Assembly (NCBI GenBank): GCA_019038695.1 | Contig: JAHOYZ010000012.1 | Location: forward strand, 62,001 to 126,000 | DNA: 64,000 bases | Source: Candidatus Zixiibacteriota bacterium | GTDB lineage: Bacteria; Zixibacteria; MSB-5A5; GN15; FEB-12 | Direction of reading: 5' to 3' | Part shown: piece by piece, positions 1 to 64,000 of the stretch | Layout: each line of letters begins with the position of its first letter | How positions within the stretch are numbered: position 1 is the stretch's first letter | The notes under the pieces: generated by a model | The model's input: the letters and a program-made list of their open reading frames with translations, nothing else | Told to the model about the DNA's origin: nothing | The model's database searches: none | Position numbers and translations under genes: made by a program

Positions 1-186
1 GCCGGTACTTCACCGGATGGTGATGACATGGGAACTACCGATAGCGGTATCGACGATTATCTCGCCAGTCAACCGGACATGATGGGTGCTACTGAAGGGT
101 CGGCTTATGAAATTGTTGCGGAATCCGAGCCTCTACCAGGTGGTACCGGGACAGTCATTGTGGAGGGGAATCTTGATGCGCAATAA
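1..186 (+). CDS. C-terminal end of an unidentified protein (partial)
   Basis: Reading frame 1 is open from the first base to a TAA at 184-186, giving the last 61 residues of a protein that begins outside the window. The tail is acidic and rich in Gly, Ser, Thr and Asp, with no motif I recognise. The stop lies 11 bases inside the next gene, so the two are probably translationally coupled. The outer-membrane barrel gene that follows suggests an envelope role, but nothing in the visible residues shows one. Confidence 0.55.
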   Translation, partial: AGTSPDGDDMGTTDSGIDDYLASQPDMMGATEGSAYEIVAESEPLPGGTGTVIVEGNLDAQ

Positions 187-1306
187 ACTATTAATACTGA
201 CGGCAAGCCTGATGATCGTATTGGGCGGCTTGACATCGGCCTATGGTCAAATACGATACGGGCAACCCGCATCAGGGCGGGTCGGATTTGTTTATAGCAA
301 CTGGAAGGTCGAATCCAAGGTCGATTCCAATGGAACGGAAACGACCGTCAATCAATTGTCTTTCCCGGTTGTTGGTTTCCTTCCTCTGCAGGACAATCTC
401 GAAATGCGTTTGTTTGTGGCCGGTGCCTCGAACAGTATCGATGGCGACTATGGTGACGTCTCCTTCTTCGGGCTGGGAGATATGCGACTCCAGATTAACA
501 AATCACTGTCGGATGACCAGTGGTTGATATCAGCCGGAGTGAATCTACCCACCGGCAAGAAGAGTCTTGATTCTGATGGCCGCCAGATTCTGTCGATGCT
601 ATCGAAGAACTACCTCAGTTTTCCGGTTCGACGGATGGGGACGGGATTTGGGTTTAACCTCTTGCTGGCTACCGCGCGTGCTTCGGGTACTCTCAAGTAC
701 GGAGCCGGGATTATGTACCAGTTTAATGGCACCTATGAGCCTTACGAGGGAACAGACAATTATGATCCCGGCGATAAGGTTAGCATTAATGCCGGTGTTG
801 ATCTGGTCTCAGGACCGACTGTGTTTTCGGCTGATGTCATTTATGCGCTGTACACTGCGGACAAGTTTGACGGCAACAAGAACTTCCGTCAGAGCCCGGT
901 GCTGGATTTGCGACTTGGTTTGAACCGTCAAGCCGGTAGCACGATTCTGAAGTTCCGAACTCGATACGCCAAACGCGGCAACAATGAGATCTATAGCGGC
1001 GACGGACAGGACGTAGCCCAGTCATTGCGGCTCTTCGGTAATGAAATACTCGTGGCCGGCAATGTGTCATTCCTGGTGGGGGAGGGGTTGCGACTTATCC
1101 CACTCGCCGAACTGCGGCTCATTTCCGAGAATGAGGACGACTTCGGCAATGCATCGATCATTGGTTTCGGGAGTAATTTTGAATACCAAATGGCTCAAGA
1201 CACTAAGATGACGCTAGGTGGCAAGATGTACACTGGCAGTGCCGATGGTGGTGACCTGGATTTGTCAGGAATGCAACTGTCGATCGGCCTGGCAGCGTCA
1301 TTTTAA
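176..1306 (+). CDS. Outer-membrane beta-barrel protein, function unknown
   Basis: The start is taken at the ATG at 176, preceded by GGAGGGG at 162-168 and followed at once by a signal peptide (MRNKLLILTASLMIVLGG, likely cut after SAYG/SAYGQ). A longer frame from 86 would put 30 unlikely residues before the signal. The mature part, about 350 residues, alternates polar and hydrophobic residues with many Gly and aromatic positions and ends in Phe (GLAASF), as expected for a transmembrane barrel inserted by the BAM machinery. I do not recognise a specific family. It overlaps the preceding frame by 11 bases and is followed 12 bases later by a lipoprotein gene, so the three probably form an operon. 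Confidence 0.7.
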   Translation: MRNKLLILTASLMIVLGGLTSAYGQIRYGQPASGRVGFVYSNWKVESKVDSNGTETTVNQLSFPVVGFLPLQDNLEMRLFVAGASNSIDGDYGDVSFFGLGDMRLQINKSLSDDQWLISAGVNLPTGKKSLDSDGRQILSMLSKNYLSFPVRRMGTGFGFNLLLATARASGTLKYGAGIMYQFNGTYEPYEGTDNYDPGDKVSINAGVDLVSGPTVFSADVIYALYTADKFDGNKNFRQSPVLDLRLGLNRQAGSTILKFRTRYAKRGNNEIYSGDGQDVAQSLRLFGNEILVAGNVSFLVGEGLRLIPLAELRLISENEDDFGNASIIGFGSNFEYQMAQDTKMTLGGKMYTGSADGGDLDLSGMQLSIGLAASF

Positions 1307-1318
1307 GGGGATGCAGCT

Positions 1319-2176
1319 ATGAACAACAGCAAGGTCAAATTACTAATACTCTGTGTGTCGGTCCTGAGTATGCTCTGTGCGGCTGGGTTTTTGCTTAGTT
1401 GCTCCGATAACCCGGTTGATTCGATTACCAGGGACAACCAACTGGCTATGAACCTTTCCATCGCTTCCTCACCGGAACTGATGGAGATGGTCAACAACTT
1501 TGTTGTCCATGTCTCGGGCGACGGCTTTGAGACATTCTCGCAATCTCTGGACATCGAAGACGGCTACGTGCGAGGCACGATTAACTCTGTTCCGGCCGGA
1601 GACGCCATTACGTTCACGGTCCAGGCGCTGGACGGTTCGCTACTAATCTATGAGGGTACGGATACCATTCCGGTTCAACCCGACACGGTTAATAATGTAA
1701 ATGTTGTCCTGATTCCAGTCGTTTCAATGGTCAAGCTCTCGCCGCGTTATCTGGAGGTCGGAACTAACCAGGAAAGTTCGTTTGAATTGAAAGTGTATGG
1801 AATTCGTAATCTGTCGCAGCTTTCATTCCGGCTCCACTGGGATTTCCCGGCGCTGATTCGTTTCTCAACTGAGGTGTCCGGGATCCTGTCCAATCGGGTG
1901 CTGGTTTTCGACACTCTTGGGGGAGCGGTTGCGCCGCCGTACTACTATGCCTGCGCTTTTCTGAACACCGAACAGGCCAATCGCATTGTTGATGCCAACG
2001 GCAATGCCACCTTGGGAACGGTCAGTTTCACCAGCCCTACGCCTGAAATATTGCCGGTCACGATGGTGATCACGATGGACTCGTTGGCGATGTATGACAC
2101 GGCCGGTGATCCGATTGTCGTCGACACAATCTACGGCGACCAGGCGACGGTGGTGGTGGATTCAGCTATGCCGTGA
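1319..2176 (+). CDS. Lipoprotein with a cohesin-like beta-sandwich domain
   Basis: The N-terminus is a lipoprotein signal (hydrophobic stretch then the lipobox FLLSC, Cys at about residue 29), so the protein should be lipid-anchored in the envelope. Residues about 45-135 look like a carboxypeptidase-regulatory-type beta domain (VPAGDAITFTVQALD). Residues about 138-280 resemble a cohesin fold: an opening VKLSPRYLEVG strand, a LSFRLHWD core strand, and a closing GNATLGTVSFTSP strand. Cohesins bind dockerins, and a dockerin-ending secreted protein is encoded at 13999-16344. The cohesin call rests on sequence pattern only. A calcium or filament-binding role is possible but not shown. Confidence 0.55.
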   Translation: MNNSKVKLLILCVSVLSMLCAAGFLLSCSDNPVDSITRDNQLAMNLSIASSPELMEMVNNFVVHVSGDGFETFSQSLDIEDGYVRGTINSVPAGDAITFTVQALDGSLLIYEGTDTIPVQPDTVNNVNVVLIPVVSMVKLSPRYLEVGTNQESSFELKVYGIRNLSQLSFRLHWDFPALIRFSTEVSGILSNRVLVFDTLGGAVAPPYYYACAFLNTEQANRIVDANGNATLGTVSFTSPTPEILPVTMVITMDSLAMYDTAGDPIVVDTIYGDQATVVVDSAMP

Positions 2177-2325
2177 TCCCAGATTTATGCAGTGACTGAC
2201 ATTGTTGGTATGGTAATGGCCCCGCAGGTCAAGCTGACCATCGGCTTGACATTGAGAGAATATGTCATCGCGAATCCGCTGTAGCGGATGTGGCGATCTC
2301 AATTCGGCGAACATTCATTGCTGGG

Positions 2326-2361
2326 ATTGCCACGTCGTTCTAGACGGACTCCTCGCAATGA
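2326..2361. repeat. Interspersed REP-like repeat copy
   Basis: Read on the minus strand, this stretch starts GTCATTGCGAGGAG and ends GGCAATCCCAGCAAT. That matches the widespread short repeat type GTCATTGCGAG...GCAATC seen in many environmental genomes (established knowledge, recalled). It lies in the convergent gap between the lipoprotein gene and the usher gene. The rest of the 2177-2372 gap shows no gene. Confidence 0.5.
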
Positions 2362-2372
2362 CCCGCTGCAAC

Positions 2373-4943
2373 CTATTTCGCAGAAATCACGAAATTGAGA
2401 TTACTCACGATAGCACCGTTCTCAACTGCCTCCATCTCAAAATTGATTCCTTCCGGTTCGCATTTGTACCCCAGGCGGTCAAGCTGTTCGGAATCAATGT
2501 AGGCGCGGTAATTGCCGGGGATGAGACCCAGATAGAAAAACTCCCCGTTGCTGAATGTCATTACCTCGGTCACGATTTCCAGATCAAGATTATAGAATAC
2601 GACTGTCAATCCACCCTGGGGAGTCAGGCCATCAACTATCTTTCGATGAACAAATCCTGAAGCTTCTCCGGCCATCACAATCGGTACGTCGATAGCTGTC
2701 ACCACGTTGGGGTTGAACGCGACACGGTAATTCTCATAAAGTGGTTTGAGCATCGGGTCATCCAGGCTGAGCGGATCGATACTGACCAGATGCTCGGCGT
2801 ACGGGTTCAGGCCATCGTAGTAGTACATCCTGTTGCTTCCGCGTGGTCTTTCTCTACCGCCGCGAATACGGGCTCGAAGTCCCTCTACAATGCGCTCATT
2901 CTTGTCAAGCATGCCGTTGTGGTTGTCGTCCATAAAGGGACGTACGACCATAGCTGAGCGTCCGACACCGTAGTAACGATCCAGCATGAACCGTCCTCCG
3001 GTCTGATCGTAGCGCACGGATCCTTGCTGAACCTGGGTGATATTGGTAGCGCGGCTGGTCGTAGCCACACGGGTTGTAAACGATGCGAAGTTGGTGAAAA
3101 TATTAAGCGACACGCGGAACATATCGCTATTGGAATGCATCTCGCGTTCATAGGAGAACGAAATCTGTCCGGTGCGGAATAGCCGTCGGCTATAAAAAAT
3201 AGCCACTGAAGCCACACGGCGTTTACTGTGGTCGTAGACGACTCTAAACTGCGGACGCAGCCAGCGAGAGAAAGAAACCGAAGCGAACAATTCGCTTAGA
3301 AAGCTGGTTCCGGAGAAATTGATGTAACGGCTGATGTTGTACTTGCCGAGGTAGTAAAGGTTGACCTTACGGAGTGAAGCTGTGCCGCCGAAATTGATCG
3401 TAATCAAATCACGTAAAGGATACCGGTCCCAGGTGGCGTAGGAACGAAGGCTAATCGGTCGGCCTGCTACTCGCATGGGGGCTGTCACAGAGAGAGCGTA
3501 GCTGTCGTGTTTGCCAGGACCGGTGCGATATTGACTCCGGCGATAACTGGTAAGACTGCCGTCAATACTAACCAGCGACGGTTGACTGAAATTCATAGCC
3601 ACTTGCGAGGCATAGCCCGGTGCATGACCGGCGTTAGCTGTCAGGTTACCGGCCAGTTGTACCGTAGCCTCACCTGCCACAGAGACTGGTTCGGCGTCAG
3701 CGCGATCAAGTGGAATATCAGTTAGTAGCCCCACCGTCACCCGGTTGGAGACACCATAATATGTCGCCACCTGCGTGTATTTGGAATTCAATAACTGGTT
3801 CTGAGCGGCACCCACCGCGATAGCATACTCTATAGAGTTGCGTGGAACGAGATTGTACGGAATGTGGATGTACTGCTCCTCGGTGCGTATCTCACCCGAC
3901 GGGCCATACAGCTTGAGGGTGACGATAGAAGAACCATAGTTGGCATCTACAAAAAACTCGTATTCCCCGGACGGGCCGGTGTGCGTAAAATCTACCAGCG
4001 TGCGATCAATGTACAGCTCAACTTCCCAACCTTCACCCGGTCGACCGGCGATGCGAGTGGTCCTGAAAAACTTCCTCTGTACCTGCGGCCGGTTGGTGAT
4101 CATCCCCCCCCGTATGGTTCGCGACAGGATGCCCCCCGTGTAAACATCGCCGATTTCCCCCTGGATGAGATACGGGCTGTAGTCGAAGAAATAATGCCAG
4201 TGCAGTTTGAGTTGATCCTCGCTCATCCCGGTACGTGTATTCCCGGCTCCCGACACGCTCAGATCTCCGCCCAGCAGCATGCTCCCCAGGTTGAATCCAA
4301 AGTGGTTAACCTTGCTACCGACCGGATTGGCGGCCAGGCTCCAGTCGAGAATACATCCCCCAAGAAGCTGACGGCGATATGGTACCCATTTTACCCTCCC
4401 CAGCTCTTTCTCTTTTTGCTGAAGACGCTTCTGCGCCATCGCACGTTTCAATTTCTGGTAAGCAGGGTAATCTTCATCAAGGGGCAGGACAACGCGCAAG
4501 TCGGCGAAAATAAATGTCACCGGCAGTCCCAACAACGGTCCGAAGAGACTTTCTCGGAGAAATAGATCGGTGGTAGTCAGAAGGAAATCAGACGGGTGCA
4601 GGGGAGTGTCGCGTCCATGCAATCGCACTGTCAGCTTATCAAGATCAATGCGAAACTTGTTCTTGTTGGAGATGACATAACCACTGAAACGGCGCTTGTC
4701 CATTTCCGGTTTGATGTTGAGGTCCAGAAGGTCAAAAATGCCCATCACTGGCAGGAATACATCCTTGCCGTCATACTGGGCAAAAATATCAGCATTGATC
4801 AAACGGCGAACCTGGAAATTAATTGGAATTTCCTCAAACACCTGTGCAGTGTCAGCGGCCTTTGAAATACTCGTTCCTAGCGGACTCATAGCCAGGATTG
4901 CAGCCGTGACCAGACCGATCAATGTCAATCTCATGATATTCAT
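2373..4943 (-). CDS. Outer-membrane usher of a chaperone/usher fimbrial system
   Basis: This 856-residue protein has a signal peptide (cut near SISKAADT), an N-terminal domain of about 120 residues, a long barrel region rich in alternating aromatic strands, and small C-terminal beta domains. The best usher signature is in the middle: GEIGDVYTG, then RTIRGGMITNRPQ, then WEVELYIDRTLV, GEYEFF and EEQYIHIPY. This parallels the FimD-type barrel/plug block. Length fits ushers (about 800-900). Near residue 690 is a calcium-loop-like segment, DDNHNGMLDKNE. The periplasmic chaperone gene lies 27 bases upstream, preceded by pilin-like genes, so this is the last gene of a fimbrial operon. It is divergent from classical proteobacterial ushers and probably belongs to an alternative class. 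Confidence 0.75.
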   Translation of the reverse strand: MNIMRLTLIGLVTAAILAMSPLGTSISKAADTAQVFEEIPINFQVRRLINADIFAQYDGKDVFLPVMGIFDLLDLNIKPEMDKRRFSGYVISNKNKFRIDLDKLTVRLHGRDTPLHPSDFLLTTTDLFLRESLFGPLLGLPVTFIFADLRVVLPLDEDYPAYQKLKRAMAQKRLQQKEKELGRVKWVPYRRQLLGGCILDWSLAANPVGSKVNHFGFNLGSMLLGGDLSVSGAGNTRTGMSEDQLKLHWHYFFDYSPYLIQGEIGDVYTGGILSRTIRGGMITNRPQVQRKFFRTTRIAGRPGEGWEVELYIDRTLVDFTHTGPSGEYEFFVDANYGSSIVTLKLYGPSGEIRTEEQYIHIPYNLVPRNSIEYAIAVGAAQNQLLNSKYTQVATYYGVSNRVTVGLLTDIPLDRADAEPVSVAGEATVQLAGNLTANAGHAPGYASQVAMNFSQPSLVSIDGSLTSYRRSQYRTGPGKHDSYALSVTAPMRVAGRPISLRSYATWDRYPLRDLITINFGGTASLRKVNLYYLGKYNISRYINFSGTSFLSELFASVSFSRWLRPQFRVVYDHSKRRVASVAIFYSRRLFRTGQISFSYEREMHSNSDMFRVSLNIFTNFASFTTRVATTSRATNITQVQQGSVRYDQTGGRFMLDRYYGVGRSAMVVRPFMDDNHNGMLDKNERIVEGLRARIRGGRERPRGSNRMYYYDGLNPYAEHLVSIDPLSLDDPMLKPLYENYRVAFNPNVVTAIDVPIVMAGEASGFVHRKIVDGLTPQGGLTVVFYNLDLEIVTEVMTFSNGEFFYLGLIPGNYRAYIDSEQLDRLGYKCEPEGINFEMEAVENGAIVSNLNFVISAK

Positions 4944-4970
4944 AGCGCGTTATCGGAAATTCCCCAGGTG

Positions 4971-5834
4971 CTATTCGACAGCCACTAGTTGGGAAATTTT
5001 GTTACCTTTGATCATGTCCTCGGGGGGGACGTCGTTGCGCCCGTCGGGTGTAATCTCCAGATCAACCCGGAGGGGCTTCTTGAACTCCTGATCGGGAGCG
5101 ATCCCGAGTTCAATCCGGCGTCGAAGCCGATCGTAAACCGCTAGATTGGTGCTATTAATGCTCATCTCCTGGCCGTCAGCATCAATCAAACGGGTCTTGA
5201 TTACGCCCATGTATGATGTGTTACCCAGGCTGGACATGTCGACAAGTACGTGAACCTTGTTGTCCGCTTGTACCGCCCGAGCACTTAGCAGATCCAGGCT
5301 CGAGACAAGGTCGCCGGTGCGATACTTGACCATGATAGCCATCTGCATGATCATGTTCAGAGAGGTACTGATCTGTCCTTCGACGTCCGTGGCTGGTAGT
5401 ACAGTTTCACCCTCTTTCGACGACACCACAATTCGCGCCCAGTATTCACCGTCAACCAATCCCTGTGGTGGTCGGGCTACCAGTCGCACTGTCTGGGAAC
5501 CCTGGGCAGGTACCATCACTTTTCGTGGAAACGCCCTGATCCAGTCCATAGCTGACTTGGAATCACTTACCGACGAATCGGCCAGTGAGATGGCTATGTT
5601 GCCCAGACTGTCGGACATGGGCAGACCATAGGAAATGCGAATCGTTACCTCTGTAGGAGCATCAGAGGGATTCTTGACGATTATTCGATCCGTTCTTTTC
5701 TGGTCGGACATGAATACTACCGTCGGAGCCACCATTACTCCTGCGGCTGCCTTTACAGCCAGAAGGAAAAAGCAACCAAGCACCAGGGCTAGCCGGAAGC
5801 CCGTTGTTGTCCAGGGGAAACGTTTGTTCATCAT
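4971..5834 (-). CDS. PapD-like periplasmic fimbrial chaperone
   Basis: The 287-residue product has a signal peptide (ATG after GGAGATATT; hydrophobic core LALVLGCFFLLAV). The first Ig-like domain carries family features: an opening strand GVMVAPTVVFMSDQKRTD, then IIVKNPSDAPTEVTIRI, and the PAQGSQTVRLVARP strand that corresponds to the chaperone G1/F1 region. In this pathway the chaperone completes the fold of pilins by donating a strand and delivers them to the usher. It sits directly upstream of the usher and downstream of two pilin genes in one co-directional run. Its C-terminal domain is weakly conserved and the protein is a little longer than PapD/FimC (about 220-240). Confidence 0.75.
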   Translation of the reverse strand: MMNKRFPWTTTGFRLALVLGCFFLLAVKAAAGVMVAPTVVFMSDQKRTDRIIVKNPSDAPTEVTIRISYGLPMSDSLGNIAISLADSSVSDSKSAMDWIRAFPRKVMVPAQGSQTVRLVARPPQGLVDGEYWARIVVSSKEGETVLPATDVEGQISTSLNMIMQMAIMVKYRTGDLVSSLDLLSARAVQADNKVHVLVDMSSLGNTSYMGVIKTRLIDADGQEMSINSTNLAVYDRLRRRIELGIAPDQEFKKPLRVDLEITPDGRNDVPPEDMIKGNKISQLVAVE

Positions 5835-5876
5835 AATATCTCCATAAAGTCATCTACTAATCATGTCAACTCAAGT

Positions 5877-6440
5877 TCAGCTGCCGTCGTAACTGACACT
5901 GATCACAATATCCGCCGAATAACTTCCCGCCCCTTGTTGAACACTTGGGATCACCTTGCCTCCAAGATACACTTTCGTATTGCCGTTGGTCGCCCCGATA
6001 TTGGCAGTTGGCAGAGAGTACGGATTGACCCCAACCCAGGCGCCACCGCCCGGTGTATCGGGTGTGCCGGCCAGAGAGTCGATAGTGCAATCCGAACTGC
6101 TGAAAATAATCGGCATGTGAGCACCGGTCGCAGTGTACAGATATTCGGGCAGGATGAACTGAACCGATATACCTGCTCCATCCTCGCCGCTGATAGTGAA
6201 TACAGCCGCCGAAGTGTCCGAACCGGTAGCGGTACGGTTGACTTTGACGGGTACGCCTTGCATTACATTGCCGAACTTCAACTGCGTATCCGCTGAGATC
6301 GAAATTGGTGTCACCATCGTGGCCGAAGCTGAGGAGGTTCCAACGGCTTGTGCCAGAAGGGACGGTCCTACAAGGAGACTCGTAACCAGCACTGTGGCAA
6401 GTAGTCCTATTTCCGATTTTTGCCATGAACAGCAATCCAT
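5877..6440 (-). CDS. DUF4402-type pilin subunit 1
   Basis: Exported protein of about 187 residues. The ATG at 6440 is preceded by GGAG and gives a sensible signal peptide ending near SLLAQA; a longer frame reaches 6485. The mature N-terminus (SASATMVTPISIS) has the alternating hydrophobic pattern of a donor strand, followed by the family block LKFGNVMQGVPVKV. The C-terminus GSYSADIVISVSYDG has the Gly plus near-terminal Tyr pattern that fimbrial chaperones recognise in pilins. Four paralogues lie upstream. Next to the chaperone gene, so a likely structural subunit of the fibre. Confidence 0.65.
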   Translation of the reverse strand: MDCCSWQKSEIGLLATVLVTSLLVGPSLLAQAVGTSSASATMVTPISISADTQLKFGNVMQGVPVKVNRTATGSDTSAAVFTISGEDGAGISVQFILPEYLYTATGAHMPIIFSSSDCTIDSLAGTPDTPGGGAWVGVNPYSLPTANIGATNGNTKVYLGGKVIPSVQQGAGSYSADIVISVSYDGS

Positions 6441-6532
6441 GCTGATCTTTCTCCGGTGTGATTCCATTTTCCTCGCAAGCCTCACCTAAGCCTAAGGCCG
6501 TGTCTCCCGGCCGGGCAACAAACATTTTATCT

Positions 6533-7141
6533 TTACGTTCCATTGTATGTGACGGTCAGAATGATATCGCCGCTGTAGCTTCCCGATCTCTGGTAAATCG
6601 ATGGGATGACCTGTCCACCCAGATAGATGCTGGTACCGGCTGTGCCTACCGTAGCCGCCGCAGGCAGACTGCGAGGGTCAGTATTCTGCCAGCCTTTTGT
6701 GCCTGCCATTCCGGCCGGATTATCGGCGCCGGTGGTGTCAACCGAGCAGTCGGTAGCGGAGAAAGTCATTATCATCCGATCGCTTCCGTCCGAAAGTACC
6801 AGATACTCCGGCAACTGAAAATACATCGTGATCGGCGAGTCCTTCTGACCGGTGACCTTGAAAATGCCCGCATCTGTAGAGCTATTAGCCACCGTCTTGG
6901 GGACTCCCTGAAAGACATCACCGAAAACGAGCGAAGCGCTGGATGCTACGGTCAGGGCTGATAGAACGGTGGCAGTAGCGGTTCCAATAGCCACTTCCTG
7001 TGTATAGACGGACGTCGTAGCTACAAGAAGCACCGCAACCACAACCAAGGCCAGGGCAGCGAATCCTATTCGGCGTTGTTCAAACCTGATCTTATCCATA
7101 ATCAGTCCATTGTTCAAAAAAGGAACACGCGGATCCTTCAC
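6533..7141 (-). CDS. DUF4402-type pilin subunit 2
   Basis: The frame begins at a GTG at 7141; an ATG at 7099 is an alternative and gives a shorter signal region. The hydrophobic signal (ALALVVVAVLLVATT) is followed by a donor-strand-like segment (GTATATVLSALTVAS) and the family block LVFGDVFQGVPKTV. It ends SGSYSGDIILTVTYNG, the same chaperone-recognition-like C-terminus as its paralogues. Two internal Cys, one in TDCSVDTT, are not in the usual pilin disulfide position. It is co-directional with subunit 1 and the chaperone/usher pair, and separated from the next pilin upstream by a strong terminator. Confidence 0.65.
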   Translation of the reverse strand: MKDPRVPFLNNGLIMDKIRFEQRRIGFAALALVVVAVLLVATTSVYTQEVAIGTATATVLSALTVASSASLVFGDVFQGVPKTVANSSTDAGIFKVTGQKDSPITMYFQLPEYLVLSDGSDRMIMTFSATDCSVDTTGADNPAGMAGTKGWQNTDPRSLPAAATVGTAGTSIYLGGQVIPSIYQRSGSYSGDIILTVTYNGT

Positions 7142-7333
7142 ATATATTGATCGTCAGCCTGTGCAGAAATTTAACAGCAAAAGATGATAAAAATTGCGGT
7201 ATTCGTTGCGTTCTGAAACAGTGTCAGGATCAGGTTGCGGGTTTGATCAAGAGGATTGTTTCATCATGAAAGGGGTTGAGTTAGTTTAAGTAGAGGCAGC
7301 GATGTCGAATAATGAAGGTAATTTGCCCTCCAC

Positions 7334-7367
7334 AAAAAAAAGGGAGAGCCTTGAAGGCTCTCCCTTT
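7334..7367 (-). terminator. Intrinsic terminator after the third pilin gene
   Basis: Read on the minus strand: AAAGGGAGAGCC, loop TTCAA, GGCTCTCCCTTT, then a run of eight T in total. The 12-bp perfect stem and T-tract make a strong rho-independent terminator 22 bases after the stop of the 7389-7973 gene. It separates that gene from the downstream pilin-chaperone-usher genes, so the pilin at 7389-7973 can be made in excess. Confidence 0.9.
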
Positions 7368-7388
7368 AAATTCGTCGGACTACAAATA

Positions 7389-7973
7389 TCAGTTGCCGTT
7401 GTACGACACGCTCAGGACGATGTCGCCGCTGTAGGTGCCGGAGGGCTGATACATTGATGGGATTACTTTACCACCCAGGAAGACGGACGTAATAACTGTC
7501 GGGCCCTCAGTTCCACCGATGACCAGGGCAGCTGGGAATGAGCGTGGATCCTCATCAACCCAACCGTCGCCTACAACCACCGTCAGCGGGGTTTTTGAGT
7601 TGGTTGTGTCGATGGCCATATCGGTGCTGCTGAATGTGATATTCATCTGTGCACCAGCGGAGCTGGACAAGTACTCCGGTAGCATAAACTGGGCTGTAAC
7701 GCCCGCGCCCGCTTCACCGGTGATAGTGAAGATAGCGGCTGTGGTGTCGCCACCGGTAGCGGTTCTTGCTACCGTTTTGGGGACACCGGGGAATATATCG
7801 CCGAATTCCAAGTTTGTGCCAGCCGCTAAAACGATAGCACTCAAGACCGTTCCGTCAGCGGTGCCGGTAACGGCTTGCTGTGCCGAGCCGGTGCTCGCAC
7901 TCACAAGTACCATTAGACCGATCGCGATGGCCAGAACTCCGGGATGCAGGAAGCGAAATCTACTGAGGTTCAT
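7389..7973 (-). CDS. DUF4402-type pilin subunit 3, probable major subunit
   Basis: The 194-residue product has a very good ribosome site (GGAGGATGAC before ATG) and a clean signal peptide ending SASTGSAQ. The mature protein starts with a donor-strand-like segment (GTADGTVLSAIVLA), then LEFGDIFPGVPKTV, LPEYLSS, and ends SGTYSGDIVLSVSYNG. A strong terminator directly follows. The near-ideal ribosome site and private terminator point to the most abundant subunit of the fibre. This is inference from expression signals, not from sequence function. Confidence 0.7.
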   Translation of the reverse strand: MNLSRFRFLHPGVLAIAIGLMVLVSASTGSAQQAVTGTADGTVLSAIVLAAGTNLEFGDIFPGVPKTVARTATGGDTTAAIFTITGEAGAGVTAQFMLPEYLSSSAGAQMNITFSSTDMAIDTTNSKTPLTVVVGDGWVDEDPRSFPAALVIGGTEGPTVITSVFLGGKVIPSMYQPSGTYSGDIVLSVSYNGN

Positions 7974-8148
7974 GTCATCCTCCAGGATTGTTTATACATT
8001 CAATAACTTTTTTTTACGACTCTGATTGTCTTGTTGTATCCTTTAGTCGCCACAAGTGAGCAATCCGATTACCCCTAATGGGCAACAAATCACCACCAAT
8101 GAGTAAGTTGATTGAATTTTGAACAACCCTAACCACCAGGGCAAACAG

Positions 8149-8625
8149 CTAAAACCCGGTGTATTGCACAGTCAGAACGATGTCAGCTGTGTAGGAGCCA
8201 GCAGGTTGCCTCAAACCAGGGACAGCTTTGCCTCCCAGCCAGACGGTAAGACCCGCTGACCCTAAGTCGTATGTAAGTGTCTGCCACGGATTTAGATCGT
8301 CAAAGCTGGGGCTGGCCTGATTGGGGGAGGGGAAGGAATCAATGGCACAGCCGTCGGAGAAGAAGATTAGCTGGATCGTGTTGGCACCGGATGAAAGGTA
8401 GGTCGGCAGGCTGAAATCAAGCGTTACTTCAGACCCGGCATCGCCGCCAACGGTGAATTCGGCGGCATCGGTGGAACTTTTGTCGATTGTCTTGGGGATA
8501 CCGGGGAACATAGTGCCGAAGGTCAGGTCACTGCTGCCCGAAACAGACTCATCAGCCGCAAAGACAAAGGTAGGTAAAATCAGGGTCAACAAAGCGATAA
8601 GTAATGTGCATCTTGATAGCGACAA
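8149..8625 (-). CDS. DUF4402-type subunit lacking a donor strand, possible tip pilin
   Basis: The shortest paralogue (158 residues), with an apparent TTG start and signal MSLSRCTLLIALLTLILP. After the predicted cut (VFAADE) only about ten residues (SVSGSSD) precede the family block LTFGTMFPGIPKTI. The alternating hydrophobic donor-strand segment present in the other four is missing. The C-terminus SYTADIVLTVQYTG is kept. In chaperone/usher fibres a subunit that cannot donate a strand can only sit at the tip, so this is a candidate tip subunit (inference). Start codon uncertain. Confidence 0.6.
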   Translation of the reverse strand: MSLSRCTLLIALLTLILPTFVFAADESVSGSSDLTFGTMFPGIPKTIDKSSTDAAEFTVGGDAGSEVTLDFSLPTYLSSGANTIQLIFFSDGCAIDSFPSPNQASPSFDDLNPWQTLTYDLGSAGLTVWLGGKAVPGLRQPAGSYTADIVLTVQYTGF

Positions 8626-8701
8626 AACGTTACCAGAATTAGGGTTACTTACTATGGTAGAAAACTATCATGGTCACCGATCGTCAACAACAATCCCGCC
8701 G

Positions 8702-9118
8702 TCAGTCGTGGGGGAAAACTACCGTCAGAGTGCAGGTTTCTGTCGCGCCAGAAAGATTAATGATCATGGAATCGAGAGGCATGAGCAAAGCAGAGCCGGT
8801 CACATATCCCCGGGTGGGATGGATACGATAGGGACTAATGGATTGTTCAAATATACCGCCGTCGGTCTTGAACACCACCTGTGCTGCTGCAGATCTGGGC
8901 ATACGCAACATCAGGAGCGGCTTTGTATTGGTTGATATTTCGGTCGTCGAGGGGTTGGTCATCCAAAGTGTTCCGGCCGGACTGTTCACGGTGGCACGGG
9001 CGGAAATACGAGCAGTGGCCGATTTGTTATCAGCCGCCAATACTATGTCTGAATGGAAAACAACAGGTTTTGTCAGGACATAGATTACACAATAACAGAA
9101 AACGACAAAAGTTCTCAT
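8702..9118 (-). CDS. Small exported protein in the fimbrial cluster
   Basis: 138 residues with an N-terminal hydrophobic segment (VVFCYCVIYVL) that could be a signal peptide. It lacks the FG-x3-G-x-P block of the DUF4402 paralogues, so it is not clearly one of them. It has an alternating segment (SATARISARATV) near the mature N-terminus and ends in a hydrophobic strand (TCTLTVVFPHD), so a beta-sandwich subunit is plausible. It lies between two pilin genes on the same strand. A fibre base, terminator or accessory subunit are all possible; family not recognised. Confidence 0.5.
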   Translation of the reverse strand: MRTFVVFCYCVIYVLTKPVVFHSDIVLAADNKSATARISARATVNSPAGTLWMTNPSTTEISTNTKPLLMLRMPRSAAAQVVFKTDGGIFEQSISPYRIHPTRGYVTGSALLMPLDSMIINLSGATETCTLTVVFPHD

Positions 9119-9410
9119 GGCGGTCCCAGATGCAGTCAGGTTGGTACTGCATCAAGATACCGCCCAAGGCGATTTTGTCAAGAGCCCTTAGGGGCTTGCT
9201 GATAAAGTCATTGTGAGGAGTGAAAACCTTCAAGTCTGAAAGACATGGCAATCTCATATCGCGAATGTTTGCAGGGATAAGATCCCCACGACTGGTAAGG
9301 CCGGCTTCGTGATGACAAATGGAACGGTTTTTCTTACAGGCCCTTAAGCCGGGATCAGTCTCGGGTGTTACGTTGATTGCTCGACGTATCTGTAGTTCTG
9401 TCCGGTTCGA

Positions 9411-9935
9411 TCAGTTCCCCGTCAGAGTTACTATAATCTCAACATCTGCCGAGTAGTTGCCTCCGCTCTGTCCGACCGAAGGGATTGTTTGGCCACCAAT
9501 CCAGACGGTCATACTGCCGTCAATGGCCGACAGGTCAACCAGGTTGGTATTGAGTGGGTTCAGGTTACCAGCCGGGGCCGCCTGTCCACCACCAGTGCCG
9601 TCCTCGTAGGAACCGTCAGTACCCAAGAATGTTATGGGCATAGCCGCCGTTGCAGAGTGCAATGAATCCGGAAGCGTAAAGGTAATCTGTACTTCCGCGG
9701 CCGATGGTCCGGTAATACTCCATTCGCCGGCAGTACCAACATCGGTCTTAGCCACTGTTTCCGGCGTTCCAGGAGTAACATTGCCGAAATCGAGATCGTT
9801 GGTGCCGGTTACGGTCAGAGCAGAAATCACAGTAGCCAGGGCTTGAACTGTGGCACTTTCCTGAGCCTGTAGTCCTGGCGCTGCAACTCCTAATACCAGC
9901 GCCAAGCAGACTGTAATGATCCTTATCCTAAACAT
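9411..9935 (-). CDS. DUF4402-type pilin subunit 5
   Basis: The start is taken at the ATG at 9935 because AGGGAG lies at good spacing and a clean signal peptide follows (ITVCLALVLGVAAPGLQAQ). The open frame continues upstream to 10034 without signal-peptide character. The mature N-terminus (SATVQALATVISALTV) is donor-strand-like, then LDFGNVTPGTPETV, then LPDSLHS. It ends GGNYSADVEIIVTLTG, with Leu in place of the near-terminal Tyr. First gene of the fimbrial cluster in the direction of transcription. The 9119-9410 gap downstream shows no gene. Confidence 0.65.
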   Translation of the reverse strand: MFRIRIITVCLALVLGVAAPGLQAQESATVQALATVISALTVTGTNDLDFGNVTPGTPETVAKTDVGTAGEWSITGPSAAEVQITFTLPDSLHSATAAMPITFLGTDGSYEDGTGGGQAAPAGNLNPLNTNLVDLSAIDGSMTVWIGGQTIPSVGQSGGNYSADVEIIVTLTGN

Positions 9936-10267
9936 TATATTCACTCCCTGTAAAACATTAGTTTCTCTTGAAACACTGTTTAAGCAACGCCAATGCCATC
10001 CTGCGAAACGTACCCTATCATGTTGTGATGTCATATGTTACGATACTTGCGGTAATGTTGCTAAAGGCGTCGACAGGATGGCAATGTGTGGGGATAATCC
10101 CATAGGAGGATTGGTGAATACCTCTTTTGATGCCAACTGCTTATGCTGTGTCCGGAACCTGAGAGGTAGTCATTGCTGCTCAATGACCTTGCCTGGGTGG
10201 GCAGACTTATGTAGGTTATGATGATAACTGGAACGAAATCAGACAATCGCCTTGTCGTCAGGTAACT

Positions 10268-10918
10268 ATGTTCCGTTCGGCTATTTTGCAACCGGCTAAT
10301 TTGTTGAGTCTTTCAAGGGTGTTACTGACACCTCTGGTGGGTTACTTCCTTTGGAAAGGGGATTCCCAGTCCACCCATATCTGTGCTCTGCTTCTGATTG
10401 TGGCCGGAATAACTGATGGTCTTGATGGTTATGTAGCAAGGAAGCTTGGGCAGGTCAGTGACTTTGGCAAAACCCTTGATCCACTGGCGGACAAACTGAT
10501 GGCCATCGTCCTGATCGGATTATTGATTATGTTTCGAGATTTCCCATGGTGGCTGGCTGGGGTTGTGGTAGGACGTGACTTATTGATACTTCTGGCAGGT
10601 CTGACTCTCATGCGGGGCGAGAAGATCGTGGTGCCGTCGAACTGGGCTGGTAAGTATGCCTTTGTTGCCATTATCTTCCTGATAGGTAGCTATATCTATC
10701 GCTTCCCGACAGGGATCACCGTCCTGACCTGGATGACCATTGTTCTGGTTGCAATTTCGAGTTTGCTCTATGCCCGCCTGTTCCTGCGGCTCAGAGGTGG
10801 ACAGAAGTTGCAAATACAACCTGATCGACCAATGTGGAAGGGGTTACGTACAACTTTCAACATCTCTTTCCTGATAGTCTACTTCTACGGTTTCTTCAGA
10901 TTTATGGGCTGGGTGTAG
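10268..10918 (+). CDS. pgsA: CDP-alcohol phosphatidyltransferase (phosphatidylglycerophosphate synthase-like)
   Basis: 216-residue integral membrane enzyme carrying the complete CDP-alcohol phosphotransferase signature between residues 50 and 75: D-G-L-D-G-Y-V-A-R, then G and the two final Asp of TLDPLADK. These acidic residues bind the metals and CDP-diacylglycerol. Several hydrophobic helices flank it (LLILLAGLTLM; TVLTWMTIVLVAISSLL). By length and motif the most likely reaction is CDP-diacylglycerol plus glycerol 3-phosphate to phosphatidylglycerophosphate; another polar head group cannot be excluded. The gene stands alone, convergent with the next gene. Confidence 0.8.
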   Translation: MFRSAILQPANLLSLSRVLLTPLVGYFLWKGDSQSTHICALLLIVAGITDGLDGYVARKLGQVSDFGKTLDPLADKLMAIVLIGLLIMFRDFPWWLAGVVVGRDLLILLAGLTLMRGEKIVVPSNWAGKYAFVAIIFLIGSYIYRFPTGITVLTWMTIVLVAISSLLYARLFLRLRGGQKLQIQPDRPMWKGLRTTFNISFLIVYFYGFFRFMGWV

Positions 10919-10927
10919 ATAGTTTCG

Positions 10928-13291
10928 CTACTCCCTAAGCACTTGCTCCAATTCGTGGCGGAACAGGGTGTGGAAAGTATGACCTTCTTCCTGAGCGGAC
11001 CACCCCACGGCGTGGATTAATTCGGCCATGATCTGGAGGTACTGTCCCCGAGTCGTGATTGAGTTGATTTCAGTGTCAAGGGCGTGACGATATGCCTCCA
11101 GCATCCCGGCGATCTCGATGCGCCCCGACTCATAATCATCTGAAGTAAGGCCAAGATTCTGTACGGCCAGTTCGCGAGATCGATGGCTACGGGGAAGAGC
11201 TCTTGCGGTTGAGATCAACTGTCCGACCAGCGAATGTATCTTACCTGTCAATTCCAGCATAGCGCCATCGGCCTGAAACTCCATCTCGCTCAATTCTGCT
11301 TTAAGTCTCGACCGTCTGTGAATCCGGCCAGTTCCTTCAAACAAAGGCAGCGTCAAGGTGCCGAAAACCGACCAGGTGCCGTGGTGTTCCGAAGATAAAT
11401 CGGGAGTATCTTCCAATTGATCAGTGAGACTCAAGGTTGCTCTCAGTTCCAGATTGGGAAGGTATCGGCTTCGGTTCAGGGCCAATCGTGATTCCTGGAT
11501 ACTCATTTGCGCCAGATAGGTCTGCAGAACCGGATGATGGCTTCGTGCAGTATTGACCAGGGATTGCTGAAACTGCGATAGCTTGCCCGGTATGTTCAGT
11601 AGCCCTTCAAAGAGATCACGGTCGCGGTAAATCTTCTCGTCTGCCACGACAGCCGTATCGAGCCGCAGGGACTGATCGAGAGGTAGATTAAATAGTACGC
11701 TTAACATGATACCGGCTGTCTTCTTCTGTGTCTCCGCAGCCAGAGTACGGACGATTGCCTTTTGTCGCTCATCCTTCCAGCGGATGAAATCTCCTAGTTT
11801 TGTCTCATCCTCCCGGTGGAATCTGATAGCGGTGAGCTCAAGGTTGTGCTCGACTACCTGGCGATAGCGAAGCTGAATCCGGTAAAGGTCCTCGGCCTGC
11901 AAAAGTGCTACATATGCCTCGACGACTGCTTGTTCGAGATCGAGACGAAGTCGACGACGATCAATCTCGGAGAGGTCCTTTTCCTGTGAGGCGAGTTTGA
12001 TCGCTTTGATTCGTTCCCAGGAGAAAATGGTCTGGCTGAGACTGAGATCAGCGCCATACTGCGTACGACTCAGAGGTTCGACGGTGTTGGCGACAGTATT
12101 GCGATCCAGCCGACCTGCCTTAGCTGTCAAGTCGATCTGCGGTAGATAGGCGGCCAACGTTTCACGAGACGCGTGAGCAGCACCGGTTACGCCATCTGAG
12201 GTTGCGAGGTAATTTGGGTTGCCACTCAGAACGCGGCTGATAGCTGTCATTAGATCGTAAAACTCAGCCTCCTCCGGTGTGGGTGCGGGAAGGATGTCAG
12301 CTTCTTCGCGAACCATACTCGGGATATTAATCCCGCAGAGATGAGCGGTTTCTTCGTTTATTGCCAGCGCAGTGCCGCTACGAAATACTACCGGCAGGTC
12401 GGCCGGCGTTTCTCCTCTGGCAATTCTGATTGCTTTGAGGGCATTGAAACGTGCTTCAGAGACAACACCGTAGGCGGAGGCAGTCGCAAAAGCGCCATGA
12501 TCTATCAACAGTTTGCCCTCCCAGGTAAAGGCCGGAGTCCCGGCATTGGAGAGCCGACCAAGGAAGGCAGGTATTTTTGTATTATCCATACCCCATAAGG
12601 GACCGAGGTAAACAGCATCGACATCGTCGGGAAGCCCGTTGAGAGCTTTGAAGTAGGCATAGGTGCCATTGTTGTCGTAACCCTCGGTCGTAACCATCTC
12701 AAAACCCATCTGTTGTCCGAGCCTTTCGACCCGGTTGGTAACCGCAACCTGTTCGGCACTGTCGGTCGGGAAGAAGAGCAGGCCGAGTTTTTTCAGGGGC
12801 ACCAACCGAGCCAGCATGACAATGTCACTCTCGATCTTGTCGGGTTGGAAATGAACTGTCAGGTTATCAACCACAGGACGCCCATCGGCACCAACGAAAC
12901 CGGCTGCTCTCGGGTCGAGTTGTCTCATGGCCAGGATGGGGCCGGCGTAACCGGCCGTCAGCAAATCCTCGACTACCCAGGGGCCGATCGTCACCATCAG
13001 GTCGATTCCCTTTGTGGCCGACAGATTTCTCGCCAGTGTTTGACAGCTGTCCCTTTTCCAGTCGCCATTACCATATCCGTGAGGCACAAACAGTATCTCT
13101 ATGTGTTCGGGAGACAGTATCCGTAGTTGACGCTCGAATTCCTGACGTAACAATTCGTGAACCGGATGCAACCCGGTCTCAAAGTACCCGACTCGAAAAC
13201 GAACCGGCGTCTCCGTCTCGGCAGACAGGGTTGATCCCAGTAGAATTGTACAGGCCAGACCAATCAACAGAAAACTGCAAAGTCGCACCAT
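10928..13291 (-). CDS. Fusion of a periplasmic ABC substrate-binding domain with a TolC-type outer-membrane domain
   Basis: 787 residues with a signal peptide (FLLIGLACTILLGSTLSAE). Residues about 30-330 resemble the ABC_sub_bind family (PF04392): FRVGYFETG, LMVTIGPWVVEDLL, LKKLGLLFFPT, VDAVYLGPLWGM, and a VSEARFNALKAIRIARG helix. Residues about 345-787 are TolC-like, with long coiled helices (LDLEQAVVEAYVALLQ; RFHREDETKLGDFIRWKDERQKA), repeated in two halves, as in outer-membrane efflux ducts. The frame is uninterrupted, so it is a true fusion. It may couple ligand sensing or capture in the periplasm to an exit duct. No inner-membrane pump partner is next to it. Confidence 0.7.
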   Translation of the reverse strand: MVRLCSFLLIGLACTILLGSTLSAETETPVRFRVGYFETGLHPVHELLRQEFERQLRILSPEHIEILFVPHGYGNGDWKRDSCQTLARNLSATKGIDLMVTIGPWVVEDLLTAGYAGPILAMRQLDPRAAGFVGADGRPVVDNLTVHFQPDKIESDIVMLARLVPLKKLGLLFFPTDSAEQVAVTNRVERLGQQMGFEMVTTEGYDNNGTYAYFKALNGLPDDVDAVYLGPLWGMDNTKIPAFLGRLSNAGTPAFTWEGKLLIDHGAFATASAYGVVSEARFNALKAIRIARGETPADLPVVFRSGTALAINEETAHLCGINIPSMVREEADILPAPTPEEAEFYDLMTAISRVLSGNPNYLATSDGVTGAAHASRETLAAYLPQIDLTAKAGRLDRNTVANTVEPLSRTQYGADLSLSQTIFSWERIKAIKLASQEKDLSEIDRRRLRLDLEQAVVEAYVALLQAEDLYRIQLRYRQVVEHNLELTAIRFHREDETKLGDFIRWKDERQKAIVRTLAAETQKKTAGIMLSVLFNLPLDQSLRLDTAVVADEKIYRDRDLFEGLLNIPGKLSQFQQSLVNTARSHHPVLQTYLAQMSIQESRLALNRSRYLPNLELRATLSLTDQLEDTPDLSSEHHGTWSVFGTLTLPLFEGTGRIHRRSRLKAELSEMEFQADGAMLELTGKIHSLVGQLISTARALPRSHRSRELAVQNLGLTSDDYESGRIEIAGMLEAYRHALDTEINSITTRGQYLQIMAELIHAVGWSAQEEGHTFHTLFRHELEQVLRE

Positions 13292-13401
13292 GCGGTTTGT
13301 CTCCTACACATCCAAGAGGTTCTTTGGGAGGATGATACACAAAACGAGAGCACGGTTGAAGTTCTTTTTTTGTGTGGAGTATTCCCCACCCGGACGTCAC
13401 C

Positions 13402-13557
13402 CTTCGACTTCGCTCAGGATGACATCCTACGAATGCAAGTTCTTATGTAGGGAGAAACCCCTCTTAGCGGTTCCGCCATCTCGAATTGTTAGGACCGCAA
13501 GGGGTCCTGACCTACAAATGCGGAATCTTTGTTATTCCCGTGAAAACGGGAATCCAG
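13402..13557. repeat. Cluster of interspersed REP-like repeats
   Basis: Three short elements lie together in a 700-base gap without genes: a segment with CTTCGCTCAGGATGAC (from about 13408), a hairpin AGGACC-GCAAG-GGGTCCT (13491-13508) within a block that reappears near 16.5 kb, and TTCCCGTGAAAACGGGAA (from about 13534). All three are of types commonly dispersed in environmental bacterial genomes (recalled). I see no open frame here with coding character. Confidence 0.55.
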
Positions 13558-13814
13558 TCTTCTCTTCTCAAAATGGCTTTGTTTGGTAATACGCACTTTG
13601 CGTTTTTATCATAATCCCATGTCATCAATAGCGTAAGGCGAATTCTCTTATAGTTTCAAGCGGTGAAATTGTAGAGATTTTGGAGCACTTTTTGTATTCC
13701 TTTTGGATATGAATTGGGGTTCGTTGGTTTTGTGACTGTCTCATAATAAAGGGATGGGGAAGAAATAACAGCGGTGATGTTGTTGGGAAAGTGGTGGGGG
13801 CATTCCCGTGGGCG

Positions 13815-13940
13815 GCAGACGCCTACGGGAAAGACTGGATACCGGATCAAGTCCGGCATGACGATGGTTGCGGCAGACGCCTTCGGGAAAGACTGGATGC
13901 CGGATCAAGTCCGGTATGACGATGGTTGCTGCAGACGCCC
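13815..13940. repeat. 58-bp tandem repeat, two full copies plus a partial third
   Basis: The unit starts GCAGACGCCT at 13815 and recurs at 13873 and 13931, exactly 58 bases apart each time. Copies one and two differ at only a few positions. Each unit contains CCGGATCAAGTCCGG, an inverted repeat able to form a hairpin. The array ends 50-60 bases before the 3' end of the dockerin protein gene and may act as its transcript terminator or as a REP-type element. Confidence 0.85.
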
Positions 13941-13998
13941 TAAACAGGTGATACCTGTCGTCTGCCCCATTAGGTGTCCCACGAAATCATCCCAATCC

Positions 13999-16344
13999 CT
14001 ACGGGCACGCTACCGGGGCGGGTCCTCCCGTGAACAAGTACGAAACCAGATAGGTCAGGTCGCCAATATTGATCTCGCCATTGCCGTCTATATCAGTCTC
14101 TTTTTCGCATTCTGACGGTGGACCACCAGTGAATAAGTACGCTACAAGGTAAGTCAGATCAGCGATGTTGATTTCATCGGGCAATACGTAGTCGACATTG
14201 CCACGCAGGCCGATGCAGCAGCATACATCTCCAATTCCATCGCCATTTGTATCGATCTGATCCGGATTGGGATCGTCCGGACAGTTGTCACATGCATCGC
14301 CGAACGTGTCGCCATCTACGTCAGACTGATTAGTATTGACTGAATCGGGGCAGTTATCACAGGCATCGCCAACCCCATCCAAGTCGATATCTTCCTGACC
14401 AATGTTCGCTTGCAACGGGCAATTGTCACACAGGTCGCCAACCGTGTCGCTGTCTGTGTCGATTTGGTCCGGGTTAGTTGTTGACGGGCAGTTATCAACC
14501 GAACAGATATTGCCAGGATAGCCAGGGTCGCCGTAGCCATCACCGTCAGAGTCCACACACTGCAAGGCAGTAAAGATCCTAATGAGGGAGTAATCTGACG
14601 AGTCACTTGTTGATAATTTGAACGCCTTGACGCGCCAGTAATACGTCTCGTCAGCTATAAGCGGGCTTCCAGATTGTAACAAGCTGCTGGAATCTGCTTC
14701 ACCAACAAAGACAAGTGCAGTAAAAAGTGAATCCTCGGCTACTTCTACTCGGTAGTGATCGTCGTCAAGTTTCCATGCTGTAGACCAGTTGAATCGTGGG
14801 AACTCAGAGGGAACTGAGTCACCGTTTAGTGGACTGATCAACCGCGGCTGAAGAAGTGGTAATATCCAGTTCGCGCCGTAGATACTTGGCCTGCCTATTC
14901 TGGTATCGGTCCAGACGGCATTGATATGATCCTTGAATATGGTACAGCCGATATAATCCGACAGCCCACCGCCACCGGCGGGGGAAGTCGCAATATCAGA
15001 TTCGTTCCCCGAGTGTTCGATTCCGAAAGCGAAGTCCTCTTTTGTTACAAATAGACTGGGATCAACAGAAGTGTCGGAAATGCGATGATTGGTGCTGAAT
15101 GTTTGTCCTCCGTCGAACGAATAGGCGGCGAAGAGATCAAACTTCGTATGATTGGCGGTATCAGTCCGTTGGTCATAGAATATAATTGCAAGGTTACCTT
15201 CTTCATTACAAACCAGCCAGGGGTGAAACTGATCGTACATCGCCCCCGGACCTGTCAAGTCGTCATTGACGAAAACCTTCTCTGACCATGTTTGCCCATT
15301 GTCCGTGGAACGAACGAACTCAATGTTGTAATCGTAATATGTGCTGTTGGTGACGTCCTTGGAAGCAAAAGCAACATAAATATAACCATCATAAGGACCA
15401 CCACTGATATCGGCCGTCGCAGTGGGTCCGGTAAACACTCCTACATTACCGTCGATGATGCCAAATTCGCCGTCGGACAGGGCGATTGCTTCGGGGCTGT
15501 TAAACGTTTGTCCTCCATCTGTTGACTTGGCAACCATCTCCGCTTCGTGGAACGGTTCGTAGATATATCCATTACCGAAAATATAGACTGAACCGTCGCT
15601 GCCGACTATCGGTTGCGCAAAGCCTATGTAGGTGTCCAGGGAGACCGTATCAAAGCTGGCGCCACCGTCGACCGAACGAGCGAAAATGGTCCGTGAACCT
15701 CCACCCTGCAGGTCAGACCGAAACCAGGCGAGGTATATGTTCCCGTGATTTGAACCGCCGGTCCTGTCGACAGTCATCAATGGCTTGTCTTCGAAGTAGT
15801 TCCCGATTGTATCAACAACGGTCACCGGACCGGTCCAGCTGTAGCCCTGGTCTATAGATTTGATCAAAGTGATGTGGGAGGAATCACGCCGACCTGCCTG
15901 GGCTGAGGTAGAATCGGCGTCAAGGTAGCTGATATAGAAGTTGCCCTCAGCATCTACAGCCATGGCCGGGTTGGACTGCCATTCAAAAACCTGGAAATCA
16001 GTCCTTATCAGCGAATCAGTCCATGTGTTGCCGCCATCGGTTGAGCGACCTATGCCAATCTGTCGGTATCCCAGCCGGAAGTCGCGCCAAACAGCTATGA
16101 CAATGTTGCTATCGGTGGGGCAGACCTCTATTTGCTGTTCATTCTGATATACCGTTGAGGGTGTGGACACCGGGTAGTTTGCCGGTGTTATCGGCTCCAT
16201 ATCTCCACTCACCGCGGCATTAATACTCTGCTGAATCGTGGGCTGTTCTGACGGGACGTGAATCGTGACCGCATTGGCCACCAGAGATGAAACAACCAGG
16301 AATATCATTGCGAGCAGAACTGATATTATACGGGTGTTGCGCAT
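13999..16344 (-). CDS. Secreted Asp-box (sialidase-like) protein with TSP3 repeats and dockerin
   Basis: The start is the ATG at 16344 (ribosome site GGAGGT), followed by a signal peptide (ISVLLAMIFLVVSSLVANA). The body holds at least six Asp-box turns such as RSTDGGNTW, KSIDQGYSW and RSTDNGQTW, typical of sialidase/BNR propellers. After a fibronectin-like stretch come four thrombospondin type-3 calcium repeats (DSDGDGYGD, DNCP...). A C-terminal dockerin follows, with paired NIADLTYLV and NIGDLTYLV helices and a DIDGNGEI calcium loop. No clear sialidase active-site set is visible, so the substrate is unknown. Dockerins attach to cohesins; one cohesin-like lipoprotein is encoded at 1319-2176. 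The mature N-terminus looks chimeric (see findings). Confidence 0.7.
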   Translation of the reverse strand: MRNTRIISVLLAMIFLVVSSLVANAVTIHVPSEQPTIQQSINAAVSGDMEPITPANYPVSTPSTVYQNEQQIEVCPTDSNIVIAVWRDFRLGYRQIGIGRSTDGGNTWTDSLIRTDFQVFEWQSNPAMAVDAEGNFYISYLDADSTSAQAGRRDSSHITLIKSIDQGYSWTGPVTVVDTIGNYFEDKPLMTVDRTGGSNHGNIYLAWFRSDLQGGGSRTIFARSVDGGASFDTVSLDTYIGFAQPIVGSDGSVYIFGNGYIYEPFHEAEMVAKSTDGGQTFNSPEAIALSDGEFGIIDGNVGVFTGPTATADISGGPYDGYIYVAFASKDVTNSTYYDYNIEFVRSTDNGQTWSEKVFVNDDLTGPGAMYDQFHPWLVCNEEGNLAIIFYDQRTDTANHTKFDLFAAYSFDGGQTFSTNHRISDTSVDPSLFVTKEDFAFGIEHSGNESDIATSPAGGGGLSDYIGCTIFKDHINAVWTDTRIGRPSIYGANWILPLLQPRLISPLNGDSVPSEFPRFNWSTAWKLDDDHYRVEVAEDSLFTALVFVGEADSSSLLQSGSPLIADETYYWRVKAFKLSTSDSSDYSLIRIFTALQCVDSDGDGYGDPGYPGNICSVDNCPSTTNPDQIDTDSDTVGDLCDNCPLQANIGQEDIDLDGVGDACDNCPDSVNTNQSDVDGDTFGDACDNCPDDPNPDQIDTNGDGIGDVCCCIGLRGNVDYVLPDEINIADLTYLVAYLFTGGPPSECEKETDIDGNGEINIGDLTYLVSYLFTGGPAPVACP

Positions 16345-16453
16345 GGCGAACACCTCCAGCGTGTTTGGTTTGTTCAAATGACTACTTGATTAATATATCC
16401 CCGTTTTGTCGTTTTGTCAATGCGTTGATTGGCAACGCGGTCCTTGCTCGTCG

Positions 16454-16548
16454 TCTCGAATTGGCAGAACCACTAAGGGAGGTATCCTACGAAGACTGAC
16501 AATATAGGCAATTGCGTCAGGATCGTAAGGGATCCTGATCTGCAAATG
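16454..16548. repeat. Interspersed repeat, second copy of the 13.48-kb element
   Basis: Contains TCTCGAATTG and, at 16519-16536, the hairpin AGGATC-GTAAG-GGATCCT followed by TGATCTGCAAATG. The copy at 13479-13520 has TCTCGAATTG, AGGACC-GCAAG-GGGTCCT and TGACCTACAAATG. The stem differs by a compensating pair change, and here about 30 extra bases separate the two parts. The copies flank the dockerin gene. Confidence 0.65.
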
Positions 16549-16605
16549 TTACTACTCAATCGGCTGGACATTGACAGCGTGGCTCGTTTGTGTTATCTCT
16601 ACCAA

Positions 16606-17271
16606 ATGCGTATCCACATCGTTCAGAAAGATACCAGCAAGCTGGATCACACGGCGTATATCCAGAACGCAGAGAAGTCCGGGGCTGACCTCGTCTGTTT
16701 CGCCGAACTTAGCACCAGCGGAATTCTGTACCAGCAAGAGCCCGTCAAGCCGCTTGAGACTGTACTGAAGAGTCTCAAGGACCATCAAACGAGTATCATG
16801 CTCGGTTTACCGTATCAGGTGGATGAGACGCTGTACAATTGCTATATGTATTACGATCGGGGTCAGCACCAGATGTATCGTAAGATCAACCTCTTTTGCC
16901 CTATGAATGAAGACAAAATATATCAAGCAGGGGACATGCCAGGCCTGTTCAAAACGCGCCATGGTCTCTTGGGGGTGGCGATCTGCTTCGATCTCCGCTT
17001 TCCTGATCTTTTTAAGCAACTAGTGTCGATTGGAGCTGAGATTATCTTTGTGCCAGCCGCTTTCCCACAGGTGCGGATTGAGGATTGGAAACGCCTTCTG
17101 GTCCAGATGGCAGTTGAAAACAAAGTCCCTGTGGTCGGTGTAAACTCAGTGGGCCGTGACAGTTGCAACGAATTCGGGGGTGCTTCGATGGCGGTTGATG
17201 CTACCGGTAATGTGCTGGTCTCGGCAAATGAGACCGAAGAAACTGTGCTTGAAGTTGAGATTGATCTGTAA
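16606..17271 (+). CDS. Carbon-nitrogen hydrolase (nitrilase superfamily amidase)
   Basis: Numbered from the ATG at 16606, the protein is 221 residues and shows the Glu-Lys-Cys triad: E34 in VCFAELSTSG, K93 in MYRKINLF, C127 in VAICFDLRFPD. Upstream in-frame codons from 16546 lack conservation. The family hydrolyses amide or nitrile C-N bonds in the cytoplasm; omega-amidase-like enzymes are of similar form but slightly longer. Substrate cannot be read from sequence. No ribosome site is obvious at either start. It stands alone ahead of two tRNA genes. Confidence 0.8.
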   Translation: MRIHIVQKDTSKLDHTAYIQNAEKSGADLVCFAELSTSGILYQQEPVKPLETVLKSLKDHQTSIMLGLPYQVDETLYNCYMYYDRGQHQMYRKINLFCPMNEDKIYQAGDMPGLFKTRHGLLGVAICFDLRFPDLFKQLVSIGAEIIFVPAAFPQVRIEDWKRLLVQMAVENKVPVVGVNSVGRDSCNEFGGASMAVDATGNVLVSANETEETVLEVEIDL

Positions 17272-17365
17272 AAAGATAGCTTTGTGTGTATATAAAGACG
17301 AAGATTTGCAGATAATCGAAGGCCGGAGAACTTCTGGGCGAATTAAAATGTTACAATAATAAGAC

Positions 17366-17394
17366 TTGACGAAATGTCGAATAGAAGATAAGTT
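17366..17394 (+). promoter_or_regulatory. Possible promoter of the tRNA pair
   Basis: TTGACG at 17366-17371 and TAAGTT at 17389-17394 are separated by 17 bases, and the first tRNA begins 20 bases after the -10 box. The -35 is good (5 of 6 to consensus); the -10 is poor (3 of 6). Position fits a stable-RNA promoter. Confidence 0.35.
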
Positions 17395-17413
17395 GTCAGG
17401 CTCAAGTACAATT

Positions 17414-17487
17414 GGGCCCTTAGCTCAGTTGGTTAGAGCAGCTGACTCATAATCAGCGGGTCGCAGGTTCGAGTCCTGCAGGGCCCA
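17414..17487 (+). tRNA. tRNA with CAT anticodon (Ile2 or elongator Met)
   Basis: Full cloverleaf: acceptor GGGCCCT/AGGGCCC, D arm GCTC/GAGC, anticodon stem GCTGA/TCAGC with loop CTCATAA (anticodon CAT), T arm GCAGG-TTCGAGT-CCTGC, discriminator A. CCA is not encoded. The acceptor start GGGCCCTTAGCTCAG and C4/C5 resemble bacterial tRNA-Ile2, whose C34 is changed to lysidine by TilS, more than elongator Met. It is not the initiator form. Ile2 is favoured but not certain. Confidence 0.9.
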
Positions 17488-17513
17488 GTGATGATGACGG
17501 TGAGGACCAGTGA

Positions 17514-17587
17514 GGGCAATTAGCTCAGTTGGTTAGAGCGTTCGGTTCACATCCGAGAGGTCACTGGTTCGAATCCAGTATTGCCCA
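17514..17587 (+). tRNA. tRNA-Val (CAC)
   Basis: Cloverleaf with acceptor GGGCAAT/ATTGCCC, D arm GCTC/GAGC, anticodon stem TTCGG/CCGAG with loop TTCACAT (anticodon CAC, valine codon GTG), T arm CACTGG-TTCGAAT-CCAGTA region, discriminator A. CCA is not encoded. It starts 27 bases after the preceding tRNA, so both probably come from one precursor. Confidence 0.9.
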
Positions 17588-17692
17588 TTTTGTGTAGGCG
17601 TTTATGGTCTTTGGAAAGATTCGAAAAACACTCTGGCTCTCCGTTAGCCTTTGCCCAGAAGAGGCTATGCGGAGTGCAATAAAAGTAACGAG

Positions 17693-17729
17693 AAACGCAT
17701 TCTCCCGGTACTAACGGGGAATGCGTTTT
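17693..17729 (+). terminator. Intrinsic terminator after the tRNA pair
   Basis: Inverted repeat AAACGCATTC(T)CCCG, loop GTACTAA, CGGGGAATGCGTTT with one bulged T, followed by TTTT. It lies 105 bases after tRNA-Val and before the next coding region, so it probably ends the tRNA transcript. Confidence 0.7.
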
Positions 17730-17780
17730 CTGCTTTAGGTGATGATGATGAAGGTTGTTGCAGCAAAGGAGGAGACCCGG

Positions 17781-18497
17781 ATGCAGAGCGATATCGAGCT
17801 GTTGCTGAAACTACAGGTAATTGATTATGACCTCGGCGAACTGGAGCGCTCCAAGGAGTATCTGCCCGACATGATGGGCAATCTCGACCACGAAGTTAAG
17901 GACGTTCAGATGAAGCTTGAGGAGACATCGGCGACACTCGAAGAATCAAAGCTAGCTCAGAAGAATCTGGAGTTAGAGGCTAAGACCAAAGAGGCCGAGC
18001 TCCAGAAATACCAGCAGCAAATGATGACGATCAAGACGAACAAGGAATACGATGCGCTGGTGTCTCAGATAGATTCCGTCAAAGCGACGATCTCAACAGC
18101 TGAACATGAATTGCTCGAAACGATGGAACGAGTTGAAAGACTCACCGCTGAGCTTCCTGAAATCAAAGAGAAACATGAGCAGATCGGGGAGAACAACGCC
18201 CGTCAGCTGAAAATCCTTCAGGAAAAGATAGATTCCATCGGCGACACAGTGGCCTCGAAAGAGCAGGAGCGATCAGTTATCCTCAAGCAAATTCCCCGCC
18301 CGATCATGTCGATATACCAGCGTGTGAGTAAGGGCAAAGGTGGTACAGTAGTGGTTTCCGTAAGACGGCGTTCCTGTAGCTCTTGCAACAAAGCCCTGAC
18401 ACCCAAGAAAGTCCAGGAAATCCGTCGCGGCGACCGTATCAACACTTGTGATAGTTGTGGACGAATGCTTTATTGGGATGATGATATTTCGAATTGA
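17781..18497 (+). CDS. Coiled-coil protein with C-terminal C4 zinc ribbon (COG1579 type)
   Basis: The ATG at 17781 is chosen because AAGGAGGAG stands seven bases before it; the frame is open from 17739. The 238-residue product is a long antiparallel coiled coil (about residues 1-180, heptads rich in Glu, Leu and Lys). It ends with four Cys in two CxxC pairs, RSCSSC and NTCDSC, that should bind zinc. These proteins are broadly conserved and linked to nucleic-acid or division-related roles in some bacteria, but no reaction is known to me. It is followed 45 bases later by guaB and could share its transcript. Confidence 0.8.
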   Translation: MQSDIELLLKLQVIDYDLGELERSKEYLPDMMGNLDHEVKDVQMKLEETSATLEESKLAQKNLELEAKTKEAELQKYQQQMMTIKTNKEYDALVSQIDSVKATISTAEHELLETMERVERLTAELPEIKEKHEQIGENNARQLKILQEKIDSIGDTVASKEQERSVILKQIPRPIMSIYQRVSKGKGGTVVVSVRRRSCSSCNKALTPKKVQEIRRGDRINTCDSCGRMLYWDDDISN

Positions 18498-18538
18498 GGG
18501 TTTCGAGTGAATCGAATCCCGGAAGTCTGTGGATGTAG

Positions 18539-20008
<1,470 letters not shown>

Positions 20009-20060
20009 GGTCGTCGGTGCTGAAATTAACTAGAATGTTGTTGTGTTGTTATTATAATCA

Positions 20061-20443
20061 AGGACTTGGGAAGTAGGAGAAACAGTCGCGCCCTGAATGA
20101 AAATTTAAGGTGAGGAAAGTCCGAGCTCCAAAGAATCGAGGCGCCCGGTAATACCGGGGCGGAGTGATCCGACGGAAAGTGCCGCAGAAACTATACCGCC
20201 CGCCATTGGTGGGTAAGGGTGAAAACGTGGTGTAAGAGACCACGGCGGCACTCAGTAATGAGTGCCGTGGGTAAACCCCGCCTGGAGCAAGGCCAAATAG
20301 GGGAAGAGGGGTTGATTCGCCCCGTTATCATTCCCGGGTGGGCCGCACAGAGCGACCGGGCAACCGGACCGCCAAGATAAATGACTGTTGGCTCGCCATC
20401 GGCGAGTTACAGAACTCGGCTTATTTCCTGCTTGTCAAGTCCT
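20061..20443 (+). ncRNA. rnpB: RNase P RNA (class A)
   Basis: Catalytic RNA that matures tRNA 5' ends. The conserved cores are all present: GAGGAAAGTCCGAGCTCC, AGAAACTATACCGCC, GTAAACCCCGCCTGGAGCAA, ATAAATGACTG and ACAGAACTCGGCTTAT. The ends are set by helix P1: AGGACTTG and AAGTAGG at 20061-20077 pair with CCTGCTT and CAAGTCCT at 20427-20443 (one G-U). It lies between guaB and recJ on the same strand. Confidence 0.95.
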
Positions 20444-20465
20444 CCTCAGAATAGAGGAGACCAAA

Positions 20466-22205
20466 ATGGTTCTGATCCGCAGATCTATGCCACTCAAATG
20501 GGTGGTTGCTGAAGATCGAGATCCCCAGCTTGTTCAAGATCTGGTGTCGGCGACAGAATTACCCGCCAACGTGGTCAAGATACTTATCAGTCGAGAAATG
20601 AATGATCCTGTGGCGATCAAGCGCTTCCTTGATCCTGACCTGACTGATCTTGTAGATCCCTTCTCGCTGGTAGGTATGAAGGACGGAATCGAACGCGTCA
20701 CCGAGGCCCTATTCAATAATGAGAAGATTACAATCTACGGGGACTACGATGTCGATGGCATTACCGCTACATCACTGCTGTATATGGTCATCAACAAGCT
20801 TGGTGGTCAGGTCGATTTCCATTTGCCCAATCGTCTGACTGAAGGATATGGCTTGTCCAAAGAAGGTATCGATAAAGCCAAAGAGCGGGGAGTCTCGCTC
20901 ATCATTACGGTCGATACCGGTATTACGGCAGTGGTGGAAATTGGTTATGCCAAATCGGTCGGAATTGATGTCATCGTCACCGACCACCACGAACCGGGTG
21001 CCGATACGCCAGAAGCGTACACCATAATCAATCCCAAGCAAGCTGATTGTAATTACAAGACCGAACTGTCCGGGGTGGGTGTGGCGTTCAAGTTTGCTCA
21101 GGCTCTTTACAGTTCGCTCAATCAGGACGAGCGTGATCTCTGGGAACATCTCGATCTGGTAGCTCTTGGAACTGCGGCTGATATTGTTCCTCTGGTAAAT
21201 GAAAACCGCACTCTAACCAAGTTCGGTATCAGGCAGATTGCCCGAACCACAAAGCCGGGTCTTAAATCGCTAACTTTTATCTCCGGTCTGATGGGTAAAG
21301 ACATAAGTACGGGCCAGGTAGTTTTCGTTCTGGCTCCGCGAATCAATGCTCTTGGTCGCCTGGGTGATGCAAGTGAGGCAATTCGTTTGTTATCCACTCG
21401 TGACGAACGGGTAGCTGCGGAGATTGCTCGTAAGCTCGACAGCGAGAATCGCCGACGAAAGGACATCGACGAGAAGACACTCAATGAGGCTCTCGCTCAA
21501 ATGGAAGAATTGGTCGAAATCGGTACCGATCGAGCAATTGTACTGGCCGGTGATGACTGGCACCAGGGAGTTATTGGAATCGTGGCAAGTCGTCTTGTAG
21601 AACGTTACTACCTGCCAACGGTAATGATCTCAGTGGTGAACGGTGAAGGCAAAGGTTCGGCCCGATCCATTCCTGGTTTCCATCTCTGTGAGGCTCTCAA
21701 GGAATGCGAGCACCTTCTCATCCGATATGGCGGACACAAATACGCAGCCGGGTTATCGATTGCTCCTGAGAATGTTGAGGAGTTCCGCATCAAATTTGTA
21801 GAGGTTTCTAACCGCATTCTCTCCGAGGAAGATATTGTTCCTAAGTTTCACATTGACCTCGAGATCGAACTTACTGATATCGACGATGATTTCATGACCA
21901 ACATTGAGTCCTTTGCACCTTTTGGTCCTCAGAACATGCGACCGGTATTTCTGACCCGTAATTGTGAGGTCTCCGCCCAGCCTTATGTAGTCGGTAACAA
22001 TCATCTCAAGATGCGGATACGCAAGGGGGATGCGGAGTTTGACGTTATCGGTTTTGGATTCGGTGATACTGTCCGTTTGATTTCTTCGAGAGGCTGTCTG
22101 GTTGATGTTGTGTATGTGGTCGAGTACAACACCTACCGCAATGTCACCCGGAAGCAGATTCGGCTCAAAGATATTCGTCTCACAGCCGGTACTGCCACTG
22201 TCTGA
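20466..22205 (+). CDS. recJ: Single-stranded-DNA exonuclease RecJ
   Basis: The ATG at 20466 has GAGGAG seven bases upstream; an earlier in-frame start at 20388 would lie inside rnpB and is rejected. The 579-residue protein is a DHH/DHHA1 phosphoesterase that degrades single-stranded DNA 5' to 3' in recombination and mismatch repair. Motifs seen: YGDYDVDG (about residue 93), TDHHEPG (about 174), VALGTAADIVPL (about 233), and the C-terminal DHHA1 region with GKGSARSIPGF and RYGGHKYAAG. The last quarter is the OB-fold. It is followed 14 bases later by the MeaB gene. Confidence 0.95.
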   Translation: MVLIRRSMPLKWVVAEDRDPQLVQDLVSATELPANVVKILISREMNDPVAIKRFLDPDLTDLVDPFSLVGMKDGIERVTEALFNNEKITIYGDYDVDGITATSLLYMVINKLGGQVDFHLPNRLTEGYGLSKEGIDKAKERGVSLIITVDTGITAVVEIGYAKSVGIDVIVTDHHEPGADTPEAYTIINPKQADCNYKTELSGVGVAFKFAQALYSSLNQDERDLWEHLDLVALGTAADIVPLVNENRTLTKFGIRQIARTTKPGLKSLTFISGLMGKDISTGQVVFVLAPRINALGRLGDASEAIRLLSTRDERVAAEIARKLDSENRRRKDIDEKTLNEALAQMEELVEIGTDRAIVLAGDDWHQGVIGIVASRLVERYYLPTVMISVVNGEGKGSARSIPGFHLCEALKECEHLLIRYGGHKYAAGLSIAPENVEEFRIKFVEVSNRILSEEDIVPKFHIDLEIELTDIDDDFMTNIESFAPFGPQNMRPVFLTRNCEVSAQPYVVGNNHLKMRIRKGDAEFDVIGFGFGDTVRLISSRGCLVDVVYVVEYNTYRNVTRKQIRLKDIRLTAGTATV

Positions 22206-22219
22206 TGTGAGGGCTGACT

Positions 22220-23167
22220 ATGGCCGTGATCGACAAATTTCAGGCCGGTGATATTCGAGCCTTGTCCCGGATTGTCTCGTTTGTCGAAGACCGTTGTACT
22301 GGATATCGTGATCTACTGACCCGACTGTACAAATCGGTCGGACACTCTCTGCGCATAGGTATAACCGGCCCTCCCGGAGCCGGCAAATCAACTCTCGTCA
22401 ATTGTTTGATCCACGAATTCCTCAAGGATAATGAGAGAGTAGGAGTTATCGCCGTAGATCCGAGCTCACCGTTCACAGGTGGAGCGCTTTTGGGTGATCG
22501 GGTCCGGATGAACGATTTCCCGCCTGACGGCCACGTGTATTTCCGTTCCATGGCTACCCGTGGTGTCTCCGGCGGACTAACGGCCGCTACGCACAATGTG
22601 ACGGTTGTCTATGATGCTTTCGGTTTCGACATTACTCTTATCGAGACGGTTGGTGTGGGACAGGTGGAGCTTGATATTGTTGATACCTGCGATGTGGTGG
22701 TAGTCGTCGTGGTGCCGGAATCGGGCGACGCGGTTCAGACTATGAAAGCCGGCCTGACGGAAATCGCCGACATCTTTTGTGTCAACAAGGCCGACCGACC
22801 GGGAGCCGAACGGATTACCTCCGAGTTGCGCCAGGCCATGCAGCTCCGCAAGACAGAGGATGGCGCCTGGAGAGTACCGGTTATTCCAACCGAGGCCGTT
22901 ACTCGGAAAAATGTCGACAAACTGGTCGTCAAGATTCACGATTTTATTGAGGATGCCCGGTCCAAAGGCCGCTTTGAATCGCACCGCCGTGAGCAGATAA
23001 AAAAACAAATTGTAAGCGTGCTGCAAAACCGTTTCCAACGAGATTTTGTCGATCTTTTGGCGCACGAAGTACAATTTGATCAGATCGTGGATGAAATTGC
23101 GCGTGGCCAGACCGACCCATACGCGGTTGGCGAGCGGCTTTATCGCCGATTCTCATCCAGGACGTGA
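22220..23167 (+). CDS. meaB: Methylmalonyl-CoA mutase-associated GTPase MeaB (ArgK/MMAA family)
   Basis: 315-residue G3E GTPase with Walker A GPPGAGKST (about residue 51), VIAVDPSSPFTGGALLGDR (switch I region), a DxxG-equivalent in ETVGVGQ, and a base-recognition NKAD. The family guards and reloads adenosylcobalamin in methylmalonyl-CoA mutase. The mutase subunits are encoded immediately downstream, at 23284 and 25030, which fixes the role. Same-strand spacing suggests one transcript. Confidence 0.92.
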   Translation: MAVIDKFQAGDIRALSRIVSFVEDRCTGYRDLLTRLYKSVGHSLRIGITGPPGAGKSTLVNCLIHEFLKDNERVGVIAVDPSSPFTGGALLGDRVRMNDFPPDGHVYFRSMATRGVSGGLTAATHNVTVVYDAFGFDITLIETVGVGQVELDIVDTCDVVVVVVVPESGDAVQTMKAGLTEIADIFCVNKADRPGAERITSELRQAMQLRKTEDGAWRVPVIPTEAVTRKNVDKLVVKIHDFIEDARSKGRFESHRREQIKKQIVSVLQNRFQRDFVDLLAHEVQFDQIVDEIARGQTDPYAVGERLYRRFSSRT

Positions 23168-23283
23168 GTTCTATCCTCTCACCGCTCCGATTTCATTTTT
23201 CTACCCATTTTCCAACCTTACTTGCGCTCGGATAATAGCTTAGTTATCTTATGCTACTAATTGTGAGATGGAGTACATAACAT

Positions 23284-24981
23284 ATGTTTGGCAAGACATT
23301 TCTGAGTAAGCTCAAAAAGCATCGCATCAGCTGGAATGAGGTGGCCGAGAAGTTCCGCAATAGGAAATCACGCCCGCGTTTTTTCACAGTGTCATCGGTT
23401 GAAATAGATGAACTATACGGCCCCGACTCGATCAAAGGAGCCGACCGCGACGAACATTTCTGGGACAGCATTGGCTTTCCGGGCGAGTTTCCATACACGC
23501 GCGGAGTACACCACACGATGTACCGAAGCCGCTTGTGGACTATGCGCCAGTTTGCCGGCATGGGTACTCCCCGGCAGACAAACGAGCGGTTCCACTATAT
23601 TCTCAAACAGGGGGGCACCGGCCTCTCAACCGCCTTTGATCTGCCAACCCTGATGGGTTACGATTCCGACCACTCCCGTTCACTTGGCGAAGTCGGTAAG
23701 TGCGGCGTAGCCGTCGATACGCTGGCCGACATGGAGATCATTTTCGACGGCATTGACCTGGCGAAAGTGTCTACCTCGATGACGATCAACTCGCCTGCTT
23801 CGATGCTGCTGGCTATGTATCTGGCTGTTGCCGAAAAACAGGGCGTTCCGTTTGACAAGGTGCGAGGCACACTTCAAAACGACATTCTCAAGGAATACAT
23901 CGCCCAGAAAGAGTTCATCTACCCGCCGCGACCATCTCTTAGGCTTATTACTGATATGATGGACTATTGCACGAAACATGTCCCGCAGTGGAATACGATC
24001 TCGGTCTCCGGCTACCACATTCGCGAAGCAGGTGCTACCGCCGTACAGGAACTGGCGTTTACTCTTGCTGACGGTTTCCAGTATATCGAGTCGGCTATTG
24101 AAGACGGACAGAACGTCGATGATTTTGCACCGCGCTTGTCGTTCTTTTTCAATGCTCATAGTGATTTCTTTGAAGAGATTTGTAAATACCGCGCCGCTCG
24201 TCGTATTTTTGCCAAGAGGATGCGTGACAAATATGGTGCCAAAAACCCCCGTTCGTGGTTGCTCCGTTTCCACACCCAGACAGCTGGTTGTTCATTGACT
24301 GCTCAACAGCCGGAGAACAATATCGTTCGCGTTGCTGTGCAAGCCCTCAGTGGTGTGTTGGGTGGTACGCAGTCGCTACACACTAACTCTATGGATGAAA
24401 CCCTGGCGCTGCCTTCGGAAAAAGCGGTTACGATAGCATTGCGCACACAACAAATTATCGCTCACGAAACCGGCGCCGCCAATACGGTTGATCCGTTAGC
24501 CGGGTCGTATTTTGTGGAGAGCCTGACTGACCAGATGGAAGCCGAAGCTGAAAAATATTTTGACGAGATCGAGCAGCGCGGGGGAGTGTTACAGTGTATT
24601 GAAGACGGGTTTTTCCAGCAGGAAATTGCCCGTGCGGCCTATCGTCACCAGCAGGAACTGGAAAAGAAGGACCGCATTATTGTCGGTGTCAATGATTACG
24701 AAATGGAAGACGAAGAGATCGACATCCCCGTGCTCAGGATTGACAAACAGGTTGAACCGGACCAGTGTGCATTCTTGAAAAAGGTTCGGGCCGAGCGCGA
24801 CGATGCCAAGTTGCAGGCAGCAATGTCGAACCTGCGCGAAGTTGCTCGTGGCGATGGTAACACGTTTGAGGCTTTGCTGGAATGCAGCCGGGCGTATGCG
24901 TCGGTGGGCGAAATGTGTGATGTTTTGCGCGAGGAATGGGGCGAATATTCGGAGACGGCGGCCGCTATGCGACCGTGTTAG
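23284..24981 (+). CDS. Methylmalonyl-CoA mutase, large (substrate-binding barrel) subunit
   Basis: 565 residues covering the TIM-barrel catalytic part: [13 protein letters not shown] entry, [12 protein letters not shown], the MRQFAGMGT segment, [21 protein letters not shown], the SISG-type loop [12 protein letters not shown], and QAPENN-like QQPENN. With the separate B12 subunit it isomerises methylmalonyl-CoA and succinyl-CoA. The split arrangement (no B12 domain here) is the form common in archaea and many anaerobes. Near residue 470 is a short acidic linker (MEDEEIDIP). It would link propionyl-CoA from odd-chain or pimeloyl-type oxidation to the citric acid cycle. Confidence 0.93.
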
Positions 24982-25029
24982 GGGAGAGGGATGGTCACGA
25001 TAAGAAATCCGAGGAGATAGAGACCAACA

Positions 25030-25452
25030 ATGTCCGAACAAAAAATCAGAATACTGTTAGCAAAACCCGGCCTTGACGGTCACGACCGGGGTATCAAAGT
25101 TATCGCCGCCGCGTTTCGTGACGCCGGCATGGAAGTTATCTACACCGGCCTGCGACAAACGCCGGAGATGATTGTGGATGCCGCCGTACAGGAAGACGTC
25201 GACGCCATTGGTGTGTCGGTTTTGTCGGGAGCGCATATGACGTTGTTCCCAGCCATTCTTGAAGTTATGAAAACGAAAGACGCCGGTGATATTATTCTTT
25301 TTGGGGGTGGCATTATCCCCGACGAGGACAAGGAAGAACTCGAAAAGATGGGTATTGCCAAAGTGTTTACGCCCGGTGCGTCGACTTCGGCGGCGATCGA
25401 GTTTATTCGCAAGGCTGTAAGTGAAAAAACAACAGACGATAATATAATGTAG
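25030..25452 (+). CDS. Methylmalonyl-CoA mutase, B12-binding small subunit
   Basis: 140 residues forming a Rossmann-like cobalamin domain. GLDGHDRG carries the DxHxxG motif (His about residue 17) that supplies the lower axial ligand to cobalt, and SVLSGAH and [10 protein letters not shown] are the nucleotide-tail contacts. It pairs with the large subunit encoded 48 bases upstream. Confidence 0.93.
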
Positions 25453-25911
25453 CTGCGGTACGGCAATGCCCTTGACGCAGATATGACTCCTCCAGGAGGG
25501 GGCGTCCGGATTCCCAGCTATTTCGGTGATAATGCCATTTTGACGCTCGCGCTGTTTGCGCTCGATCTTCATTGAGATTCGCGGGGGTGGAGCCGAATCC
25601 ATCCCCACCTAACAACCGGACTGAAGTTCTTCCGGCCTCATCATGAAAGGGACTACCAGAAATTGGTTGCCAACCAGACGAGTTACCCTTAGTTTCAAGA
25701 GTTCAGTAGGTTACTTTGTTCGACCACATGCGAGCTGTGGATGTCTTGTGCACGTTTATGAACAATGGTAGTACGTGGCTTACCGATTTCAACCTCCACC
25801 ACAGCAGGGGTATAGTCGATCGGAGCGCAAAGAACGAACTGTGTGCATGGTGCGGTTCAGTTCGGAAGAAGTTGACGATTCAGGTTCGCTGTTTATAGGT
25901 CCGAGGATGTT
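25453..25911. other. Intergenic stretch without a recognised gene
   Basis: No frame longer than about 60 codons with coding character on either strand. A few short inverted repeats occur (for example CTCCTCCAGGAGG near 25490), but none has a T-tract. The last bases hold the hisC-like gene's ribosome site (GAGG). Confidence 0.5.
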
Positions 25912-27039
25912 ATGATTAAGATACCAGAACATGTAAGAAAGCTTCAGGCATATCAGACCGCCAAATCGATTAGGGAACTAACCCACGAGAAAAAACTAAA
26001 CCGCATCGTCAGGCTGGCTTCCAATGAGAATCCGCACGGCCCTTCGCCCAAGGCGGTGGCCGCTCTGAGACAATTAGGTGCCGACCTGCACAGATACGTG
26101 GATCCCCGCTCGACCGAACTGGTGAAGGCCATCGCAGAGAGGTATGGCAGGAGTCCTTCACAGGTTATGTGCGCCCACGGATCCGATGCCCTCCTGGCGT
26201 ATGTCATCAACGCCTTTACACTCGAAGGCGACGAGATTCTAACCGTCGATGCAACCTTTACCGGGATCTTCGTCAATACCAACAAACAAGGCCGGAAGGT
26301 GCGTCTCGTTCCATTAACCGACTATGTCATTGACCTAGAGGTGCTGGCCGCATCGGTATCGACCGATACCAAGATCGTCTATTTGGCTAATCCTAACAAT
26401 CCGACCGGTACGATGTTTTCGCAGAGCCGGTTTGAGGCCTTCATGGACCAGGTCCCTAAGGAAGTGTTAGTCATTCTGGACGAAGCGTATTGTGCATATG
26501 CGTCCAAACATGACGGCTATCCGGATGGTTTGCAATACTCCCACGAGAACCTCATTATCGCTCGCTCGTTGTCCAAGGTCTATGGACTGGCCGGGCTGCG
26601 GATCGGATTTGCCGTGGGGCCAGAGTATCTTATTGATGCCCTCTATAAGGTAAAGCTTCCGTTCGAGCCCAATCAGCCGGCTCAGGTAGCCGCCATGGCG
26701 GCCTTGGCTGATGACGAATTCCTGCAACGAACTATTGAGGTCAATGAGCAATCACTGGCTCGATTTACGACCTGCTTTGACCGACTTGAGATTCCATATG
26801 TTAAAACGGTCGCCTGTTTTGTGTTGGTGTTGCTGCCGACAGAGGAAGTTGCGCGGCTGTTCTTTGAGCGATGTCTGGACTACGGACTTATTGTCAGACA
26901 TGCCGGGTCCTTTGGCGTGGCCAATGGCATTCGCATCAGTTCCGGGAACAAAGAGGACACGGAGTTCGCGGTAGACGTGATCGAGAAAGTGTGGCAAGAG
27001 ATCACTGCATCATCCTGTGTAACAGGATGCAACAAGTAA
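25912..27039 (+). CDS. hisC: Histidinol-phosphate aminotransferase family, PLP fold type I
   Basis: 375 residues. It has PNNPTGT, the LDEAYCAYA segment that contacts the pyridoxal ring, and the Schiff-base lysine K222 in SLSKVYGLAGLRIG, followed by the conserved Arg. HisC converts imidazole acetol phosphate to histidinol phosphate with glutamate. No other his gene is nearby, so the enzyme may be a broad aromatic or other aminotransferase of this family. The ATG at 25912 is preceded by GAGG at five bases. Confidence 0.8.
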   Translation: MIKIPEHVRKLQAYQTAKSIRELTHEKKLNRIVRLASNENPHGPSPKAVAALRQLGADLHRYVDPRSTELVKAIAERYGRSPSQVMCAHGSDALLAYVINAFTLEGDEILTVDATFTGIFVNTNKQGRKVRLVPLTDYVIDLEVLAASVSTDTKIVYLANPNNPTGTMFSQSRFEAFMDQVPKEVLVILDEAYCAYASKHDGYPDGLQYSHENLIIARSLSKVYGLAGLRIGFAVGPEYLIDALYKVKLPFEPNQPAQVAAMAALADDEFLQRTIEVNEQSLARFTTCFDRLEIPYVKTVACFVLVLLPTEEVARLFFERCLDYGLIVRHAGSFGVANGIRISSGNKEDTEFAVDVIEKVWQEITASSCVTGCNK

Positions 27040-27144
27040 ACGTGAGGGCCCGATAAGAATGATCATCATCGACCAAGGGCCAACCCATGATTCCAGTCCT
27101 GAGGGACAAAGAGATTAGAAGCAAGGAAGTTATAGGAGAAAACG

Positions 27145-28263
27145 GTGGTATCACTCAAACTGACTGATGAACAGCTTGAATTCGCGGCCATGGCGCGAGA
27201 ATTCTGTCAGAAGCGCGTCTTCCCAGTTACCCGGAAACTCGATGAGGAAGGGATTCCCGACGACCTGCTTCAGGAGATGGCGGATCTTGGATATCTCGGA
27301 TGTGCGATTCCTGAAGAATTCGGCGGAATGGGAGTCGATCAATTCTCTTTGGCCGGTATTATTGAAGAATTCGCACGTGCCAACGGCGGCCTCGCAACGC
27401 TGATTGCCGCGCACCTCAGTCTCGGCTACAAGAGCCTTGAGCTATATGGTAATGACGAACAGAAGAAGAAATACTCACCCCTGATGGCCAGTGGCGGCAT
27501 TGCCTCGTTTTGTCTCACAGAGCCGAATGCCGGGACCGATGTGTCGGCCGTAAGTACCAAAGCCGAGTCCGGCCCCGACGGCTTTGTTCTTAACGGGGAA
27601 AAGATGTTCATCACATCAGCCGATATTGCTAAGTTTTTCGTCGTGATTTGCAAGACGGAGAATCGACATACGGCATTCCTGGTAGAACGTGATGCTGAAG
27701 GTCTTTCGGTCGGCCTTCCGGAGAAGAAGCTGGGGATAAGGTCATCCAAGACCTGTAGTGTTCATTTTCAAGACGTCAAAGTGTCCCCCGATGCAATGCT
27801 CGGAGAACTCGGCAAGGGACTGAGAGTTGCTTTGACCGTTCTTGATTACGGTCGACTGGGAGTTACCGCTGGAGCCCTCGGAATGGCTGAGCAAGCCTTC
27901 ACCGAAGCCGTAGAATACGCTCAGAATCGTATCCAATTTGGCAAGTCGATTGCCAGCTTCCAAGCATCCCAGTTCACCTTTGCCGACGTCCGGTTGGATA
28001 TCGATTGCTCTCGGCTGCTTCTGTACGACGCCCTGGCGAAGTGCCATGCAGGTGAGCGCTTCTCTACCGAAGCGGCCAAGGCCAAACTCAAAGCGTCCGA
28101 AACGTCCTGCATAGCGGCCGATGCTAATGTTCAGATGCATGGTGGTTACGGTTACACACAGGACTATAATGCAGAACGCTTGTATCGAGACGCCCGGATA
28201 ACCAGGATATACGAAGGCACTTCCGAGGCTATGCGAATGATTATCGGCAGTGCGTATCGGTAA
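27145..28263 (+). CDS. Acyl-CoA dehydrogenase
   Basis: Begins with GTG at 27145 behind AGGAGAA. The 372 residues match the short-chain acyl-CoA dehydrogenase plan: N-terminal helices, the FAD/substrate strand FCLTEPNAGTDVSA, KMFITSADIA, and the C-terminal helix with catalytic Glu (about residue 357) in RIYEGTSEAMRM. It would introduce a 2,3-double bond and pass electrons to ETF. The family includes butyryl-, glutaryl- and pimeloyl-type enzymes, and I cannot set the substrate. Followed by a thioesterase gene 18 bases on. Confidence 0.88.
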   Translation: MVSLKLTDEQLEFAAMAREFCQKRVFPVTRKLDEEGIPDDLLQEMADLGYLGCAIPEEFGGMGVDQFSLAGIIEEFARANGGLATLIAAHLSLGYKSLELYGNDEQKKKYSPLMASGGIASFCLTEPNAGTDVSAVSTKAESGPDGFVLNGEKMFITSADIAKFFVVICKTENRHTAFLVERDAEGLSVGLPEKKLGIRSSKTCSVHFQDVKVSPDAMLGELGKGLRVALTVLDYGRLGVTAGALGMAEQAFTEAVEYAQNRIQFGKSIASFQASQFTFADVRLDIDCSRLLLYDALAKCHAGERFSTEAAKAKLKASETSCIAADANVQMHGGYGYTQDYNAERLYRDARITRIYEGTSEAMRMIIGSAYR

Positions 28264-28281
28264 GGGCAAACGACAATCATT

Positions 28282-28710
28282 GTGAAGGAGATCCCTTTAT
28301 ACTCTGGCTGCTTTGTCTGCGGCCAGGAAAACGAGACGGGTCTCAAGGCCAGGTTTTTCTGGGACGAAGATAAGGCCGTCTGCGACATCACCGCGAATGA
28401 GGCCTTCTCCGGTTACAAGAATGTGTTTCATGGCGGCATTGTTGCCACTCTGCTCGACGAAGTTATGATAAAGTCACTTCTGGCTCAGGGGATTCTTGCC
28501 GTCACGGCCGAACTCACAGTTCAATTCCTGAAGCCAGCTAACTGTGGCGACAAACTCCACCTTGAAGGCTGGAAATCCGGCGGCAAAGGGAGTGTCTACC
28601 TGACCGAGGGGCAGGCCGTCAACCAAGATGGTGACACAGTGGCCAGGGCAACGGCCAAATACGTGAAGCCCAAAAGCGGTCTGGGCGACAGACTTCGTGA
28701 GTCACTGTAG
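28282..28710 (+). CDS. Hotdog-fold acyl-CoA thioesterase (PaaI-like)
   Basis: 142 residues starting at GTG. The hotdog helix motif FHGGIVATLLDEVM (about residues 52-65) and the following TAELTVQFLKPA strand are typical of the PaaI/4HBT group. Two Cys near the N-terminus (SGCFVCGQ) are a feature of a common subgroup. It would hydrolyse an acyl-CoA to free acid and CoA, perhaps relieving CoA trapping. Probably co-transcribed with the acyl-CoA dehydrogenase; convergent with the molybdenum maturation genes. Confidence 0.8.
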   Translation: MKEIPLYSGCFVCGQENETGLKARFFWDEDKAVCDITANEAFSGYKNVFHGGIVATLLDEVMIKSLLAQGILAVTAELTVQFLKPANCGDKLHLEGWKSGGKGSVYLTEGQAVNQDGDTVARATAKYVKPKSGLGDRLRESL

Positions 28711-28718
28711 TTGAGTCT

Positions 28719-29525
28719 CTATAGGCATCTAAGTTCTCGCAGGGCCTCAAGTACACCTTCGCCGATGGCGTTGGCCTTGTCAGACATTACATAGCAGTGT
28801 TCCTTCACACTACGGGGATCGATATCGCCGATCTTCTGACCTATATCTACTTCCAGGCCATCATGGATCAACCCCCGCACGACCCCGTCAATGGCGCCAA
28901 CGACTGCGATCGACTTAACATAGCCGAGAACCTGACCGGACCGAACAGTGTCCGAGATTCTGCACCGAGCCACAAACGTGCCCTGGGCGGGAGAGCGCAG
29001 GACTCTCCGCCGACTATACCCGTGGACAGAAGCAGGGACACCGGAATAGACCTCGGGAGAACCGGAGTAAAGTACTCGTCCCAGGTTTGTCCCTCGGTTC
29101 GTTTCTATGGCAGCATGGCAATTATCAGAAGCAGTGAAACCCGGACCGAGACCGATCACTACGGGCGCCATTCCGAGATTAGTCTCGCTTCGCTGTTTGA
29201 GCATACGAGCGTCGATAACTACCATCGGTGCTAAAGTGGACAGTTGTTTGGCTTCCGGATCGATCAATAGAGGAACAATCCGATCATCGGTGGTTGCCTC
29301 GGCCTCTTCCACGTTACTAACGAGGACGGCAGTAACCCCCTCAATCGTTAATCTCTCCTTGAAAAACGCTTCGGCGTAACACACGTGACGCCTTACACAC
29401 GAAGGAGCCGGCTTCTCCAGGGCGACCACGCTATGGCCGTCCAGTACCAGGTATTTTATGACCCCTGAGGCCATCTCTCCCGCCCCTCGGACGATTACCC
29501 TATTCTTGACGGAATGCGAAGTCAC
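28719..29525 (-). CDS. yqeB: YqeB (EF2563) family selenium-dependent molybdenum hydroxylase maturation protein
   Basis: 268 residues starting at GTG. The N-terminal Rossmann segment VIVRGAGEMASGVIKYL and the middle VVIGLGPGFTASDNCHAAIETNRG are hallmarks of the YqeB family, known from clusters for selenium-dependent molybdenum hydroxylases. It ends with a biotinyl-like hairpin region (SPAQGTFVARCRISDTV). It lies eight bases after xdhC in the same transcript. Its presence hints that the local Mo hydroxylase carries labile selenium, but no selenium gene is visible here. Confidence 0.8.
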   Translation of the reverse strand: MTSHSVKNRVIVRGAGEMASGVIKYLVLDGHSVVALEKPAPSCVRRHVCYAEAFFKERLTIEGVTAVLVSNVEEAEATTDDRIVPLLIDPEAKQLSTLAPMVVIDARMLKQRSETNLGMAPVVIGLGPGFTASDNCHAAIETNRGTNLGRVLYSGSPEVYSGVPASVHGYSRRRVLRSPAQGTFVARCRISDTVRSGQVLGYVKSIAVVGAIDGVVRGLIHDGLEVDIGQKIGDIDPRSVKEHCYVMSDKANAIGEGVLEALRELRCL

Positions 29526-29533
29526 CCTGGATT

Positions 29534-30304
29534 TCAGTCTGTCTTGTTCTTTACGGAGATCAACTCGGCCAGTATGGAGACGGCGATTTCATAGGGGCCT
29601 TCACCCTTGATGTTCAAACCGATGGGGGCGTGCACCTGCTCCAGCCGCGCCGGATCTACACCCGATTTCTCCAGGGATGCAAACATCTTGCGAACCTTCG
29701 CCTTTGATCCAATCATGCCGATGTACGCACACTTTTCCTCAATGACCTGCGCCAGGACCGGTTCGTCGTGCTTATGGGAGCGGGTGACGATGACCACATA
29801 ACAATCGCGATCAAGAGCGGGGAGATTTTCCTGGTAGTTAGAATCTGTCGTCAGGGTCGTCACAGGTTCATTGTATTTGCTCAGAATATCCGGGCGATCA
29901 TCAATAACGCAAACCGAGAACTCGGAACCGGCGGCAAGTCTTACGAGTTCGTTGCAGATATGCCCCCCGCCAAAAATCAACAATCTCTTCGGTCTGGAGC
30001 TGACTTCCATGAAAACTTCCCCTTCACCTCCACATGACATTCCGGTTGCATCCTTACCCATCTGCGAAAATGCATATCGTTTCAACTCGTGGTTCACGCC
30101 CGTGTTCAACAGTCGAAGACAATCGTCAATAACCAACTTTTCAAATGTGCCGCCACCTATTGTGCCTGAGATTGTCCCATCAGGGAACACCAGCATTTTG
30201 GCTCCGGCCAATCGCGGCGACGGTCCGGCCGTCCGCACGATGGTGGCCAGCACAAAGGGCAGACCAGCCTTCTTACTATTGTGCATTTCTTCAAAGATAC
30301 TCAT
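29534..30304 (-). CDS. xdhC: XdhC/CoxI family molybdenum hydroxylase maturation factor
   Basis: 256 residues with both family halves: N-terminal AGAKMLVFPDGTISGTIGGG and the C-terminal Rossmann segment RLLIFGGGHICNELVRLA. XdhC binds the Mo cofactor, helps exchange the oxo for a sulfido ligand and inserts it into xanthine-dehydrogenase-type enzymes. It sits between mocA and yqeB. The obvious client in this window is the hydroxylase at 55315-59185. Confidence 0.88.
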   Translation of the reverse strand: MSIFEEMHNSKKAGLPFVLATIVRTAGPSPRLAGAKMLVFPDGTISGTIGGGTFEKLVIDDCLRLLNTGVNHELKRYAFSQMGKDATGMSCGGEGEVFMEVSSRPKRLLIFGGGHICNELVRLAAGSEFSVCVIDDRPDILSKYNEPVTTLTTDSNYQENLPALDRDCYVVIVTRSHKHDEPVLAQVIEEKCAYIGMIGSKAKVRKMFASLEKSGVDPARLEQVHAPIGLNIKGEGPYEIAVSILAELISVKNKTD

Positions 30305-30372
30305 GAACCGTAACCTGTTTTGTTTGTGTTTTGGCCGGTGCTATGATCCCGTCTGCATAGGTTGTCTTACCT

Positions 30373-30975
30373 CTATCTGTCAGCTCCATATTGCAGCGCC
30401 ATAAGATAGTCGGATTCATCGTCAATGTCAATCTGTTGTGTCTGGTCCATCAGCTTAGCAACGTCAGCTTCGTACCGGCTGACAAGTTCATTGCCTACTC
30501 GATCACCTTCCAGCGAGAGCAGGTCATTGAACAGAGCGCTCGAGAACACGATCGGGTGACCACGGCCAGTCGGTGTATCCACGTAGAGGATGGCCGGCAG
30601 AATTTGCTTGTATTGATCAATAGCCCGGTTTATCAAGTCGGAGGTGACACCCGGTTTGTCCGCCACCATGAACAGAGCAGCGCCGGCTTCGTCCGCAATG
30701 TGGCAGATAGCTATCTTGATTGACTCTGCTCGGCCCTGAAGATAGTTAGGATTGTATATCAACCTCACTCTATCGTTCACTCTGCCAGACAACAGTTTTT
30801 CGATCTGAGTGCTCTCATATCCTGTGACAATGAGAATATTGTCGACCCTGGAATTCGACATTTGCACCAGGGTCTCTTCAATAATCGTGTGCTCCCGGTA
30901 TTTCAACAAAAGCTTATTAGCCGAACCCATCCGCGAGGAAGTCCCGGCGGCGAGAATCACTCCGGTGATATTCAC
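30373..30975 (-). CDS. mocA: Molybdenum cofactor cytidylyltransferase-like protein (MocA family)
   Basis: A GTG at 30975 is preferred because the conserved nucleotidyltransferase start ITGVILAAGTSSRMG follows immediately; the frame is open to an upstream start at 31056. VADKPGVTSDLI and GRGHPIVFS are the metal- and cofactor-binding blocks of the MocA/MobA-like family. MocA adds CMP to molybdopterin, making the MCD cofactor used by xanthine-oxidase-family enzymes. Operon with xdhC and yqeB (68 and 8 base gaps). Confidence 0.82.
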   Translation of the reverse strand: MNITGVILAAGTSSRMGSANKLLLKYREHTIIEETLVQMSNSRVDNILIVTGYESTQIEKLLSGRVNDRVRLIYNPNYLQGRAESIKIAICHIADEAGAALFMVADKPGVTSDLINRAIDQYKQILPAILYVDTPTGRGHPIVFSSALFNDLLSLEGDRVGNELVSRYEADVAKLMDQTQQIDIDDESDYLMALQYGADR

Positions 30976-31095
30976 CTTCTTACCCCTGATGCGCGGACCA
31001 TCCTGATAACCTTGTGGGGGTATGCGGTTGTGCAGTTTATGGCTTTTTGGTATCAATATATGTACTCCGGTGGAAAGGTAACAAAAGGAGGATCT

Positions 31096-31164
31096 ATGTC
31101 AAGTTCGTCGGATCCGGCGTTATCGGAGAGTGATCTGTCTTCGGTTCCAGGGATGCGACTGTAG
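31096..31164 (+). CDS. Possible 22-codon leader peptide
   Basis: ATG at 31096 is preceded by AAAGGAGGATCT, an almost ideal ribosome site. The frame encodes 22 residues rich in Ser (MSSSSDPALSESDLSSVPG...) and stops at 31162. It lies 150 bases upstream of the SDR-thiolase operon on the same strand. It could be a leader peptide, a small protein, or the broken start of a lost gene. Confidence 0.35.
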   Translation: MSSSSDPALSESDLSSVPGMRL

Positions 31165-31314
31165 CCGCGCACCGATTGCCGGAGAAAACAGTTGATTCTC
31201 ACGCTGTGCACCCTATCTTGCCGGCTATGTTTGTTTGAATGGGTCCCTTGTCCAAAGGTTTACTTGTGCCTGAAGAACTAGTGTTTCTTCGATATATTTA
31301 AGGAGGATAAAAGG

Positions 31315-32064
31315 ATGGATCTTGGTCTGAAAGGTCAACGTGCAATAGTTACCGGAGGTAGTGTAGGTATTGGAACATCTATCGCATTGGAACTGGCTCG
31401 CGAGGGATGCGATGTTGCCATCAACTACCGCAAGCATGACACGGAGGCAAAAAAGGTCGCTGAGCAGATTGTCGCTATGGGTAGGAAGGGATTGGCGATT
31501 CAGGCGGACGTGTCGAATTATGATGATGCGCAAAATATGGTGAAAACCGTCACGGAGGAATTTGGCGGACTTGACATCATGATTTGCAACGCTGGCATCA
31601 ACTGGGACGGTGTGATCTGGAAGATGTCCGAGAAGCAATGGGATCAGGTTATTAATGTTAACCTCAAGGGGTATTTCAATTACAACAAAGCCGCCGCACT
31701 CATCTTCAAGGATCAGAAGAGCGGAAGAATCATTAATATCTCATCCATAAACGGCCTTCGCGGTAAGTTCGCCCAGACAAACTACGCGGCTTCCAAGGGT
31801 GGCGAAATCGCCATGAGCAAATCATTAGCCAAGGAACTGGGCAAGTTCAACGTCACCGTGAACGTTGTTGCCCCCGGCATGGTGATGACCGACATGGCCA
31901 AGAACATACCCGCTGAGTTTCTCAATATGGCCATCGATGAGACTGTTCTGGGGCGAATCGCTGCTCCGGATGACGTGGCCTATTTGGTTACATTTCTGTG
32001 TTCGGACAAGGCTCGCCACATAACCGGAGAAATCTTCAAGATCGACGGCGGTCAATACATTTAG
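31315..32064 (+). CDS. Short-chain dehydrogenase (FabG/3-hydroxyacyl-CoA dehydrogenase-like)
   Basis: 249-residue classical SDR. The cofactor motif TGGSVGIG lies at residues 13-20, NAG at 92-94, and catalytic Ser144, Tyr157 and Lys161 (YAASK) are all present. Ribosome site AAGGAGGAT. It would interconvert 3-hydroxyacyl and 3-oxoacyl thioesters. Thiolase and DUF35 genes follow with 11 and 4 base gaps, so this operon could perform the last two steps of a beta-oxidation spiral, for example 3-hydroxypimelyl-CoA to glutaryl-CoA and acetyl-CoA (inference). Confidence 0.88.
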   Translation: MDLGLKGQRAIVTGGSVGIGTSIALELAREGCDVAINYRKHDTEAKKVAEQIVAMGRKGLAIQADVSNYDDAQNMVKTVTEEFGGLDIMICNAGINWDGVIWKMSEKQWDQVINVNLKGYFNYNKAAALIFKDQKSGRIINISSINGLRGKFAQTNYAASKGGEIAMSKSLAKELGKFNVTVNVVAPGMVMTDMAKNIPAEFLNMAIDETVLGRIAAPDDVAYLVTFLCSDKARHITGEIFKIDGGQYI

Positions 32065-32075
32065 GAGGCACCAAT

Positions 32076-33230
32076 ATGGCCCGAGTGGGAATAATAGGTA
32101 TAGGACACGGAGAGTTTGGACGCAGAAGTGATGCCACCGTTCAGGAGTTGGCCTTCGAGGCATACCGCGAGGCAATCCATGATGCCCAGGTGGATCCAGC
32201 TGACATCGACGGTACGGTAATCGGCTCAGTCCCCGAGTACCACAAACAACGCTCATTGCCCGGAGTTGTACAAGAATACCTGGGATTGAACCCAAAACCA
32301 ACCTGGTTAACGGAAGTGGCCTGTGCCTCCGGCAGTGCCGCTATACGCACCGCCTGGATGGGTATCGGGTCCGGAGCGCACAAGATGATGGCGGTCATTG
32401 GCTGTCAGAAGATGACGGAGCTGGCCACCCCTGAGATTCTGGCCCTAATGGGGCGGGTCGGTGAGGTGCAATGGGAGTCGGTGTTCGGCACCACCTTCCC
32501 CGCCTACTACGCGTTATTTGCCCAGAGCCACATGCACGAGTTCGGCACCAAGCGCGAACAACTGCTTCAGGTAGCGGTCAAGAATCACTACTACGGCGCA
32601 CGGAATCCCAACGCACTCTTTCAGAAAGAAATCACGATTGAAAAGGCTCTGGCATCGGACCCGGTATCTGATCCTTTCCAGGTCTACGATTGCTGCGCCA
32701 ATGCCGATGGGGCGGCCTGTGTGATCCTTGCCTCGGAAGAAATCGCCAAGAAAGCCAAAGGGCCGGTCGTTTGGCTGGACGGTATGGCCTGTTCGACGGC
32801 CAGCATGTCAGTACTCAGGCGACCCAATCTGACAGGACTTCCTAGCGCCGAGGAAGCGTCACGGATCGCTTATGAAATGGCCGGTGTCGGCCCCAAGGAC
32901 ATTAAGGTTGCTGAGGTTCATGATTGTTTTACCATAGCTGAGATCATGGCGTATGAGGACCTGGGCTTCTGCGAACGAGGGGCCGGAGGTAAGTTCATCG
33001 AAGAAAAACAGTCGTACATTGGCGGATCGACCCCGGTCAACGTCGACGGTGGGCTGAAATCCAAAGGCCATCCGATCGGAGCCACCGGAGTCTCGATGAC
33101 GGTGGAGATCGCCAAGCAGCTAAGAGGAGAAGCGGGAGAACGCCAGGTGCCGGACGCCGATGTCGGACTCACGCACAATGTTGGTGGCATCGGACAATAT
33201 TGCTTTGTCCAAGTCCTCAGGAGGGACTGA
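32076..33230 (+). CDS. Thiolase (SCP2/acetyl-CoA C-acetyltransferase-like)
   Basis: The ATG at 32076 follows AGGAGG; the frame opens earlier at 31998. The 384-residue protein has the nucleophile Cys83 in EVACASGSA, the EVHDCF His block, and GHPIGATG near the C-terminus, so the active site is complete. It belongs to the thiolases that work with a DUF35 partner, as the next gene encodes. It cleaves a 3-oxoacyl-CoA with CoA, or does the reverse. Confidence 0.88.
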   Translation: MARVGIIGIGHGEFGRRSDATVQELAFEAYREAIHDAQVDPADIDGTVIGSVPEYHKQRSLPGVVQEYLGLNPKPTWLTEVACASGSAAIRTAWMGIGSGAHKMMAVIGCQKMTELATPEILALMGRVGEVQWESVFGTTFPAYYALFAQSHMHEFGTKREQLLQVAVKNHYYGARNPNALFQKEITIEKALASDPVSDPFQVYDCCANADGAACVILASEEIAKKAKGPVVWLDGMACSTASMSVLRRPNLTGLPSAEEASRIAYEMAGVGPKDIKVAEVHDCFTIAEIMAYEDLGFCERGAGGKFIEEKQSYIGGSTPVNVDGGLKSKGHPIGATGVSMTVEIAKQLRGEAGERQVPDADVGLTHNVGGIGQYCFVQVLRRD

Positions 33231-33234
33231 GCTT

Positions 33235-33675
33235 ATGTTTAAATGGTTTGGAAAAGTAAATTTCTCGCCGTACACCAAAGTTACAGATTTCGCCGACCAC
33301 CTCAAGGACGGTCACCTGATGGCATCCAAGTGCAAACAGTGTGGTCAAGAGTCATTCCCGCCTAAGGCTGATTGCAGCAAGTGTCTCTCTGGTGAATTCG
33401 AGTTCACGGAATACGACGGACAAGCGACACTTCTTAGTTTCACGAAGATTCATGCCGCCCCGACCGGATTCGAGGATACCGTTCCCTACACAGTCGGAGT
33501 TGTTGATCTCAAAGATGGCGGACGTTTGCTGGCCTGGTTTGGCGAATCGATTGCCGAGAGCGACATTAAAATTGGCATGGACCTTCAAGTGGTACCTCAG
33601 ATTTTCGAGGAAATAAAAGACATCAAAGTTTACTACTCGTTGGAAAAACCGGGGACAACCTGGTCCAAAGTGTAG
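33235..33675 (+). CDS. DUF35 OB-fold acyl-CoA-associated protein with rubredoxin-like zinc ribbon
   Basis: The ATG at 33235 is four bases after the thiolase stop, with GGAGGG upstream. 146 residues: a short N-terminal helix, a zinc ribbon (CKQCGQESFPPKADCSKC, four Cys) and an OB fold (ATLLSFTKIHAAP). These proteins form complexes with lipid-transfer-type thiolases or with MaoC-type hydratases. The paired gene order supports a complex with the thiolase. Confidence 0.85.
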   Translation: MFKWFGKVNFSPYTKVTDFADHLKDGHLMASKCKQCGQESFPPKADCSKCLSGEFEFTEYDGQATLLSFTKIHAAPTGFEDTVPYTVGVVDLKDGGRLLAWFGESIAESDIKIGMDLQVVPQIFEEIKDIKVYYSLEKPGTTWSKV

Positions 33676-33713
33676 CGACGATCTCGCCTGCACAGGCTGG
33701 CTTTGAATTCAAG

Positions 33714-33750
33714 AAGAGTCCTGACACTAAATAGTGCTAGGACTCTTTTC
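33714..33750. terminator. Bidirectional intrinsic terminator between convergent operons
   Basis: AAGAGTCCT, inner stem CACT-AAAT-AGTG, then AGGACTCTT followed by TTC. The 9-bp outer stem is perfect. On the plus strand a short T run follows and on the minus strand CTTGAATTC follows. It sits between the DUF35 gene end (33675) and the dienoyl-CoA hydratase gene end (33789), ending transcripts from both sides. Confidence 0.75.
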
Positions 33751-33788
33751 ATTTCAATCAATTACAATTAAGGCTTCAAACGTTAAGA

Positions 33789-34565
33789 CTACCGGTTCTT
33801 CCAATCCGGCTTACGCCGTTCAAGAAATGACGCGATGCCTTCATTGGCGTCGTGCGTGGCCATCAACTCATCGACATAGAGCCGTTCCTGCTCGGGAAGC
33901 TTCTCTTTTATTACCCGGTTGAACTCAAGGCGCGCGGCTCTCACGGCATATCGTAGGGAAGAGGCGCTCTTGGCGAGAATATGCTCCTCAATCCAAACCT
34001 CAATCCCGGCCAGCAGTGATTCGTGATCATCAAATACTTCTGTCAGCAATCCGGATTCATCCGCCTCCAGGGCTGAAATCATTCTGCCGGACAGCAGGAT
34101 ATCGTCCGCTCTTGCCTGGCCTAGTTTCATGGGCAGGAGCAATGACGCCGGGGGTGCAAAAACACCGAGTTGGATTTCCGGTTGTCCCAACTTGGCGGTT
34201 TGATCGGCAAACATGAAATTGCACATAAGGGCCAGTTCCATTCCGCCGCCCAGACATTGGCCCGAGATTATCGCGGCGGTTGGAATAGCAAGATCAGCCA
34301 AGGTATAGAACAGCTCGTGGAACTGTTTCAACATCGCCGGGGCATTCTCGCAGGTGTGTTCCGGTACGCTGGCGCCAAAGCTGAAATGTTTGCCTGCGCC
34401 CGTGAACTGCAACAACTTCACACCAGGTTGCTGACGCAAATCATCCAGCGCCTGCTGCAAATCGGTCATCATCTCTGCATCCAGGATATTCGCCTTGGGT
34501 GCGTTTAGCGTCAGTCTCATGACTTGGCCGTCATGCAGCGATTGAGTTTGTATTTTGTCACTCAT
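33789..34565 (-). CDS. dch: Cyclohexa-1,5-diene-1-carbonyl-CoA hydratase-like enzyme
   Basis: 258-residue crotonase-fold protein. LNAPKANILDAEMM near the N-terminus, the oxyanion-hole strand ISGQCLGGGMELALMC, and LGQPEIQLGVFAPPAS resemble the dienoyl-CoA hydratases of anaerobic benzoyl-CoA catabolism (Dch, BamR, BzdW). It adds water to the product of benzoyl-CoA reductase, giving 6-hydroxycyclohex-1-ene-1-carbonyl-CoA. The gene lies six bases after the ring-opening hydrolase gene in the order had, oah, dch, as expected for the pathway. Confidence 0.87.
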   Translation of the reverse strand: MSDKIQTQSLHDGQVMRLTLNAPKANILDAEMMTDLQQALDDLRQQPGVKLLQFTGAGKHFSFGASVPEHTCENAPAMLKQFHELFYTLADLAIPTAAIISGQCLGGGMELALMCNFMFADQTAKLGQPEIQLGVFAPPASLLLPMKLGQARADDILLSGRMISALEADESGLLTEVFDDHESLLAGIEVWIEEHILAKSASSLRYAVRAARLEFNRVIKEKLPEQERLYVDELMATHDANEGIASFLERRKPDWKNR

Positions 34566-34570
34566 AATGC

Positions 34571-35656
34571 TTACTTCGGCAGAATCGCATTAAGGAGTTC
34601 ATCGTCCCACGCGTGTCCCTCAGACAACATTTTGCGCAGCTTAATGAAGTCCACTTCTCTGTTGCCGCGGGGTCCTTCGTTAAAGGCCCTGAAGCCGGCC
34701 TTGCCTTCGGTCATCATGTTCAGTCCGAGCCAGTCACGGTTACTCTGTTGGTTTTTGTCCCAGTGTTCCAGTTTCTTTTTTCTCAGACTATTGAGGGTCT
34801 TATTGACACAATCCGGCATCAGGTAAAGCAGCTTGGTACAGAGGTCGTTCACGCAATCATCCAGAGGCGTAAGATCAATCGCACCTTCTTTGAGTTTTCC
34901 TTTGCCCGCTTTGAGGTCATCGCCCGATTTGGTTCTGCCATAGACAATAGCCCCGGAATCATTGAGCCAGCGATCGGTGATCACCATTGGATTGCGTACG
35001 AAGTTTTCGCCCAGCTTCAGCACGGGTACTGCGTCCGTTATTAGTCCGAGGTTCTTAGCCTCGTAGGCGCTCCACATTTCACAGAGCGTACAGCTTTGCA
35101 TGGCCCGTTCGATACCCACGAACAGGTGAAGAAAATCAGTACTGCCGCCGTCGGGAGCACTACCGTGCCTGGGACCGGCCTGGCCGAAGATAGCCAGATC
35201 GCTGGCGACGGTAAAGTCGCAAGCCATTCCAATTTCCTGCCCACCTGCAATACGCATTCCGTTCACGCGGCAGATGACCGGCTTGTCGCACATGAGAATG
35301 GAGGTAATCATGTCGTTGAACAACCGCATGTACTGCTTGTACTCAAGCGGCCTTCCGGAATAATACTCGGCGTATTCCTTAGTATTGCCGCCCGTGCAGA
35401 AAGCTTTGTCGCCCACCGCCGTAAACACAACATTTGCGACCGAACGATCATTGGATGCTTTCCTGAAAGCCAGGATCACTTCCTTAACCGCCGCCGTCGT
35501 ATATGAATTATATTGCTGTGGATTGTTGAGACAAATCCAGGCATTGTAGAGACCGTCGACTTCTTTGCCGTCCTGGCCGAGACATGGTTTCAGATCATAG
35601 ATAATTTCCGTGAAGTCTACTTCTACCAGATCATGACTGACAATATCTCTTCCCAT
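34571..35656 (-). CDS. oah: 6-oxocyclohex-1-ene-1-carbonyl-CoA hydrolase
   Basis: 361 residues, typical for Oah/BamA, the diagnostic enzyme of anaerobic aromatic degradation. It hydrates and opens the ring to give 3-hydroxypimelyl-CoA. Family blocks: LYNAWICLNNPQQYNSYTT, AFCTGGNTKEYAEYYSGRP, NGMRIAGGQEIGMACDF, GQAGPRHGSAPDGGSTDFL, and the ENFVRNPMV segment, all as I recall them from BamA. Start ATG at 35656 with AGGAGAG. The gene stands between had and dch. Confidence 0.95.
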   Translation of the reverse strand: MGRDIVSHDLVEVDFTEIIYDLKPCLGQDGKEVDGLYNAWICLNNPQQYNSYTTAAVKEVILAFRKASNDRSVANVVFTAVGDKAFCTGGNTKEYAEYYSGRPLEYKQYMRLFNDMITSILMCDKPVICRVNGMRIAGGQEIGMACDFTVASDLAIFGQAGPRHGSAPDGGSTDFLHLFVGIERAMQSCTLCEMWSAYEAKNLGLITDAVPVLKLGENFVRNPMVITDRWLNDSGAIVYGRTKSGDDLKAGKGKLKEGAIDLTPLDDCVNDLCTKLLYLMPDCVNKTLNSLRKKKLEHWDKNQQSNRDWLGLNMMTEGKAGFRAFNEGPRGNREVDFIKLRKMLSEGHAWDDELLNAILPK

Positions 35657-35727
35657 TTCCTACTCTCCTGTTCTGTTATACTGGTCACTCGTGACCTCAA
35701 ACTGTCTTTGTCATCCTTCCCTAATGA

Positions 35728-36792
35728 TCAGGCACCTTCGGAATCCGGGATGAGAACTGATCTCTTCAACATCTTCCCTTCCAAGGTGCGCGCGAATATG
35801 TCGTTGATTTGCGATAGCGGAAATGTTTCGGTGAATGGCTTGAGTTTGAGTTTACCTTCGGCCGTCAGACTGACAACATCGGTATAGAGTTCGGGTTTGC
35901 AACCCCACGTACCGATGACCTGGCCATCAAAAGCCATAAGATTACTCAGGCGTACTTCAAGCTTGTCGAGTGTGAAACCTACAATCGACAGAGTACCGGC
36001 GATACCCATAAGAGCGTAGGCGAGTTCTTGGCCGGCTTTCGTTCCCGACATCTCATAGATCTTCCAGCCAAACGGCGAAGCACCCATCTCCTTGCAGCCG
36101 GCCTTCACGGCTTTTTTCGTTTCCCGGATGTCGAGGCCTTTGATATTCAAAGTGTTTGAGATACCCACTTCGGAAAGCTGATCCAGTTTGTCCTGCGCAA
36201 TATCAAGGGCCAGAACTTTGGCCCCGAGTATCCTGGCCAGTTGAGCCGCATAGATTCCAACTCCGCCCACCCCGATGACGACGGCAAAGTCATCCTTCTT
36301 CAAATCGCTCTTGACAATAACCTGGTAAGGCGTCGATACGGCATCGGCAATAACCGAAAGTTCGGCCAGTGAAGCCTGGGCCAAAGCAGCCTCTGGTACG
36401 ACTGTCAGGAATCGAGCCGGAACGACCACGTGGCTGGCGAACCCGCCATCGAAATCATTGCCGGGCATCTTCTGATTCTGACAGATGTTGCTTCTTCCAT
36501 TTTTACACAGTTCGCATTCGCCGCAGGGTAGCACCGCCGGAATCAAGACCGGCTTGCCGATAAGTTCGGACGGCCCTTCCAGGACTGTCCCGCTTATTTC
36601 ATGGCCTAACACAAGCGGCAACGCGTGCTTGGTGGGTACCCCATAATGCCAGAAACTCAGATCCGTGTGGCACACTCCACAACCCGCAACTTCGACCAGA
36701 GCCTCGCCCTCGCCTGCTTTCGGCAACGGCGACTCGACCCGCTCGAACGGGGCATCCTTGGCAGTCATTTGATAGGCATACATCTGTTTCAT
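35728..36792 (-). CDS. had: 6-hydroxycyclohex-1-ene-1-carbonyl-CoA dehydrogenase
   Basis: 354-residue zinc alcohol dehydrogenase. The catalytic zinc Cys41 (GCGVCHTD) and LGHE block are present, as are the four structural-zinc Cys at 90, 93, 96 and 104. The Rossmann loop is GVGGVGIYAAQ. In the benzoyl-CoA pathway Had oxidises the hydroxy-enoyl-CoA to the 6-oxo compound with NAD. Its position directly upstream of oah and dch supports the assignment over a general alcohol dehydrogenase. A good promoter-like sequence lies just upstream (36812-36840). Confidence 0.9.
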   Translation of the reverse strand: MKQMYAYQMTAKDAPFERVESPLPKAGEGEALVEVAGCGVCHTDLSFWHYGVPTKHALPLVLGHEISGTVLEGPSELIGKPVLIPAVLPCGECELCKNGRSNICQNQKMPGNDFDGGFASHVVVPARFLTVVPEAALAQASLAELSVIADAVSTPYQVIVKSDLKKDDFAVVIGVGGVGIYAAQLARILGAKVLALDIAQDKLDQLSEVGISNTLNIKGLDIRETKKAVKAGCKEMGASPFGWKIYEMSGTKAGQELAYALMGIAGTLSIVGFTLDKLEVRLSNLMAFDGQVIGTWGCKPELYTDVVSLTAEGKLKLKPFTETFPLSQINDIFARTLEGKMLKRSVLIPDSEGA

Positions 36793-36811
36793 ATTCTCCT
36801 CCTAAGATTGC

Positions 36812-36840
36812 AAGATAGTCACATCCAATTACAATGTCAA
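36812..36840 (-). promoter_or_regulatory. Promoter-like sequence ahead of had-oah-dch
   Basis: Minus strand: TTGACA (36835-36840), 17-base spacer, TATCTT (36812-36817), then the strong ribosome site AGGAGGAGAAT and the had start at 36792. The -35 is perfect, the -10 is 4 of 6. It lies between the reductase-like gene and had and would give the last three genes their own transcript. Confidence 0.5.
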
Positions 36841-36848
36841 GATCAGGC

Positions 36849-37802
36849 TCATTGGGACGACCGTTCCAGCATGTGAACCAGAGCCGTGATGGTTTGGTTA
36901 TTGGGCGTAGCAAGACCGTACTTGCGACCATACTGAGCGATTCTCCCGTTCATGTAGTCGATTTCGGTCGCCAGTCCGCCTTCCAAATCTAATGCCATCG
37001 AAGGACGATGGTCCCCACCACCCTTCAAGTAGTTCAGACAGAACTCGCCAAAACCTTTGTCGTATTTGATACCATCCGCATTGGCTACCAAAACGGACTC
37101 GTCAATGATAGCTTTCACCATCTCCACCGCCTCGGGTGTATCCATAACCTGTTTCATGGTCAGTCTCGTGATTGCACAAACAGGGGCAAGGGCGGCGTTG
37201 AGGATTGCTTTCTCCCAGGTGTAAACCCGAATGTTGTCGGGGATTTCTGTTTTCAATTCGACCGAGCTAAGCATCTCTGCGATTGTGCTCGACATAGCAC
37301 TGCCCTGGGGCGTCAAGGCGGCAATGTAATTTGGAGAATTGAAGAAAATCATGTTCACCGTGTTGGGAGAACTCATCCCGCCAGCCCAGTTGACCACCAT
37401 ACGCAAAGTTCTGTCTTGACCGACAACATTCGCAACTTCGAGTTCATTATCCAACCCATTCTGAGCACATAAGATAAAAGCTGTTTCCGGAATAACCTTC
37501 GATAACGTCGAGACTATTTTCCCCAGGATGGGTGTCTTCACCGAGACCACGACCAAGTCGAGATCATACTCTCCTAGTTCGTCAACGGCATAACACGCTA
37601 CGGCTACATCGGCGGTTTTCTGGATCTTGTTCTCGACTTGAATCCCGGATTCCTTGATCAAATCTATCTTCTTGCGATCGATGTCACACGGAACAACAAA
37701 CGCTCCGGCCTCTATCAGGTGAACGGCCAGAGTGGAACCGATTGGTCCCAGGCCGACCACGCCGATGCGCAGCTGGGTATTGTTAGTTTTTCCTGCCATC
37801 AT
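36849..37802 (-). CDS. Ketopantoate reductase family (ApbA/PanE-like) oxidoreductase
   Basis: 317 residues. The N-terminal Rossmann motif GVVGLGPIGSTLAVHL, the middle NWAGGMSSPN block, and the conserved Lys in WEKAILNAALAP match the ApbA/PanE family, which reduces 2-oxo acids such as ketopantoate with NADPH. No pantothenate genes are near. It stands between the symporter and had, so it may act on a 2-oxo or 3-oxo acid tied to aromatic catabolism. Start ATG at 37802 with GGGAGG. Confidence 0.78.
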   Translation of the reverse strand: MMAGKTNNTQLRIGVVGLGPIGSTLAVHLIEAGAFVVPCDIDRKKIDLIKESGIQVENKIQKTADVAVACYAVDELGEYDLDLVVVSVKTPILGKIVSTLSKVIPETAFILCAQNGLDNELEVANVVGQDRTLRMVVNWAGGMSSPNTVNMIFFNSPNYIAALTPQGSAMSSTIAEMLSSVELKTEIPDNIRVYTWEKAILNAALAPVCAITRLTMKQVMDTPEAVEMVKAIIDESVLVANADGIKYDKGFGEFCLNYLKGGGDHRPSMALDLEGGLATEIDYMNGRIAQYGRKYGLATPNNQTITALVHMLERSSQ

Positions 37803-37838
37803 GGCCTCCCAAATCCTGTATTCTTTTCAACCGGTATA

Positions 37839-39257
37839 TCATGAATAACCGATTGCCTGTATTCTTCTTTTATCAAACAGTAGTACGAAAGCAAATGTCA
37901 GCAGACATACTATCCAGCAGAAAAAGATCGGATGCGGCAAACCCCAGCCCGCAAAGAGGGCAGAGATTTGCGGAACAGTCAGCCAAACGACTAACGCTAT
38001 CATAGCCATCACTAGCGTCCAAGTGGCATGACCGCGTCGGCAAAGACCAGGAAAGAATATTGTCATCAGAGTTACTAATGTATAGGCGGTTGTTAACGTC
38101 AAGCCTATCAGTAGGGTCTTGAGGATACCGGACACAGTCACCGCCAGAAGGTAAGTTAGAACACTCAGTACCAATATCGTGAGCCGTGAGATCATCTTCT
38201 CCCTCCGTTCGGTCATGTCAGGAGTGACAAATCGTTTGATCAAATCTCCCACTACCAGGGTAGCACTGCCGACCAATAGAGCCGACGCGGTAGAAATATC
38301 GGCGGCCCAAAGACCTGCGAGAATAATCCCGGCCACGACCGGACTCAGACTCAGGACCATACGGGGCAGCGCTTCGGTTGGGACTATTCCCGGATGAAGC
38401 ACCGCCGCAGCTACACCTATTATGGCACTGATAAAGCCGACCGGCAGGATAATCAATCCGCCCAGAATGAAACCCTTTCTGGCAGCCCCTGAGTCTTTGG
38501 CGGCAAAACTTATCTGCGCAATCGATTGAACCGAGAACACCGTTGTACACATGACTACTAACCACGCGATCACAAGTCCCCAGCCAAGTCCACTGAGATC
38601 AAAGCCGGGGTGTTGCGCTGGAAGTCGCGCGACAAGTTCGCCCAGACCTCCCACTTTTTCGACCGCCATGAAGGCCCCGAGACAGACTCCTACATAGATG
38701 AGGATGACATTGATGATGTTGGTCAAACCTGCCGCCCAGAAACCGCCGATCAAAGTAATTCCCACAAAGGCGATCGCCGTGACTAACATGCCCGCCTGGA
38801 AACTGAAGACATCGGGCAACAACGACGAAAGGATCGCAGCGCCAGCAACATATTGCAGGGACGTAATGACTAGTTGCAGCACCAACTGGCCAATAACTCC
38901 GATAACTCGACCCGACACACTGTAGTGTCTCTCGAATAGCTCCGGAAGAGTACTAACCTCCAGGCGACGATAACGGCGGGCCGCAACCAAACCGACCAGA
39001 AGCGCTCCGGCGGCCCAGGCCGCGTTATACCAACCGGCAGATATGCCGGAAGTGTAAGCGCGTTCCGCTACTCCAATAGTGGAAGCACCGCCGATCGCCA
39101 GACCGGTCAGAAGCGGGGCGATCACCCAAAATGGGAGACTCCGTCCTGCCAGAAGGTAAGCGACCATTCCTCCCGCGCTCAAACGCCGTGTCCACCACGT
39201 AATCAGATACAGGAGGACTATATAAACACATACGATGCTCAGCGGAATCCAGTTCAT
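37839..39257 (-). CDS. Sodium:solute symporter (SSS family)
   Basis: 472 residues with about 12-13 hydrophobic helices. SSS features: the unwound region GLAIGGASTIGVAERAY after the second helix, and GGFWAAGLTNIINVILIYVG. The family drives uptake of organic solutes with sodium. Lying inside the aromatic locus, it is a candidate importer of benzoate, hydroxybenzoate or another aromatic acid (inference; such roles are not fixed by sequence). Start ATG with AGGAGCAG. Confidence 0.82.
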   Translation of the reverse strand: MNWIPLSIVCVYIVLLYLITWWTRRLSAGGMVAYLLAGRSLPFWVIAPLLTGLAIGGASTIGVAERAYTSGISAGWYNAAWAAGALLVGLVAARRYRRLEVSTLPELFERHYSVSGRVIGVIGQLVLQLVITSLQYVAGAAILSSLLPDVFSFQAGMLVTAIAFVGITLIGGFWAAGLTNIINVILIYVGVCLGAFMAVEKVGGLGELVARLPAQHPGFDLSGLGWGLVIAWLVVMCTTVFSVQSIAQISFAAKDSGAARKGFILGGLIILPVGFISAIIGVAAAVLHPGIVPTEALPRMVLSLSPVVAGIILAGLWAADISTASALLVGSATLVVGDLIKRFVTPDMTERREKMISRLTILVLSVLTYLLAVTVSGILKTLLIGLTLTTAYTLVTLMTIFFPGLCRRGHATWTLVMAMIALVVWLTVPQISALFAGWGLPHPIFFCWIVCLLTFAFVLLFDKRRIQAIGYS

Positions 39258-39297
39258 GATCTGCTCCTGTCGTCCAGCTCAGTCCGTGGCCGTCAGC

Positions 39298-41388
39298 TCA
39301 GTTGCTTCCTTTCATCTTCAGTCGCGCATCCACGACCATTACGCCCGAACCTTTCTCAAGCGCGAACACAGGATTGAGATCCATCTCATCAATCTCCGGG
39401 AAGTCTTTGCACAGTTGAGACAGTCGCACCAGAACATCCGTTAACTTGTCGATGTCTACCGGTTTCTCTCCACGTGTTCCTTCGAGAATCGGATAGCCCT
39501 TGATCGATCGAATCATCTCCTGGGCATCCACGTGCGATAGCGGAGCCAGACGGAACTGAACGTCCTTCAGAATCTCTACAAAAACCCCGCCCAAACCAAA
39601 CATCAACGTGGGCGGCAAGCCAACGTTTCCCTTGGCGCCCATGATGACCTCTTTGCCGGTCGTCAAAAACTCCTGCACAATAAAAGCTGGTTTCTGATTC
39701 TTGAACTTGTCCGACAACTCCCCATAGGCAGCGACAAGCGAGGCCTCATCCTGAAGGTCGAGGATCACGCCGCCTGCGTCGGTCTTGTGAACGACCTCAT
39801 CAGAATCGACTTTCAAGGCCACGGGGAAGCGAAGTTCTCCAACCGCCTGCACAAGCTCGTCCTGGCTAATAACACGCGCCGATTTTGCTACCGGGATTTC
39901 ATAGCATTGCAGAAGTTCGAAGACGTCCGTCTGTGACAAGAACTTGTCTTGTCCTTTGTAGCGGTTGAGGATTGTTTCCGCCTTGCACTTGTCTCTCCTG
40001 TGTTCCTTGTACTCGGGTGTTTCCTGCTGAAGGAACTGGCCGTATCGGATCATGGCCGCCAGGGCCTTTGAGGCCGCTTCCGGGAAATCAAAAACAGGCA
40101 GACCGCTTTCGCGGGCAAGCCGAACAACCTCACCGAATTTTTCTTCTATAGTCAGAATGATACTGAGAATGGGTTTCCCGGCTGTCGCGCTGATTTTTGC
40201 TAACCTCTGGGCCACTTCTTCACAGTCGACAAACGGTGGTGTTACAAAATTGAGTATGAGGGAGTCGATGTTGGGGTCTTTCAGGAGTGCCTCGACTGTG
40301 CCGCCGTACTCCTTTGCGCCGGCAGTCGCTATCACATCCACCGGATTGGAGACTATCGCCTCGGAAAAGAGAAGCTCGCCTAAGGTCTTTCCGGTCTCGG
40401 GACTCAGCTCGGCCAGCTTAAGGCCGTCTTTGATGCATTCATCGACCGCAATAATCGCCGGTCCGCCGGTGTTGGTGACTACAACGATCTTATCTGACTT
40501 TGGAATAGGTTGCGTTGATAGCGCAATGGCGGCCTCAATCATCTCCTGCTGGGAGTCGAAGCGAAGAACGCCGCTCTTCTTGAACATGACATCTGCCAGA
40601 GTATCCTGATCGATAAGGGAGCCGGTGTGCGAGGCAACGGCCTTGACACCTTCGGATGTCCTGCCTGTCTTGAGGGCCAGAATCGGTTTCTTCCGACTCA
40701 CCCTGGTAGCGATCTCCAGAAAACCGGCCGGGTCTTTCAGAGTCTCGATGTGAGTCATGATGACTTTGGTCTCGTCATCCTGACCGAAGTAGTCGATGAT
40801 TTCATTCATACTGACGTCAGCTTCATTTCCGAAACTGGCGTACATTCTAGTTCCCATCCCAATCTTATAGAGTTGCAGTTTCAGCGTCTCACCCACTCCA
40901 CCACTCTGGGCTACGATAGAGATATTCCCCGGAATCTGGGGCACAAAGGTGAAATTCGCATAGACCGATACGGAAGGATCCGAGTTCTGGATTCCCTGGG
41001 AGTTGGGACCATAAATTCGCATTCCGTGCTTATGGGCGATTTCAACAATCTGCTTTTCGAGTTCGATCCCCTCTCCTCCAACTTCCTTGAATCCGGCAGT
41101 GTGAACAATCGCAAACTTCACACCCTTTTTTCCGCAATCCTCAAGGACGATGGGAACCAGGCTGTTCTTGATGGATATGTTTACGAGATCAACCTCATCC
41201 GGGATTTCACCCACGGAAGGGTAAGTCTTAAAACTTTTGATCACACTTGCTTTGGGGTTGATAGGATAAATGGGGCCTTTGTAATTGTGATCGACTAGGT
41301 TTTGAATAACAATATGGCCGATACTCAGAGGATTGTTTGAAGCACCGATAACCGCCACGGATCTGGGCTTGAACAAACCGTCAAGCAT
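39298..41388 (-). CDS. ADP-forming acyl-CoA synthetase (NDP-forming, single chain)
   Basis: Start ATG at 41388 behind AGGAGG, eight bases inside the previous gene. 696 residues in the order CoA-binding domain (FKPRSVAVIGASNNP), succinyl-CoA-ligase-like domain with the phospho-His loop VASHTGSLIDQD, and ATP-grasp domain (LKVDSDEVVHKTDAGGV, MFGLGGVFVEILKD). It converts an organic acid, CoA and ATP to acyl-CoA, ADP and phosphate, at lower energy cost than AMP-forming ligases. No AMP-forming benzoate-CoA ligase is in the cluster, so this may activate the aromatic substrate. Alternatively it runs in reverse to make ATP from an acyl-CoA product. Confidence 0.85.
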   Translation of the reverse strand: MLDGLFKPRSVAVIGASNNPLSIGHIVIQNLVDHNYKGPIYPINPKASVIKSFKTYPSVGEIPDEVDLVNISIKNSLVPIVLEDCGKKGVKFAIVHTAGFKEVGGEGIELEKQIVEIAHKHGMRIYGPNSQGIQNSDPSVSVYANFTFVPQIPGNISIVAQSGGVGETLKLQLYKIGMGTRMYASFGNEADVSMNEIIDYFGQDDETKVIMTHIETLKDPAGFLEIATRVSRKKPILALKTGRTSEGVKAVASHTGSLIDQDTLADVMFKKSGVLRFDSQQEMIEAAIALSTQPIPKSDKIVVVTNTGGPAIIAVDECIKDGLKLAELSPETGKTLGELLFSEAIVSNPVDVIATAGAKEYGGTVEALLKDPNIDSLILNFVTPPFVDCEEVAQRLAKISATAGKPILSIILTIEEKFGEVVRLARESGLPVFDFPEAASKALAAMIRYGQFLQQETPEYKEHRRDKCKAETILNRYKGQDKFLSQTDVFELLQCYEIPVAKSARVISQDELVQAVGELRFPVALKVDSDEVVHKTDAGGVILDLQDEASLVAAYGELSDKFKNQKPAFIVQEFLTTGKEVIMGAKGNVGLPPTLMFGLGGVFVEILKDVQFRLAPLSHVDAQEMIRSIKGYPILEGTRGEKPVDIDKLTDVLVRLSQLCKDFPEIDEMDLNPVFALEKGSGVMVVDARLKMKGSN

Positions 41389-42172
41389 TGAGACCTCCTT
41401 TACCTTTACCTTCCAAAGAGAATAGAGCCGCGCCGAGAGCACCCGTCAATTGCGGGTTGGAAGGCACGAAAATCTCTTTTTGTATTCTATCTTCGAGCAT
41501 CTTGACAAGAAAAGGATTGTGTTCCACAACTCCCCCGCTCATCACAACGTTTCCTGCCATTGGATCCATTTCCAGAATCCTCTTTATCACTGAACTGAAT
41601 ATGCCTTTGACGATGTCCTCAACGCTGACGCCTTCTCGAATGCGGGCCAGAATTTCGGTACCGGCAAACACCGTACAGTAGCTTCCGATCTGGACTCCGG
41701 CGTCTGCCTTCTCGGCTAAATCGTTGAGATTGGCCAGGGGGATTTTCAGACGATTCGCTATTTCCTCGAGAAATGCACCGGTCCCGGCGGCGCATTTTCT
41801 GTTCATTTTGAAATTGGTTCTTCTGCCTGAGTCGTCGATCTTGATAACCTTGTTGTCCTGCCCGCCAATATCAATGAGAGTGTGCGCATGGGGAAAACAA
41901 TGATAGCTGCCGCCGGCATGACAACTGATCTCGGTTCTGGTTCCATCGGCTAAGGGAACATTACGTCTTCCGTAACCGGTGGCGGTGACGATAAGCGTGT
42001 CAGAAGCGCCACATCCGGCCGCTTGGCGAGCCTGCGTCAATGCTTCACTGCCTGCGACCTCAAAATCGGCTCCAGAATCGACCACTGAATAGCCGAGCAC
42101 CTCTTTCCCGTCATTGATAACGACAGCCTTAGTTGCAGAGGCGCCAATATCAATTCCGACAAAGTAGTTCAT
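41381..42172 (-). CDS. ATP-dependent activase of the BadF/HgdC (BcrA/D) family
   Basis: 263 residues with an ASKHA fold: GIDIGASATKAVVI (phosphate 1), DIGGQDNKVIKI, MNRKCAAGTGAF with the iron-sulfur Cys, and SYCTVFAGTEI supplying the second Cys; a homodimer would hold one [4Fe-4S] cluster. These proteins use ATP to push one electron to a low potential onto a partner iron-sulfur enzyme. The partner is almost certainly the product of the adjacent gene at 42210-43454, 37 bases upstream. It is distinct from BzdP and BzdQ. Confidence 0.88.
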   Translation of the reverse strand: MNYFVGIDIGASATKAVVINDGKEVLGYSVVDSGADFEVAGSEALTQARQAAGCGASDTLIVTATGYGRRNVPLADGTRTEISCHAGGSYHCFPHAHTLIDIGGQDNKVIKIDDSGRRTNFKMNRKCAAGTGAFLEEIANRLKIPLANLNDLAEKADAGVQIGSYCTVFAGTEILARIREGVSVEDIVKGIFSSVIKRILEMDPMAGNVVMSGGVVEHNPFLVKMLEDRIQKEIFVPSNPQLTGALGAALFSLEGKGKGGLNA

Positions 42173-42209
42173 CAGTTATTACTATTCACTTCCCTGGTTC
42201 GGGGGTTGC

Positions 42210-43454
42210 CTATCTTGCCTCAAGCTGTTCGATAAACGCCTCGATGTTTGTTTTGGCCTGCTCCTCAGAATAACAGCGCAGGTCATTCAGATCGCCGTTT
42301 ATCGTAAGGGTGGGAATGCCCAGTCTTTTTTCAAGCCGTTCCGGCATTCCATAGCGGTTATTCGAGTTGTTGGGACAGGTCTTGGAATCATGGAACAGAA
42401 TCCCGTCCAGCTTGTACCTGCGTACGATATCCTCGATGTATTTCTCCTTGAAGTCCTCATCCCTCACTATGAAAATCTCGGTATATGCGCGAGCCATACT
42501 CAGAAAGGGATCAGTCGGATCGAAGGCCTCAAATACCCAACTGTTGCAATAACTCGAAGCAATCACTGCCGTGTTGAAGCCGATGAAAAACTCCGACAGG
42601 TCTCGCAGTTTACCCCAGATAGGCATCCCTTCCCAATACAGACGGAATTTTTCCTCTTCAACAGCCCCCACGCCGTTCGCGACTCTATCTTCCAGTTCTT
42701 TCAGAAGCAACTCGTAGTAGTCGTTCGCGATATCCGATCCTCGCAGAACCACCGCCGGGCCCATGTGAATTGTGGCATCGAAGAAACTCATAGGGGCTGG
42801 GGAAGAGGTATTCGACTCGAGGACTGCCTTCCACAACTCGCTACACCTCTTGGACCGGGCCATAACTTCTCGCAGCTTGTCGATATCGAATTTGTTACCC
42901 GAAATCTTCTCCAGAGCAGGGATTAGATCTTTAATTTGCTGGACTATGCCCGCCAGAACGTCGTCCGAAATATCGCCTATGTTTCGGAAAGTTGAAATGC
43001 CCATCATAGGAACCTGCAACTCCCGGGAATACCACCCCATCCAATCCTGGACATCTCGGCACTGGTTCGTATTGAAGACCAACACATCAGGTTTGGGCAG
43101 GCCTTCGATTCCCTTATAAGCCATGGAGAGTGGCGTCTCTTTCCTGATGTAAGCGCCTACATCGCTGGTCAGGTAGGAACAGATGTCGGGCGAGTAGCCT
43201 ACCGCATTGGCCACCGGAATACAATCGGCAGCCATTCTCGTTGCCCCCAGCATGGCCCCGTGATTTTCCGGATAGTAGACGAGAAATCCCAGGCTCAATA
43301 GAAGTTCGGCAGGTCCGACACTCGTACACCAGGCAATCTTCTGTGATCCGTCTCGGGAAACGCCGTCCAACTTATAGAAGTAGTCGGCCATTATCTTTCT
43401 CATCTGGCCGGTGGCCTGGATCTTTTTGATAGCTACTTTTTTCTCTTCAGTCAT
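42210..43454 (-). CDS. 2-hydroxyacyl-CoA dehydratase/benzoyl-CoA reductase-like subunit (possible double-cubane protein)
   Basis: 414 residues of the HgdB/BcrC/FldB family. Conserved Cys blocks: WCTSVGPAELLLSLG, SPDICSYLTSDVGAYI, NQCRDVQDW and HDSKTCPNNSNNRYG. The usual dehydratase has two different such subunits plus an activase. Here only one is next to the activase gene, an arrangement like the double-cubane cluster proteins (E. coli YjiM with YjiL). The substrate is unknown. It lies within the aromatic locus, so a reductive or dehydrating step on a ring or dicarboxylic intermediate is plausible. Confidence 0.78.
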   Translation of the reverse strand: MTEEKKVAIKKIQATGQMRKIMADYFYKLDGVSRDGSQKIAWCTSVGPAELLLSLGFLVYYPENHGAMLGATRMAADCIPVANAVGYSPDICSYLTSDVGAYIRKETPLSMAYKGIEGLPKPDVLVFNTNQCRDVQDWMGWYSRELQVPMMGISTFRNIGDISDDVLAGIVQQIKDLIPALEKISGNKFDIDKLREVMARSKRCSELWKAVLESNTSSPAPMSFFDATIHMGPAVVLRGSDIANDYYELLLKELEDRVANGVGAVEEEKFRLYWEGMPIWGKLRDLSEFFIGFNTAVIASSYCNSWVFEAFDPTDPFLSMARAYTEIFIVRDEDFKEKYIEDIVRRYKLDGILFHDSKTCPNNSNNRYGMPERLEKRLGIPTLTINGDLNDLRCYSEEQAKTNIEAFIEQLEAR

Positions 43455-43512
43455 TACAACTCTCCGTATCTCTCCCTAACAAGGGTCACACGCGGTGACA
43501 CTGATGTTCTCT

Positions 43513-45600
43513 CTAGACGTTCATGACCTTCTCACACTCCGCGCCGATCACTCCCTTTTGGCAGAAACGAGAACTCATAAAGGCAGCCGAATGTTTCGAC
43601 TGCACGGTAATCGCTTCGGCCAATGGCGACCCGCATGACTCCACCACGCAATCGAATATTGCTTTGCGGGCGGCTTCGAGTGGGGGGTTGCCAGTATCGG
43701 GGAATCTTATCTCGGTCGGGATGCTTTGTAACGCCTCGGTGTTGATCATTCTTGCGGGAATGGGACCCTGGGCACCTTCGGTAACGATCTTCCAAGCCAT
43801 CTGTAGTGAATCATCGTTCGATCCGGCATAATCAATCAACCAGCCAACCGCTTTTTTGGCGCTCACAAACCTTCCGGACAAAAGCATATCGATAAGTTTT
43901 GGCCAGTCGTCGGCCTGCGCCTTCCTGAACGGCCAATGACATCCTTCCATACCGGGTACTACTGGAAGAGTGACTTCCGGCATACCAAAGGCCACATCCT
44001 CGACAGCGACCAGATAGTGGCAATGCATCATCAGTTCGAGCATACCTCCGAGACATCGTTTGCCACTAATGTATCCAACCGAAACGCTGAACTCATCATT
44101 GAGACGTCGTGCCGTCGCCGACCAGGAACTCGAAACCCGCATTCCTGCCTCGGCATCTTCCAGCGCCGGGTAAAACTCACTCGTATCAGCACCGACCAGT
44201 TGGGTGGATAAGTGGAAGTCACCCGAGAGAATCACGCGTTCAATGCCTTCTGCTTTCAGCCAGTCTATAGCCCGGTTCAATTCGGCATCAACATCACTAT
44301 TGTAGCTCTCACGACCGATGGTGATGACACCAACGTTGCCGTCGTGTTCCGCATTGACATAAAGCTGTTGCCAGCTGCTGTCGTCCAATGATTCGAAAAC
44401 CTCGGGATACCAACAACCGGTGGCTGCCTCCGGATGCAGACGGTGGTATGACTCGACAATCTTTTTCGTCTTTTCAGCCCCTATATCCCTAATAAGAGCA
44501 ATTACACCCTTGCGGAACTGAGCGCATGCTTCACCAATCATATTGATGAGCGATAGATGCGATCTGTTCTCATGAAGAAGGAGACTGGTCATCTGAATGA
44601 CGGGACCAAAAATCCAACTCTCGAACTCGTCGGTCTCGGTTTCATCCAAACTCCAGTTGACAACCGGTCGGAAGTGATTCAACGGATACCAGTCCTGACC
44701 ACTGGTCTTCCGATAGTCAAGTTCCGGGGTCGGCTCAAACAATGCTCCGTACTTCTGTCCCAGATCGTGTAGACACGACCAAGTCAGGAAATTGGCACCT
44801 TTGGCACCGATAGCATCGTGCGCTCGGAACGGATTTGGTCCAAGTGTTTTCCTGACCAATTTATCAATTTTCCAGAATGGCATGTTGGCCGCCCGGTGGT
44901 ATCTCAGACCGGCCAGAGTCAGTCCACAGAAGAGCACATCAAGTACAAACGACCAGTTATCACTGACCGGTACAGGTATCATTCCCAGTGCCCAAAGCAA
45001 CTGTGTCACGTCCGATGGCTCCGGCTCAACTATCTCCCATATCTTATTAATCTGATGTGGAAAAGCCGGATGGGCAATGCCAACACCCAACTCGGAGCTG
45101 GGGAATCCGGAGGTGACCGATCGAATCTCGATTTTCGGGAAGGTGCCACGGAATACGCCGTAGTGGGCTTTCTTAAGCTCAAGAATCTCCGGGATGGCCT
45201 CTAGGAGAAAAGCTGGTCGCATCCCTTTCATTTGGGACGGTAACTGTTTACCGTCATAGTTCATTCGAACCACGTTGGACATAATCTTGCCAGCCTGTTC
45301 GCGGCCAAAAGCAGCTTCGAGTCCCGGATATTGTGCGCCAATTCCATCGGGAGCATTGGGGAAGTCAAGCCCCACCATAGGTACATCGAATGGTTGGAGC
45401 CGGGAACCGAGTTGGACCATCTTGCCCGCCCCAACAATCCCATTTGCCCCTGATATTACCATCGCGCCGCGCTCGGAAGACTTGCCAAAAACTTTCTCGA
45501 CCAGATTGTCAGGGCTGGCGGGTAACCGTCCGCCGCTAAAAATCTCGAGTGTCGTGCCCAGTCCAAGTAGCTCCAGAGTTGGTTGTCTCATATATTTCAT
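43513..45600 (-). CDS. Reversed 3-hydroxyacyl-CoA dehydrogenase/enoyl-CoA hydratase fusion
   Basis: 695 residues. After about 45 N-terminal residues of no known family, the Rossmann loop SGANGIVGAGKM and the HCDH catalytic block IAHPAFPHQINKIWEIVEP appear, then WALGMIPVPVSDN and GPFELAD-like NPFRAHDAIGAKG. From about residue 415 a crotonase domain follows: VGVITIGRESYN, oxyanion strand SGKRCLGGMLELMMHC, and FGMPEVTLPVVPGMEG. Domain order is the opposite of FadB. Together with the thiolase downstream-in-pathway (gene at 45603) it could carry a full beta-oxidation turn on 3-hydroxypimelyl-CoA or crotonyl-CoA. The HCDH part is strongly diverged, so activity is uncertain. Confidence 0.72.
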   Translation of the reverse strand: MKYMRQPTLELLGLGTTLEIFSGGRLPASPDNLVEKVFGKSSERGAMVISGANGIVGAGKMVQLGSRLQPFDVPMVGLDFPNAPDGIGAQYPGLEAAFGREQAGKIMSNVVRMNYDGKQLPSQMKGMRPAFLLEAIPEILELKKAHYGVFRGTFPKIEIRSVTSGFPSSELGVGIAHPAFPHQINKIWEIVEPEPSDVTQLLWALGMIPVPVSDNWSFVLDVLFCGLTLAGLRYHRAANMPFWKIDKLVRKTLGPNPFRAHDAIGAKGANFLTWSCLHDLGQKYGALFEPTPELDYRKTSGQDWYPLNHFRPVVNWSLDETETDEFESWIFGPVIQMTSLLLHENRSHLSLINMIGEACAQFRKGVIALIRDIGAEKTKKIVESYHRLHPEAATGCWYPEVFESLDDSSWQQLYVNAEHDGNVGVITIGRESYNSDVDAELNRAIDWLKAEGIERVILSGDFHLSTQLVGADTSEFYPALEDAEAGMRVSSSWSATARRLNDEFSVSVGYISGKRCLGGMLELMMHCHYLVAVEDVAFGMPEVTLPVVPGMEGCHWPFRKAQADDWPKLIDMLLSGRFVSAKKAVGWLIDYAGSNDDSLQMAWKIVTEGAQGPIPARMINTEALQSIPTEIRFPDTGNPPLEAARKAIFDCVVESCGSPLAEAITVQSKHSAAFMSSRFCQKGVIGAECEKVMNV

Positions 45601-45602
45601 GA

Positions 45603-46811
45603 TTATTTACCTCCGTCCGCTACCTTGAGGATGGCCGCAATCCCAACGTCCCCGGCGGCACAGCCAAACACCAGCACATAACCGCCTCCCAATGAAACGG
45701 CTTCTTCCAACGCCTCAATCACTACCCGGGTCAGGGTCGGTCCCTGCGGATGACCCCATACCAACGGACACCCGGTGTTGTTCATTTTCCGCCAGTCATA
45801 ATCCATCAATTTACCGAAAATGACGTCGTTGACCGCAAACGGATTGTGGTTCTTGACCACAACCATGTCGGCCATCGTCAAACCGGTTCGGTCGAGTAGT
45901 TTCTTAACAGCCAGCGCCGGAGCCTCGGGCATGAGACTGGGGAAGGTCCGCATTTCGGTTTTGCCAATAAACGTTATATCGATTTCCGGTCGGGGACTAA
46001 GCTCCTGTGCCTTTTCCTTAGTGGTGACCAACAGTGTGGCCATGCCGTCGGAGGCATGAGTCTGCGTCCCAGGGGTAATACACGTATCAAGTTCGCGCAT
46101 CGCCCTCAGACTATCCAACGTTAGCTGGCGGACACCGGTGTCCGAATCAATCCGCCCCAGGAAACGACCCTGGATGTTCAACACATCAAGCGGAACCAGG
46201 ACACCATCAAGCAATCCCTTATCCTTGGAATCGAAGTACTGTTTGTAGCGATAGAACGCCAACTCGTCTACTTCCTTGCGATCACTCTTGTGTTTTCGGG
46301 CCGCAAGGCCCGCGCAGCTTATCATAGCTTTACCAGTGGCAGGATCAAATCCAAAATTGTCCCAGACGTCGGCGAGGGCCATCGTTCGTTGGTGTGCCCG
46401 TCGCTCAGGGAAAACACCAACCGGCGAGTCGCTGGTACGGTCAAAGGTCAGAACCCCAACAACTTCGTTGGATCCCCCCTGCACCTCAGCCGCAGCCGCA
46501 ATAACGGCTTGCAATCCCGTAGCGCACGCCTGCTCCATGTGGTAGCCGGCGATGCGATGATTCATACAGCTCGCCACTACCGGAGCCGTCCAAAATTTCC
46601 AATGCCAGGGAATAGTCGATCCGATTATCAGATACTCAAGCGCACTGATAGGGACTTTTCTTAGTCCCATAATCCTGCTCATTGCCTCACCGGCAAACTG
46701 ACCGATATTCACTTCTGCCAGAGCGGACATTTGCCATGCGGGAAAGTAGCTGGCACCCCAGGTGCCATACGGAATCCTGGCATCGGCAAACATCGGAACT
46801 TCTTTTTCCAT
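45603..46811 (-). CDS. Thiolase family acetyltransferase
   Basis: 402 residues. Nucleophile Cys96 in MEQACATG, the NHNPFAVND block, GCPLVWGHPQGPTLTR with the catalytic His, and the final Cys in FGCAAGDVG are all present, so the thiolase active site is complete. It ends two bases before the fusion gene start and is presumably its partner, cleaving 3-oxopimelyl-CoA or a later 3-oxoacyl-CoA. Start ATG after GAGGGAG. Confidence 0.85.
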   Translation of the reverse strand: MEKEVPMFADARIPYGTWGASYFPAWQMSALAEVNIGQFAGEAMSRIMGLRKVPISALEYLIIGSTIPWHWKFWTAPVVASCMNHRIAGYHMEQACATGLQAVIAAAAEVQGGSNEVVGVLTFDRTSDSPVGVFPERRAHQRTMALADVWDNFGFDPATGKAMISCAGLAARKHKSDRKEVDELAFYRYKQYFDSKDKGLLDGVLVPLDVLNIQGRFLGRIDSDTGVRQLTLDSLRAMRELDTCITPGTQTHASDGMATLLVTTKEKAQELSPRPEIDITFIGKTEMRTFPSLMPEAPALAVKKLLDRTGLTMADMVVVKNHNPFAVNDVIFGKLMDYDWRKMNNTGCPLVWGHPQGPTLTRVVIEALEEAVSLGGGYVLVFGCAAGDVGIAAILKVADGGK

Positions 46812-46926
46812 TAGTGCTCCCTCAGAACTTTTAACATACTTTGATGGAACTCTATATCTATGGGAGTCAAAGCTGTAGACCTTCGCGCACGAAGAATGTT
46901 GGGAGGTCTGACGGTCATGAGCTTAA

Positions 46927-47142
46927 CTACCCTTCATATCCTTGAACAATCGGCTCGAATCTTTGCGATTCACCGCTCGAATCGAGCATCTTCCATGCCT
47001 TCCTCAATCTCTCCTGAACCAATAGTTTAGCTAAAACGTGGTCTGATGACAAGTGGTTTTGAACGTATTCACTGAACCTGCTATTCGTTAGAGATGAAAG
47101 TGTGATGGCGCGGACCAACTGTTCTGGCCATCCCCAATTCAT
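46927..47142 (-). CDS. Small protein of unknown function, coupled to the preceding gene
   Basis: 71 residues; its ATG overlaps the previous stop by four bases (ATGA), a sign of real translational coupling. Predicted helical, with no motif I recognise (blocks LVQERLRKAWKMLD; NWGWPEQLVRAITL). It lies inside the benzoyl-CoA reductase locus between the BzdV-like gene and the thiolase. Confidence 0.5.
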   Translation of the reverse strand: MNWGWPEQLVRAITLSSLTNSRFSEYVQNHLSSDHVLAKLLVQERLRKAWKMLDSSGESQRFEPIVQGYEG

Positions 47143-47369
47143 TCGTCAATCGTTTGGCCTGGTCGGGTGAAAATCATCACCGTCTTGTCGCTGGCATCAT
47201 CAAAGCAGACGGAACAGTCATTTCCGCCAAGCTCCTTAATCGGGACCGTCTTGATCTCGAATCCCAATTCACGGTAGGTCTCAATGGCCTCATCCAGGCG
47301 CGTACCCGAAGCCGTGAAGAGCTGAGTCCAGCCCTCGGATTCTAGTCTTTTGGCGAGGTCGTCTACCAT
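47139..47369 (-). CDS. Small protein with a CxxC-like motif, unknown function
   Basis: 76 residues behind AGGTG at eight bases. It begins with a helix (LAKRLESEGWTQLF), then strand-helix-strand elements and a conserved-looking NDCSVCFD near residue 52 with two Cys three apart. It may bind a metal or be redox active, but the family is unknown to me. The stop overlaps the next start. Its position after the BzdV-like gene suggests an accessory role in electron supply or reductase assembly. Confidence 0.5.
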   Translation of the reverse strand: MVDDLAKRLESEGWTQLFTASGTRLDEAIETYRELGFEIKTVPIKELGGNDCSVCFDDASDKTVMIFTRPGQTIDE

Positions 47370-47435
47370 TCAAAACACCTATCCATTGGATCATTCGACA
47401 TCAAATGTAACGAACCTGGGTGACAGACAGATGCC

Positions 47436-49976
47436 CTAGAACAAATCATCAAGGTCATCATCGTCACCACCACCGGGCAACTCTCCGTGGGCCTGAAGAT
47501 ACTGCTGCATTAGTTCGCTTTCGCGTTTGGTATACATCGGCTCTTCTTCCCACACGAACCAAACCGCTTTACCCGACTCGTGGAGACAGCCCTTCAGGTC
47601 CTGACGGAGATTCATCGTTCCGGTGATGCGAAGAACCTTCTTATCGGCATCAAGAAGCTGGAACACGCCTTCCTTTTCCGGGACAGAATCCACTGCCTCG
47701 TTATTGAAGGGTTGCCATTGCTCCGGCGGCAAAGTGATTGGTGTGATTCCCTGCCTGATGTAACACCGCAGGCAACGCTGAGCCTCCGATCTGGCCGCTG
47801 ACTCAGAGAGGGTCGCAGTTATGACGCCAAAGTCTGATTTCCGCTCTTGAGGATTGGCAACCTCACTATTCTGACGCGATTGACCAAACTGATCGCCAGA
47901 GATGTCCGATTCCATAAAGCTGGTCTCTGCTTTGGCAGCGTCGATGAGCCCTGTTCCACCAAGATACTTGTCGATCGCTTCGGCTGCTTTTCTGCCTTCG
48001 GCTATGGCGTCGATCACGGACGAAGGACCGCGAGTAACATCACCGGCCGCGAAAACCGACTCGGGACCGGCCGCCATTTCGTCTTCAATCTTGATAGTGT
48101 TTCCCGGACCGGTTGAGATACCGTCGCAATTCTGCAGAAAGTCAGCATCGGTCGCCTGCCCAATGGCTACAATGACAGCCTCGGCCGCAACTGTTTCGGT
48201 CTGGCTTTCATCAAATTGTGGTGCGAAACGACCCTGGGGATCAAAAACACTAACGCACTTCTTCAACTCGATACCAGACAATCTGCCGTCGGTTGAAACA
48301 AATCGAACCGGTCCCCATGATGGATGAATCTCCACGCCCTCATCTTCTGCCTGGGCAACTTCCCAGTCGTGGGCGGGCATTGTGTCGCGCGGTTCGAGAC
48401 AGATCAATTGAACAGAGTCAGCACCCAGGCGGACCGCCGTCATGGCGGCATCGATAGCCACATTTCCCCCGCCGATCACTGCCACCTGACCCTTAAGACG
48501 GGGCGTTCGCGACTTCGTAGCTGACTTCAGAAACTCAAGGGCCGGATAAACTCCATCCAAATCGGTGTTCTTGATGGGTAAGCTATGGCTTTCAGAAACC
48601 CCAATCGCGAGAAGTATAGCATCGAAGCCCTGAGATTTCAGTTCGTCCATCGGGCTCTCGCTCTCGAAATGATGGTCCATACGAAGGCCAACGCCAAGAG
48701 TCTTGAGCACTTCAAACTCGCGATCCAAAACATCCTTCGGTAAGCGGTAATCAGGTATGCCATAACGCAGCATACCCCCCGGTTTGCTTTCGCGGTCGAA
48801 CAACTCCACATTATGCCCTGCCCGACTTAGATAAAAGGCAGCCGTTGACCCGGCCGGACCAGACCCGACAATGGCAACTCTCTTTCCGGTGTCAGACTTC
48901 TTTGTGACGCGATCCTGATCCAATACGAGTTCAGCATCGGCAGCGTAACGTTTCAGTTCACAAATTGCTACCGGCTGGTCTACTCCCCCCCGTCGACAGG
49001 CATCCTCGCAGGGGTGAAAACAGACATAGCCCAGAATGCCTGGAAATGGCACTCGCTCTCGAATCGTTCTCAGGGCTTGTTTATCCTGCCCCGCCGCGAT
49101 GGCGGCTATATAACGTGGGATATCTATACCAGCCGGGCAATGGTCCACACAAGGCAACGGGGAATCACAACGGACTATCTCGGCCCCATCTTGGTCCAGC
49201 AGAGCGCCGGTCGGACAGACCTCCACGCAGGCACCACAAAATCGACACTGGGCTTCTTTGAGACCGGAAGCGGTCAGGGTTCCAACCCGAGCGCGGCCAT
49301 CTTTCCAGGTCGCCCCAAGGATGTCCAGCCCCTGGACTTCGTGACAGACGCGAACACAACGCAAACAACCAATGCAAAGATTGTAGTCTCGGTCAAAGAG
49401 AGGATCATTGGTGGTCTTCCGGCTCGCAGCCAGTGGCGACGGAACATATCGGGGGGTATTGCCGGGAATGCCAATGTAATCGCTGACCTTCTCCAATTCG
49501 CAGTTACCCAGCAAAGTACAACAACGTTCCTCGACCGGCACATTTGAGGAGCAGTCGGTTCGGCTGCAGCCTTCTTTTTGAGCACAGGTCAGGCAAGCGT
49601 GGGGATGATCCGCCAATAGTCGGCTCAACGCCTGCTGGCGTTTCCCAATCACAATCTCGGAGTTGGTGCTTACGACAAGTCCACTCTCGGCAGGAGTCAT
49701 GCAGGAATTAACAAGCTCAGCCTGGCCCTCGATTTCGACCAGGCAGAGACCGCAGTGAGCTTCTTCGCCGGCAGAACTCCCAGCTTTTTCACCAGAGACC
49801 GTGTTTTCTATCTGCTGAACAGTATCCGACCAGGTAACTTCCATACAGGGAGGCAAGTCGGGATGAAAACACATTCGAGGAATGTAAGTACCGGCCGCAT
49901 CGGCAGCTTCAAGAATAGAACTTCCCTTCGGGCACTCGACCGACTGTCCGTCAATTGTGAAAGTCAGCTTGTCCAC
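47436..49976 (-). CDS. BzdV-like iron-sulfur flavoprotein (NuoG-type N-terminus plus GltD-like oxidoreductase)
   Basis: A GTG at 49976, just after the ferredoxin stop, is preferred; the frame opens at 50057 inside the ferredoxin gene. About 846 residues: a [2Fe-2S] domain (CFHPDLPPC, CGLCLVEI), a NuoG-type cluster (HACLTCAQKEGC), two [4Fe-4S] motifs (CIGCLRCVRVC; CRFCGACVEVCP), and a glutamate-synthase-small-subunit-like part with FAD (VGSGPAGSTAAFYL) and NADPH (GGGNVAIDAAMTAVRLG) sites. It ends in a domain resembling GIY-YIG folds (EGVFQLLDADKKVL). By analogy with Azoarcus BzdV it would move electrons from NAD(P)H toward the ferredoxin that feeds benzoyl-CoA reductase. Confidence 0.78.
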   Translation of the reverse strand: MDKLTFTIDGQSVECPKGSSILEAADAAGTYIPRMCFHPDLPPCMEVTWSDTVQQIENTVSGEKAGSSAGEEAHCGLCLVEIEGQAELVNSCMTPAESGLVVSTNSEIVIGKRQQALSRLLADHPHACLTCAQKEGCSRTDCSSNVPVEERCCTLLGNCELEKVSDYIGIPGNTPRYVPSPLAASRKTTNDPLFDRDYNLCIGCLRCVRVCHEVQGLDILGATWKDGRARVGTLTASGLKEAQCRFCGACVEVCPTGALLDQDGAEIVRCDSPLPCVDHCPAGIDIPRYIAAIAAGQDKQALRTIRERVPFPGILGYVCFHPCEDACRRGGVDQPVAICELKRYAADAELVLDQDRVTKKSDTGKRVAIVGSGPAGSTAAFYLSRAGHNVELFDRESKPGGMLRYGIPDYRLPKDVLDREFEVLKTLGVGLRMDHHFESESPMDELKSQGFDAILLAIGVSESHSLPIKNTDLDGVYPALEFLKSATKSRTPRLKGQVAVIGGGNVAIDAAMTAVRLGADSVQLICLEPRDTMPAHDWEVAQAEDEGVEIHPSWGPVRFVSTDGRLSGIELKKCVSVFDPQGRFAPQFDESQTETVAAEAVIVAIGQATDADFLQNCDGISTGPGNTIKIEDEMAAGPESVFAAGDVTRGPSSVIDAIAEGRKAAEAIDKYLGGTGLIDAAKAETSFMESDISGDQFGQSRQNSEVANPQERKSDFGVITATLSESAARSEAQRCLRCYIRQGITPITLPPEQWQPFNNEAVDSVPEKEGVFQLLDADKKVLRITGTMNLRQDLKGCLHESGKAVWFVWEEEPMYTKRESELMQQYLQAHGELPGGGDDDDLDDLF

Positions 49977-49978
49977 GA

Positions 49979-50260
49979 CTACCAGGAATGAGTGACAGCA
50001 CCGGGACCGCAAGCCTCTACGCAGGGGAGGGGCGGTCGATCCGACATTGGTTTGCAAGCACCACAGTCGTACTTTATTTTTTTGCGATGATCTTCCTTGA
50101 TGGCGGCAACTTCATCGTCGTAGTCGTCAGTGATTATCTCGAACAAACCGGCTGGGCAGGCGGCCACACAAGGGTGATCCTCACACTCAATGCAGAGATC
50201 GGTGTCAATCGTTATGTAGAACTCGCCGCTGCCATCCATATATCCGTAGTTGGCTTTCAC
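49979..50260 (-). CDS. Ferredoxin of the benzoyl-CoA reductase locus
   Basis: 93 residues with one clear cluster block (CIECEDHPCVAACPAG) and a second, longer-spaced set (DCGACKPMSDRPPLPCVEACG), so two [4Fe-4S] clusters are likely. Start overlaps the bzdQ stop by four bases. Its place after bzdNOPQ matches the ferredoxin BzdM position in the Azoarcus cluster and points to the direct electron donor of the reductase. Confidence 0.78.
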   Translation of the reverse strand: MKANYGYMDGSGEFYITIDTDLCIECEDHPCVAACPAGLFEIITDDYDDEVAAIKEDHRKKIKYDCGACKPMSDRPPLPCVEACGPGAVTHSW

Positions 50261-51144
50261 TGGGCGACCTTCTTGCGTTTTTTCTCAACCAGGGCTTTGG
50301 CAAAAAGAGCTGCGCCCAGCGCGCCGGCGATCTGGGTATCATAGTTGGATTTGAGCGCCGTCAGCTTCAACTCTCTTTCCAAGCGTGTCACCACACCGAC
50401 GTTCTTGGCAATGCCACCGGTGATGGCAAAATCCTCCTCCACCCCAACCCGCTCCAGAAGCGAAACAACCCGGTGGGCCATAGCTGAGCAGTAGGCGGCC
50501 AAGACTCGTTTTTTTGACCAACCTTCTCTCAGCAGTGAAGACGCCTCAGATTTGGCAAAGACCACACAAGTCGATGAAACAGGCGGGGGTTCTTCGTCAA
50601 CCTGCAAAGACAGCTCGCCGACATCCTCGATAGAGATCGCCAGCATATCGGCAAATACTTCCATGCCACGGCCGGTGCCGGCCGCACACTTGTCGTTCAT
50701 TAGGAAATTCCTGACCTTGCCTTTTTCGTCGCAGAGAATGACCTTGCAGTCTTGCCCCCCCATATCAAGAATTGTCCGGACCGTCGAACCATACATCATA
50801 TTGCCACCGCGAGCATGGCAGGCAATTTCAGTGATCGCACGATCAGCGAAGGGTACATTAACTCGGCCATAACCTGTGCCGACTGTGTAGTGGAGGTCGT
50901 CCAGAGTGAGGCCGGTGTTCTCCATCGCCCACTTCATAGCATTGCGTGCACTGTCGGGGCTGTCGGAGCCTGTGCGCATACTGGAATAGGCATAGAGTTG
51001 GCCGTCAACCATGATCACCGCCTGAGAGCTGACCGAACCTACATCCACTCCCGCCGAAATAGTATCTGCCCCCTTGGGATTAATAGTCTCATCGTGCCAA
51101 TTGTATTCTTTCCAGCGCCAGAATTCCTGGGTTGCTTCAGTCAT
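50257..51144 (-). CDS. bzdQ: Benzoyl-CoA reductase activase subunit (BzdQ-like)
   Basis: 295 residues of the BcrA/BadF family: GVDVGSVSSQAVIM, DMGGQDCKVIL, MNDKCAAGTGRGMEVF and STCVVFAKSEASSL, with cluster Cys in the last two. With BzdP it forms the ATPase dimer that drives electrons to the ring-reducing BzdN/BzdO dimer. Start overlaps the bzdP stop (TAATG). Longer than BzdP by an N-terminal extension (EFWRWKEYNWHDE), as known for BzdQ. Confidence 0.88.
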   Translation of the reverse strand: MTEATQEFWRWKEYNWHDETINPKGADTISAGVDVGSVSSQAVIMVDGQLYAYSSMRTGSDSPDSARNAMKWAMENTGLTLDDLHYTVGTGYGRVNVPFADRAITEIACHARGGNMMYGSTVRTILDMGGQDCKVILCDEKGKVRNFLMNDKCAAGTGRGMEVFADMLAISIEDVGELSLQVDEEPPPVSSTCVVFAKSEASSLLREGWSKKRVLAAYCSAMAHRVVSLLERVGVEEDFAITGGIAKNVGVVTRLERELKLTALKSNYDTQIAGALGAALFAKALVEKKRKKVAQ

Positions 51145-51917
51145 TATTTGTTCCTTTCTCCGGCAACCAATGCCGCTCCCAAGGCCCCGGTGTATTCCGG
51201 ATCGGCAGGGATAAAGACTTCGGATTCCAAGCCACGATTCAGGGCATCGACAAAGCCGGGATTGTAGGCCAGTCCGCCCACCAGGGCGATAGCTTCCTCA
51301 ATGCCGACGCGACGGATCATCGAAACAATGCGACTGGCAATAGCATCATGGACTGCCTTCGCAATGTCGGGCTTTGGCGTTTTAGCGTGCACCAGCGAGA
51401 CCACCTCGCTCTCGGCAAACACGGCACATTGGGCATTCATGGGGATTGACTTATCGGACTGAAGCGAGATCTTTCCAAACTCCTCCAGCGATACTTCCAG
51501 AGCGCGAGCCATCGCCTCGGCAAAGGCACCCGCCCCGGCAGCACATTTTTCATTGACTGCAAAATCGAGAACTTTGCCACTGCCGTCGACCTTGATCCCG
51601 CGTCCTTCTTCGGCACCGATGTCAATCACCGTGCGTACCTCCGGACGAAGACTGGCCATTCCTTTGGCAGCCGCGCCGACATCGGTTATGTCGGAATTTG
51701 CCCCTGGGGCTGCTTTCCGTCCTGCCCCGGTGGCAGTTATATGATCTATTGAGGAGACGTTGATTCCAGACGCCTGGGCGGCCGCCTCCAGGCACCTTGC
51801 CGCAGCGGCAGTCGGCTCAAAACCGGTGCCTTCACTGGCCTTACCGACGACGGCGTCATCTTTGACAATGACTACCTTCACAAACTTGGAGCCCATATCC
51901 ATTCCAGCGGTAATCAT
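51144..51917 (-). CDS. bzdP: Benzoyl-CoA reductase activase subunit (BzdP-like)
   Basis: The ATG at 51917 follows AGGAGGTAAG; the frame extends to 51935. 257 residues: AGMDMGSKFVKVVIV, a DIGAEEGRGIKV segment where other activases have DIGGQD, NEKCAAGAGAFAEA and AQCAVFAESEVVSL with the two cluster Cys. It is the smaller ATPase subunit of the Bzd-type reductase. Confidence 0.88.
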   Translation of the reverse strand: MITAGMDMGSKFVKVVIVKDDAVVGKASEGTGFEPTAAAARCLEAAAQASGINVSSIDHITATGAGRKAAPGANSDITDVGAAAKGMASLRPEVRTVIDIGAEEGRGIKVDGSGKVLDFAVNEKCAAGAGAFAEAMARALEVSLEEFGKISLQSDKSIPMNAQCAVFAESEVVSLVHAKTPKPDIAKAVHDAIASRIVSMIRRVGIEEAIALVGGLAYNPGFVDALNRGLESEVFIPADPEYTGALGAALVAGERNK

Positions 51918-51980
51918 CTTACCTCCTATGTACAAAAAACCTATTTCAACACTTCAAGTGATCCCCGGCGGCAAGCTCAA

Positions 51981-53297
51981 CTACGCCTTACCGACCGGAG
52001 TTTCCAATATTTCCATGTCCAGAGTTTCCATGAACGAGTCAATCCTGGTCATCACTCGTTTCTCATCAAACTCACGTTCGTCCCCCATGTTGCCTTCAAA
52101 AGTCATGACCGGAATCCCGGCTTTGGCGATTCCGAGCCTATTCTCCATTATGCCGCACGACAGTCCCTCACAGCCACGGTTGAGATGCAACATGACCCCA
52201 TCGAGTTGCCATTGTTTGGCGATCTGAAGCATCATCTCAGTCTTGAGATTGGGATCATAGAAATGCTGCCATTCCGGTTTGGAGAGATTCCAGTCGGCCA
52301 GTACTCTTAAGGCCTGATCACGAGTTGTGATCGATTCGCCTTTCTGCATCGGGGTCGTTCTTGGCCCCCAGGTTCCGTCCGGCTTGGTTTCCCAGATGCC
52401 GATCAGTCCAAACGTATACAATGAACCGACCGAGATCGCGCCGAATTGCTCAAGGTAGCGGAAGACTTCTAGAAATCCCCAGGGTGGTTGGGTGTCCGAC
52501 ATCAGTCGGCATCTTTCATTGGGAAGGGCAGCGATATGATTATCAACTCGATACTTGACTTCGTCGCGCAATTCTTCATAGAAGTCGGCCATCTCTCCAG
52601 AGTGTTTGGCCAAAGTGCCATGCACATACAGCGAATACATTGTCTTCTCGTCAAGTGGTGCGGGGCGGTTCATGTTAAGACAGCAGATTTCAGCCCAGGT
52701 CGATGTTGACCGTACTTCGTTCTCAACGGCCTCAATCAGAAGTTCGTCCTGATACTTTCGACCGGTGATTTTCTCCAGCCACTCGATCGACTCATGCATC
52801 TGGTTGACCACAAACATCAAACGGTTTTCATCGAGATCCTTGTAAGGGCCGACCGAGACATCAATACAGAAATACGGAATGTCCTTGTATTCGGCTACAT
52901 GCTGATACCACTTACCATGGCTGCAGCAGATGTGATCCTGGAAACAAAAATCTGGTTTGGGATACTCACCACCGAAGGCATATTTGTTAAGATACATCGA
53001 GCCCCAGTAGTTGCGCATATAGCTGCACAGATCACGGGCCCAACCCTTAGCCTCGGCCGCTTCCAGACACTCCATTGACAGCTTCTTGTCAAAGGCAATT
53101 GAAGCACCATACGGCTCCCCGGTGATATTGTAGACATCGCGTCCCAACCCGGCCGGGATGGCATCGAACGCCCACGCCCCGCCGGTCCAGCGTAACCCTT
53201 TCTTGTCGTGTGCTTCCTGATAGTCCAGGTAATATTTCTGCCGCAGCTCTTTGGCTTTAGGCCAACATTTCAATGGTTCAGTTTTATACTCAGGCAT
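51981..53297 (-). CDS. bzdO: Benzoyl-CoA reductase subunit (BzdO-like)
   Basis: The ATG at 53297 has AAGGAGAAC at good spacing (frame opens at 53315). 438 residues of the HgdB/BcrB family with Cys blocks [29 protein letters not shown] and [18 protein letters not shown] that hold a [4Fe-4S] cluster. With BzdN it forms the active site where benzoyl-CoA is reduced by two electrons to cyclohexa-1,5-diene-1-carbonyl-CoA. Confidence 0.9.
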
Positions 53298-53320
53298 TTG
53301 TTCTCCTTGCCACAATTAAC

Positions 53321-54445
53321 CTAAAACAGTTCTTCGACACCGAGCATCTCCAGAAAGGCCTCGACTCTGATTCGCATTGGGCCAATCGGGACAGTCACGT
53401 CGAACTCGAGAAACAGCGTGGGATATCCAGCCTCTTTGAGGGTCTCTTTGAGAGGCACCATGTCGCACTCGTGCGGATCACAGAACTTCTGCTGAATCAG
53501 AATGACGCCATCCACGCCAAAATCTTTCGCCAGCTGAAGGATGTGAGGGAAACGTCGCCGTTCCTCCCAGTCCTTGGTGGGACAGGGTGGGCGATCCAGG
53601 TACCGGTTGGCAATATCCTGCAACAGGTCCCCATTTCGCTCAGTCAGATTCCAGAAGTAACGCGAACCCGTACAGTGATCATCCACTACCACCGTGGCCC
53701 CAACTGATTCGACCATTGCGATAAACTCGGTGTCGTCATTCTCAGACCCGACAATCATCAGGCGACCACCAGTCTCACGATCCAGCGTCCGTGATTTCAG
53801 TTCCGGCAGGATACGTTTGAGTTCAGCATTGTGATCTTTCTTGTCGACGAAAAATGACGACGCCACCATATGCATCGCCTCCAGGCCGGTCACTTTGGGA
53901 TCGGGACCTTTGCGAAGATCATACACTTCGTGCATCAGTCGGCGGTTCTCATTGTACAACTCTACCGCCGCCTCAAGCGATTCATCGGTGATGCTTTTGC
54001 CGGACCATTTCTCCAGGGCACCTTTGATCTTGATCAGTTCGGCGGCATAGTAGGGCCGGGCGTGTTCGGTCTGCACTTTGTTGGGCATATACAGATAGAA
54101 TGAAAAATCCACCGGTACGTGGTTGTTCCAGGATGTAAAGGCCTGCCTGAGATGAAGACACGACTGGGACAGCACGATACCTTTCATGTAATCATAACGA
54201 CCCTTCAAGCCCTGGGCGAGTACATCGCGACAGAAGGGACAATACATACCAAATATGTGGGGTTCGGTGACATCCTGCGGCTCGTGCGAACCGAGCATTC
54301 TGACCGGCAACATACCGCCGGCATAGAGGATTTCTTCCGGCACATAACTACAGAAACAGCCCACCACTTCACCATCATTTTTCGCCAACCAGTCTCGGGC
54401 GTAATCATGACGCTTTTCATACCATTCGTGAAACTTGTCGAACAT
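53321..54445 (-). CDS. bzdN: Benzoyl-CoA reductase subunit (BzdN-like)
   Basis: 374 residues: GCFCSYVPEEILYAGGMLP (the characteristic cluster-binding N-terminus), MYCPFCRDVLAQGL, LSQSCLHLRQAF and IQQKFCDPHECDMVPLK. Length and blocks fit BzdN/BcrC. It is the first structural gene of the locus, eight bases after the TetR stop, with an excellent ribosome site (AAGGAGACTT). Order N, O, P, Q is the same as in Azoarcus. Confidence 0.9.
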   Translation of the reverse strand: MFDKFHEWYEKRHDYARDWLAKNDGEVVGCFCSYVPEEILYAGGMLPVRMLGSHEPQDVTEPHIFGMYCPFCRDVLAQGLKGRYDYMKGIVLSQSCLHLRQAFTSWNNHVPVDFSFYLYMPNKVQTEHARPYYAAELIKIKGALEKWSGKSITDESLEAAVELYNENRRLMHEVYDLRKGPDPKVTGLEAMHMVASSFFVDKKDHNAELKRILPELKSRTLDRETGGRLMIVGSENDDTEFIAMVESVGATVVVDDHCTGSRYFWNLTERNGDLLQDIANRYLDRPPCPTKDWEERRRFPHILQLAKDFGVDGVILIQQKFCDPHECDMVPLKETLKEAGYPTLFLEFDVTVPIGPMRIRVEAFLEMLGVEELF

Positions 54446-54453
54446 AAGTCTCC

Positions 54454-55071
54454 TTATGATGCTTGGGACCTATTTACTCCGTTGAGAAATACATTCAGAA
54501 ATTGAGAAGTTACTTTGTCTATGTCCGCGTTCCTTCGTGGATCAAACCACATGTACACCCAGTTAAGGGAACCAAAGAGAAAGAACGTAGCCATGTCTGT
54601 TTCATGCTGTGATCCCTTGAGAACCTGGTCAACCGCCTCCCGGACCAACCGAAAATACTCCTGTCGCACCTTAAGAACATCCTTAAAGTACTTCCCCGAC
54701 AGCGAGTCTATCTCGTGCACGCAGACTCGGAACTCATCAGCGTTGTCTACAAAGAATTGAAAATGATTCTCAATGATCGCTCTGAGGCTTGCCTCCCCTG
54801 GTTCGCATTGTGCTAGTCGTTCATTTAATGAACTGACCAACGTTGAGAATGCATAGTGTTGGATGGCATACAACAACTCATCTTTGCCGCTGAAATAATA
54901 GTATATGCCCGACAATCCGATGCCGCCTTTGGCAGCCATGGCCCGCACCGAAGCTCCCTCAAAACCATCTTTGGCGATGACTCTCGAGGCTGCTTTCAAT
55001 ATCGACGCCATCCGCTTCTCGTATTTGTCGCGGTGTTGCGTCGATGGGGTTTTCGTTTTGGTCCTGGTCAA
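54454..55071 (-). CDS. TetR-family transcriptional regulator of the aromatic locus
   Basis: 205 residues from a TTG start at 55071 (AGGGAA upstream). The N-terminal helix-turn-helix is typical: ILKAASRVIAKDGFEGASVRAMAAKGGIGLSGIYYYF, given here in parts only as ILKAASRVIAKDG and LSGIYYYFSGKDELL. The C-terminal effector domain is unassigned. It is the first gene of the long minus-strand run and sits behind a strong promoter with a palindrome at its start site, so it should repress its own transcription and the genes downstream. An aromatic acyl-CoA is the natural effector candidate (inference). Confidence 0.85.
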   Translation of the reverse strand: MTRTKTKTPSTQHRDKYEKRMASILKAASRVIAKDGFEGASVRAMAAKGGIGLSGIYYYFSGKDELLYAIQHYAFSTLVSSLNERLAQCEPGEASLRAIIENHFQFFVDNADEFRVCVHEIDSLSGKYFKDVLKVRQEYFRLVREAVDQVLKGSQHETDMATFFLFGSLNWVYMWFDPRRNADIDKVTSQFLNVFLNGVNRSQAS

Positions 55072-55089
55072 TTCGGATTCCCTTTAAAT

Positions 55090-55099
55090 CGAACGTTCG
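55090..55099. promoter_or_regulatory. Probable TetR operator palindrome
   Basis: Perfect inverted repeat CGAACGTTCG lying at the expected transcription start of the TetR-bzd promoter, between the -10 box and the TetR start. TetR-family operators are typically such short palindromes, so autorepression is likely. Confidence 0.6.
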
Positions 55100-55103
55100 T
55101 TCT

Positions 55104-55132
55104 ATTTTACAACACGGCGGCTGGGATGTCAA
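55104..55132 (-). promoter_or_regulatory. Strong promoter of the TetR-bzd operon
   Basis: Minus strand: TTGACA at 55127-55132 (perfect), 17-base spacer, TAAAAT at 55104-55109 (5 of 6). Predicted start near 55097 falls on the palindrome. It reads into the TetR gene and then bzdN without a further gap. Confidence 0.75.
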
Positions 55133-55235
55133 GCTAAGAATGTAGTTTCTGGCTGATCGAGGGTGAGATCCATAGTCTCCCACGGTACTCATACGAAATC
55201 GCACCGGAGAATCCCATTCCGCCATCGGTTTCCGG

Positions 55236-55264
55236 TTGCGAGGCAGGCAATACCCTACTATATT
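55236..55264 (+). promoter_or_regulatory. Promoter-like sequence ahead of the Mo hydroxylase operon
   Basis: TTGCGA at 55236-55241, 17-base spacer, TATATT at 55259-55264 (5 of 6). Predicted start about 44 bases before the GTG at 55315. It is divergent from the TetR-bzd promoter, with about 100 bases between the two, so the regulator could influence both. Confidence 0.5.
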
Positions 55265-55314
55265 CTTCAAGTTCGCGGATAGAAGTAAGTGCCGAGTAGT
55301 CATAGGAACAGTGT

Positions 55315-56349
55315 GTGATTCTACCCCGTTTTGATTTGTTGGTGCCGGAGACGGTTGGTGAGGCCTGCAAAATGCTGGTCGATCACGCGGAGGACGGCGT
55401 GCGACTCCTGTCTGGCGGCACCGATCTTCTGGTGGCCCTTCGCTGTCCTATCATTCCCCAGCACGTTCCCCGATGCGACGGCTGCCCAACGCATCCCGAA
55501 GGACAGATTCTCACCACTATTGATTGTCAATCCTCGAGTCAGGATCAGCTGATGTCCTCCGGTGGGTCTATTCGAGCCGCTCTGAGTGATCCTCGAAAGG
55601 CAGCGCCGGCCTATCTGGTGTCGTTGCACAAGCTGAAGCAGCTTAAAGGCATTGAGCGCCTTAATGACGGTGGCTTGAGAGCGGGAGCCTTAACAACGAT
55701 CACAGAGATTGAGCGCTCAACCGAGATACGAGAAGGTTGGACGGCATTGGCTGAAGGTGCCGACAATCTGGGAAGTCCGCTAGTGCGCAACCGGGGGACT
55801 CTGGGCGGCAATATCGCCAATGCGCGCCCGGCCGCCGATACTGCCATACCGACGATAGCCCTCAACGCGACGCTGTCGTTGCGGGGGCCATCAGGAGTAC
55901 GCACAGTCCCTTCAGAAGATTTCCATCGCGGACCCGGTCTCTCGGTTATCGAACCGAACGAGATTCTAACAGACATTTGCTTTCCGCCGCCGGCGCCTTG
56001 TCACGGCAGTTCTTACTATAAGCTGGCGACGCGAAAAGCGCTCGACATATCCACTGTTGGCGTGGCTGTCTGGCTGGCACTTGAAGCGCCGGATGGTCCG
56101 GTCCAGGATGTCCGGGTCGCTCTCGGGGCAGTCGGTCCAACACCGATCCTGGCCAAATCAGTAAAAGAGATTCTGGTCGGAAGGATTCCCGATGAAGCCG
56201 CCCTTATTGAAGCCGCCCGGGCTGGGGCCGGAGATGCTCGCCCGATTGATGATCATCGCGGTTCAGCCTGGTATCGAGTTCGGATGGTGGAGTTGCTGAT
56301 TTTGCGCCTGCTAAGAGTTGTCGTGGGAAGGGCCGGGGGAGAGCGATGA
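55315..56349 (+). CDS. Molybdenum hydroxylase FAD-binding subunit with a Cys-rich insertion
   Basis: 344 residues from a GTG start. The flavin sites LLSGGTDLLVALR (about residues 31-43) and TLGGNIANARPAADTAIP place it in the xanthine-dehydrogenase/CO-dehydrogenase medium-subunit family. Between the first flavin site and the next strand (PAYLVSLHKLKQLKGI) about 45 extra residues occur, with Cys at 44, 54, 57 and 71. 4-hydroxybenzoyl-CoA reductase also has an extra [4Fe-4S] insertion in this subunit, but as I recall it follows the GGN motif, not here. Stop overlaps the next start by four bases. Confidence 0.82.
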   Translation: MILPRFDLLVPETVGEACKMLVDHAEDGVRLLSGGTDLLVALRCPIIPQHVPRCDGCPTHPEGQILTTIDCQSSSQDQLMSSGGSIRAALSDPRKAAPAYLVSLHKLKQLKGIERLNDGGLRAGALTTITEIERSTEIREGWTALAEGADNLGSPLVRNRGTLGGNIANARPAADTAIPTIALNATLSLRGPSGVRTVPSEDFHRGPGLSVIEPNEILTDICFPPPAPCHGSSYYKLATRKALDISTVGVAVWLALEAPDGPVQDVRVALGAVGPTPILAKSVKEILVGRIPDEAALIEAARAGAGDARPIDDHRGSAWYRVRMVELLILRLLRVVVGRAGGER

Positions 56350-56813
56350 AGAAATTCGTATCACTTTCCGTAAATGGCATCACGCATGATCTCGCCGTCG
56401 AACCACGTCGCACGCTGGCTGAACTGCTGCGCGAAGACTTGGGTCTAACCGGGACAAAAAAGGGATGCGGCATCGGTGACTGCGGTGCCTGCACGGTGCT
56501 CATGGATGGTGTAGCTACCTTCAGTTGTCTTACCCTGGCCATCCAGGCTGATGGTTGCTCGGTCGAAACAGTCGAAGGGTTGGCGGAAGAAGGCAGGCTG
56601 AATCGTCTGCAACGGGCATTTGTTGACCAGGGCGCTATTCAATGCGGTTTCTGCACACCGGGCATGTTGATGATGGGCACCGAATTGTTGCGGAATAATC
56701 CCAGACCCAGCGAGAAGGATATCAGGCGAGCGATGTCGGGCAACCTCTGTCGCTGCACCGGATACCAGAAGATAGTCGAGGCCATCCAGAAAGTCTCCGA
56801 GGAAACGCCATGA
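56346..56813 (+). CDS. Molybdenum hydroxylase [2Fe-2S] subunit
   Basis: 155 residues, the standard small subunit with two [2Fe-2S] clusters. The plant-type set is KGCGIGDCGACTVLMDG plus a later Cys (TFSCLTL); the C-terminal helical set is IQCGFCTPGMLMM and GNLCRCTGYQKI. It relays electrons between the Mo site and the FAD subunit. Overlaps both neighbours by four bases, so the three subunits are made in concert. Confidence 0.93.
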   Translation: MKKFVSLSVNGITHDLAVEPRRTLAELLREDLGLTGTKKGCGIGDCGACTVLMDGVATFSCLTLAIQADGCSVETVEGLAEEGRLNRLQRAFVDQGAIQCGFCTPGMLMMGTELLRNNPRPSEKDIRRAMSGNLCRCTGYQKIVEAIQKVSEETP

Positions 56814-59185
56814 GTAAGTACCGCATACTCAACACACGAAGCCCTCGGGTGGATGCAGCCGACAAGGCTACCGGAAGGGCCTTGTACACGGACGACCTCA
56901 AACGGCCTGATATGCTCTTCGCGGCCATTTTGCATAGTCCCGTAGCCCATGCTCGCATAGTCAACATTGACACCTCTCGAGCTGAAAAGTTGCCTGGAGT
57001 AAAGGCGGTTGTAACTCACCGCGAGGCCGGCACGATACCATACGGGGTCAGCCCGGCCCGCCATGACGAGACCATATTCTGCCATGATAAGGTGCGCTAT
57101 GTAGGTGATGAGATTGCGGCAGTGGCTGCTATTGATCAGGACACGGCTCTTGAGGCCATCAATCTCATAAAAGTCGATTTCGAAGAGATTCCGGTCGTAC
57201 TTGATGGCCGCACTGCGGCGGATGATGGACAGCCTCAACTTCATGATATGTACATGAATAATGTCTGCGCCGAGGTCCATTGGCATTTCGGGGACATCGA
57301 ACAGGGGCGCAAAGATTCCTACCTCGTGCATACTGACAATCTTACCAGCAAGATGCAGGATGGGGCCTTCATGGAGCCGCAGAGCGTGCTGGCAGAGACG
57401 GATTTTCATGGCAACCTGACCATGTGGAGTTCTACTCAGGCTCCGCATTATGTCCAGCGGACGCTGGCTATGGCCCTGAACCTCCCGTTGCATAAGGTTC
57501 GCGTAATTAAACCTGCTGTTGGGGGCGGTTTCGGCCCCAAAGCTTCCTGTTCGACCGCCGAACTGGCAAGCTGCCTATTGGCCTTGAAGACCGGTCGACC
57601 GATTAAGTTAACCTTTGACCGGGAGCAGGTCTTTCTTCATTCGAGAGCGCGGCATCAATTCTTCCATACCATGACTACCGGTGTCAAGAAGGACGGCACC
57701 CTGACCTTCCTGGAGCATAATTGCTGTCTGGATGGTGGAGCTTACGCTAGTTTTGGTATCGCAACAGTTTACTACGCCGGCTCCCTGCTCGGGGGACCTT
57801 ACCGGCTCGACAATATGAAATACGACGGCTTCCGCGTGGTTACCAACAAACCGGCCTGCGGAGCGCAGCGAGGGCATGGGGCCGTTATTGCCCGCGCCCT
57901 GTTCGAGAGACAACTTGACCATATAGCCGAAGAACTCCGCATGGATCCAATTGAACTGAGACTGAAGAATATCATGGAAGCGGGGGAGACAACCTGCAAT
58001 GAATTGTTCGTCTCCAGCTTTGGGATGCGCGAGGCTCTGGAGGCGGTTCTAGATTCGGCGGCGTGGAAAAAGAAGCGATCTTCGGATGGCCGGACCAATT
58101 CTGATGGCAAGGGTATTGGTGCCGCCTGTGGGTTCTTCGTGTCCGGTGCCGGTTATTCGATTTACCGATCCCGGACATATCACTGCACCGTCATCACCAA
58201 GGTTGATGAAGTTGGAGGCGGAGTCACGGTCTCCTCCGGAGCCGCCGATATCGGCCAGGGATCCGATACGGTCCTGGCCATGATTACAGCCGAAGAACTG
58301 GGGCTGGAGCTGGATGACGTTCGGGTGGTATCGGGTGACTCCAAGCTCAGCGTCGATCTCGGCGCCTATTCCAGCCGCACGACTTTGATGACCGGCCACG
58401 CTTGTCGCGAAGCTGCTCAGGATGCGAAGCGCCAGATACTGGAGGCGGTGGCCGGTATGTTGGAGATATCCCCTGAGTCACTTGATCTCAAAGATGGTCT
58501 GGTTGTGTGCAAACAGGGTGAGATCGATTTCTCCGCACTCCGGAAGGAATACCTCAGAGAACACAAAGGCTTCCAGAATTTGCCCGACGGCCCACAGCTA
58601 ACATTTGCCGAAGCCAGCCGTATTGCCTTTCTGGAATTAGGTTCTATTGTCGGAACCGGCAAGTATCGTCCCCCGCCGCTTGGCGGATCTTTCAAAGGGG
58701 CTGCCGTCGGGACCTCGCCCGCATTCGGCTGTTCGGCGCAGATAGCAGAGGTTTCGGTAGACCTCCAGACCGGTGAAGTTACCGTGGACAAAATCACGGG
58801 TGCTCATGACTGTGGCTTCGCCATTAATGTCACGCAAGTTGAAGGTCAGATGCAGGGATCGATGATGATGGGCATGGGCGAGGCGTTGATGGAGGAGGTC
58901 ATATACGACAAGAAGGGTCGCATCGTTAACGCCAACCTGGCCGAGTATAAAATCCCCACTGCCCTGGATATGCCCTCCCTGGACGCTATCATAGTTGAAT
59001 CGAATGAACCCAGGGGACCCTACGGAGCAAAAGAGGTCGGCGAAGGGGCGATAATGCCCGTTATACCATCGATTCTAAATGCCATTTATGATGCTACCGG
59101 GGTCCGTATCGATGAACTTCCCATCACACCCGAACGGCTGGTAGCGGCGATGCGCTCCCAGAACAAACGCACGACCAAGGACTGA
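56810..59185 (+). CDS. Molybdenum hydroxylase large subunit, 4-hydroxybenzoyl-CoA reductase-like
   Basis: 791 residues of the xanthine-oxidase family. Cofactor contacts: KPAVGGGFGPKA, LDGGAYASFG, NKPACGAQRGHG, ASSGAADIGQGSD-like VSSGAADIGQGSD and, near the end, GPYGAKEVGEGA with the active Glu. The AQRGHG form is what I recall for 4-hydroxybenzoyl-CoA reductases rather than xanthine dehydrogenases (which have RGFG-type loops). It would remove the para-hydroxyl from 4-hydroxybenzoyl-CoA, feeding the Bzd enzyme encoded next door. Assignment by context and one motif; other aromatic or purine substrates remain possible. Confidence 0.75.
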   Translation: MSKYRILNTRSPRVDAADKATGRALYTDDLKRPDMLFAAILHSPVAHARIVNIDTSRAEKLPGVKAVVTHREAGTIPYGVSPARHDETIFCHDKVRYVGDEIAAVAAIDQDTALEAINLIKVDFEEIPVVLDGRTAADDGQPQLHDMYMNNVCAEVHWHFGDIEQGRKDSYLVHTDNLTSKMQDGAFMEPQSVLAETDFHGNLTMWSSTQAPHYVQRTLAMALNLPLHKVRVIKPAVGGGFGPKASCSTAELASCLLALKTGRPIKLTFDREQVFLHSRARHQFFHTMTTGVKKDGTLTFLEHNCCLDGGAYASFGIATVYYAGSLLGGPYRLDNMKYDGFRVVTNKPACGAQRGHGAVIARALFERQLDHIAEELRMDPIELRLKNIMEAGETTCNELFVSSFGMREALEAVLDSAAWKKKRSSDGRTNSDGKGIGAACGFFVSGAGYSIYRSRTYHCTVITKVDEVGGGVTVSSGAADIGQGSDTVLAMITAEELGLELDDVRVVSGDSKLSVDLGAYSSRTTLMTGHACREAAQDAKRQILEAVAGMLEISPESLDLKDGLVVCKQGEIDFSALRKEYLREHKGFQNLPDGPQLTFAEASRIAFLELGSIVGTGKYRPPPLGGSFKGAAVGTSPAFGCSAQIAEVSVDLQTGEVTVDKITGAHDCGFAINVTQVEGQMQGSMMMGMGEALMEEVIYDKKGRIVNANLAEYKIPTALDMPSLDAIIVESNEPRGPYGAKEVGEGAIMPVIPSILNAIYDATGVRIDELPITPERLVAAMRSQNKRTTKD

Positions 59186-59248
59186 CGTTCGCTTCCGTTG
59201 TCTTCAATTGGATAATTCAACCGTATGGGCGAGACGAGTGTGGGTTCG

Positions 59249-59791
59249 CTATTGGCTCTGAGACTTGGCCAGTTCCACGCCCTCAAGCATGGCATTTAGA
59301 TTAAACTCTTCCGTGCCTTTGGGGACATTCTTTGTGATAGCCCTTTTCAGTGCGTCGGCAGAAACCAAGTTCAACAGCGTGTTCATGTATCCGAGGATTA
59401 CCATGTTGGCCATAATCTTCCGGCCGAATTTGGTGTGAGCAATGTCAGTAGCACTGATACCACATTTCTTGATATCGGTGGGGGCGAGATCGCTGTCAGC
59501 TTCCACCATATCCTGATCAATAATCAAGGTGCCACCCGGCCTGAGGGAAGAGATGAACTTATCATAGCCCGGCTGGGTCATGGCGACTAGTACATCGTAA
59601 CTGGTGGGTTCGAGTTCGTGAATTTCATCCTCAGAGATAATCACGTCCCCTCTACACTCGCCACCCCTCGATTCGCTCCCGTAGGATTGGTTCTGGATGG
59701 CTTTTTTTCCGTCGAAGACAGCAGACTGGCCCAAGATATAACTTGAGAGGACAATCCCCTGGCCACCAAAGCCGACAAACCTAATAATCAT
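59249..59791 (-). CDS. korC: 2-oxoacid:ferredoxin oxidoreductase gamma subunit
   Basis: 180 residues. RFVGFGGQGIVLSSYILGQ is the classic opening of the gamma subunit, and SYGSESRGGECRGDVIIS follows. Start overlaps the previous stop by one base. With the alpha and beta subunits it forms the CoA-dependent oxidoreductase. Confidence 0.88.
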   Translation of the reverse strand: MIIRFVGFGGQGIVLSSYILGQSAVFDGKKAIQNQSYGSESRGGECRGDVIISEDEIHELEPTSYDVLVAMTQPGYDKFISSLRPGGTLIIDQDMVEADSDLAPTDIKKCGISATDIAHTKFGRKIMANMVILGYMNTLLNLVSADALKRAITKNVPKGTEEFNLNAMLEGVELAKSQSQ

Positions 59792-60636
59792 CAGGCTGTC
59801 TCCTCGGCCAACTGCCTGACTTGGTCATCGGTCACTTTGTGAAGTTGGGAGACATACTCGGGTCGCTCCTTGTTACACAGATTGCCAATGACGAACTTGC
59901 CCTTAAGCTCCTCCTCAGACATGTCGCGTGATTTCCCCACCCGAACCGACTGTTCCTTGAATCGTTTTAGAAATTCCACTCCGGTGCGAACACCGATACG
60001 GCGACCATAGTTGTCGGGACACTGCGACATGATCTCGACGAAACTGAAACCTTCGGTGGACAGAGCGTCTTTCATGGCTTTCATCAATTGGAAGACATGG
60101 TAGGTCGTCCAGCGGGAAACGTAGCTGGCCCCCGCCGCCATTACCAGATCAGCCACATTGAAGGGAGGTTCGATATTACCATAAGGAGTGGTTGTTGTCT
60201 TCACCCCAGTGGGTGTAGTAGGGGCAACCTGACCACCGGTCATCCCGTAGATCATATTGTTCACCATAATGACGGTCAAATCTATGTTGCGGCGGGCGGC
60301 ATGAATCAGATGATTACCGCCGATCCCCGAAACATCACCATCTCCGGCAATCACCACAACTTTGAGATCGGGGCGCATGACTTTGACGCCGGTGGCAAAG
60401 GCAATGGGGCGACCGTGGGTAGTGTGAAGTGTGTCCGCCTTGAAATACGGGCTGGGAATCCAGGCTGAGCAACCTATCCCCGAGACACAGACCATCTTCG
60501 TCCTGTCAAGTTCGAGAGCTTCAACGGCATTGATAAACACGTTGAGAACCGTTCCGCAGCCACATCCGGTGCAAAACCGGTGCGGCATGATTTCTTCCCG
60601 AACGAAGTCCATGAGCCGGTGTCTGGGTGTGCTCAT
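59791..60636 (-). CDS. korB: 2-oxoacid:ferredoxin oxidoreductase beta (TPP) subunit
   Basis: 281 residues with the thiamine diphosphate site GDGDVSGIGGNHLIHAARRN, and Cys in FCTGCGCGTVLN and SGIGCS that bind a [4Fe-4S] cluster. It decarboxylates the 2-oxoacid to an acyl-CoA. The set resembles 2-oxoglutarate:ferredoxin oxidoreductase. Start overlaps the alpha subunit stop by four bases. Confidence 0.88.
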   Translation of the reverse strand: MSTPRHRLMDFVREEIMPHRFCTGCGCGTVLNVFINAVEALELDRTKMVCVSGIGCSAWIPSPYFKADTLHTTHGRPIAFATGVKVMRPDLKVVVIAGDGDVSGIGGNHLIHAARRNIDLTVIMVNNMIYGMTGGQVAPTTPTGVKTTTTPYGNIEPPFNVADLVMAAGASYVSRWTTYHVFQLMKAMKDALSTEGFSFVEIMSQCPDNYGRRIGVRTGVEFLKRFKEQSVRVGKSRDMSEEELKGKFVIGNLCNKERPEYVSQLHKVTDDQVRQLAEETA

Positions 60637-61799
60637 TCTATCCTCTCCAAGATCGCCTGAGTGATTTCGGTGACCGAGTGGGGAACACCGCCTATCTTGG
60701 ACAGCGATACAACTTCACAGCCAACAAATCTCTCGATCTCTCTCGACATCTGGCCCAGGTTCATTTCGGGAACCAGGATAACATCCAGATCGCGGGCGAA
60801 TTCGGTAACCTGTTTCCGGGCAAATGGCCAGATAGTGATAAGTCTCAAGAAGTCTACGTCTTTCCCCTGATCGCGAACTTCCTTCACCGCGCCAAGGGCG
60901 GGTCGCGACGTGGCACCATATGATATGACTCCAACACGTGCCTTGCCACCAGCAGTAATATCTTCAGCTACCTTGACAATTTGCTCGCGGTTGGCTTCGA
61001 TCTTCCGACAGATTCTCCTGACCAGCTTATTATGGACATGGTCAGTCGATACATCTCTCATACCTGTGGACAAGTGGGTCGATCCCGTCACATGTATATT
61101 GTGGCCCTCACCATAGTGAATCATGCCGGGCACCAGTTCATCACCACCGAAAACGTCCGCTGCGGATTTTGCCCTCTTTCTTGTAACATGCTTAATCGCA
61201 GCCACCGGTGGCATACTAACACTCTCTCGGAAATGTCCTATCTCACCATCCATCAACATGATCACCGGAGTGCGGTAGGTGTCGGAGAGGTCAAAACAAT
61301 CCAACATGAGGTCGAAACACTCCTGCCCGGAATTGGGGGCCAATGCGATGATGTTGTGATCGCCATGCGTACCCCATCGGGCCTGCATGACATCTCCCTG
61401 GGCCGGTTTTGTGGCCTGACCTGTCGAAGGACCGGACCTCTGCACGTCTACGATCACGCAGGGTGTTTCGGTCATGATAGCGTATCCGAGATTCTCTTGC
61501 ATGAGCGAGAAACCGGGTCCACTGGTAGCCGTCATAGTGCGTGATCCGGTCCAGGAAGCTCCTACAATGGCAGCCATCGAAGCCAGTTCATCTTCCATCT
61601 GAATGTATATCCCGCCCGACTTGGGCAGTTCCTTAGCCATCAACTCAGCCACTTCGCTGGCCGGTGTTATTGGGTAGCCCGCAAAAAAATCGCAACCGGC
61701 AAAAAGTGCACCATAGGCACAAGCTTCGTCGCCCAGCATAAAGAAGGTCTCTCCAGCCAGGTGTTCGAGATAGCGCCTCTTGTTATCGTCCAGGGCCAT
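60633..61799 (-). CDS. korA: 2-oxoacid:ferredoxin oxidoreductase alpha subunit
   Basis: 388 residues: GCDFFAGYPITPASEVAELM, then MEDELASMAAIVGASWTG, and GPGFSLMQENLGYA, the usual pyruvate/2-oxoglutarate ferredoxin oxidoreductase alpha features. The enzyme yields reduced ferredoxin, known to power benzoyl-CoA reductase in Thauera through 2-oxoglutarate. Located two genes from the Mo hydroxylase and the Bzd locus, so the same role is likely here. Confidence 0.88.
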   Translation of the reverse strand: MALDDNKRRYLEHLAGETFFMLGDEACAYGALFAGCDFFAGYPITPASEVAELMAKELPKSGGIYIQMEDELASMAAIVGASWTGSRTMTATSGPGFSLMQENLGYAIMTETPCVIVDVQRSGPSTGQATKPAQGDVMQARWGTHGDHNIIALAPNSGQECFDLMLDCFDLSDTYRTPVIMLMDGEIGHFRESVSMPPVAAIKHVTRKRAKSAADVFGGDELVPGMIHYGEGHNIHVTGSTHLSTGMRDVSTDHVHNKLVRRICRKIEANREQIVKVAEDITAGGKARVGVISYGATSRPALGAVKEVRDQGKDVDFLRLITIWPFARKQVTEFARDLDVILVPEMNLGQMSREIERFVGCEVVSLSKIGGVPHSVTEITQAILERIE

Positions 61800-61806
61800 T
61801 GCTTGC

Positions 61807-62061
61807 CTACTTCTGCACGTTGGAGAATGATTTACTTTCGGTAATGACGATAGCCATCTCGGGACACATCAAGTCACACAGTTTGCATCCCGTGCAATCC
61901 TCTACTCTGGCCACGATGGGAACATAGTAGCCTCGTCGATTCAACTCGCTGGATGGCTCAAAAACGTTGGTCGGGCAGAACTCGATACAGATATCACACC
62001 CCTTACAATAGTCACCATTGATCTCAATCTTCTCCGGGGCATGTTTTTTCGGCTTTGACAT
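61807..62061 (-). CDS. korD: 2-oxoacid:ferredoxin oxidoreductase delta (ferredoxin) subunit
   Basis: Two [4Fe-4S] motifs, CKGCDICIEFCP and CTGCKLCDLMCP, in a protein of about 84 residues from the ATG at 62061. The frame is open to 62145, but the extra residues are not typical of the family. No ribosome site is clear at either start. First gene of the korDABC operon, seven bases before korA. Confidence 0.85.
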   Translation of the reverse strand: MSKPKKHAPEKIEINGDYCKGCDICIEFCPTNVFEPSSELNRRGYYVPIVARVEDCTGCKLCDLMCPEMAIVITESKSFSNVQK

Positions 62062-62221
62062 GTTGGAGAGTATAATTGGAAAATCGACAATTTCCAACAT
62101 TTTTCGTTCATTATTCGACAGTGGAACATAAAGGCTTTTTTGCACGTTATTCGGGCAGGAAAGGGTCGGAGAAAGGGATTGATTTTGCGGCAGCCAGCAA
62201 CATTCTTCATCCCTGAGGGAG

Positions 62222-62370
62222 TCATGAGACTTGTCGCGGACCCATAATGGCTACGAGTAACTTCATGCTTTCGTTATTTGCAGTAGATACGACATAATAC
62301 AGTCTCCATCTTTCGGGAGGAACAAAAACCATGTGATCCCATTGGTCGAATGATTTAGTTTCAATCGTGG
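62222..62370 (-). pseudogene. Short gene remnant
   Basis: A stretch of about 50 codons ends with a TGA at 62222. Part of it reads FDQWDHMVFVPPERWRLYY, then VVSTANNESMKLLVAIMG. It has protein-like composition, but the frame closes upstream with no start codon at its head. It is the tail of a lost gene or a very small unrecognised one. Confidence 0.3.
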
Positions 62371-62846
62371 TCAGTCTTCACACACGGAATATGTTCACAG
62401 TACAGGTCAACTTTCGGGATGGATTGACCAATACGATATTCAAGGTTACTATCCAGAGTTGCAATAAGAGCTTTTTCCATACAAGTATTAGCCTGACAAA
62501 TTTGATCATTCTTGAACGGATACGGGCATCGATTCACTGTGATAACCAGTCGATTTTCAGAAAATTCACTGACTTTCCAATCATCGCTTATCATATCGAA
62601 TACTTTTAGGATATATTTCCCAACTTGGGCAACACCCTTCATATTCATGCCGCTTATTTGTATTATCTCCAATGCTGGTACCGAACTTTCTGCTAACGTC
62701 CCGAATCAGAACAAGACCATCCTCACCGAATCTTTCCTAGATAGCTTCATAAAGACTGCACGCCGTTTCATATAGTCGGGTACAGCACGATAATATTTCT
62801 GTTCAACTGTTAATTGCTCAAATTTCAGTTCTTTGGGTAAATTCAT
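62361..62846 (-). pseudogene. Decayed L-2-amino-thiazoline-4-carboxylate hydrolase-like gene
   Basis: Three frames give consecutive pieces of one protein. From the ATG at 62846: MNLPKELKFEQLTVEQKYY and on to VPDYMKRRAVF. A second frame, with an in-frame TAG, has ERFGEDGLVLIRDVSRKFG. The last, open from about 62672, has RCPYPFKNDQICQANTCMEK and ends CEHIPCV. The late Cys-rich pattern and the middle helix recall the L-2-amino-thiazoline-4-carboxylic acid hydrolase family (PF14196), by memory. Two frameshifts and a stop make an active product unlikely. Confidence 0.5.
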
Positions 62847-63130
62847 GCTAAAATGCCTTGCCGCTGTTTGGGAATCACCTTATATTTTCTACAACAGAGT
62901 TTCCCCCATCGTTATCTTCAACCTCATCAACTGATCACAAGATAGAGAATCTGTAATTGAAACTAAAATTCGATTTATGTGAGTACATATTTACCGGCAT
63001 GCGAAGAATAACAATTCGTCAAAAAAGAGGAAGCTATTGAAAATCTATTGACAACAGGCGCTTGTTTCTTACGTTAGGAGCGATCAGGTCACAATAGACT
63101 TGGTGTTACGAGGAAGTACAGAATAAGATA

Positions 63131-63220
63131 TTCTCCGAACCCTGCAGGGCCCCAGTGGTCAGCAGGGACTCTACGGCCGGAGGAGCAATCTTCCGACCTG
63201 CCCGGTTTGGCAAAGGAGAA
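63131..63220 (+). ncRNA. Structured leader, probable molybdenum-cofactor riboswitch
   Basis: Three helices form a junction: P1 TTCTCC (63131) with GGAGAA (63215), P2 CCCTGC (63140) with GCAGGG (63162), and P3 CGGAGG (63178) with CTTCCG (63190). Segments GACTCTACGGCCGGAGG and GGCAAAGGAGAA look like the Moco RNA motif as I remember it. It is directly followed by a terminator and the mobA gene for molybdenum cofactor synthesis, which fits that regulator. P1 hides GGAG, a possible ribosome site. Confidence 0.6.
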
Positions 63221-63236
63221 CGATGTAAGCGGTGAT

Positions 63237-63264
63237 CCGCTGCCAACCGGTAGTGGTTTTTTTT
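63237..63264 (+). terminator. Intrinsic terminator in the mobA leader
   Basis: CCGCTGCC, loop AACC, GGTAGTGG (two G-U pairs), then TTTTTTTT, ending one base before the mobA ATG. An alternative hairpin AGCGG-TGAT-CCGCT at 63228-63241 shares the 5' arm and could act as antiterminator. Expected output of the upstream structured leader. Confidence 0.8.
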
Positions 63265-63834
63265 ATGGCTGGAAGAATCGAAATTGCGTATGTGCTCGCT
63301 GGCGGACGAAGTAGTCGGATAGGAACCGACAAATTGTCGTTGATTATCGACGGTGTGACTCTTCTGGAACATACGACCACGAAATGTGCGGCTGTTCTGG
63401 ATCAGGTCAAGCTGGTGGCGCCAAAGGTCGGCAAATTGTCAGAATTGAGTTTTCCGGTTGTTCTGGACAGCCCGAGTGCGGCCGGACCGATGGCCGGCGT
63501 AATCGCTGCTGTAGAGGATTGCCGGGCAGAGAGTTGTTTTGTGACCGCGGCCGATCTGTTTGATCTCAGAGCCGAAGTAATCGCGTTGTTGGTTTCGCAG
63601 TATCGGGGCCAGCAGTACTTCGGGCTGATGGAGCCGTTAGGTATTCAACCTCTCTGCGGCATCTACCACAAGTCGGCGCTTACTGTTCTGTATGCAAGGG
63701 CCAATCAGGGTAGATTCGGCATGACTGATGCTGTCAGACAAATGGATACTGACTCAATCGTCTTGCCTCAGGACCAGTGGAGAAATATCAATACTCCGGA
63801 GGATCTGGCTTCGGTGAGGGATTACGATGCTTGA
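63265..63834 (+). CDS. mobA: Molybdenum cofactor guanylyltransferase (MobA-like)
   Basis: 189 residues from the ATG at 63265; a GTG at 63232 in frame is an alternative but would translate the terminator. The nucleotidyltransferase signature VLAGGRSSRIGTDK lies at residues 10-23, with LDSPSAAGPMAGVIAAVE and FVTAADLFDL as the other blocks. It adds GMP to the Mo cofactor (MGD). As the hydroxylase family uses MCD made by MocA, MobA here implies a DMSO-reductase-type enzyme elsewhere. Stop overlaps mobB. Confidence 0.85.
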   Translation: MAGRIEIAYVLAGGRSSRIGTDKLSLIIDGVTLLEHTTTKCAAVLDQVKLVAPKVGKLSELSFPVVLDSPSAAGPMAGVIAAVEDCRAESCFVTAADLFDLRAEVIALLVSQYRGQQYFGLMEPLGIQPLCGIYHKSALTVLYARANQGRFGMTDAVRQMDTDSIVLPQDQWRNINTPEDLASVRDYDA

Positions 63835-64000
63835 ACTTGGAATTGTCGGAGCCAAGAACTCCGGAAAGACTACCGTGGTTGAGAAACTCGTATGCAATCT
63901 GGAGAAAAACGGAGTGCGAACAGCAACAGTGAAACACACTTCGCATTCTCACCGATTCGACACCCCGGGTAAGGATAGTTATCGCCACCGTGAAGCCGGG
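63827..64000 (+). CDS. mobB: Molybdopterin-guanine dinucleotide biosynthesis GTPase MobB (partial)
   Basis: Starts with ATG at 63827, eight bases before the mobA stop, and runs off the window after 58 codons. The Walker A loop GAKNSGKTT (residues 8-16) and ATVKHTSHSHRFDTPGKDS, with its His-Asp pattern, are typical of MobB, a partner of MobA in attaching GMP to molybdopterin. Confidence 0.88.
   Translation, partial: MLELGIVGAKNSGKTTVVEKLVCNLEKNGVRTATVKHTSHSHRFDTPGKDSYRHREAG

Follow-up and report, generated by a model that had tools for sequence, protein, structure and literature searches.

A predicted operon for chaperone-usher pili in Candidatus Zixiibacteriota, with an usher from a deep and apparently undescribed group

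Introduction

Chaperone-usher pili are divided into alternative, classical and archaic groups, the archaic one occurring in a wide range of phyla (PMC9452303). In non-classical chaperones, the carboxylate anchor is formed by Arg89 of strand F1 together with a Tyr and an Arg from domain 2 (PMC4654587).

Here we analysed a 64,000-nucleotide stretch of the genome of an uncultured Candidatus Zixiibacteriota bacterium (assembly GCA_019038695.1, contig JAHOYZ010000012.1, positions 62,001 to 126,000 of the forward strand), referred to below as the window, and compared one of its loci with these groups. Its layout of several subunits served by one chaperone and one usher is that of archaic pili such as Csu and CupE; however, the SCPU subunits (PF05229) of archaic pili occurred in 0 of 133 genomes of this phylum, against 9 of 143 in Gammaproteobacteria. 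Among alternative pili (ECP, CFA/I) the locus has its best pilin match, and one chaperone arginine can be aligned with theirs in one of two alignments; with classical pili (type 1, P) it shares a predicted usher barrel with a plug. Taken as a whole, it is very probably a chaperone-usher pilus operon whose usher belongs to a deep and apparently undescribed group.

Results

Layout and distribution of the operon

The locus (2373-9935) is an operon of eight genes, all on the minus strand, in which six subunit genes are followed by those of the chaperone and the usher. A sequence-only reading of the window had described five DUF4402-type paralogues with a chaperone and an usher, and all seven genes were found in place. 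Its count of five subunits has to be raised to six, as it had overlooked the gene at 8702-9118; the terminator at 7339-7367 had also been missed. The features are, in operon order:

9411..9935, minus strand: pilin at the head of the operon, whose extension (QESATVQALATVISAL) is distinct; DUF4402 E 1e-3; orthologue in the same place in most loci
8702..9118, minus strand: sixth subunit; 138 aa, signal peptide, donor motif TARISARATV, C-terminal strand TLTVVF, hypervariable core
8149..8625, minus strand: pilin without N-terminal extension, proposed tip cap; DUF4402 E 1.4e-5; group-wide loss of the extension
7389..7973, minus strand: first major-type pilin, candidate rod subunit by position, directly upstream of the terminator; DUF4402 E 0.006
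7339..7367, minus strand: intrinsic terminator separating the first major pilin from the genes that follow it; 13-pair stem, T tract
6533..7141, minus strand: major-type pilin with N-terminal extension; AlphaFold2 model and Foldseek search
5877..6485, minus strand: major-type pilin with N-terminal extension, adjoining the chaperone gene; DUF4402 E 4e-5; conserved position
4971..5834, minus strand: PapD-like periplasmic chaperone of 287 aa in which the classical R8/K112 anchor pair is missing
2373..4943, minus strand: usher, 856 aa; signal peptide, N-terminal domain, barrel of about 24 strands with plug, C-terminal Ig-like domains

Signal peptides were predicted from the protein sequences. The listed start of 5877..6485 is GTG, an internal ATG being the likelier start, and 8149-8625 begins with a TTG codon at 8625. 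NCBIfam gave no meaningful match. Elsewhere in the window, inspection by eye pointed to a large exported protein (13999-16377) with a dockerin-like C-terminal repeat (NIADLTYLVAYLFTGG).

The same gene set was recovered from related genomes as a conserved operon, with an usher homologue in 64 of the 133 Candidatus Zixiibacteriota genomes. Most of the extended loci share one order, opening with a 9411-type pilin and a small gene, continuing with an 8149-type pilin and one to three majors, and closing with the chaperone and the usher. Across all loci the number of majors ranged from one to four, with four in a single locus, and in some loci (L049, L084, L085, L087) the 8149-type pilin, which lacks the extension, is duplicated in tandem. 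No usher was found in G011, a genome from the genus of the window with 92% completeness, which makes the distribution of the operon patchy even at that level. Beyond the phylum, Ignavibacteriota and Bacteroidota have usher kin at 20-25% identity; those of Alphaproteobacteria and Vibrio are more distant.

Structure and phylogeny of the usher

None of the Pfam usher models matched the usher of the window: PF00577 gave no match at E<1, and PapC_C, TcfC and CooC_C gave none either. The same models worked in positive controls, with FimD matching PF00577 at E 1e-228, archaic ushers matched by PF00577 and PapC_C, and alternative ushers matched by TcfC or CooC_C at E 8e-10 to 7e-21. Apart from a weak CooC_C match in one of them (L115), the other DUF4402-associated ushers likewise went unrecognised by the Pfam usher models. 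A sequence search of the PDB was also of no use. The relationship emerged at the level of profiles and structure. Against six E. coli ushers, HHalign gave E 7.5e-7 with a Zixibacteria profile and 7.2e-9 with a wider one; the Zixibacteria-only profile was weak against archaic (E 0.014) and alternative (E 0.036) ushers, and the wider profile (A5) reached 1.7e-7 and 1.9e-7, respectively.

The AlphaFold2 model of the usher, built from 57 sequences (pLDDT 87.5), runs from an N-terminal domain through about six barrel strands into a small beta plug domain; another 17-18 barrel strands and the C-terminal Ig-like domains follow. The assignment of strands to barrel or plug is our reading of the model's strand list. 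Its 18 best Foldseek matches in the PDB were all FimD or PapC (E 1.7e-27, to FimD, down to 8e-13), and the next match beyond them stood at E 2e-8. The model thus points to a 24-strand barrel of the FimD/PapC type, with the plug between strands 6 and 7, rather than to a different barrel family.

A maximum-likelihood tree was built from classical (E. coli), archaic, alternative and DUF4402-associated ushers. Archaic ushers were taken by adjacency to PF05229 subunits and alternative ones by PF15976, together with EcpC; two candidate archaic loci (L149, L153) were left out because the long frame in each did not encode an usher on the strand expected. Classical, archaic and alternative ushers each formed a clade, and all three lay across a 100/100 branch of length 1.04 from the DUF4402-associated ushers of Zixibacteria, Bacteroidota, Ignavibacteriota, Alphaproteobacteria and Vibrio. 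Trees with fewer groups agreed with this split. The tree is unrooted and its branches are long, and its classical sample is one without kappa, pi and other subclades.

Within the DUF4402-associated side, the ushers of Alphaproteobacteria, Vibrio and one further Zixibacteria locus share the pilin family of the window but form a subclade of their own (100/99), and most of their chaperones, unlike that of the window, keep TRV-like and EYRSHL-like motifs. The Zixibacteria member of this subclade (L050, G033:C1:33000-47000, at 4931-10196) is a second DUF4402 chaperone-usher locus of the Vibrio/alphaproteobacterial type, in another genome of the phylum, and one of its pilins matches PF14352 at E 1.7e-18.

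The chaperone lacks the classical anchor pair

The chaperone is predicted to be a two-domain, PapD-like periplasmic protein. PapD_N matched 12 of 19 family members, and the HHalign alignment with archaic chaperones covered both domains (225 columns, probability 94, E 1.3e-7), closer than that with classical chaperones (E 4e-5). A PDB sequence search returned only a non-significant match to EcpB. As in archaic chaperones, the classical pair is missing: the Arg8 position holds V, S or I and the Lys112 position M, S, Q, A, N or T in 19 of 19 sequences, with no basic residue at either. HHalign aligned the invariant R134 of strand F1 with Arg89 of EcpB, whereas the multiple alignment by MAFFT placed a Trp (W132), two residues earlier, in that column; the non-classical anchor is thus displaced or ambiguous.

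Pilins with and without an N-terminal extension

All five pilins matched DUF4402 (PF14352) at E 1e-5 to 6e-3, though only 8149-8625 passed the Pfam cut-off on its own; the Zixibacteria proteins are divergent members of the family. When the whole genome was searched with a family profile, exactly these five were found. A PDB sequence search with a pilin gave nothing useful and HHalign of the Zixibacteria pilins with classical E. coli pilins was not significant (E 0.019), so the pilin assignment rests on DUF4402, fold and operon.

Four of the pilins carry a 23-residue N-terminal stretch ahead of the first conserved L.FG motif, compared with about 10 residues in 8149-8625. This stretch had been described as an alternating hydrophobic strand, which held in part. 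From -18 to -12, each even position was more hydrophobic than each odd one; over the whole extension, a test of beta-periodicity was not significant (p 0.3-0.5). The alternation is real, if modest. The C-terminal Gly..Tyr strand attributed to all five was likewise present, except that its final Tyr is Leu in 9411-9935.

In the AlphaFold2 model of 6533-7141 (pLDDT 88.7), the first 15 residues of the mature N-terminus (48-62) are coil, the first strand spans 63-69, and the chain stops three residues past the last strand. The single chain is not modelled as a self-complete fold: its N-terminal extension lies outside, which is consistent with an incomplete Ig-like pilin fold whose extension would serve as the donor strand. 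Foldseek matches of this model in the PDB were mostly chaperone-usher pilins (CfaB, the best by E-value, as well as CsuA/B, Caf1, FimI and PapE), at E of only about 1e-3 to 1e-2 and target-normalised TM-scores of 0.4-0.5, with some glycosidase beta-domains scoring nearly as well. These matches provide moderate evidence for the pilin fold by themselves and, taken with the operon, strong evidence.

The claim that 8149-8625 has no donor-like strand was confirmed and extended to its whole group, where the extension was missing from 43 of 43 distinct proteins after inspection of mis-cut signal peptides. Where the signal peptide was cut correctly, 8-14 residues precede L.FG in this group; for the remaining two groups the number peaks at 23. 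The mature chain begins near -8 instead of -23, and only the coil extension is gone. Having the acceptor fold and no donor extension, 8149-8625 could stand only at the start of a chain, and we propose it as a single-domain tip cap. This differs from FimH of classical pili, a two-domain adhesin; no two-domain adhesin, as found at the tip of archaic pili, was recognised in the operon. In five Bacteroidota loci (L099, L100, L104, L106, L107), a pilin-like protein is encoded between chaperone and usher, with a polar N-terminus in L099 and L106; it may be a counterpart of the cap that lacks an extension.

A hypervariable sixth subunit

In 29 of 32 distinct operons, the 9411 and 8149 types are separated by a gene of 94-165 aa (homologous gaps in L032-L049 and L060-L097); the remaining three have no space for it. 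The products carry a signal peptide and resemble one another at both ends, with SASIRATATV..P.G-like motifs at the N-terminus and IVTLIYTEN-like strands at the C-terminus. Their mean pairwise identity is 21%, whereas the two neighbouring subunits reach 53% and 55%, the chaperone 52% and the usher 43%.

None of the family models tried matched 8702-9118. With a weight matrix derived from the 9411-type extension and scored against shuffles, the donor motif was detected at p<0.01 in 25 of 29 sixth subunits, near the N-terminus and after the signal peptide; HHalign of these N-termini with the 9411-type extension gave E 2e-5. By these comparisons 8702-9118 is a fast-changing subunit that keeps the donor motif of 9411-9935 on a hypervariable body. 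Since they share a donor, the two probably enter the same kind of groove, and the short variable body combined with the kept donor strand suggests that 8702-9118 joins one fixed partner. PapH ends P pili at their base; the sixth subunit may occupy either such a basal position or one next to the cap.

A terminator with conserved position

Downstream of the first major pilin lies a strong intrinsic terminator (7339-7367), a hairpin of 13 pairs followed by a T tract. A hairpin also follows a pilin gene at the papA-papH junction. Among junctions between two majors of at least 150 bp, 19 of 30 contained a terminator, compared with a single one of the 61 other junctions of such length (Fisher p 5e-11), and dinucleotide shuffles of the 30 junctions gave 0.13 expected terminators on average. 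The stem sequences differ among relatives, which indicates that the position of the terminator is conserved and not its letters.

Discussion

We infer from the parts of the operon, and from the chaperone-usher pathway at large, that the fibre would be assembled by the familiar donor-strand exchange. The chaperone would lend each pilin the strand that its fold lacks, the usher would swap this strand for the N-terminal extension of the next pilin, and the fibre would grow outward from tip to base. Able to accept a strand and not to donate one, 8149-8625 would come first as the cap. The sixth subunit would pair with its single fixed partner, beside the cap or as the terminator at the base. The first four subunits would probably be made in larger amounts than the chaperone and usher owing to the terminator past 7389-7973, which is the likely rod subunit. 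Several observations weigh against this scheme: the periodicity of the extension was not significant over its whole length, the Foldseek scores of the pilin model are low and approached by glycosidase beta-domains, and in the chaperone the classical anchor is lacking and the non-classical one displaced or ambiguous.

Two other readings of the subunits were weighed against this scheme. The operon could encode a polyadhesin-like surface coat, with most of its pilins serving as alternative units of the shaft and 8149-8625 acting as a regulatory or periplasmic protein that stops or inhibits assembly; the variable number of majors (1-4), the single-domain cap and the failure to recognise a two-domain adhesin would all suit such a coat. 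We consider it improbable, because by donor-strand logic a subunit without extension cannot join behind another subunit, and because loss of the extension throughout the 8149 group is what a required position, not decay, would produce. That 8702-9118 is a chance or decaying frame without a product is less probable still. Its strong divergence, the lack of a family-model match and the three operons with no room for it would fit decay, but its position is kept in 29 of 32 operons, its donor motif stands out from shuffles in 25 of 29 and its C-terminal strand is conserved.

The ushers might instead be a fast-evolving offshoot of alternative (CFA/ECP-like) systems and not a separate major group. 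CfaB as best pilin match, a chaperone nearer to non-classical than to classical ones, and a weak CooC_C match (E 0.035) in one DUF4402-associated usher (L115) would all agree with such an origin, and long branches can mislead trees. This too seems unlikely to us: the six alternative ushers and EcpC cluster together, on the same side of the 100/100 branch as archaic and classical ones, and TcfC and CooC_C, which match alternative ushers at E 1e-9 or better, do not match the usher of the window. On balance, and with less assurance than for the operon itself, we favour a fourth major group of chaperone-usher systems spanning Zixibacteria, Bacteroidota, Ignavibacteriota and Proteobacteria. In Zixibacteria such systems would replace the two-domain adhesin by a single-domain cap lacking the extension, would include a sixth subunit that is hypervariable but retains its donor and last strands, and would set subunit ratios through a terminator conserved inside the operon.

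The sequence-only reading had suggested an undescribed fimbrial class in this lineage. The tree, the lack of a Pfam usher match and the literature support the class, which extends beyond the lineage. DUF4402 was not mentioned in the literature searched, and papers naming both Zixibacteria and usher were unrelated by title and abstract; subscription journals and preprints lay outside the search, so the novelty is provisional.

Through this operon, the domain of unknown function DUF4402 would gain a role, and a phylum represented here by metagenome-assembled genomes alone would gain an appendage. The chaperone-usher pathway would also widen past its classical, archaic and alternative groups and take in proteins missed by current family models. 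With an extension-less cap and a fast-evolving sixth subunit, the start, end and binding of the fibre become directly testable.
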